Shown piece by piece: positions 1 through 64,000 of a DNA stretch of 64,000 nt (positions are counted from its first letter, which is position 1; the number at the start of each line of letters is the position of its first letter). Below the pieces are notes generated by a model. The model was not told the DNA's origin. It searched no databases and saw nothing but the letters and a program-made list of their open reading frames with translations. Both the position numbers and the translations under genes were made by a program. This DNA is from Nitrososphaerota archaeon (lineage in GTDB: Archaea > Thermoproteota > Nitrososphaeria > Nitrososphaerales > Gagatemarchaeaceae): positions 1,085,374 to 1,149,373 of the forward strand of contig JAFLYY010000001.1 in NCBI GenBank assembly GCA_029785825.1, in the 5' to 3' direction.

Positions 1-747
1 TCGACCCTCACGATGCCGCGGCTCGTCAAGATGGGAGTCATCTCCGAGGAAGCGGCAGGTTTCCTGGTCGGATGGCTCGAAGCCGGAGGGAACGTCACAA
101 TCGTGGGGGAGACAGGGACGGGAAAGACGACCCTCCTGAACGCGCTCGACGCGAAGGTCGGGCGGAGGCTCCGGCGCCTCTACATCGAAGACGCGGTGGA
201 GACTCGGGACATGCTGGCCGAGGGGTACCACCAGATGAAAGTCAAGGTCGACCCTTTCGAGCGCGGGGCCGGGGCTGGGAGGACAAAGGAGTCCGAGATA
301 GTCAAGGCCCTCCACAGGTCCCCCGACATCGTCATACTGAGCGAGATCCAGTCGGAAGAGCACAGCAGGGCGTTCTTCCAGGCGCTGGCGTCAGGGGCAA
401 GAGGGATCCAGACGTTCCACGCTTCCACCGTGGAACAGGCGGTCAGGAGGTGGGTCAACCTGCACCACATCGCGGAACAGAGCCTCCTCGACCTCGGCGT
501 CCTGGTGCAGATGGCTAGACCAGACAGGCTCAGGCAGGAGAGGTACGTCAAGCGCGTCTGCGCCGTCGCGCCCGAGGGCGAGACGCCCAGGATCGTGGAG
601 GTGTTCGCCAGAGACCGAGAGGACAGGCTGAGGCGCATGGCCGGACCTTCCTGGCCGGTCCTCCCTCAGGGGGTCGAAGGGGAGGCGCTCCGGGAGCGCG
701 TCGAGGCAGCGCTCCGGGACATCGGGTCCGAACCAAGGATGCCATGA
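1..747 (+). CDS. Type II/IV secretion (Tad/archaellum-like) ATPase, 5' truncated by window
   Basis: Hexameric secretion ATPase of the PilT/VirB11/TadA superfamily, which powers pilin assembly at the cytoplasmic face of the membrane. The reading frame is open from base 1, so the N-terminal domain lies outside the window; the first ATG is at 13. Visible are Walker A GETGTGKTT at about residues 31-39 from that ATG, an Asp/His-box-like region and the Walker B-like stretch DIVILSEIQ, followed by a conserved FHAST segment. The stop overlaps the next start by ATGA, so translation is probably coupled to the TadB/C-like genes. The class is secure; whether it builds a Tad/Epd-like pilus or another type IV filament is inferred from neighbours. 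Confidence 0.9.
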   Translation, partial: STLTMPRLVKMGVISEEAAGFLVGWLEAGGNVTIVGETGTGKTTLLNALDAKVGRRLRRLYIEDAVETRDMLAEGYHQMKVKVDPFERGAGAGRTKESEIVKALHRSPDIVILSEIQSEEHSRAFFQALASGARGIQTFHASTVEQAVRRWVNLHHIAEQSLLDLGVLVQMARPDRLRQERYVKRVCAVAPEGETPRIVEVFARDREDRLRRMAGPSWPVLPQGVEGEALRERVEAALRDIGSEPRMP

Positions 748-1442
748 GGTTCGCGTCTCTCGAGCACTACGGCCTCTCCGCCTGGAGGGTGGCAGCGTGC
801 GGGGTCGCCCTGGCCTCGGCGGCCTGGCTCGCAACGGGGTTCGCGGTGGGAAGCGTCCTCGGAGGGGCGAAGTCCCCGCTCCTCTACGCCGTCGCCGCGC
901 TCGTGTTCTACGCTGTCGTGTCGGCTCCCAGGAGGATGATGGACAGAGAGAGGGCGAGCCAGGCGAGGGAGGCGGTCCCGCTCTCCTGCGCGATAGGGGC
1001 GCTCCTCGAGGTCACGCGGTCGAGCGCCAAGACCCTCGTCATGCTGACCCCCGGGGAAGAGACGATCGCCGCGCACGTCAGGGGTGCGGCGAGGGCGACC
1101 CTGCTCGGAGAGGACGTGGGGGCGTCGGTGGAACGCGCGGCGAGAGCCCTCGCCGCCTACTCCGCGGCAGGCGCCCTCAGGATGATCGGGGGGAACCGTG
1201 CGGGGTCGGCGAACCAGGACGATGAAGAGGTCAGGGGGCTGGAGCTCTCCTCGGAGCTAGGGAAGGAGACCAAGCTCCCTATGCTCATGACGGCGTGCTT
1301 TTTCTCCCCGATACTGCTCGTCCTCTATGCCGTCTTCGCTCACCTTTACAGCTGGGGGAGCCTGGCCGAGCTCACCGCGCTGGAGTTCGTCGTCCTCGAC
1401 GTGGCGTTCTATTTCACTGCCATAGGCGGAGACGGAAGGTGA
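744..1442 (+). CDS. TadB/TadC-like pilus assembly membrane protein (first of two)
   Basis: Predicted integral membrane platform protein of the type II secretion F / TadB-TadC group. There are hydrophobic segments near residues 12-35 and 45-60, a long soluble middle part rich in Ala, Arg and Glu, and two hydrophobic segments near the C terminus (about 185-205 and 212-228). This membrane-soluble-membrane plan fits T2SF domains, although the sequence is divergent. ATG at 744 overlaps the ATPase stop, and its own stop overlaps the next gene as GTGA. Assignment rests mainly on architecture and on its position between a secretion ATPase and a second similar gene. Confidence 0.7.
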   Translation: MRFASLEHYGLSAWRVAACGVALASAAWLATGFAVGSVLGGAKSPLLYAVAALVFYAVVSAPRRMMDRERASQAREAVPLSCAIGALLEVTRSSAKTLVMLTPGEETIAAHVRGAARATLLGEDVGASVERAARALAAYSAAGALRMIGGNRAGSANQDDEEVRGLELSSELGKETKLPMLMTACFFSPILLVLYAVFAHLYSWGSLAELTALEFVVLDVAFYFTAIGGDGR

Positions 1443-2059
1443 AGTCCGACCTCCCGGCGCTCCTGGCCCTCCGGAGGGTGCTCCAGTCCGCGGCCGACGG
1501 CGAGGGGATCGCGAGGTCCGTCGTCGAGGAGATGCGCGACCTCTCCCCGGCAGGAGCCTTGGCCGCCAGGAAGGTGCTGCTGGGGAACCCCCCGCCCGTC
1601 GCCCTCGGTCCGCTGCGAGACGAGTCTGGGGAAGAGGTGGCGACGCTCGCGTCGCTCATAGCCTCCGCCGCCAGGAGCAGCGTCCCAGCGGTAGGGAAGA
1701 GCGGAGGCGCCTTGGCGGCGACCCTTGAGCGCTGGGTGAAAGCGCGAGAGAGCAGGGTGCTCGAGCAGAAGGTGATGAGGTTCCGGAGCCTCATGACGTC
1801 GGCGATCCTCGGAGCCGTGACCGGCTTGCTGGCGGCCCTGGGCCCCGTGGTAGGGAGCATCCAGTTCTCAGCCCCTCCGATAGGCCACGGGGGGCTGGTC
1901 TATGGCGCGGCTGCCATGACCGCCGTGAGCTCCGGGATGCTGGGGGCGTACATGTCAGGGAGGGGATTCTACGTGAACGTCGCCCTTTCCCTCTGCGCCT
2001 TCGCCCTGGTGAACTCCCTCGCATCCCCCCTGGGGAGCCTGTCCCCTCTCGGGGCGTAG
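1439..2059 (+). CDS. TadC-like pilus assembly membrane protein (second of two)
   Basis: Second platform-like membrane protein, about 206 residues. The GTG at 1439 overlaps the upstream stop (GTGA), the coupling style used repeatedly in this window, so I prefer it to longer upstream readings. An N-terminal soluble helical part, with an Arg/Glu-rich stretch before the first membrane helix, is followed by three hydrophobic segments in the C-terminal half. Tad systems and the related archaeal Epd pili typically encode two such proteins side by side. Function follows from family plan and context; no single catalytic motif is expected. Confidence 0.7.
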   Translation: MKSDLPALLALRRVLQSAADGEGIARSVVEEMRDLSPAGALAARKVLLGNPPPVALGPLRDESGEEVATLASLIASAARSSVPAVGKSGGALAATLERWVKARESRVLEQKVMRFRSLMTSAILGAVTGLLAALGPVVGSIQFSAPPIGHGGLVYGAAAMTAVSSGMLGAYMSGRGFYVNVALSLCAFALVNSLASPLGSLSPLGA

Positions 2060-2063
2060 CGCG

Positions 2064-2070
2064 TTAAATA
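2064..2070 (+). promoter_or_regulatory. TATA-like box of the pilin gene
   Basis: TTAAATA lies about 22-28 nt before the ATG at 2092, the spacing expected for a leaderless archaeal transcript. The pilin and the ATPase behind it can therefore be transcribed separately from the upstream assembly genes. Confidence 0.6.
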
Positions 2071-2091
2071 GCGTCGGCCGCCTGTGGGGTC

Positions 2092-2301
2092 ATGGGGATC
2101 GTCCGTAGGCTCAGGGTGAGCAGGAGAGGGGCCCAGCTGATTGAAGAGGCTCTCCTGCTTTCCGTCGCCCTCGTGGTCCTTTCCCTCCTGGTCGGAGGGA
2201 TAGAGTCCATCCTGAAACAGAGCGCCGCGTACAGCTCCAGCGTCTGGAACTCCATAACGAGCTCCTTCAACGGCATCTTCGGGTCGCTCTTCCACTGGTG
2301 A
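2092..2301 (+). CDS. Small class III (Flp/Tad-like) pilin
   Basis: A 69-residue prepilin-like protein. A short basic leader is followed by RRGAQLIEEALLL and a long hydrophobic helix. If cleavage falls after Gly14, the mature protein starts Ala-Gln-Leu-Ile-Glu with Glu at position +5, the hallmark residue that pairs with the neighbouring subunit's N terminus in type IV pilins. The rest is a short Ser/Asn-rich tail, typical of Flp-size pilins. It is preceded by its own TATA-like box and followed 7 nt later by a HerA/VirB4-like ATPase. No prepilin peptidase gene is visible here, so one must lie elsewhere. Confidence 0.8.
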   Translation: MGIVRRLRVSRRGAQLIEEALLLSVALVVLSLLVGGIESILKQSAAYSSSVWNSITSSFNGIFGSLFHW

Positions 2302-2308
2302 GGAAGCG

Positions 2309-4027
2309 TTGGGACAGGCGAGCGAGCTTGCGGCGCAGATTGCGTGGAAGCTGAAGCCCCAGTCGGCCCTGGGGATCGACGACCTGCGGATGGGAGACGG
2401 GAAGTACGTCCTGTCGTCCGACGGCTCGAAGGCGAGGGGAATCGCCTTCTTCAGGGTCGGGGTCCCGGACGTGGCGGACGAGCGCCGGATGGACTACTCG
2501 GCAGCGCTCAAGACCGCCCTGCAGCAGCAGAGGATGAAGGGTCTCTTCGAAGGGCTGCGCCGGGCAGGGCTACCTTTCGCGTACGTCATGCTGATGAGCG
2601 AAGCGGAGCCGGACGGAGCGGCTGCTCCACTGCTCGAGTTCGACCTTGTGGTCGGGACCTGGGTCGACTGCAAGAAGAAGGAGGACCCCGGGGCCGTCCT
2701 GGAGCAGCGCGCGAGCATACTCTCAGCCGCAGTGAGCGTCGCGCTCCCGAACGCCAGGGTCGAACGGCTCGTGAGGAAGGAGCTCGCGGGGTTCATGAGG
2801 TCCATGCTCCTCCCCGGAGGGAGGCCGGCGCTGCAGAAGGCGTCTGCGGCCGCCGCCGGGGCCCTCTGCACGTTCGAGGAGATGTCTCCCCTCTCCGGGA
2901 GCCTCGACAGCGCTCCCGACTTCTACGTCCCCAACGCGTCGGAGTCAGGCGCGGACGGCATCGTCCTAGGGGCCGTGAGGTCTGGAGGGCGCGAATACCA
3001 CGACTTCAGGCTCCAGCTGGACGACCTTCGGAGGCACGTGAGCGTCCTCGGGATGACGGGCTCGGGGAAGTCGACCACGGCCGCCGCCATAGTGAAGCAG
3101 GCCGTCGAGGAGGGGCTCCCCGTCATGGTCCTGGACTGGCACGACGAATACGGAAAGCTGGTCGCGGACGCAGGCGGGAAGGTCGTGGCGCCTGGCACGG
3201 ACGATTTCTCGATCAACCCCCTCGAGGTGGGGCCGGGGGCGGACCCGGCGGAGCACGTAGCCATGGTGTCCGACATTTTTTCCGACATCTACCACTTCAG
3301 CCACCCCCAGGCCTACATGTTCCGCAACGCGCTCCAGAAGCGGCTTGGCGAGACTTCGGCGGACGAGGTCCCTACGATCTCGGCGCTGGTCAAGACCATC
3401 GAGGCCTATCCGCTCAGGTCGGCTTACGACAACGAGACGAAGGTGGCGTTGCTCAGGAGGCTCGTCCCCCTCACCCAAGGGCAGTCGGGGAAGGCGCTCG
3501 GAGGCTCGGGCCCTCTGAAGCTCGAGGAGCTCCTGAGCACAGCCGTCTGCGTCGAGCTCGGGCACATGAGGGACATCCAGTCCAGGGCCGTCTTCTCTGA
3601 CGTGATGCTGAAGATGGTCTACGAGGAGAAGGTGAAGCGGAAAGGGAGCCTGGACCACCTCACCGTGGTCGAAGAGGCGAGGAACATAGCGCCCGCGAGG
3701 CGGGCGGAGGACCCTCCTTCGGTCGGGGAGAGGATGGTCTCGGAGCTGCGGAAGTTCGGGGAGGCGATGATGTTCGTCGCGCAGTTCCCCAGCCACGTGG
3801 CAGCCGAGGTCGTGAAGAACTCCGGGACGAAGGTCGTGCACAGGCTGGCATGGCCCGACGACGTGTCGCTGATCGGAGACTCGCTCGGGCTGAACCAGAA
3901 GCAGCGGGAGCATCTTACGCGGCTAAAGGCAGGGGAGGCGGTCGTGGGCCTCGCACGGATCCAGAGCGCCATCCTGGTCCAGGTCAGGCCTGACTTCCAG
4001 GCCCCTGAAAACGGGGAGTTCCCCTGA
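2309..4027 (+). CDS. HerA/VirB4-like P-loop ATPase of the pilus locus
   Basis: Protein of 572 residues starting at TTG 2309, with GGTGAGGA a few bases upstream as ribosome binding site. The N-terminal 230 residues have no recognised motif; they are followed by a HerA/FtsK-superfamily ATPase core with GMTGSGKST near residues 248-256, the Walker B stretch MVLDWHDE near 272-279, and a second acidic motif HLTVVEEARNIAP characteristic of HerA/VirB4 proteins. It may move DNA or act as a secretion motor. Its place directly behind a pilin gene suggests a role in the same surface machine, but a separate DNA-processing role is possible. Confidence 0.8.
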   Translation: MGQASELAAQIAWKLKPQSALGIDDLRMGDGKYVLSSDGSKARGIAFFRVGVPDVADERRMDYSAALKTALQQQRMKGLFEGLRRAGLPFAYVMLMSEAEPDGAAAPLLEFDLVVGTWVDCKKKEDPGAVLEQRASILSAAVSVALPNARVERLVRKELAGFMRSMLLPGGRPALQKASAAAAGALCTFEEMSPLSGSLDSAPDFYVPNASESGADGIVLGAVRSGGREYHDFRLQLDDLRRHVSVLGMTGSGKSTTAAAIVKQAVEEGLPVMVLDWHDEYGKLVADAGGKVVAPGTDDFSINPLEVGPGADPAEHVAMVSDIFSDIYHFSHPQAYMFRNALQKRLGETSADEVPTISALVKTIEAYPLRSAYDNETKVALLRRLVPLTQGQSGKALGGSGPLKLEELLSTAVCVELGHMRDIQSRAVFSDVMLKMVYEEKVKRKGSLDHLTVVEEARNIAPARRAEDPPSVGERMVSELRKFGEAMMFVAQFPSHVAAEVVKNSGTKVVHRLAWPDDVSLIGDSLGLNQKQREHLTRLKAGEAVVGLARIQSAILVQVRPDFQAPENGEFP

Positions 4028-4203
4028 CCCGGCTTGGTTCGCGTCGGCAGCGCAAGGCAGGGCGGAAGGCGCTCGGAGCTTAGCACGCTGGGGCTGACTT
4101 GCCCTGTCCCCGGCGCCGACCTTCGCCGACACGGAGCTCAAACGTCCGTGACGCAGTTGCGGACTTGTGTCCAGCCCGAGCGCTTTGGGGAGGCGGAAGT
4201 ACC

Positions 4204-5151
4204 TCAGGTCGCGTGCTTCCTGCGGAAACCCTCCCCCACCCCGCGGCGCACCCTCGGTAGGGACCCGCCCTTCCTTCCGGAGACTACTATCGACAATCCC
4301 GCATCCCAGTCGCAAGCGGCGTGCCGCCGAAGCCATTGGTCTCGCGAGTGGGTCAGCCTTATCAGCTCGCTGTATTCCTCTGGAGACAGATGTGCCGCGC
4401 CGATTCTCAGCTGGCGTTCCGATAGCGCGCTCTCGATGATCCGTCGTTCCGTACGAGTCGTCCGATAATCGTCAGGTGAGCGTCCATACCCCCAAGCGTT
4501 GAAACGGATCTGGCTGAGACGAAGATGATGCAGTAGGCCCATGAAAGACGAGGCGGGCCACCGCGGACTTCCGATTCCTGAGGGTGGGCCAGACAGGCGC
4601 AATCGCTCCGCCTTTTGAGTGAGCTGGTGAAACCTTCTAGAACCTGTGAAGCTGTCGGAAACCTCGAGCGAGTCGACCCCCGTAAACCCCATTCCCCATG
4701 GGCCGCTCACCGCCTCGCCCAAGCTCACCGTCCCTCCGGGACGGCAGACGCGGATCATCTCACGGACTGCCTTTTCTGGGTCCGTGAGCACGCCGACGCT
4801 CGTGTAACTTACAACCGCATCGAATGCTTCCTTCTCAAATGGAAGGTTATAGGCGTCCCCCACCCGAAACGAGACGTTGGAGATTTGTGCCCTTATCGCC
4901 TTCCGCGCTGCATGGCGGATGAACGCATTCTCCAGGTCAATGCCGGTGACGTGCCCCGGGGCCAATCCCTCGGAGAAGTATAACGCCATCGTCCCAGGCC
5001 CGCAACCAACTTCAAGGACTTCCATTCCTCGAGTCAGCCCAAAGTAGTCGAGGAGGACAGGAAGTAGCTCCGGACGAAAGCGCATGGCCCGAGACTGTTC
5101 CAAGTCCCTGATGGTTTGGATCTCGGTCCAACGACGAGGAGAGTTGTCCAT
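4204..5151 (-). CDS. Class I SAM-dependent methyltransferase
   Basis: Predicted soluble methyltransferase of 315 residues. Motif I VLEVGCGPG lies near residues 45-53, followed by GIDLE (end of beta 2), a GDAYNLPF-type motif and FDAVVS before motif IV. The substrate is unknown; the sequence resembles the broad UbiE/Methyltransf_11 group. The ATG at 5151 is preferred over a TTG at 5202 because an AAATAA element sits about 25-30 nt upstream, which would give a leaderless message. The last 110 residues are Arg-rich and not recognisable. It stands alone, convergent with the pilus locus. Confidence 0.8.
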   Translation of the reverse strand: MDNSPRRWTEIQTIRDLEQSRAMRFRPELLPVLLDYFGLTRGMEVLEVGCGPGTMALYFSEGLAPGHVTGIDLENAFIRHAARKAIRAQISNVSFRVGDAYNLPFEKEAFDAVVSYTSVGVLTDPEKAVREMIRVCRPGGTVSLGEAVSGPWGMGFTGVDSLEVSDSFTGSRRFHQLTQKAERLRLSGPPSGIGSPRWPASSFMGLLHHLRLSQIRFNAWGYGRSPDDYRTTRTERRIIESALSERQLRIGAAHLSPEEYSELIRLTHSRDQWLRRHAACDWDAGLSIVVSGRKGGSLPRVRRGVGEGFRRKHAT

Positions 5152-5418
5152 CTCCCAATCGACCACAGCCTGCCTGTTATTTGGACGTATCAGCCCAAGC
5201 AAGGCTTCATCACCCTGCTAGCTGCGGCGGTTCTGTTGATCTAGCACCGTGACGGGCCTAGACATAGTGAGTTGCAAGCGCCCGACTCGGGGTGAGTCCC
5301 TTGGGTTCTTGAAGAAGACAACTGATAGGACAGGACGGACAGGACAAGGTCTGATTTGGTACCTGAAAGACAGGGAGGAAAGGTAGGCGCGCCTTTTTCG
5401 CTGCGGGGCGTCGGTGGG

Positions 5419-5808
5419 CTACCTAATCCACTTCAAAGTGACGCCGTCGATTCCCCGAAAATGTGGATCGTCTGTATAACAGGGAACATTGAGGATTCTG
5501 GCCGTGGAGGCCATTAGGCTGTCGGCAAAAGGGACGCCGTGTTTGTGCTTGATAAGAGCAGCCTGAGTCGCTACTTCTTTGTCGACGTCGACGAGCCTGA
5601 AATCCCTTGCTAGGGAATTTGCCCTAAGTTCGGCTACATCCCTGCCCTCCTTCTCCAAGGTCAGCTTGTATATCTCCGAAAGGGCCGCGGTTGAAAGGTA
5701 GTTGGGCTTCGAGCGCAGGAGAGCCCTCCTCACTTTCTCCCTTGTATCGGCCTCGTCGGCGTAGAAGAGCTCTATCAGGAATCTCGTATCGTAGGAGCTG
5801 CCTTTCAC
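5419..5808 (-). CDS. vapC: PIN-domain toxin, VapC-like
   Basis: A 129-residue PIN-fold ribonuclease, presumed to cleave RNA when released from its antitoxin. The N terminus has YDTRFLIELF with the first conserved Asp (residue 7), a middle acidic residue in ALSEIYKL, and FADSLMASTA providing the third acidic position; a Thr-Asp-Asp near the end completes the site. The ATG overlaps the antitoxin stop by ATGA, the classic VapBC arrangement with antitoxin first. Confidence 0.87.
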   Translation of the reverse strand: MKGSSYDTRFLIELFYADEADTREKVRRALLRSKPNYLSTAALSEIYKLTLEKEGRDVAELRANSLARDFRLVDVDKEVATQAALIKHKHGVPFADSLMASTARILNVPCYTDDPHFRGIDGVTLKWIR

Positions 5809-6035
5809 TCTTCCTCGGCTCTCATTTGGTCCAGCAGCCTCTTCATCTCCTCGACGGAAGCCCGCTTGGATCCTGAGCCTATCAACTCAAGCGTGCCCGT
5901 CGCCTTCCGGAACAATATCCCCTTCCCGGTATCTTCGACCTGCAACCTCGTCCCCTCGTAGATTCCATACTTCTCTCTCAGCTTCACCGGCACGGTCGTC
6001 TGGCCCTTGCGCGTTACCACCACTTCTTCGGTCAT
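5805..6035 (-). CDS. vapB: AbrB/SpoVT-type antitoxin, VapB-like
   Basis: A 76-residue swapped-hairpin AbrB-family protein. The signature TRKGQTTVPVKLREKYGI occupies residues 8-25. The C-terminal tail, rich in Glu, Arg and Lys, would bind the PIN toxin. It is first in a two-gene operon and probably represses its own promoter: a 7-bp inverted repeat lies 10-35 nt upstream of the ATG. Confidence 0.87.
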   Translation of the reverse strand: MTEEVVVTRKGQTTVPVKLREKYGIYEGTRLQVEDTGKGILFRKATGTLELIGSGSKRASVEEMKRLLDQMRAEEE

Positions 6036-6045
6036 ACTAGGTTCG

Positions 6046-6070
6046 AGTAGTATATGGTTGTAGTACTACT
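6046..6070 (-). promoter_or_regulatory. Inverted-repeat operator of vapBC
   Basis: Arms AGTAGTA (6046-6052) and TACTACT (6064-6070) are separated by 11 nt and lie just upstream of vapB, next to a CTTAAGTA promoter-like element. The position fits autoregulation by the AbrB-type antitoxin. The symmetry is seen; the regulatory role is inferred. Confidence 0.55.
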
Positions 6071-6294
6071 TAAGCCTCCCCGTTCCAACTTTCGTAGATT
6101 TCGAGGTTCGAATCGTGGGATAAGTCATCCCTGACTACGTCGTCGAAACCGAACCCATCCCGAGCCAATTCGCCACGGGCACGGACGGGAGTCGGACCCT
6201 TGTCTGGCAGGTGGTCCAGATATCAGCGCCATTTTCGTGACCGAAATGGCACAACCAGCCTGCCGATGCTGGCGCAGGCCAGGCGGGAGGACGT

Positions 6295-6867
6295 TCAGGA
6301 CGGCGAAAGCAGCGCCCTGAGCTTCGGTCCGGAGTCGTAGTTCAGGGTCCAGTCGACCCTCGTTCCGCGCGGCGTGCCCCCGAAGGCCTCCACGACGGCC
6401 TCTGCGGCCTCTGACGGGGCTGCGTGGGTGGTGTCCACCTCCGACGTCTTCTTCGCCCCGAAAGCGGCGAAAGCCTCGGAAGACACGAGCCCGATGAGCT
6501 CAGCTTCCAGGTTGTCCGACAGCTTGGGCGCGGGATATCCCCTCCGGGTCAGCCTCTGTTTCAGCACCCCAGGCTCGCACCTGAGGACCACGACGGACAC
6601 GACCGACCGCGCGTCGACCGCGTGAGGGAGCAGGTGGCCGTAGATCACCGCTGGGAGTTCTATCCCCCCTGAGACCCTCGCTCGAAGCGCTTCCGTGTCG
6701 ACTGACAGGTCGTCACCGCTGCCTGCCGCGAGGTCGTATGAGCGGGCGAGGTCGTTCAAACCGTGGACAGGGAGCCCTAGCTTCTTCGCCACGAGCGGAG
6801 CGACTGATTTCTTGCCTGTCCCGGGGGTCCCAGTTATCCCGAAGACCCCGCCGGCGGCGCTAGACAG
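6295..6867 (-). CDS. P-loop nucleotide kinase, adenylate kinase/Fap7-like
   Basis: Small NMP-kinase-like protein. A GTG at 6792 is the first conventional start, but it falls after the P-loop: reading upstream in the same frame gives GVFGITGTPGTGKKS, an unmistakable Walker A. No ATG, GTG or TTG exists between an in-frame stop at 6886-6888 and the P-loop. The CTG at 6867, overlapping msrA by 8 nt, is the best in-frame candidate and gives 190 residues, a normal length for archaeal adenylate kinase-like proteins. Later parts include LRCEPGVLKQRLTRRGY, typical of the lid/arginine region. The missing start could also reflect a sequence error. Confidence 0.75.
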   Translation of the reverse strand: MSSAAGGVFGITGTPGTGKKSVAPLVAKKLGLPVHGLNDLARSYDLAAGSGDDLSVDTEALRARVSGGIELPAVIYGHLLPHAVDARSVVSVVVLRCEPGVLKQRLTRRGYPAPKLSDNLEAELIGLVSSEAFAAFGAKKTSEVDTTHAAPSEAAEAVVEAFGGTPRGTRVDWTLNYDSGPKLRALLSPS

Positions 6868-7417
6868 CCTGGGCCTGGGCAGCCTTCAGCTTCGCCTTCC
6901 AGTGGGACCTGAACTTCGCCAGCTTCGGGGCTATCACAGCCTGGCAGTACGGCTTGGAGGGGTTCCGCCTGAAGTACTCCCTGTGGTAGTCTTCAGCCGG
7001 GTAGAAGGCCGCGAGGGGGGCCACTTCGGTGATCACGGGGTTCCTGAAGACTCCCTCCCTGGTGAGCTCGGCGATAGTCTCGTCGGCTTCCTTCTTCTGC
7101 CTGGCGTCAGAGTAGAAGATGACGGACCTGTACTGCGTCCCTACGTCGGCCCCCTGCCTGTTGAGGGTGGTGGGGTCGTGGGTAGAGAAGAAGACCTCGA
7201 GGAGCTCGCGGTAGGAAATGGCAGAGGGGTCGAAGGTGATCTGCGCCACTTCTGCGTGGCCGGTGACGTCGGTGCAGACCTCGTCATAGGTCGGGTTGGG
7301 GACGGTCCCTCCCGCATAGCCTGGGAGCACTCTGATGACCCCCTGGAGCTCTGAGAACACCGCTTCGGAGCACCAGAAGCAACCGCTCCCGAAGGTGGCC
7401 GTCTCAGTGCCAGGCAA
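6860..7417 (-). CDS. msrA: Peptide-methionine (S)-S-oxide reductase MsrA
   Basis: Cytoplasmic repair enzyme that reduces methionine-S-sulfoxide in proteins. The active-site motif GCFWC is at residues 12-16 with the catalytic first Cys, followed by GYAGG, TGHAE and the conserved YHREYFRRNP region. Length of 185 fits the family. The start is TTG 7417; a TATA-like CTTTAAT at about 7442-7448 overlaps the stop codon of the upstream gene, implying a leaderless independent transcript. The C-terminal Lys/Ala tail overlaps the kinase gene. Confidence 0.95.
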   Translation of the reverse strand: MPGTETATFGSGCFWCSEAVFSELQGVIRVLPGYAGGTVPNPTYDEVCTDVTGHAEVAQITFDPSAISYRELLEVFFSTHDPTTLNRQGADVGTQYRSVIFYSDARQKKEADETIAELTREGVFRNPVITEVAPLAAFYPAEDYHREYFRRNPSKPYCQAVIAPKLAKFRSHWKAKLKAAQAQAV

Positions 7418-7442
7418 TGTAGTTTGAGTGGTCTCGCCTGCA

Positions 7443-8414
7443 TTAAAGCTTGCAGGTAGCGCCGCCGGCTATCCTCAGGGCGCCGCCGTTGAGGTCGATC
7501 ACGGCCGCCCTCATCCCGTCCCAAACCGGAACCGGCCAGGGGAGTTTCGCATGCAACCTCGGCCCCTCGGCGGCGGTGATCCTCGCGGGCGCCATCTCTC
7601 CAGGGAGCTGGAGGTGGAGGTCCCGCGGCGCCACCTCCGACTTGTAGAAGGAGGACTTCGCGAACTCCAGGGTGACCTCGTCTGCGAGGGTGAGAGACCC
7701 GTCGTCGAGCCAGTGGCATCTGTCCAGGTCTTTGGGCTCGACCCCCCTCAGGGAGAGCCCCACCCTTATCCCCCTGCCGGCGGAGTCGAAGTCGACGTCG
7801 TTCACCTGGATCCCCTTGACGTCGGCCCTCAGCCCGGCCGGCCCCGGCACAAGACGGAGCTGATCGTGGATCGAAACCTCCCCTGAAAGGACGAACCCCA
7901 GGGCCACGGTCCCGACCCCCTTTACGGTGAACGCCCTGTCCATGTAGATGAGGGTCCCCGACCGAGGGAAGTCCCTCCTCGCGGATGCCCGGCCTAGGTC
8001 TATGGCCGCAGAGGAGGTCTGGCGCTCCTCGACGTCGAACCCCGCTACGGCAGTGCCCCGCAGAGCGGACCTAGCCGCCTCGGGGGTGGAAGAGCCGTCG
8101 AAGAGCTCCAGGGTCCCTCTGAGACCGAAGGCCGCGACCAGGAGGGCGAGCTCCCCGTCTGGGGCCGTCAGCCTCCCGGACTTCGGGTAGAGGTAGAGGG
8201 CGTGGTCCACCATCGAGGCTATGCGCGAGTAGCCCTGGACCTTTTCGGGGAAGTCGGTAGCATCGAGCAGAGAGTAGCGCCTTCCGCCTTCCGTGCGCGT
8301 GTAGACGGCCATCCCCTCTGCTTCGCTCTTCTTCGCCACAGCCGCGGCGAAGGCGGACTTGGTCTCCGCGTCCGACCCGAAGATTCCGACCGCGACCCCT
8401 TCCATCTGGATCAC
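7443..8414 (-). CDS. SelB/EF-Tu-like factor with degenerate GTPase domain
   Basis: About 323 residues with an EF-Tu-type layout. The N-terminal G-domain-like part lacks a usable P-loop (GIFGSDAETKS where GHVDHGKST is expected) and shows LLDATDFP where translation factors have a DxPGH motif. Domain II is well preserved (FTVKGVGTVALGFVLSGEV followed by a VKGIQVNDVDFDSAGRG-like segment). This resembles archaeal SelB-like proteins described in lineages without selenocysteine. The GTG at 8414 overlaps the upstream stop; a second possible start, ATG, lies three codons on. Role unknown; it may bind tRNA or ribosome without GTP hydrolysis. Confidence 0.7.
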   Translation of the reverse strand: MIQMEGVAVGIFGSDAETKSAFAAAVAKKSEAEGMAVYTRTEGGRRYSLLDATDFPEKVQGYSRIASMVDHALYLYPKSGRLTAPDGELALLVAAFGLRGTLELFDGSSTPEAARSALRGTAVAGFDVEERQTSSAAIDLGRASARRDFPRSGTLIYMDRAFTVKGVGTVALGFVLSGEVSIHDQLRLVPGPAGLRADVKGIQVNDVDFDSAGRGIRVGLSLRGVEPKDLDRCHWLDDGSLTLADEVTLEFAKSSFYKSEVAPRDLHLQLPGEMAPARITAAEGPRLHAKLPWPVPVWDGMRAAVIDLNGGALRIAGGATCKL

Positions 8415-9112
8415 TTGTGCGCCTCGGGGGCAGCAGTTGGTGCCTCTGCACCGGGAGCGATGGGAGGGGTGGGCCGGTTAGCGAACTGGTGCACCGCGAC
8501 CGCGAAAACGGCGAACAGGGGGATGAGGAGGAGGTCGTTGACCGCGACCAGAGCCTCCGCGAACCAGAAAGCGGAGAACGTGAGGAGCAGGCCCGAGACC
8601 ACCACCTTCATGTTCGCCTGTTTGATCTTCCTGACCTGGGACCTGAGGACGAAGGTGGCCACCGCAACCACGGCTACGCCGGCTACGAACCCGACGGTCG
8701 CGGACCCGAAGTTCTCTGGTATGAGGCCCACCAGCACGATGGACGCTTCGAACGCCTCCACCGCCCCCACTGAGAAGCCGGTGTACATCAGCCCCTTCTC
8801 GAAGGCCTCGGTCGGGAACCCGGTCGTCCTGCTCCTGACGACAGAACGCCTGGCGGACCTTGCGAGTCTCTGCCCGAAGTAAAGCAGCAGGACGGCCCCG
8901 ACCAGCCTGACGAAGAGGAGGGGGAGGTACGAGACCAAGTCCCCCACCAGGAAGGTGGGGAGGAACACCACCGCGGTCCCGGCGGCCACGTAGAGGAAGG
9001 CGGCATACCTTCCAGACTCCGCGAAGAGGGCAAGCCCCACCGCGGCGGCTTCTGCGAGCTCGAGCATGGTGATTCCCAGGGCGGCCAGGAGGATGCCAGG
9101 GTCGATGCTCAA
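8411..9112 (-). CDS. Multi-spanning membrane protein with two ExxEA-type motifs
   Basis: A 233-residue protein with about six or seven hydrophobic helices. Two similar motifs, LELAEAAAVGLAL near the N terminus and AVEAFEASIVLVGL in the middle, place paired glutamates inside helices in a duplicated arrangement. This recalls the REGLE motifs of FTR1-type iron permeases and related uncharacterised families, but the arginine is missing, so cation transport is only a suggestion. The C-terminal tail is Pro/Ala-rich. It overlaps the SelB-like gene by GTGA, so the two are co-translated. Confidence 0.6.
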   Translation of the reverse strand: MSIDPGILLAALGITMLELAEAAAVGLALFAESGRYAAFLYVAAGTAVVFLPTFLVGDLVSYLPLLFVRLVGAVLLLYFGQRLARSARRSVVRSRTTGFPTEAFEKGLMYTGFSVGAVEAFEASIVLVGLIPENFGSATVGFVAGVAVVAVATFVLRSQVRKIKQANMKVVVSGLLLTFSAFWFAEALVAVNDLLLIPLFAVFAVAVHQFANRPTPPIAPGAEAPTAAPEAHK

Positions 9113-9548
9113 GCTAGCACTCCGCTGGCGGGAGGGTTCCCTTTCTCGGCGACAGAAAGGGTAGAGAGTCCCGACGTCCGGTGGCCGGCGCTTCCAGCCG
9201 GTTCGAGGGCTTCTCCTTCCGGAGCCGCGAGCCTCGTACCCCAGGATACCGGATGCGCCCTGGCGAAGCCTGCGGGACCGCGCCCGTGATTTTCAACAGT
9301 CTCCCTGAAGCAGGCCTCTAGTTATCCATTCCCCGCTCCGCCAGATTCTAGGGTACTTTCGGACGCCCTCCGAAGAGACGGGACGCCGCAGGGAGGGTCA
9401 CTTCGGCTCGACCATTCAGCAGCCATCGGAGTCCGTGCGCCAGGTTCGGACGGCGCGGCAGCCTGCTGTCCCGAAGTTCAGACGAAGGAGGCTGAGAGCA
9501 TGTTTATCACACCCCTGCAGGAAGTTGGAGAAGAGCTGAGCGCACGAA
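9113..9548. other. Intergenic region, no gene seen
   Basis: About 435 bases between two divergently transcribed genes. Short open frames exist on both strands but lack family resemblance or good starts. No tRNA-like fold or repeat stood out. Confidence 0.5.
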
Positions 9549-9797
9549 TTGGCGGTGTTGACCGTTGACAAAGCAATCTTGATCATTTCCGTCACCGCCA
9601 TCATAATCGTCCTGGCATACATCTTCCGCTTCGGAGCGCTGTTCCGACCAAAACAGACCGGCGCAGGAACAGATTCAACCCCGGAGGCCGGCAGGGCAAG
9701 CACCCTTCTGACCCGGCCTGGCGCCCGCCTCGTTATAGGAGCAGGAAGAGCTGTTTCGGATGCCGACACGACGGTCCGGCTAAAGAACGGGATGTAG
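9549..9797 (+). CDS. Small single-span membrane protein ahead of ABC exporter
   Basis: An 82-residue protein starting at TTG 9549. One hydrophobic helix (residues about 9-29, rich in Ile, Val and Ala) is followed by a polar Arg/Thr/Ala-rich tail. No family is recognised. Its stop at 9797 is separated by one base from the TTG of the ABC ATPase, so co-translation with the exporter is likely; that spacing is the main evidence that it is real. Confidence 0.5.
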   Translation: MAVLTVDKAILIISVTAIIIVLAYIFRFGALFRPKQTGAGTDSTPEAGRASTLLTRPGARLVIGAGRAVSDADTTVRLKNGM

Positions 9798-9798
9798 C

Positions 9799-10716
9799 TT
9801 GATCGACACCGATGGCCTAACGAAGAAGTTCGGCGACAGCACCGCCGTCGACTCGGTTACCCTGCACGTAGACGAAGGGGAGGTGTTCGGGTTCCTGGGT
9901 CCTAACGGCGCGGGCAAGACCACCACTGTCAGGATGCTGACGTGCCTCGTTTCCAAGAGCTCCGGCAGCGCCACCGTGGGGGGTTACGAGATCGCGAAAA
10001 CCGCGGACCAGCCGAAGATAAGGAAGATGGTGGGCCTCCTCACGGAGAACGTAGGCCTGTACGAAGAGTTGAGCGCCTACGACAACCTGGACTTCTACGG
10101 CCGGTACTACAAGATCGGGGAACAGCAGAGGAAGGAGAGGATCAGGTATCTCCTGGAGATGCTGGGGCTCTGGGACAAGAGAGGCGCCGCAGCAGGGACG
10201 TTCTCGAAGGGGATGAAACAAAAGCTGGCGATCGCGAGGGCCCTCGTCCACGACCCTGAAATCCTGTTCTTGGACGAGCCGACGGCCAGCCTGGATCCGG
10301 AGGCCGCGAAGACCGTCAGAGACTTCGTCCTTGAGCTGAAGAAGGAAAAGAGGACGATCTTCCTGAACACCCACCTCCTGGACGAAGCGGAAAGGATCTG
10401 CGACCGGGTCGCCATCCTCAAGACGAGACTGGTGGCCACCGGGAGCCCGCAGGAGCTCAGGCGCTCGCTTACAGGCAGGAAGGTGAAGGTCCAGCTTCAA
10501 CGCGTCGATGACGCGATGGTTTCCGCTGTGAGCAGTATGGGGTACGAGGTCGGAGAGGTGACAGACGACAGCTTCGTGGTCGGCCTGAATGAACCAGAGA
10601 CGGAGAACCCTGAGATAATTAGGTCGGTCCAGAGCGCCGGAGGAAAGGTGGTCTTCGTCACAGAGGTGGGGTCCAGTCTGGAGGACGTCTACCTCAAGCT
10701 GGTGAAGGGAGAGTAG
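9799..10716 (+). CDS. ABC transporter ATP-binding protein (ABC-2 type exporter)
   Basis: Nucleotide-binding subunit of 305 residues. Walker A GPNGAGKTT near residues 33-41, signature FSKGMKQKL near 135-143 in place of LSGGQ, Walker B ILFLDEPTASLD, and a final switch His in FLNTHLLDEAE. The C-terminal extension ending in SLEDVYLKLVKGE is typical of DrrA/CcmA/NatA-like exporters. It starts at TTG 9799 and is followed 6 nt later by its permease. Substrate unknown. Confidence 0.93.
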   Translation: MIDTDGLTKKFGDSTAVDSVTLHVDEGEVFGFLGPNGAGKTTTVRMLTCLVSKSSGSATVGGYEIAKTADQPKIRKMVGLLTENVGLYEELSAYDNLDFYGRYYKIGEQQRKERIRYLLEMLGLWDKRGAAAGTFSKGMKQKLAIARALVHDPEILFLDEPTASLDPEAAKTVRDFVLELKKEKRTIFLNTHLLDEAERICDRVAILKTRLVATGSPQELRRSLTGRKVKVQLQRVDDAMVSAVSSMGYEVGEVTDDSFVVGLNEPETENPEIIRSVQSAGGKVVFVTEVGSSLEDVYLKLVKGE

Positions 10717-10722
10717 ACGCTC

Positions 10723-11460
10723 GTGGACTTGCAGAACGCCTGGAATGTAGCCCTGAAGGATTTCAAGACATACTCGAGAAAGCCTTCTGTCATCTATGCG
10801 ACGGTCGCCCTCCCCCTGATAGTCGGAGTCGGCTTTCCGCTCATCATCAACTACTCGCTCCACCGGACCGTCAAGGGACTGAGCGCAGCAGCCGCCCCCG
10901 GGCTCATGAACTCGTTTTCCATCTGGTTCCTGGTCGGGGCGGCGATCATCCCGACCGCTCTCGCTTCCTACAGCCTCGTAGGAGAAAAGGTGCAGAAGAG
11001 CCTCGAGCCGATGCTCGCCACCCCCATGACAGACGGGGACATCCTGCTCGGCAAGACACTGTCTTCTTTCCTCCTCCCTGTCGCGGCGCTCTACGCCGGC
11101 TCCATATCCTACATGGCGCTCATGGACTATTTCACCCACGGCGTGCTGGGGCGTTACTATTACCCTAACTGGGACATCGGAGCGATACTCCTCGCGGCGC
11201 CTTTCGCCGCCCTGCTCAGCGTGGAGGCGAACGTCGTCATCTCCTCCAGGATGACCGACGTGCGGAGCGCGCAGCAGTCCGGAGCGCTCATCATGCTGCC
11301 CTTCGTAGGGCTCTACCTCGTGTCAGAACTCGGATTCTTCACGCTGAGTGACACCAACCTGGTCATCCTGGCCGGAGTCCTCGCGGCCGTCAGCGTCGCC
11401 ATGTTCTTCGTGGCAAAGGCGACATTCCAGAGGGAAGAGATACTCACCAGATGGAGATGA
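10723..11460 (+). CDS. ABC-2 type permease subunit
   Basis: A 245-residue membrane subunit starting at GTG 10723. Hydrophobic segments occur at about residues 25-45, 65-90, 115-140, 160-180 and two near the C terminus, with a cytoplasmic motif EKVQKSLEPMLATPMTD that matches the coupling region of ABC-2 permeases. It pairs with the ATPase directly upstream. Similar bacterial NatB/DrrB-like systems export ions, lipids or drugs; nothing here picks one. Confidence 0.87.
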   Translation: MDLQNAWNVALKDFKTYSRKPSVIYATVALPLIVGVGFPLIINYSLHRTVKGLSAAAAPGLMNSFSIWFLVGAAIIPTALASYSLVGEKVQKSLEPMLATPMTDGDILLGKTLSSFLLPVAALYAGSISYMALMDYFTHGVLGRYYYPNWDIGAILLAAPFAALLSVEANVVISSRMTDVRSAQQSGALIMLPFVGLYLVSELGFFTLSDTNLVILAGVLAAVSVAMFFVAKATFQREEILTRWR

Positions 11461-11709
11461 AGGAAGCAGGCGCCGCGTCTGACACATGGCAGACGGCAGC
11501 CCCTGCGAGCCGCACGGTGAGGCACCCGGCCCACCCGACGCGGCTGCCCCTTTGTAAAGAAGGATTCAGGCACAGTCTTTAAGGCGAGCAACCCATCGAA
11601 GCGGTGCCGGTTAGAGACGTGGAGCGACCTCGGCGTAAGGGGGTGAAGTGAGCTTACGGGTTACCTGGAGGGGGCGCGAGGAGACGAGGAGGGGGAAGGC
11701 GCGAGGACG
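11461..11709 (+). promoter_or_regulatory. Intergenic region with promoter of the STAND regulator
   Basis: A CTTTAAGG element at about 11577-11584 is the likely TATA box. The start codon at 11710 is some 125 nt further on, so this message should have a leader of roughly 100 nt, unusual beside the many leaderless genes here. The leader is purine-rich with GGGGGTGAAGTGAG. Confidence 0.4.
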
Positions 11710-14340
11710 GTGAGCTCTAAGAGCGCAGCTTCCGCGAGAGGACGCGCGGAACCCCTCAGGAAGAGGGACACCCCGGTCGAAGCCCAGGCACCTAACGCGC
11801 AAAGGGCATTCAGGCTCCTCTCCAACCCGGCCAACGCACTCATCCTTTCGGCCCTGATGGGGGCGGAGTCTTACCCCCGCCAAATCGCTCAGAAACTGGG
11901 AATGCGGGAGTCCCACGTGTCGGAGCGCCTCAGAGCCCTCGAGGAGCTGGGCTTCGTGAAGAGCCGTTGGACAAGGGCGAGAAGCCCTCAGAAGAACGTC
12001 AAGACGTACTCTGCGACCGTACGTTCGCTCAGGATAGGCCTCGATGCTGGCGGGGTGAGGCTGGAGGCGGCCGGAGAAGGGGCGGGAGGGACGATCGAGC
12101 TTGAACAGCCGATGTACAGCGTGACAGTCCCAAGGTTCTCTACGTTCGTCGGACGTGAGAGGGAGCTCCGCGCCCTGAAGGACAAAGCGGCCGGGCTGAC
12201 CGTGGTGACCGGGATAGCAGGCATCGGAAAGACAGCCCTCGTGTCGAAGTACGCCCAGGACTGGACCTCCGCGGGGCGCGGCTTACGCGGCGTCTTCTGG
12301 CACGACCTGCGGGAGTCGGACAGCCTCAGGTACGTGCTGGCCAAGCTTGGGAGGTTCATGGATGGGAAGGGGACAGGGCGGCTTTCACGTCTCATCCAGT
12401 CCGGAGCATCAGAAGAAGGCACCCTGATAGACGCCGCCGCGCGCGAACTCCGCAAAGGGCGGTCCCTAATCGTGTTCGACGACTACCACTTCTGCAGGGA
12501 CAGCGGCGTGACGCGCCTAATCCGGCGGCTCGCCGACTCGGCCGTGACTAGGACCGTTGTCGTGTCGAGGGCGCGGCCCACCGAGCTATACGTCGGGAGC
12601 GGCATCGTGCATGAGCTCCGCCTGAGCGGCCACAGCGAAGCAGATGCCAGGAAGCTCTTCGAGGAGAACGGGGTACACCTGGAGAGCAGCGAGGTCGCGC
12701 GCATCAACGCGGCGCTCAAGGGGCACTCCCTCGCCCTGACCCTCGCCTGCAGCTCCGTAGGAGCCATGGGGAGGGACAAGGCGATTGAAGCGGCCCTATC
12801 CACGGTGCGGGACCACGTATTGTTCTGGATAGAGAACGTTTTGGAGGAGCAGGAGCTTGGAACCTTGGAGAGCCTTTCAGTGCTGAGGGGGCCCTTCCCA
12901 CTGGAAGCGGCCCGGGCGGTAGGGCCGAGCGGGTCGAGGGACGAGGTGCTGCTGCACAGGATGGCCGCCCTCGAAAGGGCAGGGGTGGTGACGAGGACGG
13001 GGAACAGCTTCGCCGTCCACGACCTCGTAAGGCAGGTGGCGGGCCAGCTCCTGGGTTCGTCTGCCGCTGCGCACGCGAGGGCAGCCGCGTACTACGAGGC
13101 CGAGGGTGAGAGGCGTTCGTCGCTCGAAGCCATCTACCACTACGTCAAAGCAGGGCAGACAGAAGCGGTCGTAGGCAAGTACCTCGGCAATGACGAATTC
13201 ACAAAGATAGTTGACGAGGGATACGCGGAGCCCCTGCTGCGACTTTGCGAGGAGCTTCTCACCAGCACCGCGCAGTCGCACGAAGGGGAAGGCAGGGTCA
13301 CGGGATGGCTCAAGATCGTCAGGGCATACCTGCTCTGGAGGACCCAGGCGTCGTACTCGCTCGCTCTGAGGAGCGCCAGGAGCGCCGGGGCCATCGGCAA
13401 GCAGTGCGGAGACCAGGTCCTTGTAGCCGCGTCATTCCTGAACGAGGCGCACGTGCTGTCGTCCCTTGGGAACAACCGGGGCGCGGAACGGGCGTGCAGG
13501 AGCGGCCTCAGGGTTCCCGGCATCGAGACAGAAGATCCGGCCGGGGCCGCTTACCTGAAGGAGACGATGGCAGACCTGATGGCGACCGAAGGGAAGTTCG
13601 AGGAGGCGATACGCTTCGGCTCGTCTGCGGTTAGCTTTTTCCAGAGGATAGGGGACCAGAGGAACCTCGCAGGCTCCATGGGGGGCCTGGCCGTCTACCA
13701 CTACATGAAGGGGGACATCGGAGGGGCCGTCTCGTTGCTGACGAGGGCTCGCGCGGAAGTGCCGCCAGGGAACAAGGTGATGGCCGAGTTCGTAGAAGAA
13801 GCGAGCGGGCTCGTGATGGAAAGGGCGGGAAAGAAGATGGAAGCGCTCCTCCACCTCAACCGGGGGATACGTCTCGCGAAGGAGTCAGGGAACCGGCACG
13901 CCTTGCTCGAAGTGCAATCTGAACGGATTTTGCTGAGGTGCAAACTCGGCGACCTCGCCAGGGCGAGAAAAGAGATGGGAGAGGCCCTGGAGCTGAGGCG
14001 GTCGACAGAGCGAAGGTACTCCCTTGGGGTTCTGGAGCTTGCAGGCGCCGGCATCGCTCTGGCGGAGGGGAATGACGACGAGTGCAGGGCCCACCTCAGG
14101 AAGGCAGGCATGCTGCTTTCCGACGATGCCGTGTCGAGGGGGAGGGTCGCGTGGTGGAGAGGCGTTGCCGACGCGAAGGAAGGGCACCAGTCTTCCTCCA
14201 GGAGACGCCTCACCGGGGCGGAGAAGCTGTTCGAAGGCGTGGGCGCAGACGGCTACGCCAGGCAGGTGGCCTTGGTGAGAGCCAAAGTGAACGGGTCGCC
14301 CCCGAGAAGTGCCAGCGAGGCGCTGGCGCTCGTCTGGTGA
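11710..14340 (+). CDS. HTH-STAND-TPR regulatory ATPase
   Basis: Large 876-residue signal-integrating regulator. Residues about 30-105 form an ArsR-like winged helix (SYPRQIAQKLGMRESHVSER). A STAND/NB-ARC-type NTPase follows with Walker A GIAGIGKTAL near 168-177 and Walker B SLIVFDDYHF near 251-260. The C-terminal half is made of alpha-helical TPR-like repeats. Proteins of this plan, like MalT or AfsR, oligomerise on ligand binding and control transcription. It begins at GTG 11710. Neighbouring exporter or surface-protein genes are possible targets, but that is inference. Confidence 0.85.
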   Translation: MSSKSAASARGRAEPLRKRDTPVEAQAPNAQRAFRLLSNPANALILSALMGAESYPRQIAQKLGMRESHVSERLRALEELGFVKSRWTRARSPQKNVKTYSATVRSLRIGLDAGGVRLEAAGEGAGGTIELEQPMYSVTVPRFSTFVGRERELRALKDKAAGLTVVTGIAGIGKTALVSKYAQDWTSAGRGLRGVFWHDLRESDSLRYVLAKLGRFMDGKGTGRLSRLIQSGASEEGTLIDAAARELRKGRSLIVFDDYHFCRDSGVTRLIRRLADSAVTRTVVVSRARPTELYVGSGIVHELRLSGHSEADARKLFEENGVHLESSEVARINAALKGHSLALTLACSSVGAMGRDKAIEAALSTVRDHVLFWIENVLEEQELGTLESLSVLRGPFPLEAARAVGPSGSRDEVLLHRMAALERAGVVTRTGNSFAVHDLVRQVAGQLLGSSAAAHARAAAYYEAEGERRSSLEAIYHYVKAGQTEAVVGKYLGNDEFTKIVDEGYAEPLLRLCEELLTSTAQSHEGEGRVTGWLKIVRAYLLWRTQASYSLALRSARSAGAIGKQCGDQVLVAASFLNEAHVLSSLGNNRGAERACRSGLRVPGIETEDPAGAAYLKETMADLMATEGKFEEAIRFGSSAVSFFQRIGDQRNLAGSMGGLAVYHYMKGDIGGAVSLLTRARAEVPPGNKVMAEFVEEASGLVMERAGKKMEALLHLNRGIRLAKESGNRHALLEVQSERILLRCKLGDLARARKEMGEALELRRSTERRYSLGVLELAGAGIALAEGNDDECRAHLRKAGMLLSDDAVSRGRVAWWRGVADAKEGHQSSSRRRLTGAEKLFEGVGADGYARQVALVRAKVNGSPPRSASEALALVW

Positions 14341-14350
14341 CGCCGGCCCG

Positions 14351-14833
14351 CTAGTGGAACCCCGCGGACACCATCGCGGCGAGGGTCAGCAGCATCAGCA
14401 CGAGCTCGACCGTGGACGCCAGGCCGAGAGACCTCTGAGCGCTCGCGAGGCCGTCCCTGGGGGCGCCGTTCTGAACCAGCGCCGTGAGCCGCCTGCCCGC
14501 AGGCACGAGGGCCACGAGCGCGAAGAGATAGGTCGACAGGCCGAGGACTCCCCCCGCCGCCACGGCCAGACTCCACCAATCAAGGACGAACGGTCCATCC
14601 CAGGACATCGCCACGTACAGAGCAGCGCCGGAGGCAAGTAGCATAGGCACCACCGTGTTGAGGAACCTCTCCATCTTCGGGAAAAACCGAGTCACGAACT
14701 CTGAGCTGGACTGGGGAGAGAGGGCGGAGACGACCGGGCCCAGGACAGCGAAGAAAAGGACGGCGGAGCCTATCCAGATGGCGGCGAACAATATGTGGAA
14801 CCATGCGATGAAGGCTATGAGGAGGGAGTCCAA
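14351..14833 (-). CDS. CopD/DUF2269-like four-helix membrane protein
   Basis: A 160-residue membrane protein with four predicted helices. The first carries WFHILFAAIWIGSAVLFF, with the His typical of CopD and related heme- or copper-associated membrane domains. It begins at TTG 14833 with GGGTGA as a ribosome binding site, 3 nt after the stop of a small ORF. It is the last gene of a run that starts with the giant surface protein. A diverged copy of its last 50 codons is found on the far side of that giant gene at 25344-25505. Confidence 0.75.
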   Translation of the reverse strand: MDSLLIAFIAWFHILFAAIWIGSAVLFFAVLGPVVSALSPQSSSEFVTRFFPKMERFLNTVVPMLLASGAALYVAMSWDGPFVLDWWSLAVAAGGVLGLSTYLFALVALVPAGRRLTALVQNGAPRDGLASAQRSLGLASTVELVLMLLTLAAMVSAGFH

Positions 14834-14836
14834 CAG

Positions 14837-15016
14837 TCACCCTTTCCGCCTACGGCCGGACCCCTCTGGCACCAAGCCGAGAGATTCGACGAAGCGCCTG
14901 ACAGCGTCGTCAACCACCTCGTCCCTGCCTGCGTAGCCGAGCCTCCCAGCTATCTCGTCGAGGGTGCTGACATATGTGTGGCGTATCTTTACCTTGACGA
15001 ACTGGTCTGCCTTCAA
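14837..15016 (-). CDS. Small RHH-like protein
   Basis: A 59-residue reading frame starting at TTG 15016, 4 nt after the giant gene stops, and ending 3 nt before the CopD-like gene. A short strand VKVKIRHTY precedes two helices (STLDEIAGRLGY and RDEVVDDAVRRFVESLG), the layout of ribbon-helix-helix proteins. The tail is basic. Tight packing between two real genes and the amino acid pattern support it. It may be a DNA-binding regulator; no family match is claimed. Confidence 0.5.
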   Translation of the reverse strand: MKADQFVKVKIRHTYVSTLDEIAGRLGYAGRDEVVDDAVRRFVESLGLVPEGSGRRRKG

Positions 15017-15020
15017 ATCG

Positions 15021-18000
15021 TCAGTGCCACCAAGCCCTCTTTCTGCTGACCATGAGCACTCCAGCTACAACGGCTAGAAGGACGACCGCCAAGGCGATCT
15101 CGGCATACTCCATGGCTGTGGCCTGTGGGGAGGCTGCATACACGGAAGTCGTCGATGCCGTGGTCGTGGTAGTGAGCGGCGGTGGTTCTGGAGTTGTCGC
15201 TGTTGAAGAAGTTGTTGTCGTGGTGGTAGACGAAGCTGCCGTAGTGAATGAAGTCGTTGTGGCGGATGAAGTCGTCGTAGTGGTAGTGGTTGAAGTCGTC
15301 GTAGTGGTAGTCGTGGTTGAAGGTGTGACGGTGAGCGTGAATGCAGCCGTCTCAGTGCTGCTTCCACCGCTCGCGGTCACCGTGATGGAGTATGTGCCTG
15401 CGGGGGTTGTGGAAGAGGTGGGGATGGACAGAGTGGAAGTGCAACTCGGGGTGCAGGAGGTCAGAGAGAATGTACCAGGAGCCTCCGATGGAAGGCCCGA
15501 GGCTGATAAGCTGACTGGCTGGGTGGAGCCTGAAATGAGCGAGACGGTGACCGTTGCGGTGGCTGTGCCGCCCTGGGTCACGCTCTCAGATGAAGGAGAG
15601 ACAGAGAGCGAGAAGGCGAATGCGACAGGCGAGGGCGGGGTGGACGGAGGCTGCGCAGCGGCGAACGGGGTGCCTCCGAGCTCAGAAACGCCCACTGAAC
15701 CGCAGAGTGTGTCAGGCGAAGCGAACGTGGGACCGGAAGCCTCGACCCATGCCCCTTCGCCGACGGAGTAGTAGTAGAGCAGATCAGACGACGAGACCCC
15801 TGACAGGGTGAAGCAGACCGTGGCGCTCCCTGCAGAGGCGCCGACCACGCCTACGTCGAAGTAACCAATCGCTGTTGTTCCCGTTTGTGCGGAGAGGCTG
15901 GTCGTGCCAGGCGGCGTGGCGACGTAATCGAAGGTGTCGACGCCGACCGAAGCCCCCGGCGCGATTCCTGTAAGGACGACGTTAATCCCGTTGGAGAGGG
16001 CGCTGTCTGCTGAAGCCGCGCCAGTGCCGTTCGCGACGGCCGTGACGAATAGCTCTGTGAGGGGGGACGGCTGGACCACGTAGAGCGTTCTAGTCAGCGT
16101 CTTGATGACGTTCATGCCGTCTGTGAACGTGGCCTCGACGACCCAGGTGCCGTTCTGGCTCGGGGTGAAAGTGGACGATGCGCCTGAGGACGAGAGCGCG
16201 GTTAGAGAGGAGCTGACTGGCTGACCTGCCGGCGAGAGCCACGTGAACTGGACGTCCTTGGAGAGAGGGTCGTTCGTAGTCGCAGTGGCGTTGAGCGGCT
16301 CGCCTGGGGCGACGTCGGTGGCGTCCGTGGTCAGGGTGTACGTCAGGGGGGCAATTCCTGCTTCGGCCCGGAACGCCGAGCCCATGGTCATGTTAGCGTA
16401 GTTCTCCACACTAGGCGAGACCAGGACCGTGTAGTTGACCCCCTGCAAGAGAGGAGAGGACGGGACGAATATCGCCTCGCTCGTCAACGGCACACCCCCG
16501 GGCGAGAGCTGGGAAGACACAGGGAAGATGGTCCCGGTCACGTTCTGGCCTCCGTTGGAGGAGATTGCTATCGTCGTGCCGTTGAGGGTCGACGCGCGCA
16601 TCAGTTGGTCGAAAGAGAGCTCGATGAAAGAGCCCGTAGAGTTTGAGAACACCGAGACGCCTGAGACTGAGGGGGGCGACGAAGGCGACAGGTCTATGTC
16701 GACACCTGTGGCTGGTGGCGGGACGTAGACCACTATGCTGCTGGCGGTGGAATAGCCTGGGGCTTGGACAACTACCATGTACCTGCCGGCGGGCACGAAC
16801 CAGGCGTATCTACCCCCTTGGTCAGTCTCCTGTGGGTTGAGCTGGCCGAACCCCGACGCAGCCCAAGGCACCCACTGGCTGGTGGTGGAGTTGTACTGGA
16901 GGACAATGACCGTGGCGTTGGCGACCGGGTTGGTGAGGAGGCCTGCATAAACCACACCGCTGGGGTCGTACTCTTGATTCACGTTGGAGACCGGGTGGGT
17001 ACCGCAGTTGATATCGCCGCCTAGTGTTGAGATGTCGTTTTGAACCTGGTTGACAATGGAGTTGAGATAATCGTTGCCTACGGCGACTACCTTCCCCGTG
17101 ACTGCGCTCACCAGGAAGTCGAAGGGGGCCGTCGCCATGTTGTAGAGGTACTTCGCGCCCTCCGCCACGTCCACAAGATGCTCGTCTGCGAAGATTAGGT
17201 TGAGGTAAGCCTTCTGGCCTTCGCCCGGCTGCAGGTTCAAGAGCGCACACTGTGCAAGGTTGTTGAGTTCCTGATTCATGTTCTCCAGCGTGTAGAGGTT
17301 CTTCCCCGCGTCGTACAAAGAGACGAAGGTACTCAACGCGCTTTCAGACTTGTATACGAGTTCCGCCTTGTCTAGGGCGCTTGCTACCTTGATGGTTGTC
17401 GCTTCACCTCCAGAGCCGGCTCGGCACACTGCAGGGTAAGTCACGCAGAAGTCGTAGGCCTTGCTCAGGATCCCGCCATTGTAGGACCACATGAGCTTGA
17501 AGAGTGTGCCTATCGGGTCGACGACGCCTCCTGACGCGGCCAGGTCACTGGCTGCACCGACGACCTGCGCGTCGTTTGGTACGAAATACGAAATCTGCAG
17601 CAAGTTCACGGTGCTGTTCAACGCCGTCACCGACACGCTGAAGTTGTACACGGGGAGGCCGCTCGATAGAGCCTGGACGATCTGCGCCTGGGTGAGGTCC
17701 ATCGAGTAGTTGGCCGTCAGACTCCCGGTTGAAGTCATCAAGAACGTCCCGTTGGGGAGAGAGATGGTCTCGGAGAAGCTCGTCGAGCTCTCCGACGTCA
17801 ATGTTATGTTGAAGACGGGGATGCCTGACACCGATTGGTCTGGCGGCAGCTTCTCCGGGAGCGTCGGCGTAGGGAGAGTGCCGTTGTACTTCGGATAAGG
17901 CAGTTGAAGGTAAGTGACGCTTATCGTCCCATCCCATCCGCTTTCCCACCAGCTACCGCTAGGAACGTTGAACGACACGCTGTAAACTCCGTTGGAGCCG

Positions 18001-21000
18001 AGCGAGGCATTCCCGGAGACGGAGTGGCCGAGGTGCACCGCCACCCCAGTCACGTCGTTTGGCTCGTTGAAGTATAGGCTGAACGAGATCGGCTCGTATA
18101 TCTCTATCACGTAGGGGAACTGCGCGACCTGGGTTGAGGGGTTCCAGCATACCAGCCTTCCATCAGACTGGTCCATGCACATCTTTGTCAGCTCTACCTG
18201 GCCGTCGACGTAACCGACTTCGATGGTCTTGGAATAAAGAACCGTCCCTCCGTTTGTGCTCGCTTCTGCGTGCAATTCGTTGGCGGACGAGTTCCCGACG
18301 TCAGGAAGCGAGAAGACCCCCTCCCAGTACCCCCCTGCAGGGACCAAGACGCTCCCGAGCACGGTCTGGTTGTCGTATACGGTGACGGTGCTGGCTTGCG
18401 GGGCCTGGCCCGACACGGACACGTTCAAGGAGGCGATCGATGAAGGCGCAAAGATGGTAACAGCGTTGGTCTGAACGTCGGCTGTCCCGATGAGCTCTCT
18501 CTGGACCTGGTTCTGGACGGAGTATGAAATGTAGACGCTCGAGCTGAGCTGAGTGGCGTTCAACGACTGCGAGAGCAGGAGCTCGTAGGAGACGATCCCC
18601 GATTCGCCTGCCGACAGTTCGCCGACCGGCACGTAGTAGTAGCTCCCGTTCTGGATGACTCCCTTCGCTTGCAGCAGGTTGAGCGCGATGCTTCCAGGGA
18701 CGAGGGACGTCTGAGCAGGCACTTGGAGCTGCAGCGTGACATTTGCAAGGGTAGTCGTGGCTGTGCTGTTGTATGTCCCCCGAATCTCTACCACCCCCCC
18801 GGGTGCGCTCACAGATGGCAAGGAAGCAACGCCGTTGCCCTGCTTGCCCGTGAAATAGACGCCTGCGGAGAGCTCGACGTTTCCGAGGTTCGTTATCTGT
18901 GCCTGCGAGATGCTCACTTCAACGCTCCCGAAGAGCGTTTGCACCTGGCTATTCCTGCTGGATAGCTGGAACTCGAACTCCCCAGGCCCGGGCGGGGAGT
19001 ATGATAGCGACGCACTCAAGTTGGAAATCGAGGTCACGTACAGAGCGAACCCAGTCGCGTTAACAGAATAGACGTTCGCTGACCAGCTTGAGACGGGCTC
19101 TTCAGGGGAGCCCGAGACGATTGTCGCCCTGACCAGGCCTTGTTGTGCCGCGTAGAGCGAGATAGTGGCGTTCCTTGAAGGGTTTAGCTGTGCCGAGTCG
19201 CAGACCAGAGGAAGACCGAACGAGTATCCGTTCCAGCAAGCTTTCACAACCTCCCCTGCATATCCGGCGAACTCGAACGGGTTCGAAGAGACGTCATACT
19301 CCTGCCCATTCGCGTCCGTGAGCGTCGGGTCTTTGCCCGCGTGGGCAGTCGTATAGCCGTAGACGAAAGGCAGGAACTGCGTCTGGTTGAGGTACTTCAC
19401 AAACACATCGACGGCCACACTGCTGGGCCCGACTAAGGGTATGTTGAGGTCGAGGACGGTGGTCAGGCCTGGGGCGATGGTCGTATCTTCGAGGGACGAG
19501 GAGAGGAGCTGTGGCGAGGCGGCATAGGCTGTTGCTTGCCCCGAATAGAAAGCCGCGCTGTACCCTCCCGTCGCGTTGGTGAGCGCGCTGTCCGTAAGGG
19601 TCACGCCGTTGATCTGCTCGTCGATAGTGACGCGCGCGTCCGCGACGACCGTCCCGTTGCTGTAGGAGACAAGACCCTGGAGCGTGCCTGTGGGCAGAGG
19701 CTGCAGCTCTATGATGGGGGTGGTGCCGTTGACCGTGAACGACTCGGCGGCGGGGGTCTCATAGGGCAGGCCCGTCCCGTAAAGGTTGGTGGTGATTGTG
19801 AGGGTCGCACCTGACGGTGAAAGTACAGATGGCGTGAGGCCGCTGGAGTTGGTGGTGAGCAGCCCCGCGACTCCGCCAGTCCCCGAGAAGGTCAGCTGCA
19901 CGCCTGCCACCGCGGTGCCCTGGGCGCCCGTGACCAAAGCGTGGGCACTCTGAATCTCGAATGAAACAGCGTTGCTTCCTGGAGCAAGAGTCACGGTCTT
20001 CGTTACGCAGAGACCGTCGACGCATGCTTGGACTGGTTCAGCCGAGCCCGAGGGAAGCCCTGTGAAAGCCAGCGTGCCTGTCCCCCCTGTGACGAATTCG
20101 AGCCCGGGGACTGAGACCGACACCCCGGAAACGGGGCTTCCGTCGGGCAGAACCGCGCTGACCTGGAGGGAAGAAGAAGAGACAGGGACGAATGTGGCGT
20201 TGAGCGGGGATATGATTGATATGGCACCGATCGAAGAATAGATCGAGGAGTACCCGGCCGATGTGAAGAGCTCGTTGGCGAGGGGGTCGTAGACCACCGC
20301 CTGCTGTCCAGGGAAATACCACCCGTTGTTGATACGGTAAATCGTCGCCCCGTCGTAGACCGCGCCTGCCGCCCCTGTCGCCGTATCGTAGGAGGCAAGG
20401 ATGGGAGACCCGCCCATGGTCACGGCGACGTAGACCTCGTCGTTCGACGGGTCATAAGCTGCCGCCATGGTGCCGCAGACCTCACCCCCTGAGGAGCAGG
20501 GGAGCGACGTAATCGCGATGACGTTCCCCGTGGTCGCGTTTATGGTTGCCAGCTCGAATGGCAGACCGTCTCCTACGGTGTATATCGTCCCTGTCTTGCT
20601 GTCTACCGCCATGGCGTCAGAAAGAGGGACGCTGGAGTTCGCTACGATAGCACCTGTCGAGCCGTTGATCGCGTAGAGCCTGTCGCTCCCCTCCACGTAG
20701 CAAGAGTAGATGACCGACCCACACTCCGTTCCTCCGAGGGCATACACATACCCGGTTACAGGGTCGTAGGCGATCGCGCCGGTGGCGGACGGTTGGGCAC
20801 CCAAGCTGATGTTCCCTGACAGGGTGTTGGTGGAGGCGTCTATCACGAACACGAACCCCCCGTTGCCGCTGCTGCCTGTCACGAAGACCTTGTTGCTGAC
20901 GGGGTCGAAGGCTGCGGAGACCAGGTTCACCCCTTCGAAGGGACCGCCGGTCGTCGTGTTGACAGGTATGGTCGCGACGACGGTCTCGGTCATGGTGTCG

Positions 21001-24000
21001 AACACGGTGACATTGTCGAATTTCTGGGAGTAGCAGGCGTACCCTCCACCACCGGAGAGAGTAGCGCAGTGCGCGGGGGCTACGCTGCTCTGGCCGCTGA
21101 CGACGTAGAGATACCCGTTTGTGGGGTCGTACACCATCCCTCCGATTGATACAGCCGAGACAGGCACGTTGCCTTCGACCTGGCCCGTGGTCGCGTTCAG
21201 GAACCACAGAGTGTTCGTCTGCCGGTCGGCGACGAAGACCAGCCCGTCGCTGGCGAAGGCCAGAGAGTCTGGCGTGGCCCCGAGGAGTATCTCGGACACC
21301 ACTGTGTTAGACGAGCCGCCGACTACGGAGATGGCGTATGAGCCAGGGGACGACGCGTACACGTCTCCGTTCGCTGGGTTGGCCGCAGCGATCGTGTAGA
21401 GAGGGCTTCCCTGCTCCCCGGCGAGCCCTGTGATGTTCGCGGCCATGGCCCCTGTGGCGGGGTTGACGGCCGACATTCCATACACATTTGGAAATGGAGG
21501 AGGGAGGATCGGGTCGGAGACGTAGATGTAGCCGTTCTCTGGGTCGAACACCGTGTCAGCCGCGCATGCCATGGGTCCTACCTTGGCCAATGTTGAGCTG
21601 TTCGCGTCAAACGAATACATCCCCCCTCCGCCGCAATTCACGTAAGAAACATAGTAGTTCCCAAAAGCAAGGTAAGCCAAGCCGGTGTGGCTGTCGTACG
21701 AAATCGAGTTGAGGTTGTTGAGTCCGGACGTCACGTTCGAGAGCACCGCCCATGGCGAAGGCTTCAGCGCGAGGATCTCTGACCCTGAAGCGGTGCTGTT
21801 CTCGAACTGTCCGCCCAGATAGACCGTACCGCGCGCCGGGTCGACGGCCATGAGCGAGAGGGACCTGAAGGCGTCGGTGGAGACCGTGAAGTTGGATTCG
21901 ACCGCGCCTGTAGTCCCCGACACGGCGTAGACCACTTCATTCGTGTATGTTTCAGAGGAGTTTGTTATCTGAACTAGGGCGTAGAAGGTGCCGGTGGAGC
22001 TCGCGAAGCCTGCGGATTGGACTCCGGTGATGTATTCGGCTGCGGAGGGATGCGGGAGGAGGGGGGCGACCGCGACTATCGCGCCGTCGATTGGATTGAT
22101 GATCGTGACTGTGGCGCCCAGGTAGTAATCCAAGACCCCGTTGGAGTCGGCGTTGGAGAGGACTGAGCTGTTCGTCACGAGCAGGTAACCGCTCGATGGA
22201 TCGACCGTAACGGTGTCTACGCCGACGACATTGAACTCCTGAATTATGCTCTTCGTCGTCGCGTTCACCCCCAAGATTCTGTTCGGAGAGGTAGAGCTCA
22301 GGGCGTAGAGCATCCCGTTGACCGGGTCGTACGTGAGCTGCCGAATCTGAGTGTTATAGGCGCCAAACGCAGTGAGCGCCGAACCCGGGTATGTCGTGCC
22401 ATTGTAGAGGAGCAGCTGCTCGGAATAGACGAACCCTACGTCCTCGGTCACCCCCGAGCCGTTGACGAGCACCATCTGCGTGCGAGGGGGGACCTGGGGA
22501 ACATACGGCCCCACATCAGGGAGCGTGTAGGGATAGTAACCGTCAGGGAAGCTGTAGTCTATCGTGCTCGAGGTGGACGTCTTCGTGACGTTCGCGAAGG
22601 TCACGGTCCAGGTCGTCCCCTGGGGGAGGCCCGCTTCGACGAAGGCGACCTGGTAGGTAGGCCCCGGAGGGAGGTAGCCGAACTGGGAGGTCGGCTGAGC
22701 GAAAGAACACGACTCGGGTGAGGTGGTACATCCGGGACCAGTTGGCCAAAGCACGGTCACCGTGTAGGTCCCGCCTATCCAGCCAGGACCTCCGGTGGTG
22801 AAGTTGTCGGAGAAGAGGCCAGTGGTGGCGTTGACTGCTACGGTGTCAGAACGGATGACTGCGCCGAGCGGGTTCGTCAGTGTCACCATGGCGTAGGTGG
22901 TGAAGTTGACAGAAGGACTGGCGGTCACGTTTCCGTTGACGAGCACTGTCTCTGTGCCGGAGTAGAAAGCAGAGTTGGTGTGGACATACACGTTGAGTAT
23001 GCCCGCGCGCCCGAATATGGAATACTGGAGCGGGATTGAGATGTCTGACCCGTTCAAGGTAGCTGTGCCGCTGTACGGCGACACGCCGTAGCCGATGACC
23101 CCCAGATAGTCCGACCTTCCGACCGAGGACACGACGTAGGTGTAGTTCCCGTTAGCCTCTGTGAAAGAGACGGAGAACGGAGAGATTGCAGACGACTCGA
23201 AGCCGCTGAGGTTGGCGCCCCAAAGCTCGCCGTCTGGGAGCCCCGACTCAGTGAAGGTGACCGTGTAGCAGCCGGAACTGGTGAACTGGATGGTCTGCGA
23301 CACGTCGCTCCCATTGACTGCGAGCATCCTCGAAGGTAGCGACGCGCAGTAGCCGTCCTTGGCGGTCACGTTGAGCTGGTAGACGCCGTTCGGGGCGGAG
23401 TACGTGATGCTGTTCGACGTCGCGTACTTTGGAGCGGTCCCTGCTATGACCGTCCCCCACTCGTCTCCGGACGGGAGGCCCGATTCGGTGAGCGTGATGT
23501 TGAAGCGCGTGTCATATATGACCGAGACCGTCCCTGAACCTCCACTCACGTCATACAGCTGGTTGTTGGATTGGTCGAATGCGATCTCCCGTGGCCCGCC
23601 GCTCGAGTATGCGAAGCCCAATAGGGCCTGCCCCCCCGTCAGCATGAACCCTACCGCCTTTCCCGTGCTCGGGTCTATCGCGCTTACGTTCTGTGGGTAG
23701 GAGCCGACGCTTGCGGTCGAATACAGGTACCCGTTGGCTGGGTCGAATGCCAGTCCGACGGGGCCGCATGTGCTTGAGACGTATCGGTATCCGCAGGAGA
23801 CCTCGATGACTGAAGAGGTGTTTGCCTGAGGGTCGACCACGTCGATGGGGTAGGAGATGACGCCGTCAGATCCAGGAGTGTATGCGCTGTTCTCCTCGAG
23901 GTAGATCGTGCCACCAGGCGTGATGGTAGCTGTCCCTGCTCCTAAGGAGGATATACCGGTGTTTTCGGCTGGAATGGGTATCGTTGCTACCACTGAGTTC

Positions 24001-25220
24001 GTGCTGTTGATTCCAAACATGTCCGCGTGGCCGACGACGAAGGTCGCGCCGCAGAACCAGGTTGTCACGTACATGAGACCGTCATTCGCGTCGTAGACTG
24101 GTGCGAAGGTCCAGCATCCGCCAAGGCTGTCTATGGAGGTAGCGATGGAATTGCTGGTGGCGTTGATGATGACCACATTTTCCGTGCTGAAGGAATTGCC
24201 CGTCACGTACACCTCGTTGCTGGAAGCGTCATATGCGACAGCGACCGCACCGAAGTTGCTCGGCAAAGCGATTGACTTCAGGACGGTGTTGTTGTTTGTG
24301 TCGAAGACGACGACCACGGGAGTCGGGCATCCGGACGAGGTCACGTAGAGGTACCCGGTGGTAGGGTCGAGGGTCAATGCCGGCCCGTAGGAACCGCACT
24401 GCGTGTCGGCAGAAGGGACCAACGTCGTAGAGCGCACGACCTTGTCTGTCGTGGGACTGATCTCGAAGACTGTAGTGTTGCTGCTGCCTGTGACTCCGGC
24501 GACGTAGATCATTCCATTTGAAGGGCTCGTGGCGACAGATTCGGGGGTCGCAGGTGGCACCGCGCCATCGAAGGGGTTCGGCACGTCCCCCGGAAGGAGA
24601 GTGTCGTTGCTCAGGACGAGGGTGTTCTCCACGTAGCCGGCGGTGCTGTTCGGCGGGATGGGATTCCCTCTGGGGCTCGTCTGGGAGCTGGTAAGGGCCG
24701 AGAGAGGCGAGCCTGACAGAGCAGGTATGGGGGCGGTCAGGCCGCCATAGAGAGCAAGCATTCTTCCCCACAGCCAGGAGCTGAGATGCGTTGCGGTGGA
24801 CAGCGCCGAAGTCCCGCTGGCGACGATGCCGCTCCATAGATTGGAAAGCGCGTCGAAGGCGTTCGACATCAAGAGTCCGAAGCGCTTCGACAGCGGGCAG
24901 CCTGCGCAGTTCAAAGGGTTCGGCGACCCGGACATCACCGGGACGACATTGGCCACCAGCACGCTTTCGCTGGCATAGTTCTGCTTGGGAGCACCGACGG
25001 TTGGGGGGGACGGGGTGAACAAGAAACCGAACCCTCCGAGGTTCACGACAGGAATTACCGTAGCAGAGGAGACCATCAAAGCGGCTATCACAAGCGAGAC
25101 CGCCTTTTTCGGCCCGGCGCTCTTCGGGCCCGATATCAAGGTGCCTGGATGCACCCCCCAGGCTTCGGGCGGTACGGCACGTGACTCTCGCGGCTCCGCG
25201 GTGTGACGACCAAGGGCCAA
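15021..25220 (-). CDS. Giant cell-surface protein with propeller and repeat domains, 3399 aa
   Basis: Predicted exported, membrane-anchored surface protein. A hydrophobic segment near residues 38-65 acts as signal or N-terminal anchor; a GTG at 25154 would give a more normal N terminus than the TTG at 25220. Two blocks of YVTN-type beta-propeller repeats follow (about 215-560 and 960-1600, pattern DPxNGYLYV), with three ESGLPxGxxW modules between them. The rest is Ig-like and other beta-rich repeats. Residues about 3301-3359 are almost all Thr/Ser, a probable glycosylated stalk, ahead of a C-terminal helix and a basic RKRAWWH tail. It is probably an S-layer or adhesin component. Confidence 0.9.
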   Translation of the reverse strand: MALGRHTAEPRESRAVPPEAWGVHPGTLISGPKSAGPKKAVSLVIAALMVSSATVIPVVNLGGFGFLFTPSPPTVGAPKQNYASESVLVANVVPVMSGSPNPLNCAGCPLSKRFGLLMSNAFDALSNLWSGIVASGTSALSTATHLSSWLWGRMLALYGGLTAPIPALSGSPLSALTSSQTSPRGNPIPPNSTAGYVENTLVLSNDTLLPGDVPNPFDGAVPPATPESVATSPSNGMIYVAGVTGSSNTTVFEISPTTDKVVRSTTLVPSADTQCGSYGPALTLDPTTGYLYVTSSGCPTPVVVVFDTNNNTVLKSIALPSNFGAVAVAYDASSNEVYVTGNSFSTENVVIINATSNSIATSIDSLGGCWTFAPVYDANDGLMYVTTWFCGATFVVGHADMFGINSTNSVVATIPIPAENTGISSLGAGTATITPGGTIYLEENSAYTPGSDGVISYPIDVVDPQANTSSVIEVSCGYRYVSSTCGPVGLAFDPANGYLYSTASVGSYPQNVSAIDPSTGKAVGFMLTGGQALLGFAYSSGGPREIAFDQSNNQLYDVSGGSGTVSVIYDTRFNITLTESGLPSGDEWGTVIAGTAPKYATSNSITYSAPNGVYQLNVTAKDGYCASLPSRMLAVNGSDVSQTIQFTSSGCYTVTFTESGLPDGELWGANLSGFESSAISPFSVSFTEANGNYTYVVSSVGRSDYLGVIGYGVSPYSGTATLNGSDISIPLQYSIFGRAGILNVYVHTNSAFYSGTETVLVNGNVTASPSVNFTTYAMVTLTNPLGAVIRSDTVAVNATTGLFSDNFTTGGPGWIGGTYTVTVLWPTGPGCTTSPESCSFAQPTSQFGYLPPGPTYQVAFVEAGLPQGTTWTVTFANVTKTSTSSTIDYSFPDGYYPYTLPDVGPYVPQVPPRTQMVLVNGSGVTEDVGFVYSEQLLLYNGTTYPGSALTAFGAYNTQIRQLTYDPVNGMLYALSSTSPNRILGVNATTKSIIQEFNVVGVDTVTVDPSSGYLLVTNSSVLSNADSNGVLDYYLGATVTIINPIDGAIVAVAPLLPHPSAAEYITGVQSAGFASSTGTFYALVQITNSSETYTNEVVYAVSGTTGAVESNFTVSTDAFRSLSLMAVDPARGTVYLGGQFENSTASGSEILALKPSPWAVLSNVTSGLNNLNSISYDSHTGLAYLAFGNYYVSYVNCGGGGMYSFDANSSTLAKVGPMACAADTVFDPENGYIYVSDPILPPPFPNVYGMSAVNPATGAMAANITGLAGEQGSPLYTIAAANPANGDVYASSPGSYAISVVGGSSNTVVSEILLGATPDSLAFASDGLVFVADRQTNTLWFLNATTGQVEGNVPVSAVSIGGMVYDPTNGYLYVVSGQSSVAPAHCATLSGGGGYACYSQKFDNVTVFDTMTETVVATIPVNTTTGGPFEGVNLVSAAFDPVSNKVFVTGSSGNGGFVFVIDASTNTLSGNISLGAQPSATGAIAYDPVTGYVYALGGTECGSVIYSCYVEGSDRLYAINGSTGAIVANSSVPLSDAMAVDSKTGTIYTVGDGLPFELATINATTGNVIAITSLPCSSGGEVCGTMAAAYDPSNDEVYVAVTMGGSPILASYDTATGAAGAVYDGATIYRINNGWYFPGQQAVVYDPLANELFTSAGYSSIYSSIGAISIISPLNATFVPVSSSSLQVSAVLPDGSPVSGVSVSVPGLEFVTGGTGTLAFTGLPSGSAEPVQACVDGLCVTKTVTLAPGSNAVSFEIQSAHALVTGAQGTAVAGVQLTFSGTGGVAGLLTTNSSGLTPSVLSPSGATLTITTNLYGTGLPYETPAAESFTVNGTTPIIELQPLPTGTLQGLVSYSNGTVVADARVTIDEQINGVTLTDSALTNATGGYSAAFYSGQATAYAASPQLLSSSLEDTTIAPGLTTVLDLNIPLVGPSSVAVDVFVKYLNQTQFLPFVYGYTTAHAGKDPTLTDANGQEYDVSSNPFEFAGYAGEVVKACWNGYSFGLPLVCDSAQLNPSRNATISLYAAQQGLVRATIVSGSPEEPVSSWSANVYSVNATGFALYVTSISNLSASLSYSPPGPGEFEFQLSSRNSQVQTLFGSVEVSISQAQITNLGNVELSAGVYFTGKQGNGVASLPSVSAPGGVVEIRGTYNSTATTTLANVTLQLQVPAQTSLVPGSIALNLLQAKGVIQNGSYYYVPVGELSAGESGIVSYELLLSQSLNATQLSSSVYISYSVQNQVQRELIGTADVQTNAVTIFAPSSIASLNVSVSGQAPQASTVTVYDNQTVLGSVLVPAGGYWEGVFSLPDVGNSSANELHAEASTNGGTVLYSKTIEVGYVDGQVELTKMCMDQSDGRLVCWNPSTQVAQFPYVIEIYEPISFSLYFNEPNDVTGVAVHLGHSVSGNASLGSNGVYSVSFNVPSGSWWESGWDGTISVTYLQLPYPKYNGTLPTPTLPEKLPPDQSVSGIPVFNITLTSESSTSFSETISLPNGTFLMTSTGSLTANYSMDLTQAQIVQALSSGLPVYNFSVSVTALNSTVNLLQISYFVPNDAQVVGAASDLAASGGVVDPIGTLFKLMWSYNGGILSKAYDFCVTYPAVCRAGSGGEATTIKVASALDKAELVYKSESALSTFVSLYDAGKNLYTLENMNQELNNLAQCALLNLQPGEGQKAYLNLIFADEHLVDVAEGAKYLYNMATAPFDFLVSAVTGKVVAVGNDYLNSIVNQVQNDISTLGGDINCGTHPVSNVNQEYDPSGVVYAGLLTNPVANATVIVLQYNSTTSQWVPWAASGFGQLNPQETDQGGRYAWFVPAGRYMVVVQAPGYSTASSIVVYVPPPATGVDIDLSPSSPPSVSGVSVFSNSTGSFIELSFDQLMRASTLNGTTIAISSNGGQNVTGTIFPVSSQLSPGGVPLTSEAIFVPSSPLLQGVNYTVLVSPSVENYANMTMGSAFRAEAGIAPLTYTLTTDATDVAPGEPLNATATTNDPLSKDVQFTWLSPAGQPVSSSLTALSSSGASSTFTPSQNGTWVVEATFTDGMNVIKTLTRTLYVVQPSPLTELFVTAVANGTGAASADSALSNGINVVLTGIAPGASVGVDTFDYVATPPGTTSLSAQTGTTAIGYFDVGVVGASAGSATVCFTLSGVSSSDLLYYYSVGEGAWVEASGPTFASPDTLCGSVGVSELGGTPFAAAQPPSTPPSPVAFAFSLSVSPSSESVTQGGTATATVTVSLISGSTQPVSLSASGLPSEAPGTFSLTSCTPSCTSTLSIPTSSTTPAGTYSITVTASGGSSTETAAFTLTVTPSTTTTTTTTSTTTTTTTSSATTTSFTTAASSTTTTTTSSTATTPEPPPLTTTTTASTTSVYAASPQATAMEYAEIALAVVLLAVVAGVLMVSRKRAWWH
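15144..15320 (-). repeat. Low-complexity Thr/Ser codon repeat
   Basis: Tandem ACN/TCN codons encode the Thr/Ser-rich stalk of the giant surface protein. On the plus strand it reads as runs of gtagtggta-like units. Such tracts can change length by slippage, giving variable stalk lengths. Confidence 0.75.
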
Positions 25221-25343
25221 GTTCAGGAGAGGAAGGCAGCGGAGATAAGGCTCAGGTTTCCCGACTTTAGGAAACTCGGCTCTTCACCGGCCTCTGCTGT
25301 GAAGCGGGAGGGCGACGCATGGACGAATAGGGAACTCTGATTT

Positions 25344-25505
25344 CTAGGCGAAGCCCGCCGCCACCATAGCGGTGAGCGTAAGGAGCATCAGCGCGAGCTC
25401 GACCACCGAAGCACGGCCGAGCGACCTCTGGGCGCTCACGAGCCCGTCCTTGGAGCCGCCGCTCTGGATCAGTGCCGTGAGCCGCCTGTCTGCGGGGACG
25501 AGACT
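25344..25505 (-). pseudogene. Truncated duplicate of the CopD-like gene (C-terminal remnant)
   Basis: Reading this strand gives about 53 codons starting near VPADRRLTAL and ending in TAMVAAGFA plus stop. It aligns without gaps to the end of the CopD-like protein at 14351-14833 (VPAGRRLTAL through AAMVSAGFH). Most residues match. The first two thirds of the gene are absent. Both copies have the same orientation and bracket the giant surface gene together with its small RHH-like follower, pointing to a segmental duplication or recombination event. Confidence 0.8.
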
Positions 25506-25612
25506 ACGCGGGCAGAGACCCTTCCTTCAGGCGGCCCCTTTGAGCGCTGTGTGCAGAATCTGTCCGGATCTACGAAAACAGCGAGAAATCGAAAAAGGAT
25601 GGGCGTCGGCCC

Positions 25613-26986
25613 TTAGCCACGTTTCCTCACCGAGAGGACCATGGCTGCGAGGCCGAGCACTATCGCTACTCCTAGGGCTGTGTATGATACGATGCTCAGG
25701 GTTGACACCTGGCTGTTTGTGCTGTTGACGGTCGAGCTCAGGGAACCGACCGTGCCTGAGAGGGCGCTCAGCCCGCCGCTGAGCGAAGAGAGGGACAGCT
25801 GGGAGACGACTGCTCCCTGGACCGGAACTGTCACGGTGTGGTCGAAGCTGTTGTCGGAGAGGACTGCGGTTTCAGTCGCGTTCGCCGCGAGGACTCCGAA
25901 GAACTCGTTGTGTATGAAGTTCCCAGAGATGATGGTCTGCGTCACGACTGCGGAGCCGCTTATGGCGCCGATCAGGGTTATCCCGGTGGTCTTGGGGCCG
26001 AAGCCGGCGTTGCCGCTGACTATGTTCCCGACGACTCTGGTCCCGGAGACCAGGTCGCCCGGTGTGTTGCTGTGGACTATTATTCCGGGTATCAGGTTGT
26101 TGAGGACAGTGTTGTCGATTACGCTGTTGTTTATCGCTGAGGTGTGAGGGATGTCGGCGGCGACCACTATGCCTCCAGGGAGCCCGTTGCCGACATAGTT
26201 GGAGCTGACCACGTTATCGGTCACGCCCTCTCCGGGGTTGTACGCCGCCACCACTATTCCGCAGCCGCCGGCGTTGCCTATCACGGTGTTGCCTGTGATG
26301 ACGTTGCCGAAAGCGGGGTTCGGAGTCCCGTTGCTCAGGCCGCCGGGGTTAATGTGCCCGTCGTCGGCCACCCCGATCCCTCCATCGGCGACGTTGTTTA
26401 TGACAGTGTTGGCTGCGACGGTGGAGTTCGAGGTCCCGACCAGTTCGATGGCCTTGTTCTCCTCAATGCAGGGAGAGGTGGGCACGGCGGGAGCCGCTGG
26501 ACAGACAGAGGGCCTGAGGCCGTTGTTAGCCACTAGGTTGCCCTCGATAGTGACGTCGACTGAATCCTGGACGAAGATCCCGTGGTTGTCTGCGTGCGAC
26601 ACCGTGAGCCCTTCGATTACGGTCCCGCTCGCGGCGGGGCCTATGACTTCTATGCCGTAGGTCTGTCCGATGGCGTTGACCACAGTTAGGGACGCCTCTG
26701 AGCTGGCCGACTCGATGGTGACGCGCTTGGTTATGTTCACCATCTCGTTGTAGGTACCGGGCTCGACGATGATTATGGAACCGCCGCTCGCCACGGAGAC
26801 CGCGTGCGAGATGGTCGCATACGGGGCGGTCAGAGATCCCGTCCCGGTCACGTCGCTCCCCGCTGGACTGACGAAGATCTGCGGAGGGGACTGCGCGCCG
26901 GCAGGCAGGGCACCGGCGGCGCCGACGAACCCGGCGAAGAGCAGAGAGCACAGGAGTAGAAACGACTGAATGTTTCGCCTTTGCAT
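25613..26986 (-). CDS. Secreted right-handed beta-helix surface protein
   Basis: Exported protein of about 457 residues. It has a signal peptide (basic start, then SFLLLCSLLFAGFVGAAG) and a DUF1565/PbH1-like region of many short turns such as GNTVIGNAGGCGIVV and NNSVIDNTVLNNLIPGI, the NosD/CASH beta-helix pattern. A C-terminal helix followed by RKRG anchors it. The ATG at 26986 is preferred over a GTG at 26995 because a CTTAACTA box lies about 28 nt upstream. Beta-helix surface proteins often bind or cleave polysaccharide; the target is unknown. Its neighbour is the giant surface gene on the same strand. Confidence 0.85.
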   Translation of the reverse strand: MQRRNIQSFLLLCSLLFAGFVGAAGALPAGAQSPPQIFVSPAGSDVTGTGSLTAPYATISHAVSVASGGSIIIVEPGTYNEMVNITKRVTIESASSEASLTVVNAIGQTYGIEVIGPAASGTVIEGLTVSHADNHGIFVQDSVDVTIEGNLVANNGLRPSVCPAAPAVPTSPCIEENKAIELVGTSNSTVAANTVINNVADGGIGVADDGHINPGGLSNGTPNPAFGNVITGNTVIGNAGGCGIVVAAYNPGEGVTDNVVSSNYVGNGLPGGIVVAADIPHTSAINNSVIDNTVLNNLIPGIIVHSNTPGDLVSGTRVVGNIVSGNAGFGPKTTGITLIGAISGSAVVTQTIISGNFIHNEFFGVLAANATETAVLSDNSFDHTVTVPVQGAVVSQLSLSSLSGGLSALSGTVGSLSSTVNSTNSQVSTLSIVSYTALGVAIVLGLAAMVLSVRKRG

Positions 26987-27411
26987 TTTCGGCACCTTGA
27001 GACGTCTGCACGTAGTTAAGCGGCGGGTTTCCTTGAAGACGGAAACCCATCCGTGGGCGTAGCTCTGCTGACCCGCGCATCACGGCGGCCGCAGCTTGCG
27101 TCCCGAAGAGGGGACGGGGCGTCACGCCCGTTGAGAATTCTGACCCGAGCGCCCCGGGCGAGATTTAGACCGCAGATGGGTATGAATTTATGGCCTCGGG
27201 GAACGGGATAGGTTCGAAGCCGCGCAGTGAACATGTTCGAAGGGGCCCGCGTAAACAGCCGAGCGAGCCCTTGGTCGTGACGACCAGATGCCGGATTCGC
27301 TTCTCCGTCCTGCCGGACCGAGGCAGGGGCCTTTGACTGGCCTTTCATGCAGCTGTTTGACTGACGGCAGGGTTTAGTAAACAGCGTAGAGGAGAGCCAC
27401 GACTTGCCGCC
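26987..27411. other. Intergenic region containing a tRNA-Glu 3'-end copy
   Basis: No convincing gene. It holds the promoter of the beta-helix gene (near 27012-27020, minus strand), the 16-bp att-like repeat at 27151-27166, and a GTTTAGTAAA box near 27372-27381 serving the small gene at 27412. Confidence 0.5.
27151..27166 (+). repeat. 16-bp direct repeat of the tRNA-Glu 3' end (att-like)
   Basis: GCCCCGGGCGAGATTT here is identical to 28897-28912, which is the acceptor and T-stem end of the tRNA gene. The two copies are in direct orientation, 1.7 kb apart, and bracket an SDR gene and a small membrane protein gene. This is the pattern left by site-specific integration at a tRNA, though no integrase is present. 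Confidence 0.55.
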
Positions 27412-27615
27412 ATGAGAGACGCAAGGAAGTTCGTTCTGGATTGGCTCGCCGCAGTGAGCATCATCACACTGGCGATTGTGCCCGTTCGCTTTTACTTGTT
27501 CTCCGGGAACGACTGGCTCGTCGGCGCCGTTTCTGTTCTCGCTCTTGCTTTCGTGGTAGCATACTTCCTCGTCGCTCGGCTCTGGAAGCCCAGTGTTGTC
27601 GGCTTGTCTCCCTGA
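27412..27615 (+). CDS. Small two-helix membrane protein
   Basis: A 67-residue protein with two hydrophobic segments (about residues 9-30 and 33-55) and a basic N terminus. ATG 27412 lies about 35 nt after a GTTTAGTAAA promoter-like element. No family is recognised. It lies inside the stretch bounded by the tRNA-Glu-derived repeats. Confidence 0.5.
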   Translation: MRDARKFVLDWLAAVSIITLAIVPVRFYLFSGNDWLVGAVSVLALAFVVAYFLVARLWKPSVVGLSP

Positions 27616-27812
27616 CGACCATCGTTCCGAGGAGACGACTTGGTCGATAGATCGCCCCGACGAGAACTGGGCGGAATGGCATCTGAACACGGTAAACCGT
27701 GCCCCGGGACAGATAGGGGCGGGCATTTGCATACCCGTGATTGCTTTTGGAAGCCCGTGGACGAGGCGCCCGTTGGTCCCTAGGCCCCTTGGGGCTGGAT
27801 GGATAGAGTGTG

Positions 27813-28577
27813 CTAGAGGAGCGTCCAGCCGCCGTCGATTACGATGCACGAGCCGTTCACAAGGGACGACTTGTCGGACGCCAAGAAGAGGGCCAGCTCG
27901 GCGATCTCGCCCGGCTCGCCGGTCCTCGGCAGCGTCGCCATCGCCTTCATGAGGTGTTCCATCCCCTTAGGGTCGGGCGCCGTGCCCCCTACCCCTATGT
28001 TGGTATTCACTGCGCCGAGGACCATGGCATTGCACCTTATCCCCGCGCTCCCGTACTGGGCCGCGATGCTCCGCGTCAGGCCGATGAGGGCATGCTTCGA
28101 AGTCGTATAAGCGGCTCCCGCTACCCCTCCGAAGAACCCGGCCACCGAAGCCGTGTTGATTATCGACCCTCTGCCAGACGTTTGCATCAGCGGGATGGCG
28201 CGCCTGCTTGCACGGAAGGGCGCGTTGATGTTGATGTCCATGACCTTCTCCCAGACGCCGTCCGGGGTGTCTACTACCGGGCGGACCCCGTCCATGATCC
28301 CGGCGTTGTTGCAGAGGATATCCACCTTGCCGAACACCTTCGCGGCGTGGTCGACCATGAGGTCGGGACTCTCCTTGAGGGAGAGGTCGAGGGTCATCCC
28401 TTCCACCTTTGCCGGGCTCTTGGCCCGCGTTTCTTTCACCACCTGGTCGACCCTATCTGAGACGACGTCTACCACCAGGACGGACGCTCCGTTCTCAGCG
28501 AACTGGTTAGACATCGCCCTGCCGACCCCGGAACCTGCGCCGGTGATTATTGCGACTTTGCCGTCAAGTATGCCCAT
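27813..28577 (-). CDS. Short-chain dehydrogenase/reductase
   Basis: Classical SDR of 254 residues. Cofactor motif TGAGSGVG lies near the N terminus, NNAG near residue 90, the catalytic Ser in INTASVAG and YTTSK for Tyr and Lys. An acidic residue after beta 2 (VVDVV) suggests NAD rather than NADP. The ATG at 28577 is chosen over a longer frame from 28649 because a CTTATC box sits about 27 nt upstream and the Rossmann fold then starts normally. Substrate unknown. It may have been acquired with the tRNA-bounded segment. Confidence 0.9.
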   Translation of the reverse strand: MGILDGKVAIITGAGSGVGRAMSNQFAENGASVLVVDVVSDRVDQVVKETRAKSPAKVEGMTLDLSLKESPDLMVDHAAKVFGKVDILCNNAGIMDGVRPVVDTPDGVWEKVMDININAPFRASRRAIPLMQTSGRGSIINTASVAGFFGGVAGAAYTTSKHALIGLTRSIAAQYGSAGIRCNAMVLGAVNTNIGVGGTAPDPKGMEHLMKAMATLPRTGEPGEIAELALFLASDKSSLVNGSCIVIDGGWTLL

Positions 28578-28895
28578 GCGCGGCTCGGCGCGTGCATCGC
28601 AGATAAGAGCGGCGGCCGGTTCTCGATAGTGAGAATGGCCCAAGTCCACGATGATCTGGGCTCTGATTCCACTAAATCTAGCTGCCCGATTATCCGCTCA
28701 CGGAGGTCTTTCGCACGCCCTCGGGCGCGTCTTGGCGAACCTGTAGCATGCCCGGGGGGGCTGGCCGCTGAGCGGGCCGATGTTCTCCCTGCGGTCTCGA
28801 GCTGTCTTCCAGAGCAAAGGTCCTGCCCGAATTCGTCCCAGGCGTTCCCCGCGGCCGCGTTTGGGCAACGGAAGCATATGATGCACTCACGGGAT
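28578..28895. other. Intergenic region between SDR and tRNA-Glu
   Basis: About 318 bases. One minus-strand frame contains a Cys-rich start (ECIICFRCPN) resembling a zinc ribbon but lacks a start codon and dissolves into low-complexity residues; it may be a decayed gene. Otherwise nothing. Confidence 0.4.
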
Positions 28896-28984
28896 GCCCC
28901 GGGCGAGATTTGAACTCGCGTCGCTAGCTGTCTCCCAACTACGTCGAGAGGCTAACATGCTTGACCGGGCTACACCACCGGGGC
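28896..28984 (-). tRNA. tRNA-Glu (anticodon CTC) with a probable 15-nt intron
   Basis: The acceptor stem GCCCCGG pairs with CCGGGGC, followed by A73. The D arm GTGT...GCAT has a GG pair. The T arm is GCGAG-TTCAAAT-CTCGC. The anticodon stem TTAGC/GCTAG is interrupted: after C-T-CTC-G a 15-nt insert, ACGTAGTTGGGAGAC, precedes A38. Part of the insert (GGGAG) can pair with CTCTC around the anticodon, as in a bulge-helix-bulge splice site. CTC decodes GAG. Identity depends on accepting the intron; the tRNA nature is clear. Confidence 0.8.
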
Positions 28985-29065
28985 TCGGCGTGCCCTCAGA
29001 GAGAGTGGATATAGTGATTTGCCCGTGAAAACCGCGAGTTTTCAGGCCCCAGGCGGGCCGATCCC

Positions 29066-29293
29066 CTATTGGTTCGGCTTCAGGATTTCTTCGGCTGCCA
29101 GCTTGATGTCTGAGGGCTTGACCGTCTTCCTCCCCGCGTGAGCGGCGAGGGTCACGGCCCTCTTCGATATCTGCACGCCCAGGGCTTCGAGCTCTGACCG
29201 GAGCTCGATGGCCGCGTCGTCCCCCACCCTTTCCGCCCCGGCCTTCTTTATCACCCGGTAGACGGCCGCAAGGCCGAACTCCGAACTGGACAT
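29066..29293 (-). CDS. Archaeal histone (single histone fold)
   Basis: DNA-compacting protein of 75 residues, the usual size for HMf-like histones. Helix 1, the long helix 2 with ALGVQISKRAVTLAAHAGRKTV, and the KPSDIKLAAEE segment of loop 2/helix 3 are all present. The ATG at 29293 is preferred over one at 29305: the TATA box at 29317-29326 would place transcription start within a few bases of 29293, giving a leaderless mRNA. Confidence 0.95.
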   Translation of the reverse strand: MSSSEFGLAAVYRVIKKAGAERVGDDAAIELRSELEALGVQISKRAVTLAAHAGRKTVKPSDIKLAAEEILKPNQ

Positions 29294-29316
29294 ACGCCCT
29301 CGCATTAGACGCGGTG

Positions 29317-29326
29317 TATTTAAAAA
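29317..29326 (-). promoter_or_regulatory. TATA box of the histone gene
   Basis: TTTTTAAATA on the minus strand, about 24-33 nt before ATG 29293. It is among the strongest archaeal TATA matches in the window, fitting a highly expressed gene. Confidence 0.7.
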
Positions 29327-29495
29327 CCTTTAGCCCCTTTCGCCCTCTCTCCGGTCTGTTTTCGGCCCCAGAGAGCCCAGGTTCGCCCCTATTCGAAAAA
29401 TAGGGGGAAAAAATGCAGTCGGTCGTTCACACGTCCAGCTTTATGACGGAACGCCATAGCGTGGCCTGAAATACCCACCCGAGCCTAGGCAGGGT

Positions 29496-30230
29496 GTGCG
29501 TTTCGTCGATTCCCACCTCCACCTCGACTCCCCAGACGCGGAGAGGGTCGTCTCCTACGCCGAGGCCAGCGGGGCGGTCCTGCTCCCCTGCGGGGTCGAC
29601 GAACGGTCTTCGGTCGCCCTCCTTCGCGCCGCTGCATCCCATAGGGGGCTGGAACCGTTCGTGGGGGTCCACCCATCCGAGGCGACGAAGTCAGGAGACT
29701 TAGGGTGGCTCGGAAGAGCGCTCGACGGGGCAGCGGGAGTCGGGGAGATCGGGCTCGACCCCTCCTACTCCCCCACTGGTCCGGGGAGCGACCAGCTGAA
29801 GGCGTTCGAGGCCCAGCTCGAAGCGGCTGAGAGGAGGGGGCTCCCGGTGCAGGTGCACTCGAGGGGGGCCGAAGCGCAGTCGGTGGAGGTCCTTGGGAGC
29901 TACAGGTTGAAAGGGGTCCTCATGCACTGGCTGGAAGCCGAGGACGCCCTCGGCTCGGTGATGCAGCGTGGGTGGTTCGTCTCATTCAGCCCTGCCCTGA
30001 TCTATTCGAAGAGGGTCCAACGCGTCGCGAAGCGGTGCGACCCTTCGCTGGCGCTCACCGAGTCGGACAACCCCGTCCCCTATGCCCCCCTGGGAGGAGT
30101 CGGAGGCACCCCGCTCGTCCCATCTGTCGCTTTCAAGCTGGGGGAGCTGTGGGGGAAGCCCTTCCAGGAGGCCCTCTCCCTGACGTCAGGGAACGCGATG
30201 GGCTTCCTAGGACGGCTCTCGAAAGGTTAA
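29496..30230 (+). CDS. TatD-family metal-dependent hydrolase
   Basis: Amidohydrolase-fold enzyme of 244 residues, probably a DNase or other phosphoesterase. The metal ligands are in order: HLH at residues 7-9, Glu in GVGEIGLD, His in QVHSRG, His in LMHWLE and Asp in TESDNP. It begins at GTG 29496, about 25 nt after an AAATACC element, so it is probably leaderless and divergent from the histone gene. Confidence 0.9.
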   Translation: MRFVDSHLHLDSPDAERVVSYAEASGAVLLPCGVDERSSVALLRAAASHRGLEPFVGVHPSEATKSGDLGWLGRALDGAAGVGEIGLDPSYSPTGPGSDQLKAFEAQLEAAERRGLPVQVHSRGAEAQSVEVLGSYRLKGVLMHWLEAEDALGSVMQRGWFVSFSPALIYSKRVQRVAKRCDPSLALTESDNPVPYAPLGGVGGTPLVPSVAFKLGELWGKPFQEALSLTSGNAMGFLGRLSKG

Positions 30231-30259
30231 TGTTGGCACTCGGGCGGGCTTGACGGAAG

Positions 30260-30472
30260 TTGGACAGGACCAGGAGGCTTTCAGAGGAGATCATGCAGAG
30301 GCACCCCGAGGCCTTCGGCATCGACTTCGAAGCCAACAAGAAGGCTCTCGAGGAGATGGCGATTATCCCTTCCAAGCAGCTCCGCAACAGGATCGCCGGC
30401 TACATCACCAAGACTCGCCAGGGTGACGCTGAAGACAGCGAAGAGCCGGCCGTAGAAGAGTCGAAGGAGTAG
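30260..30472 (+). CDS. rps17e: Ribosomal protein eS17
   Basis: Small-subunit protein of 70 residues. The IDFEANKKALEEMAIIPSK segment and LRNRIAGYIT are diagnostic for eS17. The tail is acidic. It starts at TTG 30260 and heads a tight run: the SerK-like gene starts 3 nt after its stop. Confidence 0.92.
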   Translation: MDRTRRLSEEIMQRHPEAFGIDFEANKKALEEMAIIPSKQLRNRIAGYITKTRQGDAEDSEEPAVEESKE

Positions 30473-30475
30473 GCC

Positions 30476-31297
30476 TTGGCCCTGGCGACGGCGGGCTTCT
30501 CCCTGGGGATCAGGGCCGTAAGCTCGCTCCGCCCCCACGAAGAGACCATCCCAACACACGTCAGGGACCTCGTCGCGGAGATGACCGGCGACGGCGTGCA
30601 GAAGGACCCCATCATCATAGACAGGGATACGGGGACGGTCCTCGACGGGATGCACAGGATGGCGGCGTTCAAGGAGATGGGAGAGGAGAACGCGGTCTGC
30701 TGTTCGGTCGAGTACAGCTCGAAGGCCATCACTCTCGGCCGATGGGCCAGATGCTACACGTTGAAAGAAGGCGACTCGGCGGCAGCCGCCGTCGCTGAGG
30801 CGGGAGACGCGAGGAGGACGTCCCTGGCGGAGGCGTTCTCAGCCCTGCAGAGGCGAGAAACGCTCCTCGCCGTTTTGACCTCGGACTCGGCCTACCTGAT
30901 GGGGGGGCGCGGGACGCAGGACGAGGTCGGAGCGGCAATGGCCATCTTCGATGGGCGCTCGGAGAAGGAAGGGTGGCAGAGGCGGTTCGTCCCGGAAGAC
31001 GACGTCGACGTCGAGCTCCAGGCGAAGAGGAGGATAGTGGTCATCCCGAGGAGGCTGACCAAGGACGACGTCGTCTCGGCAGCAAGGACCGGCAGGCTCT
31101 TCCCCTGCAAGACGTCCATGCATTTGATAGACCCCAGGCCGGTGGCCGTCCGGTTCCCTCTGGCAGAGCTGCGGTCCGCCACGACGGAGACCCTCAGGAA
31201 GAGGCTACCGGACGGCGGGGGGCGGTTGGCCCCGGCCGGTACGAACTACGACGGGAGAAGGTATAAGGAAAGGCTCCTCTTCCTGAACACGGAATGA
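30476..31297 (+). CDS. SerK/ParB-like kinase (ADP-dependent serine kinase family)
   Basis: A 273-residue member of the ParB-fold free serine kinase family (SerK, SbnI). Conserved pieces are LRPHEE with the catalytic-type Glu, the DPIIID strand, VLDGMHR (DGHHR in characterised enzymes) and a late KTSMHLI motif that matches KTTRH in SerK. Archaeal SerK phosphorylates L-serine for cysteine synthesis. TTG 30476 follows eS17 by 3 nt; the stop overlaps the next gene by ATGA. Compared with known enzymes it is longer by about 30 residues. Confidence 0.7.
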   Translation: MALATAGFSLGIRAVSSLRPHEETIPTHVRDLVAEMTGDGVQKDPIIIDRDTGTVLDGMHRMAAFKEMGEENAVCCSVEYSSKAITLGRWARCYTLKEGDSAAAAVAEAGDARRTSLAEAFSALQRRETLLAVLTSDSAYLMGGRGTQDEVGAAMAIFDGRSEKEGWQRRFVPEDDVDVELQAKRRIVVIPRRLTKDDVVSAARTGRLFPCKTSMHLIDPRPVAVRFPLAELRSATTETLRKRLPDGGGRLAPAGTNYDGRRYKERLLFLNTE

Positions 31298-31551
31298 TCA
31301 GGGTGAAGTGCATGGGGCACATTGCCAGCGCCGTCGGTGCCGAGGAGGTGTCGCTCGCCGAAGGGGGGATCGAGGCGTCCGAAGTGGTGGAGAAGGTCCG
31401 TGCGCTGGCCGCGCTCCGAGACCCAGGGTTCACGAGGTACAATACGCTGGTCGTCGTCGAAGATGGGGAGGCGTTCGTGCCCGCAGGGAGGGCCGTGCTG
31501 ATCCCTGACGGCGCGAGAGTCGCCTTGGTCCCCTACTCCCACGGCGGGTGA
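31294..31551 (+). CDS. Ubiquitin-like/MoaD-ThiS-like protein ending in Gly-Gly
   Basis: An 85-residue beta-grasp protein whose last residues are SHGG, the di-glycine tail needed for C-terminal activation by an E1-like enzyme. It could be a sulfur carrier (MoaD, ThiS) or an archaeal protein modifier (SAMP). It is translationally coupled to the SerK-like gene (ATGA) and to the Cgi121-like gene behind. No E1-like enzyme, moa or thi gene is nearby, so a link to tRNA modification or protein tagging is as likely as cofactor synthesis. Confidence 0.7.
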   Translation: MIRVKCMGHIASAVGAEEVSLAEGGIEASEVVEKVRALAALRDPGFTRYNTLVVVEDGEAFVPAGRAVLIPDGARVALVPYSHGG

Positions 31552-31558
31552 CCACGAC

Positions 31559-31981
31559 CTGGCCCGAGCGAAAGCATTCGTCTGCAGCGGTTCCCTCACC
31601 CCCGACCTGGCCAAGAGGGCCCTCAGCATGGAGAACCCCGGCTCGGTCGTCCAGGCGGTGGGCCGCGAAGCGGCAGACAACGAGTTCTTCGTCGAGATGC
31701 TGGCCGCCCAGACATTCGAGGCCATGTCGTCTGGGAGCATGCTCGCGAGGAAGCCCGAGATAGACCTCCTCCTGAGGCTCGCTGGGACGACCCAGATCAA
31801 GAAGGCCATAGAGACGCGGGGGGCGAGAGGCGGCGCCCCGTTCATCGCGATCGTCGCCGGTCTGGAGGACCCGAAGCGTCCTCCAGGGTTCTCTGGGGAG
31901 GAGCTTCCTAGCCGCAGGCTGAGCAGGGCCGAGCTGCACAAGATAGAGCGGGCGGCTCTCTTGGGAGCGGAACGCGGCTAG
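31559..31981 (+). CDS. KEOPS subunit Cgi121-like (start codon unclear)
   Basis: Cgi121 assists the KEOPS complex that transfers threonylcarbamoyl to A37 of tRNAs. The segment EIDLLLRLAGTTQIKKAIE followed by GGAPFIAIVAG is typical. The first ATG (31628) starts too late: in-frame codons upstream encode AKAFVCSGSLTPDLAKRAL, which belongs to the fold. No normal start exists in this frame. The expected GTG at 31548, overlapping the previous stop as GTGA, is in another frame; one extra base in the CC at 31558-31559 would join them. The CTG at 31559, 7 nt after GGGTGA, is the alternative. Confidence 0.75.
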   Translation: MARAKAFVCSGSLTPDLAKRALSMENPGSVVQAVGREAADNEFFVEMLAAQTFEAMSSGSMLARKPEIDLLLRLAGTTQIKKAIETRGARGGAPFIAIVAGLEDPKRPPGFSGEELPSRRLSRAELHKIERAALLGAERG

Positions 31982-32499
31982 ACTGCCCGCTTGAGCTTCT
32001 GGATGCTGACTATCTCGTCGGGAGAGATCACGGATATCCCAGAGTATTCCCCGAATATCTCCAGGAGGACTATCTTGTCAGGCGACTCCAGGTCGACCTT
32101 CCTGTCGACGGCGTCGGCGAGGGCGTCGATGAGCTGCTTGTCAGTGTATGGAGACTCCCTCGCTTCGATTGTTATCCTGAAAGTCTCCCCCGGCCCTATC
32201 CCTGCGGAGAGCTCCTTTACCGTCTTGACGATCTCCTCCACCTTCGTGTCCACCACCCGGTGGACGGGGATTATCCTGAGTATGTAGTGGACCCTGAACG
32301 GCTCGGAACGGACATATTCTGTGATGAACGAAATGAGGGCCTTCGGGTCCTCGACGTCCACCTCTATCACCCCGTCATAGGCGGACCTGTCTATGACCAG
32401 TTTCCTTATCCCGGAGAGCAGGGCGATCTCCTTGAACTCTGCGGAGGCTCTCGCCTCGAGCCCCTTGCCTGACGTGACTACGAGGTTCGTCCGCCCTTC
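31978..32499 (-). CDS. THUMP-domain protein (start codon unclear)
   Basis: RNA-binding THUMP-domain protein of about 170 residues, as found with tRNA-modifying enzymes. The part from GTG 32370 lacks the first strands; reading upstream gives NLVVTSGKGLEARASAEF and LVIDRSAYDGVIEV, a normal THUMP start. No ATG, GTG or TTG is available in this frame before the sua5 stop. A GTG at 32501 overlapping that stop is one base out of frame, and one extra G in the GGG at 32494-32496 would repair it. The core is intact; the start is either a sequence error or unusual initiation. Convergent with Cgi121, 4-bp overlap. Confidence 0.75.
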   Translation of the reverse strand, partial: EGRTNLVVTSGKGLEARASAEFKEIALLSGIRKLVIDRSAYDGVIEVDVEDPKALISFITEYVRSEPFRVHYILRIIPVHRVVDTKVEEIVKTVKELSAGIGPGETFRITIEARESPYTDKQLIDALADAVDRKVDLESPDKIVLLEIFGEYSGISVISPDEIVSIQKLKRAV

Positions 32500-33070
32500 A
32501 CTTCGTTTCGACCCCGACCGGACCGGTTCTTAAGATTGTGACCACCCCACCGACCACTCTGACGACGGTGGACTCGGCTCCCGACGCCGGGCCCCCGTCG
32601 AGTATGAGGTCGACTGACGCCCCAAGCTGCCTGCGGGCTTCGTCGGCGCTCTTCGCCGAAGGCCTCCCCGAGATGTTCGCGCTCGTCCCGGTCAGCCACC
32701 CGCCGCAGGCCGAGATGAGCTCGAGGCATCCGGGATGGTTCGGGACCCTCACCCCGAGATATGGCCCCTGGCTCAGACGGTCCGGTACGCGCATCTTGAG
32801 AGGCGCCACGATTGTGAGCGCCCCCGGCCATCTCGCTTCCGCGAGCTGCCTGGCCTTCGAGTCGAGGTCGACTAGGTCTCTGGCCTTGTCGAGGGAGCTG
32901 CAGAGCACCGGGACGGCCTTCGCCTCCCTCCCCTTGGCCGCGAAGAGACGGTCGACGGCGCCCTCGTTGAAGGGGTCGCACCCCAGCCCGTAGACCGTGT
33001 CCGTCGGATAGACCACAAGCCCCCCGGCCCTGACGCTCTCCGCGGCCCTCGCGACCGACCTGACGTCCAT
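32498..33070 (-). CDS. Threonylcarbamoyl-AMP synthase, Sua5/YrdC/TsaC family
   Basis: Makes threonylcarbamoyl-adenylate from threonine, bicarbonate and ATP, the first step of t6A37 synthesis, feeding the KEOPS complex. Typical motifs are VVYPTDTVYGLGCDP, LFAAKGRE (KxR), WPGALTIV, GVRVPNHP and TGTSANISG. ATG 33070 gives 190 residues, the YrdC domain without the Sua5 C-terminal domain; TTG 33097 would add nine. Lying head-to-tail with a THUMP protein and opposite Cgi121, it forms a small tRNA-modification neighbourhood. Confidence 0.92.
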   Translation of the reverse strand: MDVRSVARAAESVRAGGLVVYPTDTVYGLGCDPFNEGAVDRLFAAKGREAKAVPVLCSSLDKARDLVDLDSKARQLAEARWPGALTIVAPLKMRVPDRLSQGPYLGVRVPNHPGCLELISACGGWLTGTSANISGRPSAKSADEARRQLGASVDLILDGGPASGAESTVVRVVGGVVTILRTGPVGVETK

Positions 33071-33202
33071 TGGAAGGATGGCCGCGGCCAACGGCAATCG
33101 TTCGCCTGGAGTTTCTGTTAACCTTTGTTTTCCGGCGGAAAAAGCGGCGGACGAGTCTGAGACCGCGACGTTTAATAGGGCAATCTAAATCGGCGGGCGA
33201 GC

Positions 33203-33295
33203 ATGTCCGAAGAGGACCAAGAACTTGACGAAGAGCTGGACGAGGACTTGGACGAAGACGGCTGGGAAGAGGACTCAGACGACGACGGGGCGTAG
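33203..33295 (+). CDS. Very small acidic protein (30 aa)
   Basis: ATG 33203 opens a 30-residue frame made almost wholly of Glu, Asp and Leu (SEEDQELDEELDEDLDEDG). A TTTAATAG element at 33171-33178 lies about 25-30 nt upstream, giving a leaderless transcript. Composition and promoter support expression; function unknown. Similar acidic mini-proteins can bind basic proteins such as histones or ribosomal subunits. Confidence 0.5.
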   Translation: MSEEDQELDEELDEDLDEDGWEEDSDDDGA

Positions 33296-33374
33296 TGCGA
33301 CCCCTGAGCCGGACAGCCATTCCTTCTACGCCACCCTTTAAGACACCCTGCAGCCGCTCGACACCGCACCTCCG

Positions 33375-34037
33375 TTGAGGACGATTATCGTAAACTGCAA
33401 GAACTACCCTGAGACGATGGGAGACGGCTCGCTGAGGCTGGCGGAAGCTGTGAAGGCCGCCGGGGAAGATCTGAGCGTGGAAGCGATCATCGCCCCTCCG
33501 CTCCCGATGCTCGCCCTGGTGGCAAGAACGGGGGCGAAGGTGTACAGCCAGGCCGTGGGAAGCGAGGTCGGAGACAAGACCACGGGAGCGGTGCTCCCAG
33601 AGGCCGCTAAGGCAGCCGGCGCCGTGGGGACCATACTGAACCACAGCGAGTCCAGGCTCCCCTTCTCGGAGCTGTCCGAGCTGGTCCCCAGGGTGCAAGG
33701 GATGAGGATGGGGGTCTGCCTCTGCGCCAGGACGACCAGAGAGGCGTCGGTGCTGGCCTCCCTCTCTCCGAGATATGTCGCCGTCGAGCCGCCGGGGCTC
33801 ATAGGCAGCGGCATCGCCGTCTCCCGGGCGAAGCCCGGCCTCGTGCAGAAGACGGTGTCGGCTGTAAGGGAGTCCGGGTTCAAGGGAGGCATCCTGTGCG
33901 GTGCGGGGATAGTGTCAGGCGAGGACGTGAGGAGGGCCGTGGAGCTGGGGGCGGACGGGGTCCTGGTGGCGAGCAGCGTGGTGAAGGCGCAGGACTGGCG
34001 GTCCAAGGTGACGGAGCTCGCTGGTTCTCTGATGTGA
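33375..34037 (+). CDS. tpiA: Triosephosphate isomerase, archaeal type
   Basis: Glycolytic/gluconeogenic isomerase of 220 residues, the short tetrameric archaeal form. The substrate site is NCKNY (Asn7, Lys9), the catalytic His is in ILNHSESR, the catalytic Glu in VAVEPPGLIGSG, followed by CGAGIVSGEDV and GVLVASSVVKA for phosphate binding. It starts at TTG 33375 about 35 nt after a CTTTAAGA box. It belongs to a run with glutamate dehydrogenase, phosphofructokinase and aldolase. Confidence 0.94.
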   Translation: MRTIIVNCKNYPETMGDGSLRLAEAVKAAGEDLSVEAIIAPPLPMLALVARTGAKVYSQAVGSEVGDKTTGAVLPEAAKAAGAVGTILNHSESRLPFSELSELVPRVQGMRMGVCLCARTTREASVLASLSPRYVAVEPPGLIGSGIAVSRAKPGLVQKTVSAVRESGFKGGILCGAGIVSGEDVRRAVELGADGVLVASSVVKAQDWRSKVTELAGSLM

Positions 34038-34053
34038 GAACCGACGCTTCCTG

Positions 34054-34060
34054 TTATATA
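34054..34060 (+). promoter_or_regulatory. TATA box of gdhA
   Basis: TTATATA, centred about 26 nt before the GTG start in an A/T-rich patch; a textbook archaeal promoter for a leaderless mRNA. Confidence 0.7.
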
Positions 34061-34082
34061 GAATATTAAAAAGGCCAAATTT

Positions 34083-35363
34083 GTGGCTCAGAAAGCAATG
34101 ATGGAAGAAACCAATCAGGCTAAGCCTAACCCGTTCGAGAGCGCGACCCAGCAGCTGCGGAACGCCGCGGGGTACCTGAAGCTTGACGAAAACACGTTCC
34201 AGATCCTCTCCGCGCCGAAGAGGCAGCTCACGGTCTCACTCCCCGTCAGGATGGACAACGGGAGCGTCCACGTCTTTACCGGATACCGGGTTCAGTACAA
34301 CGACGCCCGCGGCCCGTTCAAGGGCGGCATAAGATATCACCCCGGGGTCACCCTGGACGAGGTGAAGGCCCTTTCCGCGTGGATGACTTGGAAGACCAGC
34401 GTCGCTGACATCCCCTATGGGGGCGCCAAGGGAGGGATCATCTGCGACCCCAAACACATGTCTCAGCAGGAGCTCGAGAGGCTCACCCGCAGATACGCGG
34501 CAGCCATAGCGCCGTTCATCGGCCCGTACAAGGACATCCCGGCGCCCGACGTCTACACGAACGCCCAGACCATGGCGTGGATATTGGACACCTACAGCGC
34601 CCTCGAGGGGCACATGTCCCCCGGCGTTGTCACCGGGAAGCCCGTCCCGCTGGGCGGGTCGCTCGGCAGGGACAAGGCGACCGGCAGGGGCGCGGTCTTT
34701 TGCACGGTAGAAGCGGCCAAGGTGAACAAGATCGACCTGAAGAAGGCGACCTTCGCGGTCGAAGGCTTCGGGAACGCCGGCTCCAACTTTGCTGAGATCC
34801 TGCAGGGGTACGGTCCCAGGCTCATGGGAGCCAGCGACTCTCAGGGCGCGATCACGAGCAAGACGCCGATCGACGCGACCAAGCTCATCGCCTACAAGGA
34901 GAAGACCGGCTCGGTGGTCGGCTTCCCTGGGAGCCAGAAGGCGTCTGAGAAGGAGCTGCTGCAGATGGACGTCGACATACTCAGCCCGGCCGCCCTCGAG
35001 AACACCATCCTCCCAGAGATAGCGAAGGGGGTCAAGGCGAAGATAGTCACGGAGTGCGCGAACGGCCCCACTACGCCGGAGGCAGACAAGATCCTGCACG
35101 CCAACAAGGTCTTCGTCGTCCCGGACATCCTGGCCAACTCAGGCGGAGTGATCGTAAGCTACCTGGAGTGGGTTCAGAACCTCGAGAGGATCGGATGGAC
35201 AGAGACAGAGGTCAACGACATGCTCCAGAAGAAGATCACAGGGGCCTTCGGAGACGTGCACGCAGCCAGCCTCAAGCACGATACAGACATGAGGACCGCC
35301 GCGATGATAGTCGCGGTCGGCAGGGTAGCCGACGCCGTCAGGACCCTCGGCATATTCCCATAG
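34083..35363 (+). CDS. gdhA: Glutamate dehydrogenase
   Basis: Hexameric oxidative deaminase/aminating enzyme of 426 residues linking glutamate and 2-oxoglutarate. Substrate motifs GPFKGGIRYHP and PYGGAKGGI with the catalytic Lys, the Asp of IPAPDVYTN, and the Rossmann motif GFGNAGSNF are present. An acidic SDS segment after beta 2 hints at NAD preference. A strong TTATATA at 34054-34060 is 26 nt before the GTG at 34083, so the message is leaderless and probably abundant. Confidence 0.96.
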   Translation: MAQKAMMEETNQAKPNPFESATQQLRNAAGYLKLDENTFQILSAPKRQLTVSLPVRMDNGSVHVFTGYRVQYNDARGPFKGGIRYHPGVTLDEVKALSAWMTWKTSVADIPYGGAKGGIICDPKHMSQQELERLTRRYAAAIAPFIGPYKDIPAPDVYTNAQTMAWILDTYSALEGHMSPGVVTGKPVPLGGSLGRDKATGRGAVFCTVEAAKVNKIDLKKATFAVEGFGNAGSNFAEILQGYGPRLMGASDSQGAITSKTPIDATKLIAYKEKTGSVVGFPGSQKASEKELLQMDVDILSPAALENTILPEIAKGVKAKIVTECANGPTTPEADKILHANKVFVVPDILANSGGVIVSYLEWVQNLERIGWTETEVNDMLQKKITGAFGDVHAASLKHDTDMRTAAMIVAVGRVADAVRTLGIFP

Positions 35364-35523
35364 GGCAAAGCAAGGGCGCCTCCAGTCTTTGGCCGGACGC
35401 GCGGCTCCCACCGTTCGGCCCGGAGATACTGCGGCTGCCGACGGAGGCTGGGCTCGGGACTTGCCGCCTTCGCACGGCCCTGCCCTGCGAGGGAGTCGGC
35501 AGGCTCTTACGCCGGAGCGGAGT

Positions 35524-35540
35524 GCCCGTTATTAACGGGC
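35524..35540 (+). promoter_or_regulatory. Perfect palindrome over the phosphofructokinase promoter
   Basis: GCCCGTTA and TAACGGGC flank one base, giving an 8-bp-arm inverted repeat 25-41 nt before the ATG at 35565. The AT-rich centre GTTATTAAC occupies the expected TATA position, so a dimeric regulator bound here would compete with TBP. The palindrome is seen; repression is inferred. Confidence 0.6.
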
Positions 35541-35564
35541 GTTCTGGTTCCCCGACGAGGAAGC

Positions 35565-36587
35565 ATGAAGATCGGGATTCTGAGCGGCGGAGGAGACTGC
35601 GGCGGGATCAACGCTCTGATCAGGGCCGCCGTGCACCGGGGGGAGGAGTACGGCTATGAGATGGTGGGCATCCGGAGGGGATGGGCAGGGCTGGTCGAGC
35701 CCGACACCTTTCACCTAGCCTACGAAGCCGTCGAAGACATAGTATCGGAGGGAGGGACGGTCCTCCTGACGAGCAGGACGAACCCCTACAAGAAGGAGGG
35801 AGGCCCGGAGCTTGTCATGAAGAACGTGAAGAGACTGGGCCTCGACGCGCTCTTGGTGATCGGCGGAGAAGACACCCAGGGGGTCGCCCACAGGCTGGCG
35901 TCCGCCGGCCTCAAGTTCGTGGCGGCGCCGAAGACCATGGACAACGACCTCTCCGAGACCGACGTGACCTTCGGATTCGATTCGGCGGTGAACGTCGCCG
36001 TCGAGGCCATCGACAGGGTGAGGACGACCGGGGAGTCGCACGAGAGGGTCATGGTGGTCGAGGTGATGGGAAGAGACGCAGGCTGGGTGGCGGTCCACGC
36101 GGGGATCGCCTGCGGGGCTCATGTGGTCCTCGCCCCGGAGGAGCCGGTGGACCTGGACGAGGTATGTTCGGTCCTCGATCGGAGGAAGAACGCAGGGAAG
36201 AGGTTCTCGCTGATAGTGGCTGCCGAGGGGGCCAGACTTGCCAACGCCTCGCAGTCGACGGTCGGCCAGAGGCTCGACCAGTTCGGGCACCCCATCCTGG
36301 GAGGGATCGGGGCGCTCCTCGCCTCCGAAGTGACCAAGAGGACGGGGCTGGAGGCCAGGGAGGTAGTCCTGGGGCACCTGGTGCGCGGGGGCCCCCCTTC
36401 GGCCTTCGACAGGGTCTATGCGACCAGGCTCGGCGCTGCGGCAGTGGACCTGATAAGGGAAGGGAGGTCTGACGTCATGGTCGCCCTTCACGGGGACGAG
36501 GTAGTCCAGGTCCCGGTCGAGAAGGCGCTGAGACCGAAGAACGTGAGCACGGGCCTCCTGAAGCTTGCGCAGTCCTTCGGCCGCTAG
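35565..36587 (+). CDS. 6-phosphofructokinase, PPi-type active site
   Basis: PfkA-family enzyme of 340 residues phosphorylating fructose 6-phosphate. The first motif is GILSGGGDCGGINALIR. Two phosphate-donor positions decide the type: where ATP enzymes have GGDGS this protein has GGEDT, and where they have PGTIDND it has PKTMDNDL. Asp at the first site and Lys at the second are the pyrophosphate-dependent signature. Substrate motifs VVEVMGRDAGW and GHLVRGG are intact. PPi use would make the step reversible. Many archaea use ADP-dependent kinases instead, so this is notable. Confidence 0.88.
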   Translation: MKIGILSGGGDCGGINALIRAAVHRGEEYGYEMVGIRRGWAGLVEPDTFHLAYEAVEDIVSEGGTVLLTSRTNPYKKEGGPELVMKNVKRLGLDALLVIGGEDTQGVAHRLASAGLKFVAAPKTMDNDLSETDVTFGFDSAVNVAVEAIDRVRTTGESHERVMVVEVMGRDAGWVAVHAGIACGAHVVLAPEEPVDLDEVCSVLDRRKNAGKRFSLIVAAEGARLANASQSTVGQRLDQFGHPILGGIGALLASEVTKRTGLEAREVVLGHLVRGGPPSAFDRVYATRLGAAAVDLIREGRSDVMVALHGDEVVQVPVEKALRPKNVSTGLLKLAQSFGR

Positions 36588-36696
36588 ACTCGCCGACAGG
36601 ACGAGGCATGCACCGGAGGTCAAGTTCCTAGAGGTTGTATGGTATCGTCCCCTGTCGGCCGCGGGGAGGGGCTCGGACCTGGCGAGGGTGGCATCG

Positions 36697-36703
36697 TTAA
36701 ATA
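36697..36703 (+). promoter_or_regulatory. TATA box of the aldolase gene
   Basis: TTAAATA, 23-29 nt before ATG 36726. This fixes the aldolase start at 36726 rather than the longer frame from 36639. Confidence 0.65.
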
Positions 36704-36725
36704 CGCCGGACGAGGTTCGGGTTTC

Positions 36726-37475
36726 ATGAGACACGAGCGGATGGCCCCGTTCCTGAAGGACGGGAAGAGCATGCTCCTGGCCTACGACCAGGGGTTGGAG
36801 CACGGCCCATCGAAGGACTTCGACGACAGGAACATAGACCCCGCCTTCATCATGGACATCGCGTCCAAGGGAGGGTTCTGCGGGGTGATCTTCCAGAAGG
36901 GGGTCGCTGAAAGGTACTACGACGGGAAGGTGCCGCTGATGATAAAGCTGAACGGGAAGAGCAGCCTCCCAAAGGGGGAACCGATCTCGAGCCAGGTCTG
37001 CAGCGTCGAACAGGCGGTCTCGCTGGGGGCGAAGGGGGTCGGCTACACCATCTATCTCGGCAGCGAGCGGGAAGCCAAGATGTTATCGGAGTTCGGCAGG
37101 ATTCAGGAGGAGGCCCACGAGAGGGGGCTCCCTGCGGTCGCGTGGATCTACCCGCGAGGAGAGTCCGTCCAGAACGACACTTCGAAGGAGATCGTCGCCT
37201 ACGCGGCGAGAGCGGGGCTGGAGATAGGAGCAGACGCCGTGAAAATCAAGTACACGGGCGACCCCGCGACGTTCTCCTGGGCCGTCAAGGCGGCTGCGGG
37301 GGTCAAGGTGTTCATGAGCGGGGGTCCGAAGGCGCCGACCGACGAGGGCTTCCTGCAGCAGGTCCGCGGGGTCATGCAGGCGGGGGGGACGGGGGTCGCG
37401 GTCGGGCGGAACGTCTGGCAGAATCAAGACCCGCTCGCTATCGCCGAGAAGCTCGGGAAAGTCATCTTCGGCTGA
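36726..37475 (+). CDS. Class I fructose-bisphosphate aldolase, archaeal DhnA type
   Basis: Schiff-base aldolase of 249 residues. LLAYDQGLEHGP near the N terminus, GKSSLPKG and the lysine in AVKIKYTGDPATF, followed by FMSGGPKAPT for phosphate binding, match the DhnA/FbaB archaeal family. ATG 36726 follows a TATA box at leaderless spacing. With TpiA and the phosphofructokinase it covers upper glycolysis. A frame extension to 36639 has no support. Confidence 0.93.
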   Translation: MRHERMAPFLKDGKSMLLAYDQGLEHGPSKDFDDRNIDPAFIMDIASKGGFCGVIFQKGVAERYYDGKVPLMIKLNGKSSLPKGEPISSQVCSVEQAVSLGAKGVGYTIYLGSEREAKMLSEFGRIQEEAHERGLPAVAWIYPRGESVQNDTSKEIVAYAARAGLEIGADAVKIKYTGDPATFSWAVKAAAGVKVFMSGGPKAPTDEGFLQQVRGVMQAGGTGVAVGRNVWQNQDPLAIAEKLGKVIFG

Positions 37476-37477
37476 TT

Positions 37478-38467
37478 TTAGTTCGACAGAAGCCGCCAGG
37501 ACAGGACTATCCCAAGCGCCGAGAGGACCAGTGCGAAACCGGCGAGGACGCTGAAGTCGACCCAGAGAGGCGCCAGGACATGGTACCCCGCGGCGGCTGC
37601 CGAAGCGGACCCTGAGCCTAGCAGCATCTGTCTCACCCCGTCAACGGCGTAGCTCACGGGATTGTATTTCACCACGGACTGGAGCCAGGATGGCATTATG
37701 GCGACCGGGAGCATGGCGTTGCTGGCGAAGAGGAGAGGGAGGTTGAGGAGGTTGATTATGGCCATCTGAGTCTGCCAGTCGCTGGACCTGAGAGCGAGCA
37801 TGACGAAAAGCGAAGAGAGCCCGAAGGACATCAGGAACAGTATCACGAACGACCCTCCTATGGTGAGCACGCTGAAGTGTGAGGTGTCCATCTGGACCCC
37901 GCCCACGCTTCCCAGGACGACCGCGATGACGAGGACTATCGCCGCCTGGATGAGGGACCGCACCGTGCTCTGGGCGATCTTCGCGACCACGATGGCTCCC
38001 CGCCCGACCGGGGTGCTCAGCGCCTTGTTCATGAACCCGAATCTCCTGTCCCAGACCACTGACATACCTGAGAAAGCCGCAGTGAACAGGATGATGAAGG
38101 CCAGCATCCCGGCGGCGAGGTAAGAGAAGTAGCTGCTGGTGCCAAAGGTGCCGAGGTTGAGGGCGCTCGCTTCGGCCGGTGTCACCCCCGGGAGGCTCGT
38201 GAAGATCTTACCGATATTGAAGGCGAGGCCAAACAGGCCGAGCCAGACCACGGGCTGGACCAGGGATATGATCAGCTGGATGGGGTTCTTGTACCACTTC
38301 ACCAGGTCCCTGTTGGTAAGCGCCCACAGGCCGTGGAGGGGGCTCTTGTTGAGCTTGGGAGCCGCCCGGAACGACCTTTCCATCTCCCGTTCCTTCCGCT
38401 CCTCCTCTATCACCTGCTCTTGCGTCGTGACCGTGGACCTTGCCGGGACGTCCTCTGCCACCTTCAT
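37478..38467 (-). CDS. ABC-2 type permease, DrrB-like
   Basis: A 329-residue membrane subunit. A charged N-terminal 45 residues precede six hydrophobic segments. FGFMNKALSTPVGRGAIVVAK is the conserved cytoplasmic region and YNPVSYAVDGVRQMLLG lies before the last helix, both typical of daunorubicin-resistance-type permeases. It follows its ATPase by one base. Last gene of a PadR-ATPase-permease operon; substrate probably hydrophobic. Confidence 0.92.
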   Translation of the reverse strand: MKVAEDVPARSTVTTQEQVIEEERKEREMERSFRAAPKLNKSPLHGLWALTNRDLVKWYKNPIQLIISLVQPVVWLGLFGLAFNIGKIFTSLPGVTPAEASALNLGTFGTSSYFSYLAAGMLAFIILFTAAFSGMSVVWDRRFGFMNKALSTPVGRGAIVVAKIAQSTVRSLIQAAIVLVIAVVLGSVGGVQMDTSHFSVLTIGGSFVILFLMSFGLSSLFVMLALRSSDWQTQMAIINLLNLPLLFASNAMLPVAIMPSWLQSVVKYNPVSYAVDGVRQMLLGSGSASAAAAGYHVLAPLWVDFSVLAGFALVLSALGIVLSWRLLSN

Positions 38468-38468
38468 G

Positions 38469-39473
38469 TCACCTGCGGGCCCTCATCATGGTCACCCTCT
38501 GCTTGAACGCGTCCATCTTGCCGGCTTCCTCCTCCCTGATGCTGCGCCCGGTGAACTCCAGGTAGGCTTCGTCCAGGGTGGGCTTGGTGAGCGATATCTT
38601 GGTCACGTGCAGTCCCTTTGACCTGATCAGGTCGATGACCTTGATTGAGGACTCCTCGCCTGCCTCCGACTTTATCCTGTATTCATGGTCGGTCTTCTTG
38701 ACGTCCTTCACCAGCGGTATCTTCTTGATGTCGTCCGAGATGTCCGGGCCCGCCTCAGCCACCCCGACCACGATGACGTCTCCGCCGATGCTGGCCTTCA
38801 GCTCGTCCGGGGTCCCTATCTTTATGATGTGGCCATGGTCGACGATGGCTATCCTGTCGCAGAGGGAGTCGGCTTCCTCGAGATAGTGGGTGGTGAGGAA
38901 GAGCGTCATCCGGTAGTCTTCCTTGAGCATCCTGATGTACTTCCAGACTGCCGCCCTAGTCTGAACGTCGAGTCCCAGGGTCGGCTCGTCCAGGAAGAGG
39001 AGCTTCGGGTAGTTTATCAGACCGCTCGCAAGCTCGAGCCTCCGCCTCATCCCGCCGGAGTAGGTGCTCACCTTCCTGTCAGCCGCGTCCTCGAGCTCCA
39101 CGAGCCTGAGGAGTTCCATGGCGTGCGGCTTCGAGTTGCTCCTTGGTATCCCGTAGAGGTCCGCGCAGAGGATGATGTTCTGCAGCCCCGTCAGGTCTTC
39201 ATCCGCGGTGTACTCCTGGGGGACGACCCCCACCCTCCTCCTCACCTCGTTGGGATGCTTGTGGATGTCGAGGCCGTCCACGGTCGCAGTCCCCCCGGAC
39301 GCCCGGAGCAGAGTGGTGAGCATGCTGATTGTGGTGGTCTTGCCTGCGCCATTGGGTCCCAAGAACCCGAATATCTCCCCCTCGTATATCTCGAAAGAGA
39401 CGCCGTCGACCGCCTTCAGGCTCCCGAAGGACTTCGAGAGACCTTCTACCTTGACGATTGTCTGCTGGCTCAT
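38469..39473 (-). CDS. ABC transporter ATP-binding protein, DrrA-like
   Basis: A 334-residue ATPase with Walker A GPNGAGKTT, signature YSGGMRRRL, Walker B LLFLDEPTLGLD and switch His in FLTTHYLEEAD. The C-terminal extension after residue 230, with an ACT-like beta pattern and SLTKPTLDEAYLEFTGR, marks the DrrA group. The ATG overlaps the PadR stop (ATGA), so all three genes are co-translated. Confidence 0.95.
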   Translation of the reverse strand: MSQQTIVKVEGLSKSFGSLKAVDGVSFEIYEGEIFGFLGPNGAGKTTTISMLTTLLRASGGTATVDGLDIHKHPNEVRRRVGVVPQEYTADEDLTGLQNIILCADLYGIPRSNSKPHAMELLRLVELEDAADRKVSTYSGGMRRRLELASGLINYPKLLFLDEPTLGLDVQTRAAVWKYIRMLKEDYRMTLFLTTHYLEEADSLCDRIAIVDHGHIIKIGTPDELKASIGGDVIVVGVAEAGPDISDDIKKIPLVKDVKKTDHEYRIKSEAGEESSIKVIDLIRSKGLHVTKISLTKPTLDEAYLEFTGRSIREEEAGKMDAFKQRVTMMRARR

Positions 39474-39898
39474 AGGCTCTTCTCCAGCCTGGATACCCTC
39501 GTTGCGAGCTCCCTAATCTGTTTGGCGCTGGCGGCGAGCTTCTCGTCCTTCGACTGGGCGAGGTCTTCGAGATATGAAAGGTTGTTCGAGATCTCTCCGA
39601 GGGTCCCCTCCACGGATCTCGGCTCGATTCGGCTCGCCTTGGCGGGCCAGTCCGCCTCGGCCCTCCCCTGCGGAGTAATCTCATACTTGTTGTCCGTCTT
39701 GCGCTTCTTTACCAGCCCCTCCTCGGCCATCTGTTGGAGCATAGGGTACACCGAACCAGGCGAGGGCCTCCACCACCCCCTGCTCCCTGACTCCATGGCA
39801 TCCATGATCTCAGCACCGTTCATCGGCTGCTTGGTAACTATCATGAGGATCCACGTCCTGAGGCCCCTGTGGGCGCGTTTCGTCCAGTCCATCCACAT
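39470..39898 (-). CDS. PadR-family transcriptional regulator
   Basis: A 142-residue winged-helix repressor. The PadR core is recognisable: LRTWILMIVTKQPMNGAEI, WRPSPGSVYPMLQQMAEEGLV and NKYEITPQGRAE. A C-terminal helix for dimerisation follows. PadR proteins usually repress efflux operons and release DNA on binding the drug. It is first in the operon it probably controls, with two ATATCGGT repeats at its start. Confidence 0.92.
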   Translation of the reverse strand: MWMDWTKRAHRGLRTWILMIVTKQPMNGAEIMDAMESGSRGWWRPSPGSVYPMLQQMAEEGLVKKRKTDNKYEITPQGRAEADWPAKASRIEPRSVEGTLGEISNNLSYLEDLAQSKDEKLAASAKQIRELATRVSRLEKSL

Positions 39899-39918
39899 AT
39901 CGGTAATCCTATATCGGT
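39897..39918 (-). promoter_or_regulatory. Direct-repeat operator of the padR-ABC operon
   Basis: ATATCGGT occurs at 39897-39904 and 39911-39918 (plus-strand reading), spaced 14 nt apart, one copy touching the start codon. A likely TTTAACTA promoter element lies near 39931-39938. The repeats would cover the transcription start, fitting autorepression. Confidence 0.5.
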
Positions 39919-39984
39919 TTTCCGAGTCAGTAGTTAAACCTTGCTCAGCGGTGCTCGCTGGACGGTCTGGGAGGCGCGGTGCCC

Positions 39985-40386
39985 CTAGCCGCCCTTGACG
40001 ATGTAGTCCCCAGTCTCGGAGTCCCTAAGGTAGATGGCCCTCCACGGGCATGACTCGGCCGCCCGCTTCAGTCTCTCGAGCTCGACGAGGGTCTCATCTG
40101 CGTCCGCGATCCCCAGGGGCTCGCTTCCGATCTGCCTCCGTTCCAGGGAGAAGTGCTCAGGCGCCAGGACCGCGCAGAACCCCGTCCCGAGGCACAGGTC
40201 TTCGACGATGCCTGCCTTCACTTTCTTCCCCTCGATGGTCACTATCTCTATCTCTCCACGCTTCTGGAGGTTGGCCTTTCTGATGTCAGGGTTGCGCACT
40301 ACGGCGTCGGAGATGGACTCCCCGTGCCGCTTGGCGTTGAGGAGCATCTTGTACGCCTTCTCGGTAAGCTCCACGTTCTGGCTCAT
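39985..40386 (-). CDS. Ferredoxin-like protein with RHH/antitoxin-like N terminus
   Basis: A 133-residue fusion. Residues 4-31 (VELTEKAYKMLLNAKRHGES) follow the pattern of DUF217/VapB-type ribbon-helix-helix antitoxins. Residues 44-133 form a single-cluster ferredoxin: Cys65, Cys71 and Cys113-Pro in a CLGTGFC ... ESCPW arrangement, with the middle ligand replaced, so a [3Fe-4S] or three-Cys [4Fe-4S] cluster is expected. Such ferredoxins often feed P450s. A DNA-binding part joined to a redox cluster suggests a redox-sensing regulator; that is inference. Confidence 0.7.
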   Translation of the reverse strand: MSQNVELTEKAYKMLLNAKRHGESISDAVVRNPDIRKANLQKRGEIEIVTIEGKKVKAGIVEDLCLGTGFCAVLAPEHFSLERRQIGSEPLGIADADETLVELERLKRAAESCPWRAIYLRDSETGDYIVKGG

Positions 40387-40530
40387 ACCCTAAATCCGCG
40401 CGACCGGTATTTCTCTGCAATCCCTAATCCGGATGCATTCCCGCTGCACCCCCGGCGGCGGCCGAGGCGTTCCTGGCGAAGACGAACGGCGTTAGAGGCC
40501 CTTCATCTCGAAACTGGCGCCGTAGTCGGA

Positions 40531-41004
40531 CTACGCCTGACCAGCCTTCCCCCGGCAGCGTTGGCAGAACCTCTCGCTGCCCGTCATCCGCTGGACGTAG
40601 AAAGCATCCCCGTTTGCACAGATGAAGAGGGCCGCCCTGTCAGGGTCCTCGCTCTTGGCTCGCCTGTAGTTCTGCGTCCAGTACGCCTCCGTTAGGACCA
40701 GGTCGTCTCTCTCGCTTTTGATGCCCAGGTCCCACGCATAGCGCTTTGCCACCCTGACGTCCGCGTCCACTACCTCCTGGGTACCCTGGAGCGCTTTCTG
40801 CACGAACCCCTTGAGCTGACCGGCATCGGGTTCCCTCCCGTACCTTATCATCCGCGAAACATACCTACCGGGACAGACATGAACGCCGATCGTCCCTCCC
40901 TCGACGTACTCCATGGCTGCCTTGCCGCCACAGTGGGAGCACTTCGCCTCAGTGGCGAGCAGCGTCCGGGCCGTGTCCGCGGAGCTATTTTGCAGTGGCT
41001 CCAC
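40531..41004 (-). CDS. Uncharacterised zinc-ribbon-like protein
   Basis: A 157-residue protein with CSHC at 22-25, Cys44 in VHVCPG, and CQRC at 147-150. The cysteines at the two ends suggest that N and C termini meet around zinc. The middle is charged and helical. It begins at GTG 41004, overlapping the thioredoxin-like gene by 20 bp, so the two are co-expressed. Not recognised as a known family. Confidence 0.6.
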   Translation of the reverse strand: MEPLQNSSADTARTLLATEAKCSHCGGKAAMEYVEGGTIGVHVCPGRYVSRMIRYGREPDAGQLKGFVQKALQGTQEVVDADVRVAKRYAWDLGIKSERDDLVLTEAYWTQNYRRAKSEDPDRAALFICANGDAFYVQRMTGSERFCQRCRGKAGQA

Positions 41005-41347
41005 CCTGGAAGTAGGGGCTGTTCAGGAGGTTGGCTACGGCACGCCTCGTCAGTTCCACCCCTTCCGAGTAGCCGGTAAGGACGTGACGGATAGTCCCAT
41101 CCTGCATCTCAAGGAACACCTGAGGTATCAGATAGTCCTCCGACCAGTCTCCGTACTTCCGGACGAGGTCGTCTGCGATCTTCTCCTGGTCAGGATTGTC
41201 GATGTCGTAGTCGTGGAAGTCAAGCCCTAGCCTGTTCGCGGCATCCCTTGCAGGCTCGACTGTGGTTGGGTGGCAGTGCGGGCACCAGGTCGCATGCACG
41301 ACGTGGACTCCCTTGACCTGCTCCGCTCGGTCTTTCGATTCTTGCAT
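40985..41347 (-). CDS. Thioredoxin/glutaredoxin-fold protein
   Basis: About 120 residues with the redox motif WCPHC (residues 21-25) after a beta strand VHVVHAT, and IPQVFLEMQDG providing the cis-proline. The ATG at 41371 overlaps a TTTTAAAT box, so transcription should start near 41347, where a second ATG gives the more likely leaderless start. Partner of the overlapping zinc protein, perhaps reducing its cysteines. Confidence 0.85.
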   Translation of the reverse strand: MQESKDRAEQVKGVHVVHATWCPHCHPTTVEPARDAANRLGLDFHDYDIDNPDQEKIADDLVRKYGDWSEDYLIPQVFLEMQDGTIRHVLTGYSEGVELTRRAVANLLNSPYFQGGATAK

Positions 41348-41371
41348 GTCTCTGGCGGGCGCTGCGTTCAT

Positions 41372-42137
41372 TTAAAATTGACTGCGTCAGGCTGGAGGCT
41401 GGGGTCGCAGTGGGGCCAGGGGAGGGAAAACAGCCTGGCTCGGGACCTGTTTGATAGCCCAGCCAGTGGCTGCTGCTGGTTAGGGGGGTCCAGAAGGCGA
41501 GAGGATGACTCGGTTCGGCCCCCATGGAGTGGCCAATGGTTCGAGACGGAAGGGATGACTCTGCAAAGCAAATCCGTTGTCAGAACTCGTAATGTTACAA
41601 TCGTTCCGACTTGGCTAGATGACTCCAGCTTGGATAACGCGAGTTCCCGTTCGACTCCCGTGTGCCTCGGCGTTTGGTATTCAGCGCCTCCGACGGCCAG
41701 CAGTCGAAACGCGGCTTGATTCGTCAGACAGGATAGCGAAGCTTGAAGTCGAGGTAGCGACAGTGAAAAGAGAGAATTAGTTGGAATTTGCCAGCACCCG
41801 AGCAGTTCGGTTAATGCCCAGTTTACCAGTGAGCCATCTTAGGGGGTGAAGAAAGTAACCCGGCTAGGCTACTGCCGTCTTAGTTCCATAGCTTTTTTGG
41901 CTAAGCGAGGAAATTGCAGGCGTCAGAAGAGGAATCGAGGATTTATTCATAGCAGTGGCAATGATTTTCAGTCGCCAAGACAGATGCATGCAATCATTTC
42001 AGGTTTCTAGGACATCCAAGTTGGAATTCGAACCTATTCATCCCAGACACTTCGGACGCGACTACACCTTCGTGGCAACCCGCTTAATAGAGTGAAACCC
42101 TATAAATTCAGCATAAACATGACAGACGGCAGGTCTC
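41372..42137. other. Gene-poor left edge of the accessory island
   Basis: About 765 bases without a supportable gene. G+C falls along it. It contains CCCGGCTAGG at 41859-41868, matching the 3' end of tRNA-Gln (51549-51558), and ends with CTATAAAT at 42102-42109, the promoter of the FRG gene. A T-loop-like GGTTCGAATTCC occurs near 42010-42030 on the minus strand but does not fold as a tRNA. Confidence 0.45.
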
Positions 42138-42881
42138 TTGCGATTTCCCGATAGAACGATTAGGTCGGTGAATGATCTGACATCTTACCTTGAAAGCGAT
42201 AGCAGGACGTTCTCAGGGCCGGTCTGGTATCGAGGCCAGTCTGATCTCCAGTGGAATTTGAAACCATCAATCTATAGGCTGAAGAAGAGCATAAACGAGA
42301 TGGACCTTCTGAAACGCTTCAAACTCAACGCCACTATGCTCCTTGATGGCCTCCCAGACAGACCATACGAATGGCTTTTCGTTATGAGACATTATTCCGT
42401 CCCAACACGCCTCCTGGATTGGACGGAAAGTCCTCTAGTTGCAGCCTACTTCGCGGCGAGAAGACGAAGAAAGGCAGGGGCAATATGGGTCTTGTCTCCA
42501 ATAAGCCTGAATAAGCAGGAAGGTCGTTCGTTTACCAACATCGACACAAGCCTCCCTTCGTTCGGAGAAGACCCAGGAATCGTGAACCAATACGCACCTT
42601 CGAGTGAGTTTGAGACTCAACCGGGAGCACTCCCTCCCCTCGCAATTAGCGCCCCTCGAAACAATCAGCGCATGCAAGCTCAACTGGGCACCTACACTAT
42701 TCACCATCTTCGGAAGACACCTATTGAAAGAGTGGGGGACGCTACGCACGTATGGCGTTTTATAATTCCAGGATCGTACAAGAAGAAAATAATGAAAGAG
42801 CTTCGGACTCTTGGGATAACGCAATTCCAGATGTTCCCCGAGTTAGAGAGTATCGGAAGGGCGATAGCAGAAGAGGTCTAG
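42138..42881 (+). CDS. FRG-domain protein
   Basis: A 247-residue protein with the FRG signature WYRGQ at 30-34, then KPSIYR, and the second conserved block RHYSVPTRLLDWTESPLV near 84-101. FRG domains occur in bacterial and archaeal accessory genes; the activity is not established. TTG 42138 is about 30 nt after CTATAAAT. Two codons after the stop the DUF262 gene begins, so the two form an operon. Position in a low-G+C island suggests a defence role. Confidence 0.8.
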   Translation: MRFPDRTIRSVNDLTSYLESDSRTFSGPVWYRGQSDLQWNLKPSIYRLKKSINEMDLLKRFKLNATMLLDGLPDRPYEWLFVMRHYSVPTRLLDWTESPLVAAYFAARRRRKAGAIWVLSPISLNKQEGRSFTNIDTSLPSFGEDPGIVNQYAPSSEFETQPGALPPLAISAPRNNQRMQAQLGTYTIHHLRKTPIERVGDATHVWRFIIPGSYKKKIMKELRTLGITQFQMFPELESIGRAIAEEV

Positions 42882-42883
42882 AA

Positions 42884-43972
42884 TTGGCTCATCTGAAGAT
42901 ATACCCAATGGGAAACTCCGCCATCCTGACTATCAACTACCTACGTAATTCAATCGATGTCAGCCCACCATACCAACGAAATAGTGACATCTGGACCCGC
43001 GAGAAGAGACAGTTGCTGATTGACTCGATTTTGAACAATTTCGACGTCCCAAAGATATACTTCCACTTGCTCAGCAAGCCCCGCATCCTTGCCTCTGGCA
43101 AGGCGGCTTCATACGCCATAATTGATGGTAAACAGCGACTGGAGTCGATTTGGAAATTCCTTGATGGAGAATTTCCTCTAGCCAGTGACTTCAAGTTCAG
43201 GTCGAACCCCTCGCTCAAGGTCAAGGGGATGTCTTACGCCAAGATGTCCTTGAAGTACCCAGAACTGAAAGTCGCCTTTGACGGTTTCAATCTTCCTGTT
43301 TGGATAGTCGACACCGACGACGTCGAGCTCATAGAAGAGATGTTTTCAAGGCTTAACGAAGCAGTGCCTCTAAGCTCTGCTGAGAAGCGTAACGCCCTGG
43401 GGGGCGTCATGGTCAAAGCAATAAAGAAAGTCTCCACTCACAGGTTCTTTGAACGGAAAGTCAGGATTACCAACAGAAGATATCAACACTTGGAGGTTGC
43501 CATTAGGCTTCTCTTTCTCGAGTATACCATTCAGAGACGTAACAAGGTCATAGACACCAAGAAGTTATACCTCGACCAGTTTGTCAAGTCGTATAAGGGA
43601 AAAGTCAGGAGGCCGCGTTCAACTGATTTGGTGAGAGACGTGACGAAAATCTTGGATGTGATGCTTGACTACTTTACAACCAGAGATAGGCTCTTAAGAT
43701 CCCAGGCTGACGTTCCAATCTACTACCTCCTATTCAGGTACGCACTAAAACAGAAAAGGCTCGGGAAGCTCAGCAGGAAGGGCTTGCTCCGCTTCGAGAC
43801 ACTCGTAGCGGAGAACCGAGAGCTTGCAGAATCAGACATTACCAAGGCAGATTTCGACTTGCTGGAATTCGACCGAATGTCAATCCAAGGGACCAACGAT
43901 GCGAGCTCAATCAAGGAACGCCTGAGAATCATGGCTGAGTACTTCCGTCTCAAACGAATATACATCAAGTAG
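42884..43972 (+). CDS. DUF262 (ParB/Srx-like fold) protein
   Basis: About 362 residues. PPYQR at 28-32 and IDGKQRL near 80-86 are the two hallmark motifs of DUF262, a ParB-like NTP-binding or nuclease domain found in GmrSD-type modification-dependent restriction enzymes and many defence loci. No HNH (DUF1524) domain follows; the C-terminal half is helical and basic. TTG 42884, preceded by GAGGT, directly follows the FRG gene. The longer frame from 42752 overlaps FRG and is rejected. Confidence 0.82.
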   Translation: MAHLKIYPMGNSAILTINYLRNSIDVSPPYQRNSDIWTREKRQLLIDSILNNFDVPKIYFHLLSKPRILASGKAASYAIIDGKQRLESIWKFLDGEFPLASDFKFRSNPSLKVKGMSYAKMSLKYPELKVAFDGFNLPVWIVDTDDVELIEEMFSRLNEAVPLSSAEKRNALGGVMVKAIKKVSTHRFFERKVRITNRRYQHLEVAIRLLFLEYTIQRRNKVIDTKKLYLDQFVKSYKGKVRRPRSTDLVRDVTKILDVMLDYFTTRDRLLRSQADVPIYYLLFRYALKQKRLGKLSRKGLLRFETLVAENRELAESDITKADFDLLEFDRMSIQGTNDASSIKERLRIMAEYFRLKRIYIK

Positions 43973-43976
43973 ACCC

Positions 43977-44465
43977 TCAGCCTACGAAGTCGTGACTCTC
44001 TCTCTCGAACGCCCAGGCCCTTGGCTGAACCTCCCTAAGTTGTGCCTTGAACCAGAGCCTGCAGTCACCGCAGACGGTAGTCAGGAGAGTGGGACTTGCC
44101 GCGTAGATCCACCTCTCGCCCTCGGGGACCTCGAACTTCCTCTCCATGCACGGTCTCGTCATCTTCAGGTAGCAGATAGTCGGTTCCACAGGCAACGAAG
44201 CCGTCGCACGTTCCGCCTCGACTTCGCGTTTGTGGGCCACCTGCTTCGCTTGGTCACCCCTTTGCTGTTCTTTCTGGAGCCTACGGCAATCTCCGCAGAC
44301 AATCCGGACCTCTGGACCGCCAGGGGTTTCTACGTCATAGATCCAGACGTCATCGGGCCGGGCAATTAACCGACGCTTGACGCAAGCCTCGGCCGCACCA
44401 AGATCGCAATACCACATTCTCCTGCGGCGGGACGGGGATGCCCGCTTGCCCAACTGTAGGGCCAT
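43977..44465 (-). CDS. Tandem CGDC zinc-motif protein
   Basis: A 162-residue protein built from two copies of a roughly 45-residue unit. Each has Cys-x7-Cys, a WIY segment, and CGDCR: Cys20, 28, 57, 60 and Cys98, 106, 132, 135. A Lys/Glu-rich helical linker joins them. Each unit should bind one zinc. I do not recognise the family. It converges with the DUF262 gene with a 4-nt gap and lies within the island, so nucleic acid binding in a defence context is plausible. Confidence 0.65.
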   Translation of the reverse strand: MALQLGKRASPSRRRRMWYCDLGAAEACVKRRLIARPDDVWIYDVETPGGPEVRIVCGDCRRLQKEQQRGDQAKQVAHKREVEAERATASLPVEPTICYLKMTRPCMERKFEVPEGERWIYAASPTLLTTVCGDCRLWFKAQLREVQPRAWAFERESHDFVG

Positions 44466-44591
44466 CGGTCGACTTGCTTTAGGGATTGTGCTACCAAACT
44501 GTATTGCCTTTGGCGTGAAATAGGCTATGCTTCAGTAGCCGAGTCATGGTCTCATACCCACTTTAAAAATCAGCCACGTAGCGATTCGGTG

Positions 44592-45455
44592 ATGAAAGAC
44601 CCCGAAGGTGGTTCCAGAGTCCCGTTCTTCTGGCGGACCCCCAGATTGCTACTGATTATGCTGATTTCTCCTCTACTAACTACCGCAGCCGGTTCTCTTT
44701 TGTTGTTAGGAATCGGGAAAGGAGGCGGTCTAGTGTCATTTTATGCGGCAGTCGTAGTCTTGCTCGGCGAGCCTTTGGCGGAGGGGATCCTGCTCTTGCG
44801 TTCTGCTAGCAGTGTACAGGTCGAGATTGGCGAGAAAATTGCCTCGGATCTCCTTCATAGGCTGGGAAGGTTGAGTGGTATGAAATTGGGGGTTATCCTA
44901 ATGGCGATAGCGATGATCCTGCTCGTTGTCATCCCTGAGGATGCGGCAATAGTCTCGAGTTCGACGGCCTCGGCGAATGCATACGCCGTCTCAATCTTCT
45001 ATGTAGGAGGCCTCCTATTGATTGTCATGCCTTTCATGATTTGGAGCCCAAAGCACTGGTTCTTGCTTAGGGTGAACTTGTCCGGAGTGGTCGATGAGAC
45101 CGTGAATGTGAGGACAGCACTAAAAGACGCCGTAGAAGCATTCAGTAGCTCCCTTTGGGCTTTGAGGGGGAGCAGAATCTCTAACGCGGCAATCGTCCGA
45201 CTTGAACTCATTCCCCGAAACGACATTCGTGGCTTGGCACTGAAGCTACAGTACGCGGCGAAGAAAGAGGACTCGGAGTCATTCGTAAGCACTATCGCTT
45301 CTGCGACTGCCTTGAATCCAAATCAAGTCTTGGAACGAATGACTTGGCAAGACTATGCGGATCAAGTGGCGAAACTGACGCCCTTCGTCGTCGCGGTTGT
45401 TGCTTTCGTAGTAGTTCTGATAGAATTTCCGCACTACATTCCGTCTGTCGGTTAA
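44592..45455 (+). CDS. Uncharacterised multi-helix membrane protein
   Basis: About 287 residues. Hydrophobic segments occur near 18-40, 45-68, 95-115, 128-150 and 260-282, with a soluble stretch of about 100 residues between the fourth and fifth. No known motif is visible. ATG 44592 lies about 25 nt after CTTTAAAAA, indicating a leaderless transcript. Convergent with the next membrane protein gene; both may be island effectors. Confidence 0.6.
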   Translation: MKDPEGGSRVPFFWRTPRLLLIMLISPLLTTAAGSLLLLGIGKGGGLVSFYAAVVVLLGEPLAEGILLLRSASSVQVEIGEKIASDLLHRLGRLSGMKLGVILMAIAMILLVVIPEDAAIVSSSTASANAYAVSIFYVGGLLLIVMPFMIWSPKHWFLLRVNLSGVVDETVNVRTALKDAVEAFSSSLWALRGSRISNAAIVRLELIPRNDIRGLALKLQYAAKKEDSESFVSTIASATALNPNQVLERMTWQDYADQVAKLTPFVVAVVAFVVVLIEFPHYIPSVG

Positions 45456-45467
45456 CACCTCAAGGAT

Positions 45468-46211
45468 TCAGCCTTCCGTCCGGAATACCATAGGAACCTC
45501 AGCATACTGATTTGATTCGAACCCTGCCTGGATAGACCCCTCATAGAGTCTCCCTTCAGCGTCGTTCGCTTTGATATGCACTGCCAGATTTTGGAGGCCG
45601 CGGAAGCCACCAGTGTTTCCGCAGTTGTACTCGATATGCTGATTCCTGGCTAACTCCAAGGGTTTCATCACCATCCATTCCTCTCGGAACCTATACGAGA
45701 CCTCAATGCTGGCATTACCCCCTACATTCCATGCCACCAAATAGTAATCCCTCCAGAATACCTTCGTCTGGCGTGACCTGACATTTACCAAGAACTTCGG
45801 GCGGAGGAGAGCCACGTGTTCGGCCTTGTCTCTCTCCTGTAGGAGCAGGAGTTCCTCGGTCTTTCCAGCCATGCTCGCCATATGCCGCTCTATCTTGGAG
45901 AGGCTCTCTACAGATTTGACGGTGGCTTCAGAGACAGCCTTTAGTTCCCTGGTCACTGATTCCAGCGTTCGGACGAACGCTTCGATTTGCCGTTCGGTGC
46001 TCCTTTGCAACTCCCTGTTGCTCGTCACCATGATGAGATATAGGGCAAGGATCGTCATCGTGGTTGTGCCCAAGGTGAGCAGGAGGAAGCTGGGCCAGAG
46101 AGGGCTTGTAATTCCGAACACGAGAAGAGCGAGGGCGTACAAACACCAAGCTCTCTTCAGCGTCACTTTCTGACGCAGTGCCTCCGCAATACGTTTCGGC
46201 ACCCCTTCCAA
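45468..46211 (-). CDS. Membrane protein with coiled coil and beta domain
   Basis: A 247-residue protein: two hydrophobic helices (about 20-38 and 42-65), then a long heptad-like helix (about 68-130, rich in Glu, Ser and Leu), then a beta-rich C-terminal part. It resembles a membrane-tethered sensor or scaffold. Starts at TTG 46211 about 30 nt after CTTAAACC. No family recognised. Confidence 0.6.
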   Translation of the reverse strand: MEGVPKRIAEALRQKVTLKRAWCLYALALLVFGITSPLWPSFLLLTLGTTTMTILALYLIMVTSNRELQRSTERQIEAFVRTLESVTRELKAVSEATVKSVESLSKIERHMASMAGKTEELLLLQERDKAEHVALLRPKFLVNVRSRQTKVFWRDYYLVAWNVGGNASIEVSYRFREEWMVMKPLELARNQHIEYNCGNTGGFRGLQNLAVHIKANDAEGRLYEGSIQAGFESNQYAEVPMVFRTEG

Positions 46212-46289
46212 CGCATACCGTGTTACTCTTGCTCGGTTTAAGGCGTCCTCTCCGCATATGGCTATTGCGCTACCAAAGCTGTTCCCTGG

Positions 46290-46886
46290 TTAGTCGACCT
46301 TCCTGGTCCTGCTGTTGTGCCCCCTAGCCTCGAGAATCCTGTAGTACAGGTATTCATCATTGACCAGCCTAGAACGTACAGCCCCAGCAACGAAGTCCGC
46401 TGCTTGGACACACCTATCGGACGAAGAATCCTGCTGCCTCACGGACCTGATTTTCACTGCTTCAGATTCGAACGCCTGCATTCGTGCCTTGAAATCCTCG
46501 AACAATTGTCTTCTTGCCCCTGCATCCCAAACGAATTGGAGCGTGTTGGAATCGCTCACGTTGGGGATTGTTGATGCGATAATCTCTCTGGCTGAAGTTT
46601 GAAGAATCCTCTCTAAAGGGTCGACAACATTCCTGTCACTATGATAGAAAACCGATCCAGTGAAGAGTGCCTTTTCAACGATTATGTTCAGGACCCGGGT
46701 CTTGGTCTCCTTTGTTGAGTTGGCGAACTTCAATTCGGCCGAGGACCTGCCTAGATCACGAGCCACGGTGTCCAACTTCGTACTAAGGGCCGCGACCAAT
46801 CCTGATTGAATTGCAAGGAATCCGACCACGACCTTCGGTGGCCTTAGGTCTCCTGATTCATCGATGAATATCTGCCAATGAACCAT
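46290..46886 (-). CDS. DUF3800-family protein
   Basis: A 198-residue protein. WQIFIDESGD at residues 4-13 supplies the first conserved acidic pair, and CVQAADFVAGAV near 160-171 the late Asp; this is the DUF3800 signature, thought to adopt an RNase H-like nuclease fold. It is the last gene in a three-gene operon, starting one base after its upstream neighbour. DUF3800 proteins recur in anti-phage systems. Confidence 0.82.
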   Translation of the reverse strand: MVHWQIFIDESGDLRPPKVVVGFLAIQSGLVAALSTKLDTVARDLGRSSAELKFANSTKETKTRVLNIIVEKALFTGSVFYHSDRNVVDPLERILQTSAREIIASTIPNVSDSNTLQFVWDAGARRQLFEDFKARMQAFESEAVKIRSVRQQDSSSDRCVQAADFVAGAVRSRLVNDEYLYYRILEARGHNSRTRKVD

Positions 46887-46887
46887 T

Positions 46888-47763
46888 TCATCTCACCTTG
46901 AACAAGAATTCCTCGCTCGAATATGCAGGTTGCACTTCGAACCCATCAGACCTCCGGGCGAGTGAGACAATTTGCTCGTGGGTAACATACGATGTGGGCA
47001 GTATTTTCTCGTTGATGAGATAGAGTGCCCCGATGGTGGAAGCGAACTCGATTCCTTTGAGAGAGACGAATGCGACGTTCAACCAATTGGCAAGAGTCGA
47101 TTCGGGGAGAGGCAGTGGGCGGCGGCCAGTAAAAGAAAACGCCATGGTAGAGAAGTAATCGACTGGCAATCTCTTGAACGAGTAAGAATGGAAAGCCTCT
47201 GCAAAGCCTCGTTTCTCCTGAGGTTTGAGCCCCAGTCCGTTGAGCAACCGCCATCTCGCACGTCCGTTGTGCAGAAGCGTCCTAGGACTGAGCTCCCTTG
47301 GAACGGGTGGCTCAATGAGTCTAAGGTCGTCTCCCGCGTGTTGCCACATCTCTTCCCAAGCTCGTGCAGAGCTATCGCCGATTTCCTTTGTCTGCACAAT
47401 GCTGTACCTTGAGATTCCTCTCAAGAATGGTACTAGGAAAGACCTGTCTCTTTGGAGCAGCAGGGCCAAAGTTGTGTATAACGGAGGTCCCTTTTCATCT
47501 TGCCACAGTCTTAGAAACGCCCGTCCTGCTCCAACTGATATCGTCCAATTCTCTTCTATCAGACCAAGTTCCCTTGCTAGACTGAAGTGAGGTTCAGGTG
47601 CTCTCCTTCCTCCAGGGGGTGAACTTGATGCTCTGAATAGTTCCCAAGCATAGTCCTTGTTTCCTGGACTTTTTGAGACGGCCTCTATCGCAGTGTGAAG
47701 CTTTGAGAGATTTCCCGCCGTTTCGATGATATAACGCATAAAGGCGACAGTCATGCCTTCCAC
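46888..47763 (-). CDS. Uncharacterised middle protein of AAA-DUF3800 operon
   Basis: A 291-residue protein without a motif I recognise. Helix-rich parts near residues 40-75 (LARELGLIEENWTISVGAGRAFL) look like a winged helix, and more such segments may follow. It begins at GTG 47763, 2 nt after the ATPase gene stops, and ends one base before the DUF3800 start. The strict packing implies a complex or pathway with both partners, perhaps as DNA-binding or specificity subunit. Confidence 0.6.
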   Translation of the reverse strand: MEGMTVAFMRYIIETAGNLSKLHTAIEAVSKSPGNKDYAWELFRASSSPPGGRRAPEPHFSLARELGLIEENWTISVGAGRAFLRLWQDEKGPPLYTTLALLLQRDRSFLVPFLRGISRYSIVQTKEIGDSSARAWEEMWQHAGDDLRLIEPPVPRELSPRTLLHNGRARWRLLNGLGLKPQEKRGFAEAFHSYSFKRLPVDYFSTMAFSFTGRRPLPLPESTLANWLNVAFVSLKGIEFASTIGALYLINEKILPTSYVTHEQIVSLARRSDGFEVQPAYSSEEFLFKVR

Positions 47764-47765
47764 GG

Positions 47766-48896
47766 TCAGATAGACTTCTTTACAAGAACAGAATCGAGTA
47801 CCGGTGCTTGGTCAAGAATGGCGACAGACATTACATTATCCATCAGCTCCATCGCTTCCTTGGGTCTAAGTGCAACAGTTAGACCCTGGTCTTTGAGCAG
47901 CTTGACCTTATTGATTATGAGTGAAATTGCCTCCTCCGAGAACGGATAACTTGCAGCCGTAATCGAATCCTTGGTCTTGGTTTTTGCCTTTAGGGCGGCT
48001 TCCTTTGCGTCGAAGTTCGACTCTCGCCGGTATCGAATCACTTCGTAGATGAATGAACCGAGCTCCTCCTCCGTGTACTCATCGAATGTGATGAAGTTAG
48101 TAGCTCCAATCCTTCTTCGAACTGTCTCATTAGTCAAGACATACGGAGCTTCCTCGATTGTCCTGCCAGTGAGTGCAAAGACCGTGCCCATTGGTCCGCC
48201 CTCTCCCACAAGGTCCCTGATTGCTTCAGTGAAGGAATTCAAGCTGTCTCCGACCAAGGGTCTTGTAAGTTCGAACTCGTCAATTAGCAGGATGACGGGT
48301 TTCCTGCGAAGTTCACGGTGCAGAGAGAATAGGCCCTGAAGCACAGACACCTGATCTTGTGGACCGAGTGGGTTATTCCAAACTTCCAGGTCGTCTTCCT
48401 CTGTTCTAGTAAGCTTCTCTCCGTTGAGGAACCTCCAAAGCATGTTCCAAGAACCAAGCCCTTTCTGGACCACGTTCGCCAAGTCCTTCCCAAGCGTCGA
48501 TTCAAGGCTCAGGTTTATTCCCTTGTGGTCTGCTGTCCAAGATTCCAGTCCTACACCGGCACTCTCGAGAGCTTCGTCGAGAAGTTGTTTCACCTTTTCG
48601 CGGCCGTACGCCGCAAGAATAGAGCGGTACAGTTCCAAGAAGGTGCTACGCCGGTGGAGAGGAGGGGTCTCGACGTACAAGCATGATGCGTCGTGTAGGT
48701 TGTATTCAATGAATCGAAGCAATTGTGTCTTACCGATTCCAAGAAGTCCATAGAAGACGTAGTGAGGGGATCGCTCAATGGCCAGCTTTCCCTTGATCAT
48801 CCTGACGTAGTCCTTCGCATTCGAACTTCTTACGAGAAAAACAGATCCGTCCTTCTTTGGGTCTAGAAGAAAGGAGTTCTTTTTGAGCCCGTACAA
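47766..48896 (-). CDS. AAA/STAND-like ATPase of defence operon
   Basis: A 376-residue P-loop ATPase. Walker A GLLGIGKTQ is at 50-58; Walker B ILLIDEFE is near 200-208, followed by a sensor 1-like FALTGRTIEE and an arginine-containing segment TVRRRIGA. The layout recalls Orc1/Cdc6-like archaeal ATPases. It heads the three-gene operon, starting at TTG 48896 behind a CCTTATAC promoter element and three 7-bp repeats. Confidence 0.82.
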   Translation of the reverse strand: MYGLKKNSFLLDPKKDGSVFLVRSSNAKDYVRMIKGKLAIERSPHYVFYGLLGIGKTQLLRFIEYNLHDASCLYVETPPLHRRSTFLELYRSILAAYGREKVKQLLDEALESAGVGLESWTADHKGINLSLESTLGKDLANVVQKGLGSWNMLWRFLNGEKLTRTEEDDLEVWNNPLGPQDQVSVLQGLFSLHRELRRKPVILLIDEFELTRPLVGDSLNSFTEAIRDLVGEGGPMGTVFALTGRTIEEAPYVLTNETVRRRIGATNFITFDEYTEEELGSFIYEVIRYRRESNFDAKEAALKAKTKTKDSITAASYPFSEEAISLIINKVKLLKDQGLTVALRPKEAMELMDNVMSVAILDQAPVLDSVLVKKSI

Positions 48897-48907
48897 TGCA
48901 TTGACCT

Positions 48908-48928
48908 ACGAACAACGAATGACGAACG
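48908..48928 (-). promoter_or_regulatory. Three 7-bp iterons in the AAA operon promoter
   Basis: ACGAACA, ACGAATG and ACGAACG follow one another without gaps (plus-strand reading), between the CCTTATAC box (about 48933-48940) and the start codon. A regulator could bind them cooperatively; the divergently encoded RHH protein at 49049 is a candidate. Confidence 0.5.
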
Positions 48929-49048
48929 GCACAGTATAAGGTTTCCTTCGAAGACTTTCTGTCACTCGGGGAGACCTGGGCGGTACTATCGGATACTTTA
49001 CTACGTTCCTGGTCATATACGATTTATTATATACTGCAGGATTCCAAG

Positions 49049-49210
49049 TTGAGCGGGGACTTGGGGCAGAAGAAGGTCACATCAATCAAGGTTGACGAGG
49101 ATCTCTGGGGGGAGTTCAAAATTGAAGCAATACGGAGGAAGACCTCCGTGGCGGAGCTCCTTGACGACACAATTCGGAAGGAGCTTGGGAAGGAAGAGGA
49201 GTCGGCTTAA
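49049..49210 (+). CDS. RHH-domain regulator upstream of methyltransferase
   Basis: A 53-residue ribbon-helix-helix protein: strand KKVTSIKVDEDLW, helix 1 GEFKIEAIRR, turn KTS, helix 2 VAELLDDTIRKEL, then an acidic tail. It starts at TTG 49049 and its TAA overlaps the methyltransferase ATG (TAATG). It may control the restriction-modification genes, as C proteins do in bacterial systems, or the divergent AAA operon. Confidence 0.7.
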   Translation: MSGDLGQKKVTSIKVDEDLWGEFKIEAIRRKTSVAELLDDTIRKELGKEEESA

Positions 49211-50517
49211 TGACCGGCACGTCACAGGGACAGACTACCCTCACGGAGTCCTACGAGAAGGATTGGACGATGGCGAAGGAGAACGACCAGGAGGGCATCC
49301 ACAGTATTCACATCTATCCCGCCCGAATGGTCCCCCAGGTGATTAGAGATCTAATCAAACTCTACGGTCAAACGGGCGAACCGCTTGGCGATTTCTACGT
49401 CGGGTCGGGGACAGTGGGGGTCGAAGCTCTCAAGCTCGGCTATGACGTGGTACTGTCAGATATCAACCCACTCGCACAACTTCTCACGCGTGTAAAGTGT
49501 CACTATATCGAACCACCCAGGCTTGAAAGCGTCCTCGAGAGGATTAGGAAGAACTTTGAAATCGCGAAAGTGACGGAGGAAGAAGTCGCACGGGTCAAGG
49601 AGGAGATTCCCAATGTCGACTATTGGTTCAAGCCAAATGTAATCAAAGACCTGTACGCTTTAAGGCGAGAAGTTTTTGCGACCCGTGACGAAGAGATCCG
49701 CGACTTCTTCAAGGTCTGTTTTTCATTGACTGTCAGGAAAGCGAGTAATATCAGAACAAGAGAGTTCAAGCTCTACAGGCGATCAGACAAGAATCTTAGG
49801 ACCTATGCCCCCAATGTCCAGAAGATTTTCATTGCGTCCGCCTCGAGGGCCATTCGCGGAATGCCCTCAATCAAGGGCATCAGAGGAAAAGCGACCATTC
49901 TGAAAGAAGACGCGAGGCACACGGGACTAATGCCGGGCTCACTGGGGACAATTGTCACGAGCCCCCCATATGGTGATAGCTCGACCACTGTTGCCTACGG
50001 GCAGTTCTCGAAGTATCCCCTTCTGTGGTTAGGATATGACGTCGACAAAGTGAAGGACATTGACAAGGTCTCTCTTGGAGGCAAAACCAGCGGTGACGGA
50101 GACGTGGCAAATGTCCTGAGCAAATCACCCTCGCTTACAGAGGTGAAAGAGAGGGTGGGGGCCCGTGACCTTGAAAGAAGCGTGGTTCTAACGCGATTCT
50201 TCAGGGACTACGACGATGGCCTGAAGGAGATGCGGAGAGTGCTGAAAGATGAGAGGAAGTGTGTGATCATCATAGGCAACAGAACCATGCGTGGGGTGAA
50301 GATACCCACGATTCAAATAACTAGGGAATTGGCCGAAGCTGGCTGGACAATCAACGGGAAGCCTAAGAAGTTCGAGTGCCTGGAAATCAGAGAAAGAACC
50401 ATCTATCAGAAACGGATGCCTTATGTTGGAACACCCCAAGGTAGGAAAGATGCAAAGTTATGGGAGCCTTGCGACCTGATAATGAATGAAGCGATTATCG
50501 TCCTAAGGTCAATCTAA
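49210..50517 (+). CDS. DNA methyltransferase (N4-cytosine or N6-adenine type)
   Basis: A 435-residue amino-methyltransferase. The SAM-binding motif FYVGSGTVGVEAL lies near 62-74 and the catalytic TSPPYGD near 249-255; the order motif I before motif IV is that of the gamma/alpha-like group. The N-terminal SIHIYPARM segment is typical of SPPY-type site-specific enzymes. Its 3' end overlaps the convergent endonuclease gene by 23 bp, so this is a restriction-modification pair. Confidence 0.88.
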   Translation: MTGTSQGQTTLTESYEKDWTMAKENDQEGIHSIHIYPARMVPQVIRDLIKLYGQTGEPLGDFYVGSGTVGVEALKLGYDVVLSDINPLAQLLTRVKCHYIEPPRLESVLERIRKNFEIAKVTEEEVARVKEEIPNVDYWFKPNVIKDLYALRREVFATRDEEIRDFFKVCFSLTVRKASNIRTREFKLYRRSDKNLRTYAPNVQKIFIASASRAIRGMPSIKGIRGKATILKEDARHTGLMPGSLGTIVTSPPYGDSSTTVAYGQFSKYPLLWLGYDVDKVKDIDKVSLGGKTSGDGDVANVLSKSPSLTEVKERVGARDLERSVVLTRFFRDYDDGLKEMRRVLKDERKCVIIIGNRTMRGVKIPTIQITRELAEAGWTINGKPKKFECLEIRERTIYQKRMPYVGTPQGRKDAKLWEPCDLIMNEAIIVLRSI

Positions 50518-51391
50518 CGCCTTCTTGCTTGAAGTCCCCGAGATCACTCGGAAGATCTGAGAGCTTCCTTACCCATGGCATAGGATTTAGTGCGTCTGTC
50601 TCCTTGACATCGTCTCTGACGTAAACAATGAGATTGTGCTTCTTGAGCCTATTAGCCTTCTTCTCGCCGAGTCTCTTGTCGATTGTCAGAATGTATCCTC
50701 TTCTACCTCCGGAGGCGATTCCGACGTTCGCCCACCACCTCTCGGCGAGAGTATGTTGGCAGGCCATGAAAATCGCTTTGTCCGGAGTGGCTCTAGCTGT
50801 CTTGACATCGGGGACCACCAGATCAGTGTGACCAAGTTCTGCCTCCACCTCCCCTTTGGCCCTTTGGCACGGGATATCGATTCGGTTAAGGAGCCTAAGA
50901 ACGATTTCCTGGAAGGACTCTCCCGCTCGTTTCTTTCGCATCTGTACAACAGTAGTTTGGAACTGCCTGATTAGAGGGAAGGAGTCCCTGACCACTTCTC
51001 TTACGACATCCTTGAGGGTGTTTGAAAGCGACCCTTCTCCATCGATAGCCCCGACGAGGGCAGCTCTGTGCATCTTCTGGATTTGCGACCCGTAAGCGTC
51101 CATCCAGGCGACAACAAGTTCAGGAAAAGCTTTCGCTTCTGACTCCATGAAGCTAGCGTAATTTGCCTCCTCGACATCTAGGATGGCTCTGCAAAAGTTT
51201 CTACTCACGAAACTGTTTGTCAGCTTGTCATCCAGTTCGTTGAAGGCAGCGTCTAGCATCTTTGGCCACGGAGGGAAGGAGGCTTTCGCCTTCGCCAAAA
51301 TCTGAACCTCGGTCGCCTTCAAACATCCATGGGGGAGTCCAATTTGCTTTTGAACCCTTGCTACTTGACTGAACAGAACCCTTGATTCCAA
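50495..51391 (-). CDS. Putative type II restriction endonuclease (PD-(D/E)xK-like)
   Basis: A 298-residue protein. The segment GESFQEIVLRLL, then GHTDLVVPDVKTA around residues 155-195 fits the Glu and Asp-x-x-x-x-Lys core of a PD-(D/E)xK nuclease. The N-terminal half is helical. Convergent and overlapping with a DNA methyltransferase gene, which is the strongest argument for its function. Start TTG 51391. Recognition sequence unknown. Confidence 0.72.
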   Translation of the reverse strand: MESRVLFSQVARVQKQIGLPHGCLKATEVQILAKAKASFPPWPKMLDAAFNELDDKLTNSFVSRNFCRAILDVEEANYASFMESEAKAFPELVVAWMDAYGSQIQKMHRAALVGAIDGEGSLSNTLKDVVREVVRDSFPLIRQFQTTVVQMRKKRAGESFQEIVLRLLNRIDIPCQRAKGEVEAELGHTDLVVPDVKTARATPDKAIFMACQHTLAERWWANVGIASGGRRGYILTIDKRLGEKKANRLKKHNLIVYVRDDVKETDALNPMPWVRKLSDLPSDLGDFKQEGVRLTLGR

Positions 51392-51545
51392 TCAGAATCA
51401 GGGTACCAAAGCTCACGCCTGAAGGCCGCCCATGATTCGCCTGCCTGGCATATTTTGTTTGTGATACCAATTTGGTAGTCGGAATCTGATATCGGTAGCC
51501 TACGGAGCTTGAAATATACTCTAATTAAGAAAAGAAGCTCAAAAA

Positions 51546-51618
51546 TAGCCCGGCTAGGATTCGAACCTAGGTCGAAGGCTCCAGAGGCCCCCATCCTTGA
51601 CCACTAGACGACCGGGCT
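51546..51618 (-). tRNA. tRNA-Gln (anticodon CTG)
   Basis: A 73-nt cloverleaf with AGCCCGG/CCGGGCT acceptor and A73. Anticodon stem GGGGC/GCCTT encloses CTCTGGA with CTG at 34-36, decoding CAG. T arm CTAGG-TTCGAAT-CCTAG. No intron. It marks the right border of the low-G+C island. Confidence 0.92.
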
Positions 51619-51656
51619 GCGAATGAAGGTTTGATTTCAGTGGCGATAAAAGGGTT

Positions 51657-52811
51657 CTATGCCCTTCTCGACGTTGCAGGGACGCGACCCGGAGCGACGC
51701 CAAGCTCTTCCATTACCGACCCCATCTGGTCAAGGGACCGCCTCAGGACATCGGGGCGCAGGATACCGAAGTGACCGATCCGGATCATCCTGTCCTTGTC
51801 GTCATATATCCCCCTCGAGACCATTACATGGTGCTCCTCCTCCAGCGTCCTCTGGATTGGCCCCGCCTTCCCCTCTTCCACCCAGAACGAGGTGACCGTG
51901 TCCGCCCTGTGGCCCTCCTCGGCCACTAGCCTCTGGCCCCACTCGGCGACCTTGTCCCTGGCAATCTCGCCGAGCTTCTTGTGGCGAGCCCACCTGTTCT
52001 CTATCCCCTCCTCCTTGACCTCCGCCAGCGCCTCCCTCAGCGCCTGGAGGACCTGGGTCGCAGGGGTGGCAAGGTACATCTTGGGGTCTTCCATCACGGG
52101 TTTCCAGCGCGTCAGGTCCATGTAGTAGGACTCGATCGGCGCCTTCCTCTTCTCCATGTGCTCGATGGCGCCCTTCGAGACCGCCAGGAGGACCGCTCCC
52201 GGCGCCCCTGCCAGCGCCTTCTGCGAAGCCGTGAAGACGATGTCCGCTCCCAGCCTGTCGAAGTCCAGGGGGACACCCCCGATGGCGCAGACGGAGTCGA
52301 CGACCGAAAGGACCCCAGCCTTCTGGCACTCCTCCACCAGCTCCGTGACGGTGTTCGACACAGAGCTCGAGGTGTCCACGTGCGTGATGAATACGACGGA
52401 GTACTTCGACTTCCGGAGCTTCTTCCTGAGCGAGTCAGGGTCTGCCCCCTTCCCTTCTGGGAACTCCAGCTTGTCCGCCTTGGCCCCGTGAATCTGGTTC
52501 AGCAAGAGCATCCTGCGACCGAAGTAGCCGTTCGTCAGGGTCAGGGTCCTGTCCCCATGGGCCACAAGGCTTACGACCGAGGACTCCATCCCTATCGTCC
52601 CCGAGCCTGTGAAGACGAACTGCACCCCCTTCTGGTTCTTGAAGACGTACCTCGCAAGGGATACGGTATCCTTGAACATCGAATAGAACTCGGCCCCTAC
52701 GTGCGGGAGCTGCGGCGCAGCCATGGCGTCCCGTACCCGCTTGGAGAGGTTGGTTGGCCCCGGAATCAGAAGAAGACTGTCTCCCACGTCAGACCCGCCT
52801 TCCCCGACCAC
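51657..52811 (-). CDS. Class V aminotransferase (serine/alanine-glyoxylate type)
   Basis: PLP enzyme of 384 residues. IPGPTNLS near the N terminus, FTGSGTIGMES, VVDSVCAIGG with the cofactor Asp, and FTASQKALAGAPG with the Schiff-base Lys are typical of the alanine/serine-glyoxylate aminotransferase group. GTG 52811 and a second GTG eight codons on are both possible; the promoter-like TTTTTACC near 52822-52834 slightly favours the later one. With a SerB-like phosphatase next door, a role in serine/glycine metabolism is likely. Confidence 0.9.
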   Translation of the reverse strand: MVGEGGSDVGDSLLLIPGPTNLSKRVRDAMAAPQLPHVGAEFYSMFKDTVSLARYVFKNQKGVQFVFTGSGTIGMESSVVSLVAHGDRTLTLTNGYFGRRMLLLNQIHGAKADKLEFPEGKGADPDSLRKKLRKSKYSVVFITHVDTSSSVSNTVTELVEECQKAGVLSVVDSVCAIGGVPLDFDRLGADIVFTASQKALAGAPGAVLLAVSKGAIEHMEKRKAPIESYYMDLTRWKPVMEDPKMYLATPATQVLQALREALAEVKEEGIENRWARHKKLGEIARDKVAEWGQRLVAEEGHRADTVTSFWVEEGKAGPIQRTLEEEHHVMVSRGIYDDKDRMIRIGHFGILRPDVLRRSLDQMGSVMEELGVAPGRVPATSRRA

Positions 52812-52834
52812 TCGGACGGGTAAAAACCCTCTCC

Positions 52835-53470
52835 CTAGGGGATATGGTCGAGGACCTGGGTGAGCGTGTCGATGTGGATTATCTCCGGGTCGGGGACTCT
52901 GGTGGTATGCGCGAGCATGAAGCCGAGCCTGGCGGACTTCAAGAAGGCGAGGTCGTATATCGTGTCCCCTACTGCGATGGTGCTCTTCGGACCGATTTTC
53001 AGCCTCCTTAGGAGCTTCGCGTAGGCGAGGTCCTTCCGGGTGGGGTCGACCCTCCCAACCCCCATAGGCTGCAGCACGCCGCGCCTGTCGAACCTCAGGC
53101 TGTTGGCCACCCAGTGGTCGATCTTTAGCGTCTCGGCGACATCCTTGGCCAGTATGTCGATCCCCGAGGTCACCAGCGCGGTCTTCAACCCGCGGGCCCT
53201 GAGGTCCTCGAAGAGCCCGGGAGCCTCGTCCCGTATCTTGTATCCGGAGAGTATCGTCTCGATCTGCTTCCTGGTGGTCCCCTTCGGCCAGCAGGAGATG
53301 TCCCTCCGCATGAACTCGTTGTAGCCAATCTTCCCTTCGGAGTAAAGCTTCAGCGACTCGGCGCCCAGGTGTTCCGTGCCGAACGCCTTGTGGATGGCGA
53401 CCCAGCTGCTGTTGTGCTCCAGCACGGTCCCGTCGAGGTCGAAGGCTGCGAGCCTTATGCCTTGGTTCAA
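52835..53470 (-). CDS. HAD phosphatase, SerB-like
   Basis: A 211-residue HAD hydrolase. Motif I AAFDLDGTVLEH holds the nucleophile Asp; motif II LVTSGID, a Lys in DPTRKDLAY and motif IV VGDTIYDLAF complete the site. The helical cap between residues 20-85 fits phosphoserine phosphatase. The ATG overlaps the argS stop (ATGA). Serine synthesis is the best guess, given the aminotransferase beside it and a SerK-like kinase elsewhere in the window. Confidence 0.82.
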   Translation of the reverse strand: MNQGIRLAAFDLDGTVLEHNSSWVAIHKAFGTEHLGAESLKLYSEGKIGYNEFMRRDISCWPKGTTRKQIETILSGYKIRDEAPGLFEDLRARGLKTALVTSGIDILAKDVAETLKIDHWVANSLRFDRRGVLQPMGVGRVDPTRKDLAYAKLLRRLKIGPKSTIAVGDTIYDLAFLKSARLGFMLAHTTRVPDPEIIHIDTLTQVLDHIP

Positions 53471-55365
53471 ATCCTGTCTCTGACCGGGACCCCTATGAGC
53501 CTCATCGCCTCTGCCAGGACCTGGCTCGAGGCGTCCACCAGCGCCAGGCGGGCGTCCCGCAGCTCGGGGTCGGGCTCCTGGTTGACCGGGACGCTCTCGT
53601 AGAAATTGTTGAAGGCGACCGCGAGCTCGTGTGCGTACCGGACCACCTCCTTCGGGGAAAGGAACTCCCCGGTGTCGTTGGCGCTTATGTCGAGCATGGA
53701 CATCTTCTTCCCCAGCGCCTTCTCCTGCGGCTTCGTGAGCTTGGCCGCCGATTCGGCGTCTATCCGGGGCTTCCCCTCCGTCTTGCCGAGGATCCGCCTT
53801 GCCCTGGCATAGGTGTACATCAGATAGGGACCCGTGTCCCCCTGGAACTGAAGGGCGTCCTCCAGGTCGAAGACTATCATCTTGTCGGGGTCCTGCTTAA
53901 GCAGCTCGTACCTGAGCGCGGCTACGGCTACGGCCTCGGCCACGTCTGAGACCCATCCCTCGGCCTCGGAGAGGTTCCTCTTCTTTGTCTCGACCTTCGC
54001 CCTCTCCTTCAGCTTGTCGAGCACCGTGTCAGCGTTCACGTACAACCCCTTCCTCCCAGACATATGTGCGAACTCTCCCTCAATCTCGAACCCGAGCTGG
54101 GAGGCCGTCTTCTTCGACAGCGAAACCACCTCGTAGCTCCTGTGGAGGTACCTCCTGGAAGCGCCCTCTCTGAACTCGTCGAGCACCTTCGCGACTATCC
54201 TTTGGAGGTAGCTCTGCCGGGTGTCGATGACCGACACCGCCAGGTCCGCCCCACCGAACCGGACTTTTCCCTTCTTGCCGTCCAGGGTAGTCGAATAGAG
54301 GACCCCTCCCGGCTGGTCCTTGGAGTACTCCTCATAGCCGAAGGGGTCGCCTATGACCCCCACCTTCCAGGCCGCGTAGGGGATGTCTTTGGCGACGTAC
54401 ACCGCTGTCCCGTCCGACCTCACCACGACCTTCTCTTCTCCCGTGTCGGGGTCGGGGATCACCCAACACCCCTTGTTCTCCCCCTCGGTCTGGAACTTCA
54501 CGTACTTCATCTTCTTCAGCGACTCGAAGATCTTCTCCCACATCCCCGAGTGCACGATTTGAGACTCCCAGTTCAGGAGGTCGTAGGAGGCGCCCAGCCT
54601 CCAGCAGGTGGAGAGCTGCGCGGCCAGGATCTTCTTCACTATCTTCCGGGTGTACTCGGCTATCTCCCCGTCTCCCTTCTCGATCTCCCTGAGGACGAGG
54701 GATTGCTTTGCCTTGAGGGACGGGTCTTGCTCGTAGGCTTTCGTGACCTTGGTGTAGACCTGGTCGCCGCAGTAGACGTCGTACTTTACGCCTGGCGGCG
54801 CCTCGTCGGGGAAGCCCATGAACTTGAACCCCACTACTATGTCCGCCACCTGGGCCCCGGAGTCGTCCACGTAGTTCAGAGCCTGGACCTGCTGCCCCAG
54901 GTACCGCATCACCCTGACCAGGGAGTCCCCGAGGACCAGGTTGCGGACGTGGCCGATGTGAAGGGCCTTGTTCGGGTTGACGTTCGTGTGCTCGATCGCG
55001 ACCACCTCTCCCCGCTCCCTCACGGCGCCCAAGTCCTTCGACGAGGTGATGCTCGCAATGCTGTCGGCCATAAACCGCGGATAGCTCAGGCTGAAGTTGA
55101 CGTACCCCCCCTTGTGAGGGACGACGGCCCCGATGTACTGTGACTTCTTCGCGAGTTCCATGGCCCTCGAGCCGATCTCTACGGCGATGTCCCCAGGCTT
55201 CTTCCCCGTCTCCTTAGCCAGCCGTATCGGGACCGCGCTTGCCAGGTCCCCGTATGAGTCGTTGGGGGGGAGGTCGACGTCAGCCACCGCTTTCTTGTAG
55301 CCCAGGTCGTACAGGGCGTCGGCAAGCACCTCCTCGACCTCAGCCTGGAACTCTAGGAACTTCAA
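53467..55365 (-). CDS. argS: Arginyl-tRNA synthetase
   Basis: Class I synthetase charging tRNA-Arg, 632 residues. The HIGH motif is in NPNKALHIGHVRN; a degenerate KMSKS-like MSGRKG follows later; the anticodon-binding DALR domain ends the protein. TTG 55365 is the proper start: it follows a CTTTTATC promoter element (55391-55401) at leaderless distance, and the long frame from 55626 adds Arg-rich residues foreign to the family. Confidence 0.95.
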   Translation of the reverse strand: MKFLEFQAEVEEVLADALYDLGYKKAVADVDLPPNDSYGDLASAVPIRLAKETGKKPGDIAVEIGSRAMELAKKSQYIGAVVPHKGGYVNFSLSYPRFMADSIASITSSKDLGAVRERGEVVAIEHTNVNPNKALHIGHVRNLVLGDSLVRVMRYLGQQVQALNYVDDSGAQVADIVVGFKFMGFPDEAPPGVKYDVYCGDQVYTKVTKAYEQDPSLKAKQSLVLREIEKGDGEIAEYTRKIVKKILAAQLSTCWRLGASYDLLNWESQIVHSGMWEKIFESLKKMKYVKFQTEGENKGCWVIPDPDTGEEKVVVRSDGTAVYVAKDIPYAAWKVGVIGDPFGYEEYSKDQPGGVLYSTTLDGKKGKVRFGGADLAVSVIDTRQSYLQRIVAKVLDEFREGASRRYLHRSYEVVSLSKKTASQLGFEIEGEFAHMSGRKGLYVNADTVLDKLKERAKVETKKRNLSEAEGWVSDVAEAVAVAALRYELLKQDPDKMIVFDLEDALQFQGDTGPYLMYTYARARRILGKTEGKPRIDAESAAKLTKPQEKALGKKMSMLDISANDTGEFLSPKEVVRYAHELAVAFNNFYESVPVNQEPDPELRDARLALVDASSQVLAEAMRLIGVPVRDRI

Positions 55366-55401
55366 CTGTCGGCGGACCGCCGCCCTGTGCGATAAAAGCT
55401 C

Positions 55402-55900
55402 TCGTCGGGGACGTCTCTTGGGTCGCGCTCGGATGGAACGGTGCGATGCAGGGCCCCTTAGGGGGAGCGGGCCCTCTGCTCCTCGTGGCAAGTGAGTCAG
55501 GCGACCTCTCTGTCCTCGACCGTGGCGAGCGCGGGCCAAACGAGGTTCGTTCCGAGCTGCCCCAAGACGAGCGGGGTGGGACTCCCGCCCGACGAGTTTG
55601 AGGCCGGGACGGCAGTCCAGCGACAATTCACCCTTGCCTGAACTCGAACTCGCAAAAGTCGTCTCCGCGCGCCTACAAGCGTTCCTTCGTAGGCCTGTGG
55701 ATTTCGCTCCTAAAGCGGAGAAAAGCGGGAACGAAGCGGGCCAGGCACCAGAGCCTCGTCCGGTTCTTCGCTGGAGGTATCTCCTGAGGCTACGTTCCCA
55801 AAGTTAGATCACGAAATGGTCGGGCTTTATGACCGGGGCTGTGCCTCAGTACCCCCTGAAGCGCTCACCCTGTTTTGATATCTAGCTTCGCAGCCCGAGC
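55402..55900. other. Intergenic region, no clear gene
   Basis: A plus-strand frame ending at 55601 contains LLLVASESGDLSVLD but has no good start or promoter spacing. A GCCTAC...GTAGGC hairpin lies at about 55670-55695. Nothing else is supportable. Confidence 0.4.
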
Positions 55901-56704
55901 CTAGGGCCTACCATGACCGCCTGAAGAGGCGCCGCCAAAGGTCACGGTGAAGCTGGAGCCGTCCGAACTGAGGGACGAGGTAGTAGCCAGTGTCTTCCCG
56001 TTGTTCGTGACCATGTTGATGCTGGCCACGGACGAGAAGGTACCGAACGACTGCATGGTGCCGCCGATCGTGGCGTAGCATGTGCCGCTCACGCCCGTGT
56101 TGTCCTGTCCGTAAGATGCCGTCCCGAAATTGGCGAGGGTCGTCAGGCTGCCGCCTATCGCGGGCCTCTCCGTTATGCACTCCGCGTTAGCGAGCTGCGC
56201 ACCGCTGACCGTCGCGGCGGTAGAATAGCTGTTAGCGCCGTCGGTGACCGTCGCCGTGCACGAGGCGCCGCCTGACACTGCGCTGCAAGTCACCGTGACC
56301 GAAATCACGTCTCCCGGAGAGGGATTCCAAGTGGCATAGGTGGGCGCTGCTGGGTAGAACTCCGTCCAGGCGGAGTAGACAGGAGAGCCCTTCGTACACT
56401 GCACCAGGGTTCCCGCCTGTTCGACCGTGCTGTCACTATACCCGTCGATTCCGGCCCAGAAGGCTGCGTAGGTCGTCTTTTTCGAGCAGCTGACCGAGGG
56501 TTGGACGAACGAGCCAGACACAGTGGTCACAGTCCCCGAAGAGCCGGTCACGGCGTAGCCAGCCCAGTTGAGGCTGGACTCGGAACCGCTCGCGCGGAGG
56601 TTCGGAGTGAGGACCACGGACGCGGCTGCCAGAGGAGTCACGCTCAGCAAGGAGAAGAGCACCAAGCACGAAGTCGCGATTGTCGCGAAGTTCCTCGACT
56701 TCAA
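55901..56704 (-). CDS. Secreted G1-family (eqolisin-like) peptidase
   Basis: A 267-residue exported protein with signal peptide (SCLVLFSLLSVTPLAAAS). NWAGYAV, FWAGIDGY and TVEQAGT give the catalytic Gln region; AECITERPAI holds the catalytic Glu. Together these define the glutamic peptidases, mostly acid-active fungal and archaeal enzymes. TTG 56704 lies about 30 nt after GTTTAAATAG. The C terminus is Ser/Gly-rich. It implies protein scavenging in acidic surroundings. Confidence 0.88.
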   Translation of the reverse strand: MKSRNFATIATSCLVLFSLLSVTPLAAASVVLTPNLRASGSESSLNWAGYAVTGSSGTVTTVSGSFVQPSVSCSKKTTYAAFWAGIDGYSDSTVEQAGTLVQCTKGSPVYSAWTEFYPAAPTYATWNPSPGDVISVTVTCSAVSGGASCTATVTDGANSYSTAATVSGAQLANAECITERPAIGGSLTTLANFGTASYGQDNTGVSGTCYATIGGTMQSFGTFSSVASINMVTNNGKTLATTSSLSSDGSSFTVTFGGASSGGHGRP

Positions 56705-56958
56705 CGAGAGATTTTTTGGGACGATGTTCTATTTAAACCTAACATCTTAGGGACATTGTTAGCTCCGTCGCACAGCCGTTTCATGGATTATCCATTGGGT
56801 CATGGATGAGTAACGAGGTCTTCCGACTCGAGAGATGCCTATGGCCCTAAGGTCGGGATTACCGGACCGGAGGCAAGACTGCAATCTGAAACTCTGGACA
56901 CCATGCTCGCTTCTCCGGTGGACTTGCTCGAAGAGACGGGAGTCGTCACCCAAGAGGA

Positions 56959-57225
56959 ATGGGAGCGGAGAATCAAGAAGAAGTTGAAGACATAAAGGAA
57001 ACGAGCAAGGCAGGCTTTGCGGTCAGGTTTGCTCTGCTTGTGCTTCTGACCGGCGGTGGGATCGGAGCAGTTCTGGTTGTCGAAACTGGTTTCAACACGG
57101 GGATACCGAATCTCGTGTTCCTCCCAATAGGCCTGGGATACCTTTTGCTCATGTTCAGCTGGGCAGTCAAGTTAGGCCTGAGACGGCAAGCCTCCAAGAA
57201 AAGGGAAAGTGGCGTGCAGAGTTGA
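56959..57225 (+). CDS. Small two-helix membrane protein
   Basis: An 88-residue protein with a charged N terminus, two hydrophobic segments (about 20-42 and 50-70) and a basic tail. ATG 56959. Another frame ending at 56995 encodes EETGVVTQEEWERRIKKKLKT, which looks like the end of a real protein and overlaps this start by 37 bp; one of the two may be a fossil. No family recognised. Confidence 0.5.
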   Translation: MGAENQEEVEDIKETSKAGFAVRFALLVLLTGGGIGAVLVVETGFNTGIPNLVFLPIGLGYLLLMFSWAVKLGLRRQASKKRESGVQS

Positions 57226-57340
57226 CGGAGTCCAGCTTAGGGGCTCGTCGCTATCTGGAGTTCGTGGCGTCCCAACCGCACAGACGCAAAGGGGCCTTCG
57301 AGACTTCTCCCGCCGACAGACCCCCTGCTGGACAGGCTGC

Positions 57341-57478
57341 TCAGACCCGGCCGGTCCCGCATAGGCATTCTGCACAGGTGGTCATCTTCCCGCATACGCT
57401 GCACTTCTCGAATGAGTGGTAGTGCTCGTCAAAGCCCTTGCTCTGTGGGCACTCCAGGTCGTTCTTACATACGAACAT
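57341..57478 (-). CDS. 45-residue zinc-finger-like mini-protein
   Basis: ATG 57478 to TGA 57341. It holds seven cysteines (positions 4, 10, 26, 29, 35, 38, 40) and two histidines, including CSVCGK and CAECLCG, enough for one or two zinc sites. A GGTTAATG element lies about 30 nt upstream at leaderless spacing. Too short for most gene finders. Function unknown. Confidence 0.65.
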   Translation of the reverse strand: MFVCKNDLECPQSKGFDEHYHSFEKCSVCGKMTTCAECLCGTGRV

Positions 57479-57649
57479 CCGGGCGCTCCGACCAGTAGCC
57501 CCTCATTAACCTAAGCCGGGAGGCGAGGAGAGGCCCCGATCGAGCGCGCCCGGCGTGCAGGAGCGCTGGTTTCTTCCGCTGAGCATGCGGCTCTCGGCCT
57601 TCGTGGCTATGCCCGGCCTCTTTTCCTGACTTCAGATCGGCGCTGGCGT

Positions 57650-57905
57650 GCTAACGGAGGACGCCCTTCCACGTTGCCGGTACAGGGCCCTTGTACACGA
57701 CCTCGTTGGCTCCGACAAAATCCGCGAGTCGATCGATGGTCTCCCCGATCTTGGATGAGACGTCCTTGCCGCCGGGTGCGCTTGAGCCTCCGTCTGACCG
57801 TTTCTTCGTCGACCCTGAGGGTTCTGACCGCGCTCGAGTGGGTGACCCTCACGTTCCACTGGGGCTCCCGAGTTCCTTGAATATCTTCACGTCAAGGTCG
57901 TCCAT
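57650..57905 (-). pseudogene. Decayed AsnC/winged-helix regulator
   Basis: ATG 57905 starts MDDLDVKIFKELGSP, the usual opening of an archaeal AsnC-like HTH protein, but the frame stops after 18 codons. A shift continues it as QWNVRVTHSSAVRTL and RVDEETVRRRLKR, the expected recognition-helix region. A third frame then gives KIGETIDRLADFVGANEVV. At least two frameshifts and probably a deletion show that it is dead. Confidence 0.7.
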
Positions 57906-58011
57906 GCGGTACATGGGACATCGAGAAAACTGGCGCTACCGGATTGAGCTTGTCGGATTTCCTCATCGCCGTAGGGCGAGAGATATTAGCAGGGCGGAAG
58001 CCCTGCGAGGC

Positions 58012-58377
58012 GTGCAGCCAGCAAAAGATGCGGTCGGCGTGGTCACGTCGTACATCAGTGCCTTGGATCGCATGGACTACGAAACTGCCATGACCTTCCT
58101 GCACCAGCAGGTCAGAATCAAAGGACCTGCTGGCGAGACTTTCGGGAAACCCCTCGACTTCGTCGAGATGCTCCGGAGGTACCGCGGGAGGTACGACGTC
58201 AAGAAGGTCTTCTCGGAAGGAGACGACGTGTGCGTATTTTACGACTTGAAGACCACAGGCCCGACGGTGTTCATGTCCTCCTGGTACCAGGTCAGGGACG
58301 GGAAGATAGCATCCATCCAGACCGTCTTCGACCCGCGAGCGTTCGGCCTGCCAGCTGTGGAAAGGCCCAGCGAGTGA
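58012..58377 (+). CDS. SnoaL-like/NTF2-fold protein
   Basis: A 121-residue protein with the cone-shaped SnoaL/NTF2 pattern: AVGVVTSYISALDRMDYE, then FLHQQVRIKGPAG, and a closing WYQVRDGKIASIQTVFD. Such proteins are small enzymes or ligand-binding folds. GTG 58012 follows GATATTAG (about 57982-57989) at leaderless distance; the longer frame from 57691 runs through the pseudogene antisense and is rejected. Its stop overlaps the start of an alcohol dehydrogenase remnant (GTGA). Confidence 0.78.
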   Translation: MQPAKDAVGVVTSYISALDRMDYETAMTFLHQQVRIKGPAGETFGKPLDFVEMLRRYRGRYDVKKVFSEGDDVCVFYDLKTTGPTVFMSSWYQVRDGKIASIQTVFDPRAFGLPAVERPSE

Positions 58378-58538
58378 AGGCAATCAGGATCCACGCCCGT
58401 GCTGGTCCGGAAGACATTGTCTACGAGGGGGCTCCCGTTCAGGCCGTGGAGGACAGCGAGGTACTCGTCAAGGCGCAAGGGCCCGGGGCAATCCCATCGA
58501 GTTCCCCGGAACCTTCCCTTCACCACGGTCGACGGTGA
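58374..58538 (+). pseudogene. Truncated zinc-type alcohol dehydrogenase (N-terminal fragment)
   Basis: GTG 58374 starts VKAIRIHARAGPEDIVYE and continues to SEVLVKAQGPG, the first 45 residues of a medium-chain NADP-quinone/alcohol dehydrogenase. After this the frame is lost; a neighbouring frame shows NPIEFPGT, the next expected part. The remaining 280 residues are missing and repeat copy A begins about 60 bp later. It was probably cut when the cassette array formed. Confidence 0.7.
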
Positions 58539-58595
58539 CGGCCGCCTGCACACCACGCACATTTCCAGGGCGCTAACCAAGAGACCTGTTGTAGG

Positions 58596-58638
58596 CACGG
58601 GCCCGGAGGGGCCTGAACCTATCATGGGTTCGAATCTC
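58596..58638 (+). repeat. Dispersed repeat, copy A
   Basis: Contains CGGGCCCGGAGGGGCC, then ATCATGGGTTCGAATC. Related to copies B (59801), C (61199) and D (63366). The GGGTTCGAATC core resembles a tRNA T arm, but the flanks do not pair as one. Marks the left edge of the SDR unit. Confidence 0.7.
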
Positions 58639-58762
58639 TATGTGTATTCGAAGCCGCTAGCATTCGATTGGTTTACCAATCCAAATCCGGGGTTGGAGAT
58701 TGCGGCGCTTCAGACTTGGGAAAGAGCTGCGGGGCCACGACTGCCGCGTAAATCAGATCAGT

Positions 58763-59677
58763 CTATCTTCCTTTCGTCGCTCTCTCGTCCAAGGCTTTTC
58801 GCAGTCTCGCCGCGAGTTCCGAATCTGTCAGAGGATCCGTTTGGCCGCCGTTTACTTGGATAAGTCGTGCGAGTATGTTATCAATCACTTCGGTCGCGGT
58901 ATCGCGGTCGCTGACGAGGTACCTTGGCTTCGGGCTGTCTGAGTATAGCGCGTCGTAGACCGCCTCGGCCACTGGTGTAGGTTCTGGGTATATGGTGCGC
59001 TCAAGGACGCCTGGGGTGTTCACGTACCAGTTCCAGACCTGCTTGATTTGGTCCCGAAAGGCCGATCGTTCCCATTTGGTGTCGGCTTCGCCCCGCAGGA
59101 GTTCCCACGCATTGATGGCCATTCTGCTTCTATATGCCATCGGCTCTATTGTGCTCACGCTGAGCCCGAGCATGGCCAATTCTTCTCGCAAGATTTCGGT
59201 ATAGCCTTCTAACGCGTGCTTGCTCGTCCCATACGGTCCCAACCAAGTGTCAGTCATGAAACCGCCTATCGAGCTAATGTTCACAATCCGCCCCTTGGAC
59301 TCCACGAGCAAGGGGCCGAAATCGTGTATCATTCTATGGATGCCGACGAGGTTGACCTCTAGCACTCGATTGAATTCCTCGACCGAGGTATCGATCAAGG
59401 GACCTAGTCCTGTGACGCCTGCGCTGTTCACGAGCCCATGGAGCCCCCGCCCCGATTCACGGACTGTCTTTGCTCCCCGTCGTACATCTTCGGAGTTGGT
59501 TACGTCGAGTACCAGAGGGGTGACATTGGGCAACTTTGCAAGCTCGGCCGAGTCCTTCTGCTTGCGAACACCTGCGTAAACGTCGCGTCTTTTGGAGGCA
59601 AGAAGCTCGCAGATGGCCCTCCCCAAACCACTGCTCGCTCCTGTGACTATGACAGGGCCCTCCGATGGCTTCGGCAA
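58763..59677 (-). CDS. Short-chain dehydrogenase in first cassette
   Basis: SDR of 304 residues: VIVTGASSGLGRA, LVNSAGVTG, the Ser in VNISSIGG and YGTSK. An Arg just after beta 2 (GVRKQ) hints at NADP. TTG 59677 is chosen because the CTTTTATT box (59709-59717) lies just upstream; the frame extending to 59971 crosses repeat B. It resembles retinol/steroid-type SDRs. It is alone between repeat copies A and B. Confidence 0.9.
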   Translation of the reverse strand: MPKPSEGPVIVTGASSGLGRAICELLASKRRDVYAGVRKQKDSAELAKLPNVTPLVLDVTNSEDVRRGAKTVRESGRGLHGLVNSAGVTGLGPLIDTSVEEFNRVLEVNLVGIHRMIHDFGPLLVESKGRIVNISSIGGFMTDTWLGPYGTSKHALEGYTEILREELAMLGLSVSTIEPMAYRSRMAINAWELLRGEADTKWERSAFRDQIKQVWNWYVNTPGVLERTIYPEPTPVAEAVYDALYSDSPKPRYLVSDRDTATEVIDNILARLIQVNGGQTDPLTDSELAARLRKALDERATKGR

Positions 59678-59800
59678 GGTTCCGAGCCACAGAATACGCG
59701 GCGCGACAATAAAAGCCTCACCGTTCTCGTACAGCCGGAGTGTTTGACTTGGCCTCAACACAGAATAGCGTGAATCAATCCGCATCCGCCACATGGAGTT

Positions 59801-59862
59801 CATTCTGAGCCATTTCATCCCGGACCAGGTGGGGTCCGGACCCATTATGGGTTCGGATCTCT
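59801..59862 (+). repeat. Dispersed repeat, copy B
   Basis: Starts ATTCTGAGC, continues with GGTCCGGACC and CCCATTATGGGTTCGGAT. Shares the leading ATTCTGAGC and central CCCATTATGGGTTCG with copy C; separates the SDR unit from the GRAM-like unit. Same orientation as the other copies. Confidence 0.75.
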
Positions 59863-59944
59863 TTTGGGAGCGCGACTGAAGCGGAAGAACTGGACTAAAC
59901 CGCTCCATTGTGTCAGTCGCAAATGGGACTGACGTCTCGGGTCG

Positions 59945-59974
59945 GATTTGAGCTAGCGTGCGCTGGCTCAAATC
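59945..59974. repeat. 30-nt near-perfect hairpin
   Basis: GATTTGAGCTAGCG and CGCTGGCTCAAATC form 14-bp arms around TG, with one T-G mismatch. It stands about 80 bp after repeat B, ahead of the possible Cys-containing ORF at 59975-60196 (minus). It is not followed by a T run, so a simple terminator is unlikely. Confidence 0.65.
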
Positions 59975-60291
59975 TCAACACGGGAGCTTCCACTTCAATG
60001 TCAGTCCTGGGCCGATACAGGTCTTCGCCAATGTCACAAACACGTCAGGCGAATCCATATCCGGGTAGACGCAACGATCGACGGCGAGGACGCAGGCGTA
60101 TGTGGTTATGGCGCCAACGCTAATCGGACCATGGCATGCAGTTCCGAGATTATCCCCCGTCCCACCTGCTCCCAGATTTCCCCAACTAACAGTCACGCTT
60201 TGACGCTGTCGCCTTACTTCGGCAATGGTAAGATGCCGACGGGCTCGTGCTCTTTTACAAGCGCACAGATAGGCTGTCCTTAGCCCAGAAT

Positions 60292-61005
60292 TCAGCTCGA
60301 GAGGTCATCTTCGCCCAGAGGCGAGGCCCTTCTGTAGAAGATGTCTCCGCTGGGATCCGGGTGACGCCGGACGATCCCTTGTGAGGCCAGCATGTCGCAC
60401 GTAGTCTGCACTTCGTCTGGGTCTAGTTCGACCTTGAACTGATCTTCGACCTCCTCCTCGACTTCAAGCACACCCTTCTCCTGCATGTCCGAAAGGACCC
60501 TGACTATTTTGCCCGCGAGAGTTGCCGTCGAAGGTGGTTCGGGGATGGCGACAAGCTTCTGTCGCCCCGCCTTGAGATTATCGATTATGGGGGCCCAGTC
60601 CTTCAACCCCTTTCCCCTTCGCTCTTCCGCCTGAACTATCAAGAACGATCGCTTAGTACCGTTGTCCTCCCAGTCCAGTTCGAAGCCAGGCCTCTCTAGC
60701 CGTCCTCCATGTGGCCTGACGGATTCGATTGATGGAATAGGGATGAATATGTTTGGCGGCCTTTGCGGTATCTGGTCGATGCCTTTGACTTCCGAAAAGA
60801 CGAAGTTGGCCTCGAAGATGCCTACCGGGAGCTCCACCGACTTCTCATCTGTGCAAACGAAGATCAACCTTCTGTCAGTCAGGACCAACGTACCTTCGAC
60901 CTCGCCGAATCCGAAGTCAGCCTCCAACTCCTTCCTGGCACCGGTCATGCTCAGGGTGGCCCCCTGTTCTTGCGCCAGTATGACTTCTGAAGACTGGCCG
61001 CTCAA
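60292..61005 (-). CDS. GRAM/PH-like protein with C-terminal winged helix
   Basis: About 237 residues. VEGTLVLTDRRLIFVCTDE is typical of GRAM/PH-like lipid- or protein-binding folds, followed by a basic surface part and a C-terminal helix-turn-helix-like end (TCDMLASQGIVRRHPD). TTG 61005 lies 26 nt after CTTATAATG (about 61029-61036), so the longer frame to 61161 is rejected. Family unknown; it may be a membrane-associated regulator. Alone between repeat copies B and C. Confidence 0.7.
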   Translation of the reverse strand: MSGQSSEVILAQEQGATLSMTGARKELEADFGFGEVEGTLVLTDRRLIFVCTDEKSVELPVGIFEANFVFSEVKGIDQIPQRPPNIFIPIPSIESVRPHGGRLERPGFELDWEDNGTKRSFLIVQAEERRGKGLKDWAPIIDNLKAGRQKLVAIPEPPSTATLAGKIVRVLSDMQEKGVLEVEEEVEDQFKVELDPDEVQTTCDMLASQGIVRRHPDPSGDIFYRRASPLGEDDLSS

Positions 61006-61198
61006 GCTGGAGTTCCGTTCAGTGGGAGCATTATAAGTGAATCGAGCGTTGGACAGAGCGTGTCCCGACACTAAGATGCCACGATACCCCCGCGCGCGAA
61101 TGGGACTTTGCAATTCGATGACTTGAGGTGTCAGACGACCCCGGAAGATTCTTTGGAGCAACTAGCCGTAATCAGGCTCTGATGGCCAGACAGAACCC

Positions 61199-61258
61199 AT
61201 TCTGAGCGATTCCATGACGGGCCCGGCGGGGCCCCGACCCATTATGGGTTCGAATCCT
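61199..61258 (+). repeat. Dispersed repeat, copy C
   Basis: The fullest copy: ATTCTGAGCGATTCCATG, CGGGCCCGGCGGGGCC, CGACCCATTATGGGTTCGAA. Two internal palindromic parts (GGGCCC... and ACCCATTATGGGT) could form hairpins. It separates the GRAM-like unit from the acyl-CoA synthetase unit. Confidence 0.75.
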
Positions 61259-61375
61259 TGCCACCACGCAAATTCGCGCTCTCTCGTTTGCGGCGAGCAG
61301 GTTCGTTATGCCGGGGCATATGCCGTATATATGACGACGCCCGTACGATGGCCTGAGCCGTCATTGGAAGGCACA

Positions 61376-63019
61376 ATGATGGATTATCCGTTGACGCTTC
61401 CGCGCGTTTTGGAACACGCCGCCAAGATATTCGGCAAGACCGAAATTGCTTCGAGGATGCCTGACAGGTCGATTCACCGGGAGACGTATGTCGACCTGCA
61501 CCGGCGGGCCAGGGCGCTGGGCCGGGCTCTACAGGACGCCGGGCTCAAGAGGGGGGACCGTGTCGCGACCCTCATGTGGAACCACTACGCGCACATGGAA
61601 ACTTACTTCGGGGCGCCGGCAGCCGGGGGCGTCCTCCACACTCTTAACCTCAGGCTGCATCCGAACGACATCGCCTACATAGCTAATCACGCTTCCGACA
61701 GGTTCCTCGTCTTGGACGACGTCCTTCTCCCGCTCTTCGACAAGTTCAGCAGGGCCGTGAACTTCGAAAGGGTGCTTGTGGTGCCTCTGACAGGGAAGCC
61801 GGTCCCGCCGCCCTACCTCAACTACGAGGAGTTCCTCAAGGGTGCCAAAGGGGAACTGGAATATCCTGACCTTGACGAGAAAGAGGCTGCGGCCATGTGC
61901 TACACGTCCGGGACCACGGGCCGTCCCAGGGGGGTGGTCTACTCCCACAGAGCCATCTACCTGCACTCCCTCGGCCTGCTCCTGAGCGACTTCACCGGCC
62001 TGTCCAGCCGGGACACGCTCTGCCCTGTAGTACCCATGTTCCACGCCAACGCCTGGGGCCTCCCCTTCGCGGCTCCCATGGTGGGGACGAAGCTCGTCTA
62101 CCCTGGTCCGTATCTTGACCCTCCGAGCCTCCTGGACCTCTTCGAGCAGGAACGAGTCACTGTGACGGCCGGTGTGCCGAGCATATGGCTTGGGATGATC
62201 GGCACTCTTCAGAAGGAGCCGGCCAGGTGGTCTTTGGCGAAGGGGATGAAGATGATAGTCGGGGGGTCCGCCGTGCCGGAGAGCATGATCCGAGCCTACG
62301 ATAAGTTCGGCCTACGGGTGATACAAGCCTGGGGGATGACCGAGACGGCGCCTCTGGGCACGCTGAGCTTCCTGAAGGGAGGGATGGACTCCCTGACCGA
62401 TGACGAGAAGTATGGTTACAGAGCCAAGCAGGGGATACCCGCCCCCCTGGTGGAGGTCCGCGTGGTCAACGACAGGGGGATGGCCCCCTGGGACGGCAAG
62501 ACGACAGGAGAACTGCAGGTCCGTGGGCCCTGGGTCGCGGCCAGATACCACAACCTCCCGGAGGCGGGCGAGAACTGGAGCGAAGATGGGTGGTTCAGGA
62601 CAGGTGACGTCGCGGCTATTGACGCAGAAGGCTACGTCAGAATCACGGACAGGATCAAGGACCTCATAAAATCAGGAGGAGAATGGATAAGCTCGGTGGA
62701 CGTGGAGAACGCGATCATGGGCCACCCGGCCGTCGCCGAAGCCGCGGTCGTCGCTGTCCCGCATCCGAAGTGGCAGGAAAGGCCGCTGGCCGTGGTAGTC
62801 CTGAGGGCAGACTTCAAGGGGAAGGTGCAGCCGGACGAGCTGAGGTCGTTCATCGCCCCGAAGTTCGCGAGCTGGTGGCTCCCCGACGCGATAGTCTTCG
62901 CCGACGAGCTCCCCAAGACCGGGACAGGCAAGGTGGCGAAGATACTCCTGCGCGACCAGTACAAGGAATGGAAGTGGGCCGAGCCCCCTGTTCCTCGGGA
63001 CACGGCACCGTCGATGTGA
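61376..63019 (+). CDS. AMP-forming acyl-CoA synthetase
   Basis: Adenylating enzyme of 547 residues activating a fatty or other carboxylic acid. A3 motif YTSGTTGRPRGVVYSH, A5 WGMTETAP, A7 EDGWFRTGDVA, A8 GYVRITDRIKDLIKSGGEW and the catalytic Lys in PKTGTGKVAK are intact. ATG 61376 has GGAAGG 5 nt upstream and a TATATA box near 61326-61331, so unlike most genes here it has a short leader. The frame from 61214 starts inside repeat C and is rejected. Alone between copies C and D. Confidence 0.96.
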   Translation: MMDYPLTLPRVLEHAAKIFGKTEIASRMPDRSIHRETYVDLHRRARALGRALQDAGLKRGDRVATLMWNHYAHMETYFGAPAAGGVLHTLNLRLHPNDIAYIANHASDRFLVLDDVLLPLFDKFSRAVNFERVLVVPLTGKPVPPPYLNYEEFLKGAKGELEYPDLDEKEAAAMCYTSGTTGRPRGVVYSHRAIYLHSLGLLLSDFTGLSSRDTLCPVVPMFHANAWGLPFAAPMVGTKLVYPGPYLDPPSLLDLFEQERVTVTAGVPSIWLGMIGTLQKEPARWSLAKGMKMIVGGSAVPESMIRAYDKFGLRVIQAWGMTETAPLGTLSFLKGGMDSLTDDEKYGYRAKQGIPAPLVEVRVVNDRGMAPWDGKTTGELQVRGPWVAARYHNLPEAGENWSEDGWFRTGDVAAIDAEGYVRITDRIKDLIKSGGEWISSVDVENAIMGHPAVAEAAVVAVPHPKWQERPLAVVVLRADFKGKVQPDELRSFIAPKFASWWLPDAIVFADELPKTGTGKVAKILLRDQYKEWKWAEPPVPRDTAPSM

Positions 63020-63572
63020 CAGACTACCACGCCCGAGCCCAAGGACCTCTGGCCACAAGGATTCTCCAACCTCGGGCCACCACCATCGCAGAAGCACCGG
63101 AGAGGAGATTACGTAGTTCACAGTGTTGGAGCCAGGAGATGATTCCGGACCATTGGGTTCTGCTTCTCGACTCTGACATCTATCATGACGACAACGGTGA
63201 AAGCGCAAGCTGCAGCCAACCATTCCCGATTGACACCGCTAACCTCGCAGGTCGTTGTACCTTGAGGGCCTGGGTGTCACCGCCCCCAGCGCCGGCATTG
63301 GGTTGGCACCCGTTTGACCTGCTGCAGAAGAGGTTGGATCAGGCTATGTCTGTCAAACAGAGTTCGTTCTGAGCTGTGTCATCACGGGCCCGGTGGGGTT
63401 CGCGACAGAAGTGTAACAAATACCTTCCTTTTTTCTTTCACATTGCTTGTCATATGAGTGAATCGGGTTCGATTCCGGAGGGATGCGATCAAGAAATTGA
63501 GTGGGTCCGACGCCAAAGCAGACTCGCATCACTGCGCTGAGTAGAAAAAAAGAGGAGAAGATGGTTTGTTCG
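63020..63572. other. Intergenic region with repeat copy D
   Basis: About 550 bases. No convincing gene. It contains repeat D and a pyrimidine-rich stretch CCTTCCTTTTTTCTTTCAC near 63423-63441. Confidence 0.45.
63366..63405 (+). repeat. Dispersed repeat, copy D (partial)
   Basis: GTTCTGAGC, then ATCACGGGCCCGGTGGGGTTCG. It has the first two thirds of copy C but lacks the CCCATTATGGGTTCG core. It closes the acyl-CoA synthetase unit. Confidence 0.6.
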
Positions 63573-63842
63573 CTACGGACAGGCGGAGTTGCCTACCGCG
63601 GTGAACATGCCCAGATTTCCTTGTAGATGGAAGAAGTCCAGACCGGGGGTCCCGTCGTGAGACATCGGACCCGAATTGAAGTTCATCATTGCGGCAGAAT
63701 TCGACATGTTCATTGCGCCGCAAACCCCGTTGTTGGATGGCGAAGTCGCGAAGGTTGCTGGACTGATGGAGAAGGTCGTCAGGAGCGCGAAGGCTGCAAG
63801 GAGAGTCAGGGCAACTGTTTTTTGGACAGTGATTTTCTTCAT
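63573..63842 (-). CDS. Small secreted protein
   Basis: An 89-residue protein with a clear signal peptide (MKKITVQKTVALTLLAAF, cleavage near ATFA). The mature part is about 57 residues, rich in Asn, Ser, Met and Gly, with two cysteines (near positions 41 and 88) that could form a disulfide. No family recognised. ATG 63842. Single gene at the window end. Confidence 0.7.
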   Translation of the reverse strand: MKKITVQKTVALTLLAAFALLTTFSISPATFATSPSNNGVCGAMNMSNSAAMMNFNSGPMSHDGTPGLDFFHLQGNLGMFTAVGNSACP

Positions 63843-64000
63843 GCACCAGGAGCGGCGGACGAAAAATAGTTACCCATTTTTCCGCTGGTTTGCTACCTCG
63901 GGATTCGCCGGGAGGCGCGGCTCGGGGACCGGAAGAGAGGACCATCCCTTTCAGACCCGTTTCCGGCCCAGACATGCCAAAATCTTGCGCTTTTCAAGAT

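Follow-up and report, generated by a model that had tools for sequence, protein, structure and literature searches.

An archaeal VapB-type RHH segment fused to a three-cysteine ferredoxin

Sequence comparisons confirm that one gene in the window, by which we mean the whole 64,000-nucleotide stretch of archaeal DNA analyzed here, encodes a true fusion of a VapB-type RHH segment with a three-cysteine ferredoxin. We tentatively read the product, with a probability of about 0.43, as a dimeric [3Fe-4S]-type ferredoxin that carries an exapted antitoxin domain rather than as mainly a sequence-specific DNA switch.

RESULTS

Fusion gene in the window

The first-pass annotation of this gene (Table 1) had described an N terminus of about 30 residues of the DUF217/VapB type, a remainder consisting of a three-cysteine single-cluster ferredoxin, and no toxin gene alongside. 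All three points held up. The Pfam VAPB_antitox model matched every one of the 17 homologues, with reciprocal and profile-profile matches besides; the window protein matched Fer4_13 (residues 61 to 118, E = 2.6e-5) and Fer4_15 (residues 63 to 119, E = 8.6e-5) above the Pfam cut-offs, and its three cysteines are invariant in 17/17 homologues; and the fusion gene has no detected PIN neighbor within about 8 kb. Relative to its orthologue in genome G030, the window gene carries 32 differences, 22 of which fall at third codon positions, and this bias, together with a dN of 0.034 and a dS of 0.28, indicates that the gene is under selection. An imperfect direct repeat, CGGATT(T)AGGG, lies on either side of the TATA-like stretch (positions 40388 to 40398 and 40422 to 40431) and is also present in G013 and G030.

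Table 1. Features of the fusion gene and its neighbors in the window
Feature	Positions	Strand	Evidence
RHH-ferredoxin fusion gene, 133 aa, ATG start	39985..40386	-	ORF; Pfam; homologues; dN/dS
N-terminal VapB-like RHH segment and linker, aa 1-45	40252..40386	-	VAPB_antitox match, aa 4-31; relatives; profile-profile comparison; models
LQKRGE linker, aa 40-45	40252..40269	-	Alignment of 17 homologues
Single-cluster ferredoxin domain, about aa 57-122	40021..40218	-	Fer4_13/Fer4_15; PDB relatives
Cluster motif C65-x2-T68-x2-C71, second position without cysteine	40174..40194	-	Homologue alignment
Third cysteine, C113, in CP motif	40048..40050	-	Homologue alignment
Candidate weak TATA-like stretch GAGAAATACC, 20-29 bp 5' of fusion ATG	40406..40415	-	By eye
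PadR-family regulator, downstream of fusion	39470..39898	-	Pfam, E = 2.2e-16
ABC transporter ATPase, downstream	38469..39473	-	Pfam
ABC-2 permease, downstream	37478..38467	-	Pfam
Cys-rich protein, upstream	40531..41004	-	No Pfam match below E = 0.1, no NCBIfam match
Glutaredoxin/thioredoxin-like protein with WCPHC, upstream	40985..41371	-	Weak: Pfam E = 0.0089, NCBIfam E = 0.0028, both below cut-off

Homology of the N-terminal segment to VapB

The window protein's own VAPB_antitox match (E = 2.3e-4) scores 22.3 bits and does not reach the cut-off of 27.9 bits. We take this weak match as real because of the matches of its relatives, the reciprocal matches, and the profile-profile comparison. 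All 17 distinct fusion proteins match the model at E = 0.1 or better (best, 1.1e-8), and in a genome-wide search 7 of 18 intact copies scored over the cut-off and 11 below it, the window copy among the latter. Conversely, when 19 plain VapB loci were searched with the fusion profile, VapB ORFs scored 16.6 to 29.0 bits in 16 of them, and profile-profile comparison of fusion with VapB gave a probability of 98.4% over 33 columns. NCBIfam NF010249 was likewise matched by all 17 proteins (best, 2.1e-9), the window match lying far under the cut-off of that model. The homology covers one end of the antitoxin: the matches stop at position 29 to 38 of the 69 in the VAPB_antitox model, which is not matched at full length, and the portion beyond the RHH end is where we presume toxin binding to take place. 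The segment is followed by an LQ(K/R)RGE linker that is nearly invariant in the fusions (L40, R43, G44, and E45 in 17/17; LRRRGE in L075) and was not seen in the 11 VapBs compared.

Distribution of the fusion

As one of its checks, and as the main way in which its reading could be overturned, the first-pass annotation had named a search for the same fusion in other archaea. The fusion does recur. When 400 genomes of the order, drawn from a larger group, were searched with an eight-sequence profile, 315 gave some match, and 18 intact, full-length fusion genes above 150 bits (17 distinct proteins) were found in 16 genomes of four families. A nineteenth copy (L011/L088, G023:C99 at about 77482 to 77662) is degraded, its frame broken and its ferredoxin core missing. 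Most genomes with this ferredoxin family are without the RHH fusion. Since the genomes are mostly fragmented assemblies, absences are soft. A separate phylum-wide sample of 398 genomes gave matches in 65, with a full-length match at E = 1e-10 in the window's own genome only; these 65 include no carrier apart from that genome, so the other 15 were evidently not drawn, and the sample is a poor guide to carriers in the order.

The ferredoxin half and its family

Cys65, Cys71, and Cys113 are invariant in the 17 fusion proteins, and at the second position of the cluster motif 14 of them have Ala and the other 3 have Thr. All 17 thus present CXX(non-Cys)XXC...CP together with Fer4_13/15 homology, with Fer4 matches at E = 0.1 or better, and the PDB relatives of the C-terminal part of the window protein are single-cluster ferredoxins, including 4id8/4ov1. 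In PMC6237146, CXXA/GXXC(X)nCP is given as the usual [3Fe-4S] motif, the other variants examined there are reported to hold [3Fe-4S] clusters too, and a CXXTXXC ferredoxin is listed.

Other ferredoxins of this family in the order carry, in place of the RHH segment, a hydrophobic stretch or membrane anchor (recognized by eye or with a simple script that tests for a hydrophobic stretch) or a J domain (called by the HPD motif). The second cluster position is Ala, Ser, Val, or Asn in the anchored ferredoxins; of the 31 rows flagged J, 28 have Cys there, 2 have Phe, and 1 has Ser. Scores to the fusion profile are mostly 64 to 89 bits for the anchored ferredoxins versus 41 to 57 bits for the J types. 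On a ferredoxin tree of 67 rows and only 85 columns, for which the root was not inferred and the bootstrap had not settled, the 17 fusion rows form one clade (support, 100/100), as do the J rows as we grouped them by hand (99/97). In this hand placement, L016, which has an HPD motif, and all rows without a recognized anchor were counted as membrane anchored and L138 as J; rows lacking the full motif, including the degraded G023 copy, L025, and the plain VapBs, were omitted. L021, counted as membrane anchored, clusters with the J rows. The J-domain-type ferredoxin L016 (1492 to 1971, G041), whose motif reads CVGSVSC, was placed among the anchored ferredoxins, apart from DnaJ-Fer, which would reflect either a long branch or a J domain acquired independently.

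Toxin genes

PIN genes were not found in any of the 19 fusion loci, which span stretches of 4 to 16 kb (L078 and L085 lying close to contig ends). They were present in 15 of 19 plain VapB loci, a figure that is not independent since the PIN model was built from those very loci. Among the Pfam PIN matches listed, none lies within 13 kb of any fusion gene. The window genome has 8 PIN matches, and of the 4 listed the nearest, at window positions 5446 to 5790, is 34 kb away; the genome also holds a VapB-PIN pair (C1:782148-782704), 343 kb from the fusion. All 16 carrier genomes have a PIN match, over the cut-off in 15.

The RHH ribbon, core, and fold

We compared the RHH segment (window positions 3 to 31, 29 positions) between the 17 fusion sequences, gathered with their own profile, and 15 VapB sequences, gathered with the Pfam VapB model, which favors sequences like the model. 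The VapBs have Lys/Arg at position 3 (15/15), Thr/Asn at 4 (14/15), Ser/Thr/Ala at 6 (15/15), and Ser-Phe at 24-25 (15/15). The fusions retain the hydrophobic core positions 5, 7, 15, and 29 as well as E23 and R31. They do not keep the conserved DNA-facing ribbon of RHH regulators, and the S24-F25 turn is lost or variable too. Ranked by variability, positions 3, 6, 9, and 4 all fall within the top five of the 29, and the joint excess variability over VapB at 3, 4, and 6, which we take from RHH geometry to face DNA, is equaled by 16 of 3,654 triples, this triple having been picked post hoc. Even two fusions as close as L086 and L087 (114 of 138 residues shared) differ at the ribbon positions.

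The residue after R31 is mostly Leu, Met, Val, or Ile in the VapBs, and 14 of the 17 fusions have R-L; the 3 fusions of the window's clade have Asn-Pro after R31, giving R-N-P-D in helix B, which could weaken the RHH dimer itself. Two AlphaFold2 monomer models built from 12-row alignments are both poor (pLDDT, 58.9 and 60.2). These low-confidence models predict an extended N terminus followed by helices at 9 to 20, 25 to 31, and 33 to 40 in one and at 11 to 23 and 27 to 45 in the other, the arrangement that an RHH fold would require. When the second model was compared with PDB structures by Foldseek, ferredoxins ranked highest, but nothing reached E = 0.001. Among solved structures, the fusion profile gave nothing useful for the RHH segment, and with the VapB profile there were just four matches, all of them weak (E = 0.028 to 0.61), to SeqA (twice), HP0222, and AvtR.

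A palindrome upstream of some fusion genes

Words of the TGAGAA/TTCTCA type recur among the sequences 5' of 16 fusion genes to a degree that exceeds 200 of 200 first-order shuffles at each of three word lengths, with kinship ignored. The palindrome TTCTCA-N4-TGAGAA lies 40 to 56 bp 5' of the ATG in 7 of the 17 distinct fusion loci; it is exact in L079, L081, and L084 and has one mismatch in L070, L073, L082, and L083. An eighth locus, L078, has it with two mismatches. Upstream of L074, L072, L077, L071, L075, L080, L086, and L087, it is matched at best with four or five mismatches, and in the window's clade at best with five; the L085 upstream region is cut by a contig end. The exact palindrome is absent from the window genome.

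Exact palindromes occur in 119 of the 400 genomes, mostly one or two in each. Carriers of the fusion have 35 (G094), 20 (G067), 17 (G088), 11 (G075), 9 (G003), 6 (G125), 5 (G082), 3 (G103 and G051), 2 (G033), 1 (G032 and G132), or 0 (G000, G013, G030, and G052), and the non-carriers with the most are G036 (9), G143 (6), G162 (5), and G099 (4). Within the same four families, the mean is 7.1 in the 16 carriers versus 1.1 in the 42 other genomes (P = 0.001, kinship ignored). This association is not strict: sites and fusion dissociate across genomes. We had first assumed that the palindrome is the operator of the fusion protein; since sites are present without the fusion and the fusion without sites, we now doubt that the fusion reads it.

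Around 48 sites, located in 21 stretches, there are 64 site-gene pairs. In 21 of these pairs a TATA-like word begins 12 to 14 bp beyond the site, in 3 it lies elsewhere, and in 40 it was not found. The genes behind the sites include those for Usp, an amino-acid-kinase-family protein, ornithine/aspartate carbamoyltransferase, molybdenum hydroxylase subunits, molybdopterin oxidoreductase, flavodoxin, and TusA. Ten proteins were scanned and nine had a family; one of the nine, an arginine deiminase near the G125 fusion, had not been chosen by its site. At the L190 to L204 sites and upstream of L070, L073, L079, and L081 to L084, the palindrome seems to mark a redox/energy regulon in some genomes. 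Since it stands before the fusion gene as it does before redox/energy genes, the fusion gene itself appears to belong to such a regulon in some lineages.

An HTH family found near several fusion loci (HTH_20, 22.7 bits, below the cut-off of 27) was considered as a reader of the palindrome and fits only partly. Extra HTH_20-like copies accompany sites in G003, G036, G162, G094, G067, G075, G082, G099, G103, and G088. G051 (3 sites) and G033 (2 sites) disagree, each having a single member of a kind also present in site-free genomes, as do G032, with a site and no HTH_20-like member found, and G052, with three HTH_20-like matches and no site.

Gene neighborhoods

Relatives of the PadR, Cys-rich, and glutaredoxin-like neighbors in the window were found at G013 and G030 only among the 19 loci, and relatives of the ABC ATPase and ABC-2 permease at G013, G030, and L083. 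The Cys-rich and glutaredoxin-like WCPHC genes overlap each other, and both are 5' of, and codirectional with, the fusion gene. Farther away, on the plus strand, an FRG-domain gene (PADLOC PDC-S15; 42138 to 42881) overlaps a GmrSD/DUF262-type gene (PADLOC NsnA; 42752 to 43972), a possible defense pair.

In several other lineages, the fusion lies beside redox or energy genes. G051 has Fer4 and NrfD genes 5' of the fusion; G032 has ethylbenzene-dehydrogenase-like, Rieske, and cytochrome b genes 3' of it, along with genes labeled Usp-like and CBS-like by eye; and the loci of family f9 have hemerythrin, DUF302, and flavocytochrome-c-like reductase genes, with a thioredoxin-like gene called by eye. 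A cytochrome b match lies within 5 kb of 3 of 18 fusion loci versus 0.19 expected (P = 0.001, a test chosen post hoc), one of the three being interrupted by an internal stop. Nothing redox-like was noted by eye at other fusion loci, e.g., G033 and L087.

DISCUSSION

We narrowly prefer the dimeric-ferredoxin reading over that of a redox-gated DNA-binding regulator. The loss of ribbon conservation favors the former; the usual role of RHH domains and the palindrome in part of the family keep the latter close. An archaeal VapB antitoxin would have shed its toxin-binding tail and its RHH segment would have joined a three-cysteine ferredoxin widespread in the order, presumably in that direction. The RHH part would now mainly pair two ferredoxins as a homodimer, and the product would be a soluble, dimeric, probably [3Fe-4S]-type redox protein that may exchange electrons with, or report redox state to, partners in respiratory or low-oxygen energy metabolism. 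The homology of both halves, the single clade, the invariant cysteines, and the kept RHH core (positions 5, 7, 15, 23, 29, and 31) are consistent with such a carrier. It is also backed by the lack of PIN genes nearby, the alternative tethers of kin ferredoxins, and the redox/energy neighbors in several lineages. Several points stand against it. Other RHH families bind DNA, and the simplest reason for keeping such a segment would be that it still does so; the ribbon variability could reflect changing operators rather than lost binding. Both monomer models are poor, the R-N-P-D of the window's clade could weaken the very dimer that is proposed, and the window's own PadR and ABC exporter neighbors do not point to respiration.

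The protein may instead regulate transcription in response to redox state or iron: its RHH dimer would bind operators, with a DNA affinity that changes with the [3Fe-4S]/[4Fe-4S] state of the cluster in each subunit. We give this a real, if less than even, chance. The segment is clearly homologous to a DNA-binding antitoxin family, its tail replaced by a cluster domain, and CnfR combines a DNA-binding domain with ferredoxin-like cluster sites (PMC8510180). The palindrome found 5' of the fusion gene at 7 of 17 loci (8 if two mismatches are allowed) and the richness of carriers in exact sites (7.1 versus 1.1, P = 0.001, kinship ignored) also speak for regulation. However, the ribbon positions are unconserved, even between L086 and L087; many exact sites occur in G036, G143, and G162, where the fusion was not found; the carriers G000, G013, G030, and G052 have no exact sites; and the upstream regions of the window's clade differ from the palindrome by at least five mismatches. 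The compact DNA-binding redox switch of the first-pass annotation stays a proposal: the VapB ribbon and S24-F25 turn are lost or variable, and no operator was tied to the fusion, but the protein may still bind DNA. The bolder form of the idea, in which a disarmed antitoxin became a redox-gated regulator with a convertible [3Fe-4S]/[4Fe-4S] cluster per subunit and a fast-evolving operator preference, tuning respiratory or low-oxygen genes in these uncultured archaea, is one we consider doubtful. That the fusion is an orphan redox-sensitive antitoxin or decoy, acting in trans on VapC toxins encoded elsewhere, we consider improbable. The VapB homology, the PIN matches in 16/16 carriers (15 over the cut-off), and the VapB-PIN pair in the window genome would fit, but only the RHH end of VapB (to model position 29-38 of 69) is kept, the rest is swapped for a ferredoxin, and PIN genes were not found in the 19 fusion loci. 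Least probable is an ordinary ferredoxin whose meaningless N-terminal extension resembles VapB by chance. Taken alone, the window match is under the Pfam cut-off, and most genomes with this ferredoxin family are without the fusion; the idea is contradicted by the matches in 17/17 homologues, the reciprocal and profile-profile matches, and the residues of the segment that do not vary across four families.

Several known systems come close to the fusion. Its RHH segment is homologous to that of archaeal VapB (DUF217/COG1753/PF02697), an archaea-specific RHH-fold family often encoded with PIN toxins (Makarova et al., 2009, PMC2701414). Unlike VapB, the fusion is without a nearby PIN gene, the C-terminal tail, and the ribbon signature, and a ferredoxin has been added. 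The J-type ferredoxins of the order, which are the DnaJ-Fer described for Thaumarchaeota and green plants (PMC3564930), belong to the same ferredoxin family, are matched by the fusion profile, and are likewise tethered to another domain. They have a J domain where the fusion has RHH (the window protein has no J-domain Pfam match), fall in a separate clade, and mostly have Cys at the second cluster position, as opposed to Ala/Thr. Bacterial CXX?XXC [3Fe-4S] ferredoxins serving P450s share the three-cysteine motif with a non-Cys second position; those carriers go with P450 genes (PMC6237146), whereas no P450 was found among the six window proteins scanned. CnfR (PatB) of cyanobacteria likewise joins a DNA-binding domain to ferredoxin-like Fe-S sites (PMC8510180). 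It is set apart by a C-terminal Xre-type domain and two N-terminal 4Fe-4S sites, so its DNA-binding part is of a different kind. The anchored ferredoxins of the same order are the best-scoring other family members, with a hydrophobic stretch instead of RHH. In the literature searched, at the level of listings, neither an RHH regulator with its own ferredoxin domain nor such a fusion was found.

The fusion represents an antitoxin domain reused outside a toxin-antitoxin pair and coupled to a redox cofactor. Should DNA binding persist, the protein would be an RHH regulator equipped with a ferredoxin domain of its own; should it not, a DNA-binding fold would have been cut down to a dimer clamp for an electron carrier. 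With an RHH segment, a membrane anchor, and a J domain each found on one ferredoxin, the purpose of such tethering is testable within a single archaeal order.

Follow-up and report, generated by a model that had tools for sequence, protein, structure and literature searches.

Do three tightly packed genes in an archaeal chromosome form a dedicated defence system, and which of them would constitute its core? The genes lie in a 64,000-nt stretch of DNA from a Nitrososphaerota archaeon (GCA_029785825.1, contig JAFLYY010000001.1, positions 1,085,374 to 1,149,373 of the forward strand), hereafter the window, whose numbering is used for all coordinates (Table 1). The original prediction described them as an operon for a P-loop ATPase, a middle protein without a known family and a protein of DUF3800, plausibly acting as sensor, adapter and nuclease, respectively.

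Organization of the operon and properties of its products

All three genes are read from the minus strand, the ATPase and middle genes lying 2 nt apart and the middle and DUF3800 genes 1 nt apart, in agreement with the predicted spacing of 1-2 nt; the operon end, formerly placed at 48928, lies beyond an in-frame TAG (48908-48906) located upstream of the ATPase start, and the boundary was therefore moved to 48896. Each of the two upstream ORFs is matched over its full length by homologues in two further archaeal genomes, namely G338, which belongs to the same genus as the window genome, and G246 (Candidatus Culexmicrobium profundum). Since the order of the genes is kept in these genomes, and third codon positions are the least conserved in both the ATPase and the middle gene (0.25-0.36, vs 0.51-0.67 for second positions), the operon is beyond chance: the trio is a real, rare and conserved operon.

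Table 1. Position of the operon, its neighbours and the island border in the window.
Feature	Position	Strand	Description
ATPase gene	47766..48896	-	376 aa, TTG start
Middle gene	46888..47763	-	291 aa, GTG start
DUF3800 gene	46290..46886	-	198 aa, ATG start
Ribbon-helix-helix-like regulator	49049..49210	+	53 aa; between two divergent units (trio, methyltransferase)
Type II DNA methyltransferase	49210..50517	+	PADLOC MTase_II 1.1e-93, PF01555 9.5e-11; divergent to trio
EcoRII-C-type restriction nuclease	50495..51391	-	PF09019 6e-7; convergent with methyltransferase
tRNA-Gln(CTG)	51546..51618	-	right border of variable island
DUF262/GmrSD_N protein	42752-43972		PADLOC NsnA E=5.8e-26

The first product matched Pfam AAA_22 (2e-6) and contains the Walker A (GLLGIGKT, residues 50-57) and Walker B (ILLIDEFE, residues 202-209) motifs expected of a P-loop ATPase; the residues of both motifs are invariant across the six ATPases compared, together with R262, a candidate arginine finger. 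The Pfam search returned no match of the window ATPase itself to BrxC_BrxD (PF10923), a family matched by its G338 homologue at 3.3e-8 (33.3 bits, cut-off 22.2), which also matched the PADLOC model of BrxD (2.2e-8). Weak matches to the Orc1/Cdc6 model were obtained for the ATPases of Culexmicrobium and G338, the latter scoring better against BrxD. Judged by these sequence comparisons, the first gene product is read as a BrxD-like ORC/Cdc6-type AAA+ ATPase. In the literature, BrxD counts among the ORC/Cdc6 AAA+ ATPases; it is tightly linked to the helicase BrxHI, which it has been suggested to load or activate (PMC12839542). Thus, of the "ATPase sensor" originally proposed, the AAA+ ATPase stands, and the BrxD relationship indicates that it would be better read as an ORC/Cdc6-type loader than as a sensor.

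The middle protein had been described as lacking a known family, and indeed it displayed no Pfam match and obtained no convincing name from NCBIfam, PADLOC or PHROGs. In the AlphaFold model, built from three sequences (pLDDT 45), the only confident part corresponds to a predicted C-terminal winged helix (residues about 215-290). The PDB search with the model placed this part near DNA binders of the winged-helix type, forkhead, ORC1 and Fur among them, with no match at E<=0.001. By sequence, this protein belongs to a new family and the predicted partner of the ATPase, and its adapter role is a proposal drawn from gene position only.

The third protein belongs to Pfam DUF3800 (PF12686, E=1.2e-8, 36.2 bits vs a cut-off of 21), with the IDESGD motif at residues 8-13, and its acidic residues D9, E10, D13, E51 and D164 do not vary across three relatives. 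The best PDB matches of its model (pLDDT 56) were RNase H3/H2 (probability 0.91-1.00, TM 0.38-0.44, none at E<=0.001), with RNase HI also among them, and the DUF3800 family has been described as RNase H-fold nucleases found in CRISPR loci (PMC10910872, PMC12669027). The RNase H-like fold originally suggested is consistent with these matches, and the protein is a predicted RNase H-fold nuclease and candidate effector. Relatives of this protein in G004, G235 and G193 are located in other gene contexts, therefore DUF3800 is not specific to the trio operon. The G193 context (L039, 4022-7606), in which a large Eco57I-type methylase is followed by the DUF3800 gene and a 188-aa gene, is another case of a DUF3800 gene adjoining a restriction-modification enzyme.

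The ATPase-middle pair and the variable third position

The search for homologues of the middle protein covered 398 sampled genomes of the phylum and later a broader set from the class. Outside the window, two genomes of the 398-genome sample had clear homologues, G338 (7.6e-32) and Culexmicrobium (1.1e-35), with the ATPase gene directly upstream of the middle gene in both; in G338 the two genes overlap by 4 nt. Identity among the copies of the pair ranges from 39 to 41% for the ATPase and from 30 to 34% for the middle protein. A trio unique to one genome had been set beforehand as evidence against a dedicated system; the pair recurs in these two other archaea. Weaker matches (E 0.001-0.01) were found in G392, G107 and G171, two of them with internal stops, and the wider class sample yielded G660, where a remnant of the middle gene extends across the ends of two contigs with no accompanying ATPase, and looks either decayed or broken by assembly errors. 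The co-occurrence evidence is thin, as just two intact copies of the pair were found beyond the window, one of them on a 4.3-kb contig. IMG/VR yielded no further copies, either in degenerate-pattern scans with the alignments of the ATPase and the middle protein or in a pattern scan with the DUF3800 protein, and equivalent scans of genome contigs retrieved only Culexmicrobium with the ATPase alignment and none with the middle protein, all these scans being of low sensitivity for distant relatives. Likewise, tblastn searches of plasmids with the window ATPase, the window and G338 middle proteins, and the window DUF3800 protein produced no further copies.

The gene in third position differs among loci. 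In Culexmicrobium, it is DUF3800-like and truncated: its start lies no more than 7 nt from the middle gene, and the contig ends inside it; the 100-aa fragment displayed no Pfam match, it contains VDASG and ELK motifs, and it scored 12.3 bits against a three-sequence DUF3800 profile, the best of 5000 shuffles reaching 9.7. In G338, the third gene is located 44 nt downstream of the middle gene and encodes a TFIIB repeat (4.1e-8), and it is followed by genes for a GHKL-like protein (a reading of the sequence to which Pfam gives no support), an unknown protein, and a UvrD helicase with a PD-(D/E)XK domain (PDDEXK_1). This run is part of an island (L007, 7492-17346; L072, 836-5495) in which two C5 methyltransferases, a Vsr-like nuclease and an HTH regulator occur with it within about 14 kb. 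In G660, too, a TFIIB-like gene comes after the middle-gene remnant; it is a homologue of the G338 gene (2e-10), and behind it lies a frameshifted gene for an EcoRII-C-like nuclease sharing 43% identity over 69 aa with the nuclease of the window; in this locus (L021, 7263-9709), the end of the middle gene, the TFIIB-like gene and the EcoRII-C-like nuclease occur together with a Vsr-type nuclease.

From these few examples, the variation of the third gene leads us to consider the ATPase-middle pair as the constant part of the locus. Therefore, of the ATPase, adapter and nuclease unit originally envisaged, the first two components hold as a pair, and the trio is not the fixed unit. On this basis we propose, tentatively and with somewhat more doubt than belief, a new archaeal defence family comprising a fixed BrxD-like ATPase and winged-helix partner, with a third slot occupied by either a DUF3800 nuclease or a TFIIB-like factor/GHKL-like ATPase/helicase-nuclease set, in which case immunity would have recruited a basal-transcription protein, the TFIIB-like factor.

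The island at tRNA-Gln and the neighbouring restriction-modification genes

As originally described, the trio resides in a low-G+C island at a tRNA beside restriction-modification genes. From about 41 to 52 kb of the window the GC content is only 48-56%, the surroundings displaying about 60-65%, and this island of roughly 11 kb is located at the 3' end of tRNA-Gln. Synteny on the right side with seven congeners stops no further than about 60 bp from the tRNA 3' end; on the left, the flank of G419 matches the window up to 39889, and about 1.9 kb separate the same two flanks in that genome. The stretches of the seven congeners at tRNA-Gln contain other DNA instead, and no protein of the trio, nor the methyltransferase or the nuclease, was found in them. 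An att-like repeat of the tRNA end was searched for and not found. Upstream of the trio in window order, an FRG-domain protein (PADLOC PDC-S15, 1.5e-46) is followed by a DUF262/GmrSD_N protein; together (42138-43972) they make a further candidate defence pair within this island, and two predicted membrane proteins of no clear family (44589-46211) are located between the DUF262 gene and the trio.

The insertion of the island at a tRNA, along with the weak Orc1/Cdc6 matches of the Culexmicrobium and G338 ATPases, would fit a set of replication or partition genes of an integrated element, with an ORC/Cdc6-like initiator, a winged-helix DNA binder and an accessory nuclease; archaeal mobile elements can also carry TFIIB-like genes. 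Nevertheless, the island genes examined included no recognisable integrase, capsid or relaxase, the neighbours are restriction-modification, FRG and DUF262 genes, and the G338 ATPase is closer to BrxD than to Orc1, all of which make this origin of the trio highly improbable.

On the other side of the trio, the stop codon of a small regulator gene overlaps the start of the methyltransferase gene (TAATG); the Pfam matches of this regulator are weak and all below cut-off (Omega_Repress 0.0048, RHH_4 0.016, RHH_1 0.02). The methyltransferase and the EcoRII-C-type nuclease are regarded here as associates of the trio and only possibly as parts of it. The G338 ATPase has a C5 methyltransferase divergent to it, arranged as in the window, so that a divergent methyltransferase is present at both same-genus loci (2/2). 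Such a recurrent neighbour, and the presence in G660 of an EcoRII-C-like nuclease behind the middle-gene remnant and the TFIIB-like gene, would be expected if the trio were an accessory of the type II restriction-modification system, in which the ATPase and its partner, with the DUF3800 protein, act on the methyltransferase or on the EcoRII-C nuclease as an ATP-dependent restriction complex. We consider this unlikely: the methyltransferases of the two same-genus loci are of unrelated classes (N6/N4 in the window and C5 in G338), no methyltransferase is encoded in the approximately 1.9 kb sequenced upstream of the Culexmicrobium ATPase, and homologues of the window methyltransferase and nuclease stand together in G390 with no trio. 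Because it stands alone in that genome, the restriction-modification pair is probably self-sufficient and may be a mere neighbour.

The lack of a methyltransferase in the short Culexmicrobium flank could also point to an independent anti-phage cassette that merely shares the island with the restriction-modification genes and discriminates self from non-self by means other than methylation, and defence genes do cluster in such islands, here with the FRG and DUF262 genes as further examples. To this view we also assign a low probability, as the divergent methyltransferase occurs at both same-genus loci in genomes where the tally of such enzymes is only 1-2 C5 and 1-2 N6/N4 matches each, an incomplete count based on two Pfam families that, with the threshold applied, failed to pick up the methyltransferase of the window itself.

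Because the pair recurs in two other archaea with varying third genes, the trio looks like a rare, undescribed DNA-defence module. A role in defence, probably against viruses, is likely, judging from neighbourhood and homology; the fuller reading on the same grounds, i.e., a rare, restriction-like archaeal DNA-defence module with an interchangeable third-position protein, appears to us evenly poised between right and wrong. According to this reading, the ATPase and its winged-helix partner would assemble into an ATP-dependent complex, either recognising invading DNA or being loaded on it, and this complex would recruit the third-position protein, a loader idea borrowed from BrxD. In the window, the recruited protein would be the DUF3800 protein, a predicted RNase H-fold nuclease, cutting the nucleic acid of the invader; in the G338 version, the TFIIB-like factor, the GHKL-like ATPase and the UvrD-PD-(D/E)XK helicase-nuclease would take the third slot onward. 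By analogy with BREX and Dpd, where modification plays this part, host DNA may be labelled as self through methylation by the neighbouring enzyme.

Comparison with known defence systems

Menshen (NsnABC), which had been suggested for comparison, resembles the trio in being a multi-gene defence cassette; it was rejected, given that no Nsn model matches the trio proteins at E<=1, and the only NsnA match belongs to the separate DUF262 gene. In a scan of seven island proteins against the Mad1-8 set, the window ATPase displayed a weak match to mad8 (3.3e-4), which, along with the methyltransferase neighbour, recalls MADS; the other Mad components, in contrast, had no convincing match, mad2 being hit at 0.0026 via a generic methyltransferase, and membership in MADS was rejected on account of these weak matches. 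SngB of Shango is matched (7.5e-9) by a haloarchaeal relative of the ATPase from a Dpd locus, but not by the window ATPase, and the trio has no TerB-like or helicase partner. The accessory nucleases of type V-A2 and VI-F CRISPR loci are of the same DUF3800 family, described as having an RNase H fold (PMC10910872, PMC12669027), whereas no CRISPR-Cas gene was recognised beside the trio, and its DUF3800 protein lacks a TPR domain.

Further parallels involve the ATPase. Relatives of it occur next to a TGT enzyme and a partner of about 300 aa in G249, G490 and eight haloarchaeal plasmids, and the ATPase family of the window aligned to these archaeal Dpd-type ATPases with an hhalign probability of 99.2% (E=1.8e-19, 340 columns). 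The TGT enzyme, the partner and the BrxD-like ATPase form tight runs (L016, 6891-9990; L075, 2438-5534; L025-L032), found in two genomes of the window's phylum and in the eight haloarchaeal plasmids, with a gene order that differs between both groups; no description of this ATPase-partner pair of TGT loci was found in the literature searched. The trio thus shares with archaeal Dpd-type loci the homologous ATPases and the tight gene runs with a DNA-modification enzyme. Membership was nonetheless rejected: the TGT of L016, L075 and the haloarchaeal plasmids has no counterpart among the island ORFs or adjoining the pair in G338 and Culexmicrobium, and homology between the middle protein and the partner of about 300 aa was not detectable (hhalign E=0.075 and 0.11, short local matches). 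Regarding BREX type 2, BrxD and the BrxD-BrxHI dyad likewise present a standalone ORC/Cdc6-type AAA+ ATPase with a partner gene; the partner of the window ATPase is, however, not a helicase, and BREX membership was rejected by the absence of PglZ (PF08665), which gave no match at E<=0.001 in G000, G338 and G246, two control genomes being positive.

The three-gene version in the window is small enough for a direct test, and the alternation of a nuclease and a TFIIB-like factor at one position, if confirmed with more copies, would suggest that the pair is a general effector recruiter in archaea. ATPases of the ORC/Cdc6 type are a feature shared by BREX, archaeal Dpd-type loci and the window, with an adjoining DNA-modification enzyme and a separate partner.
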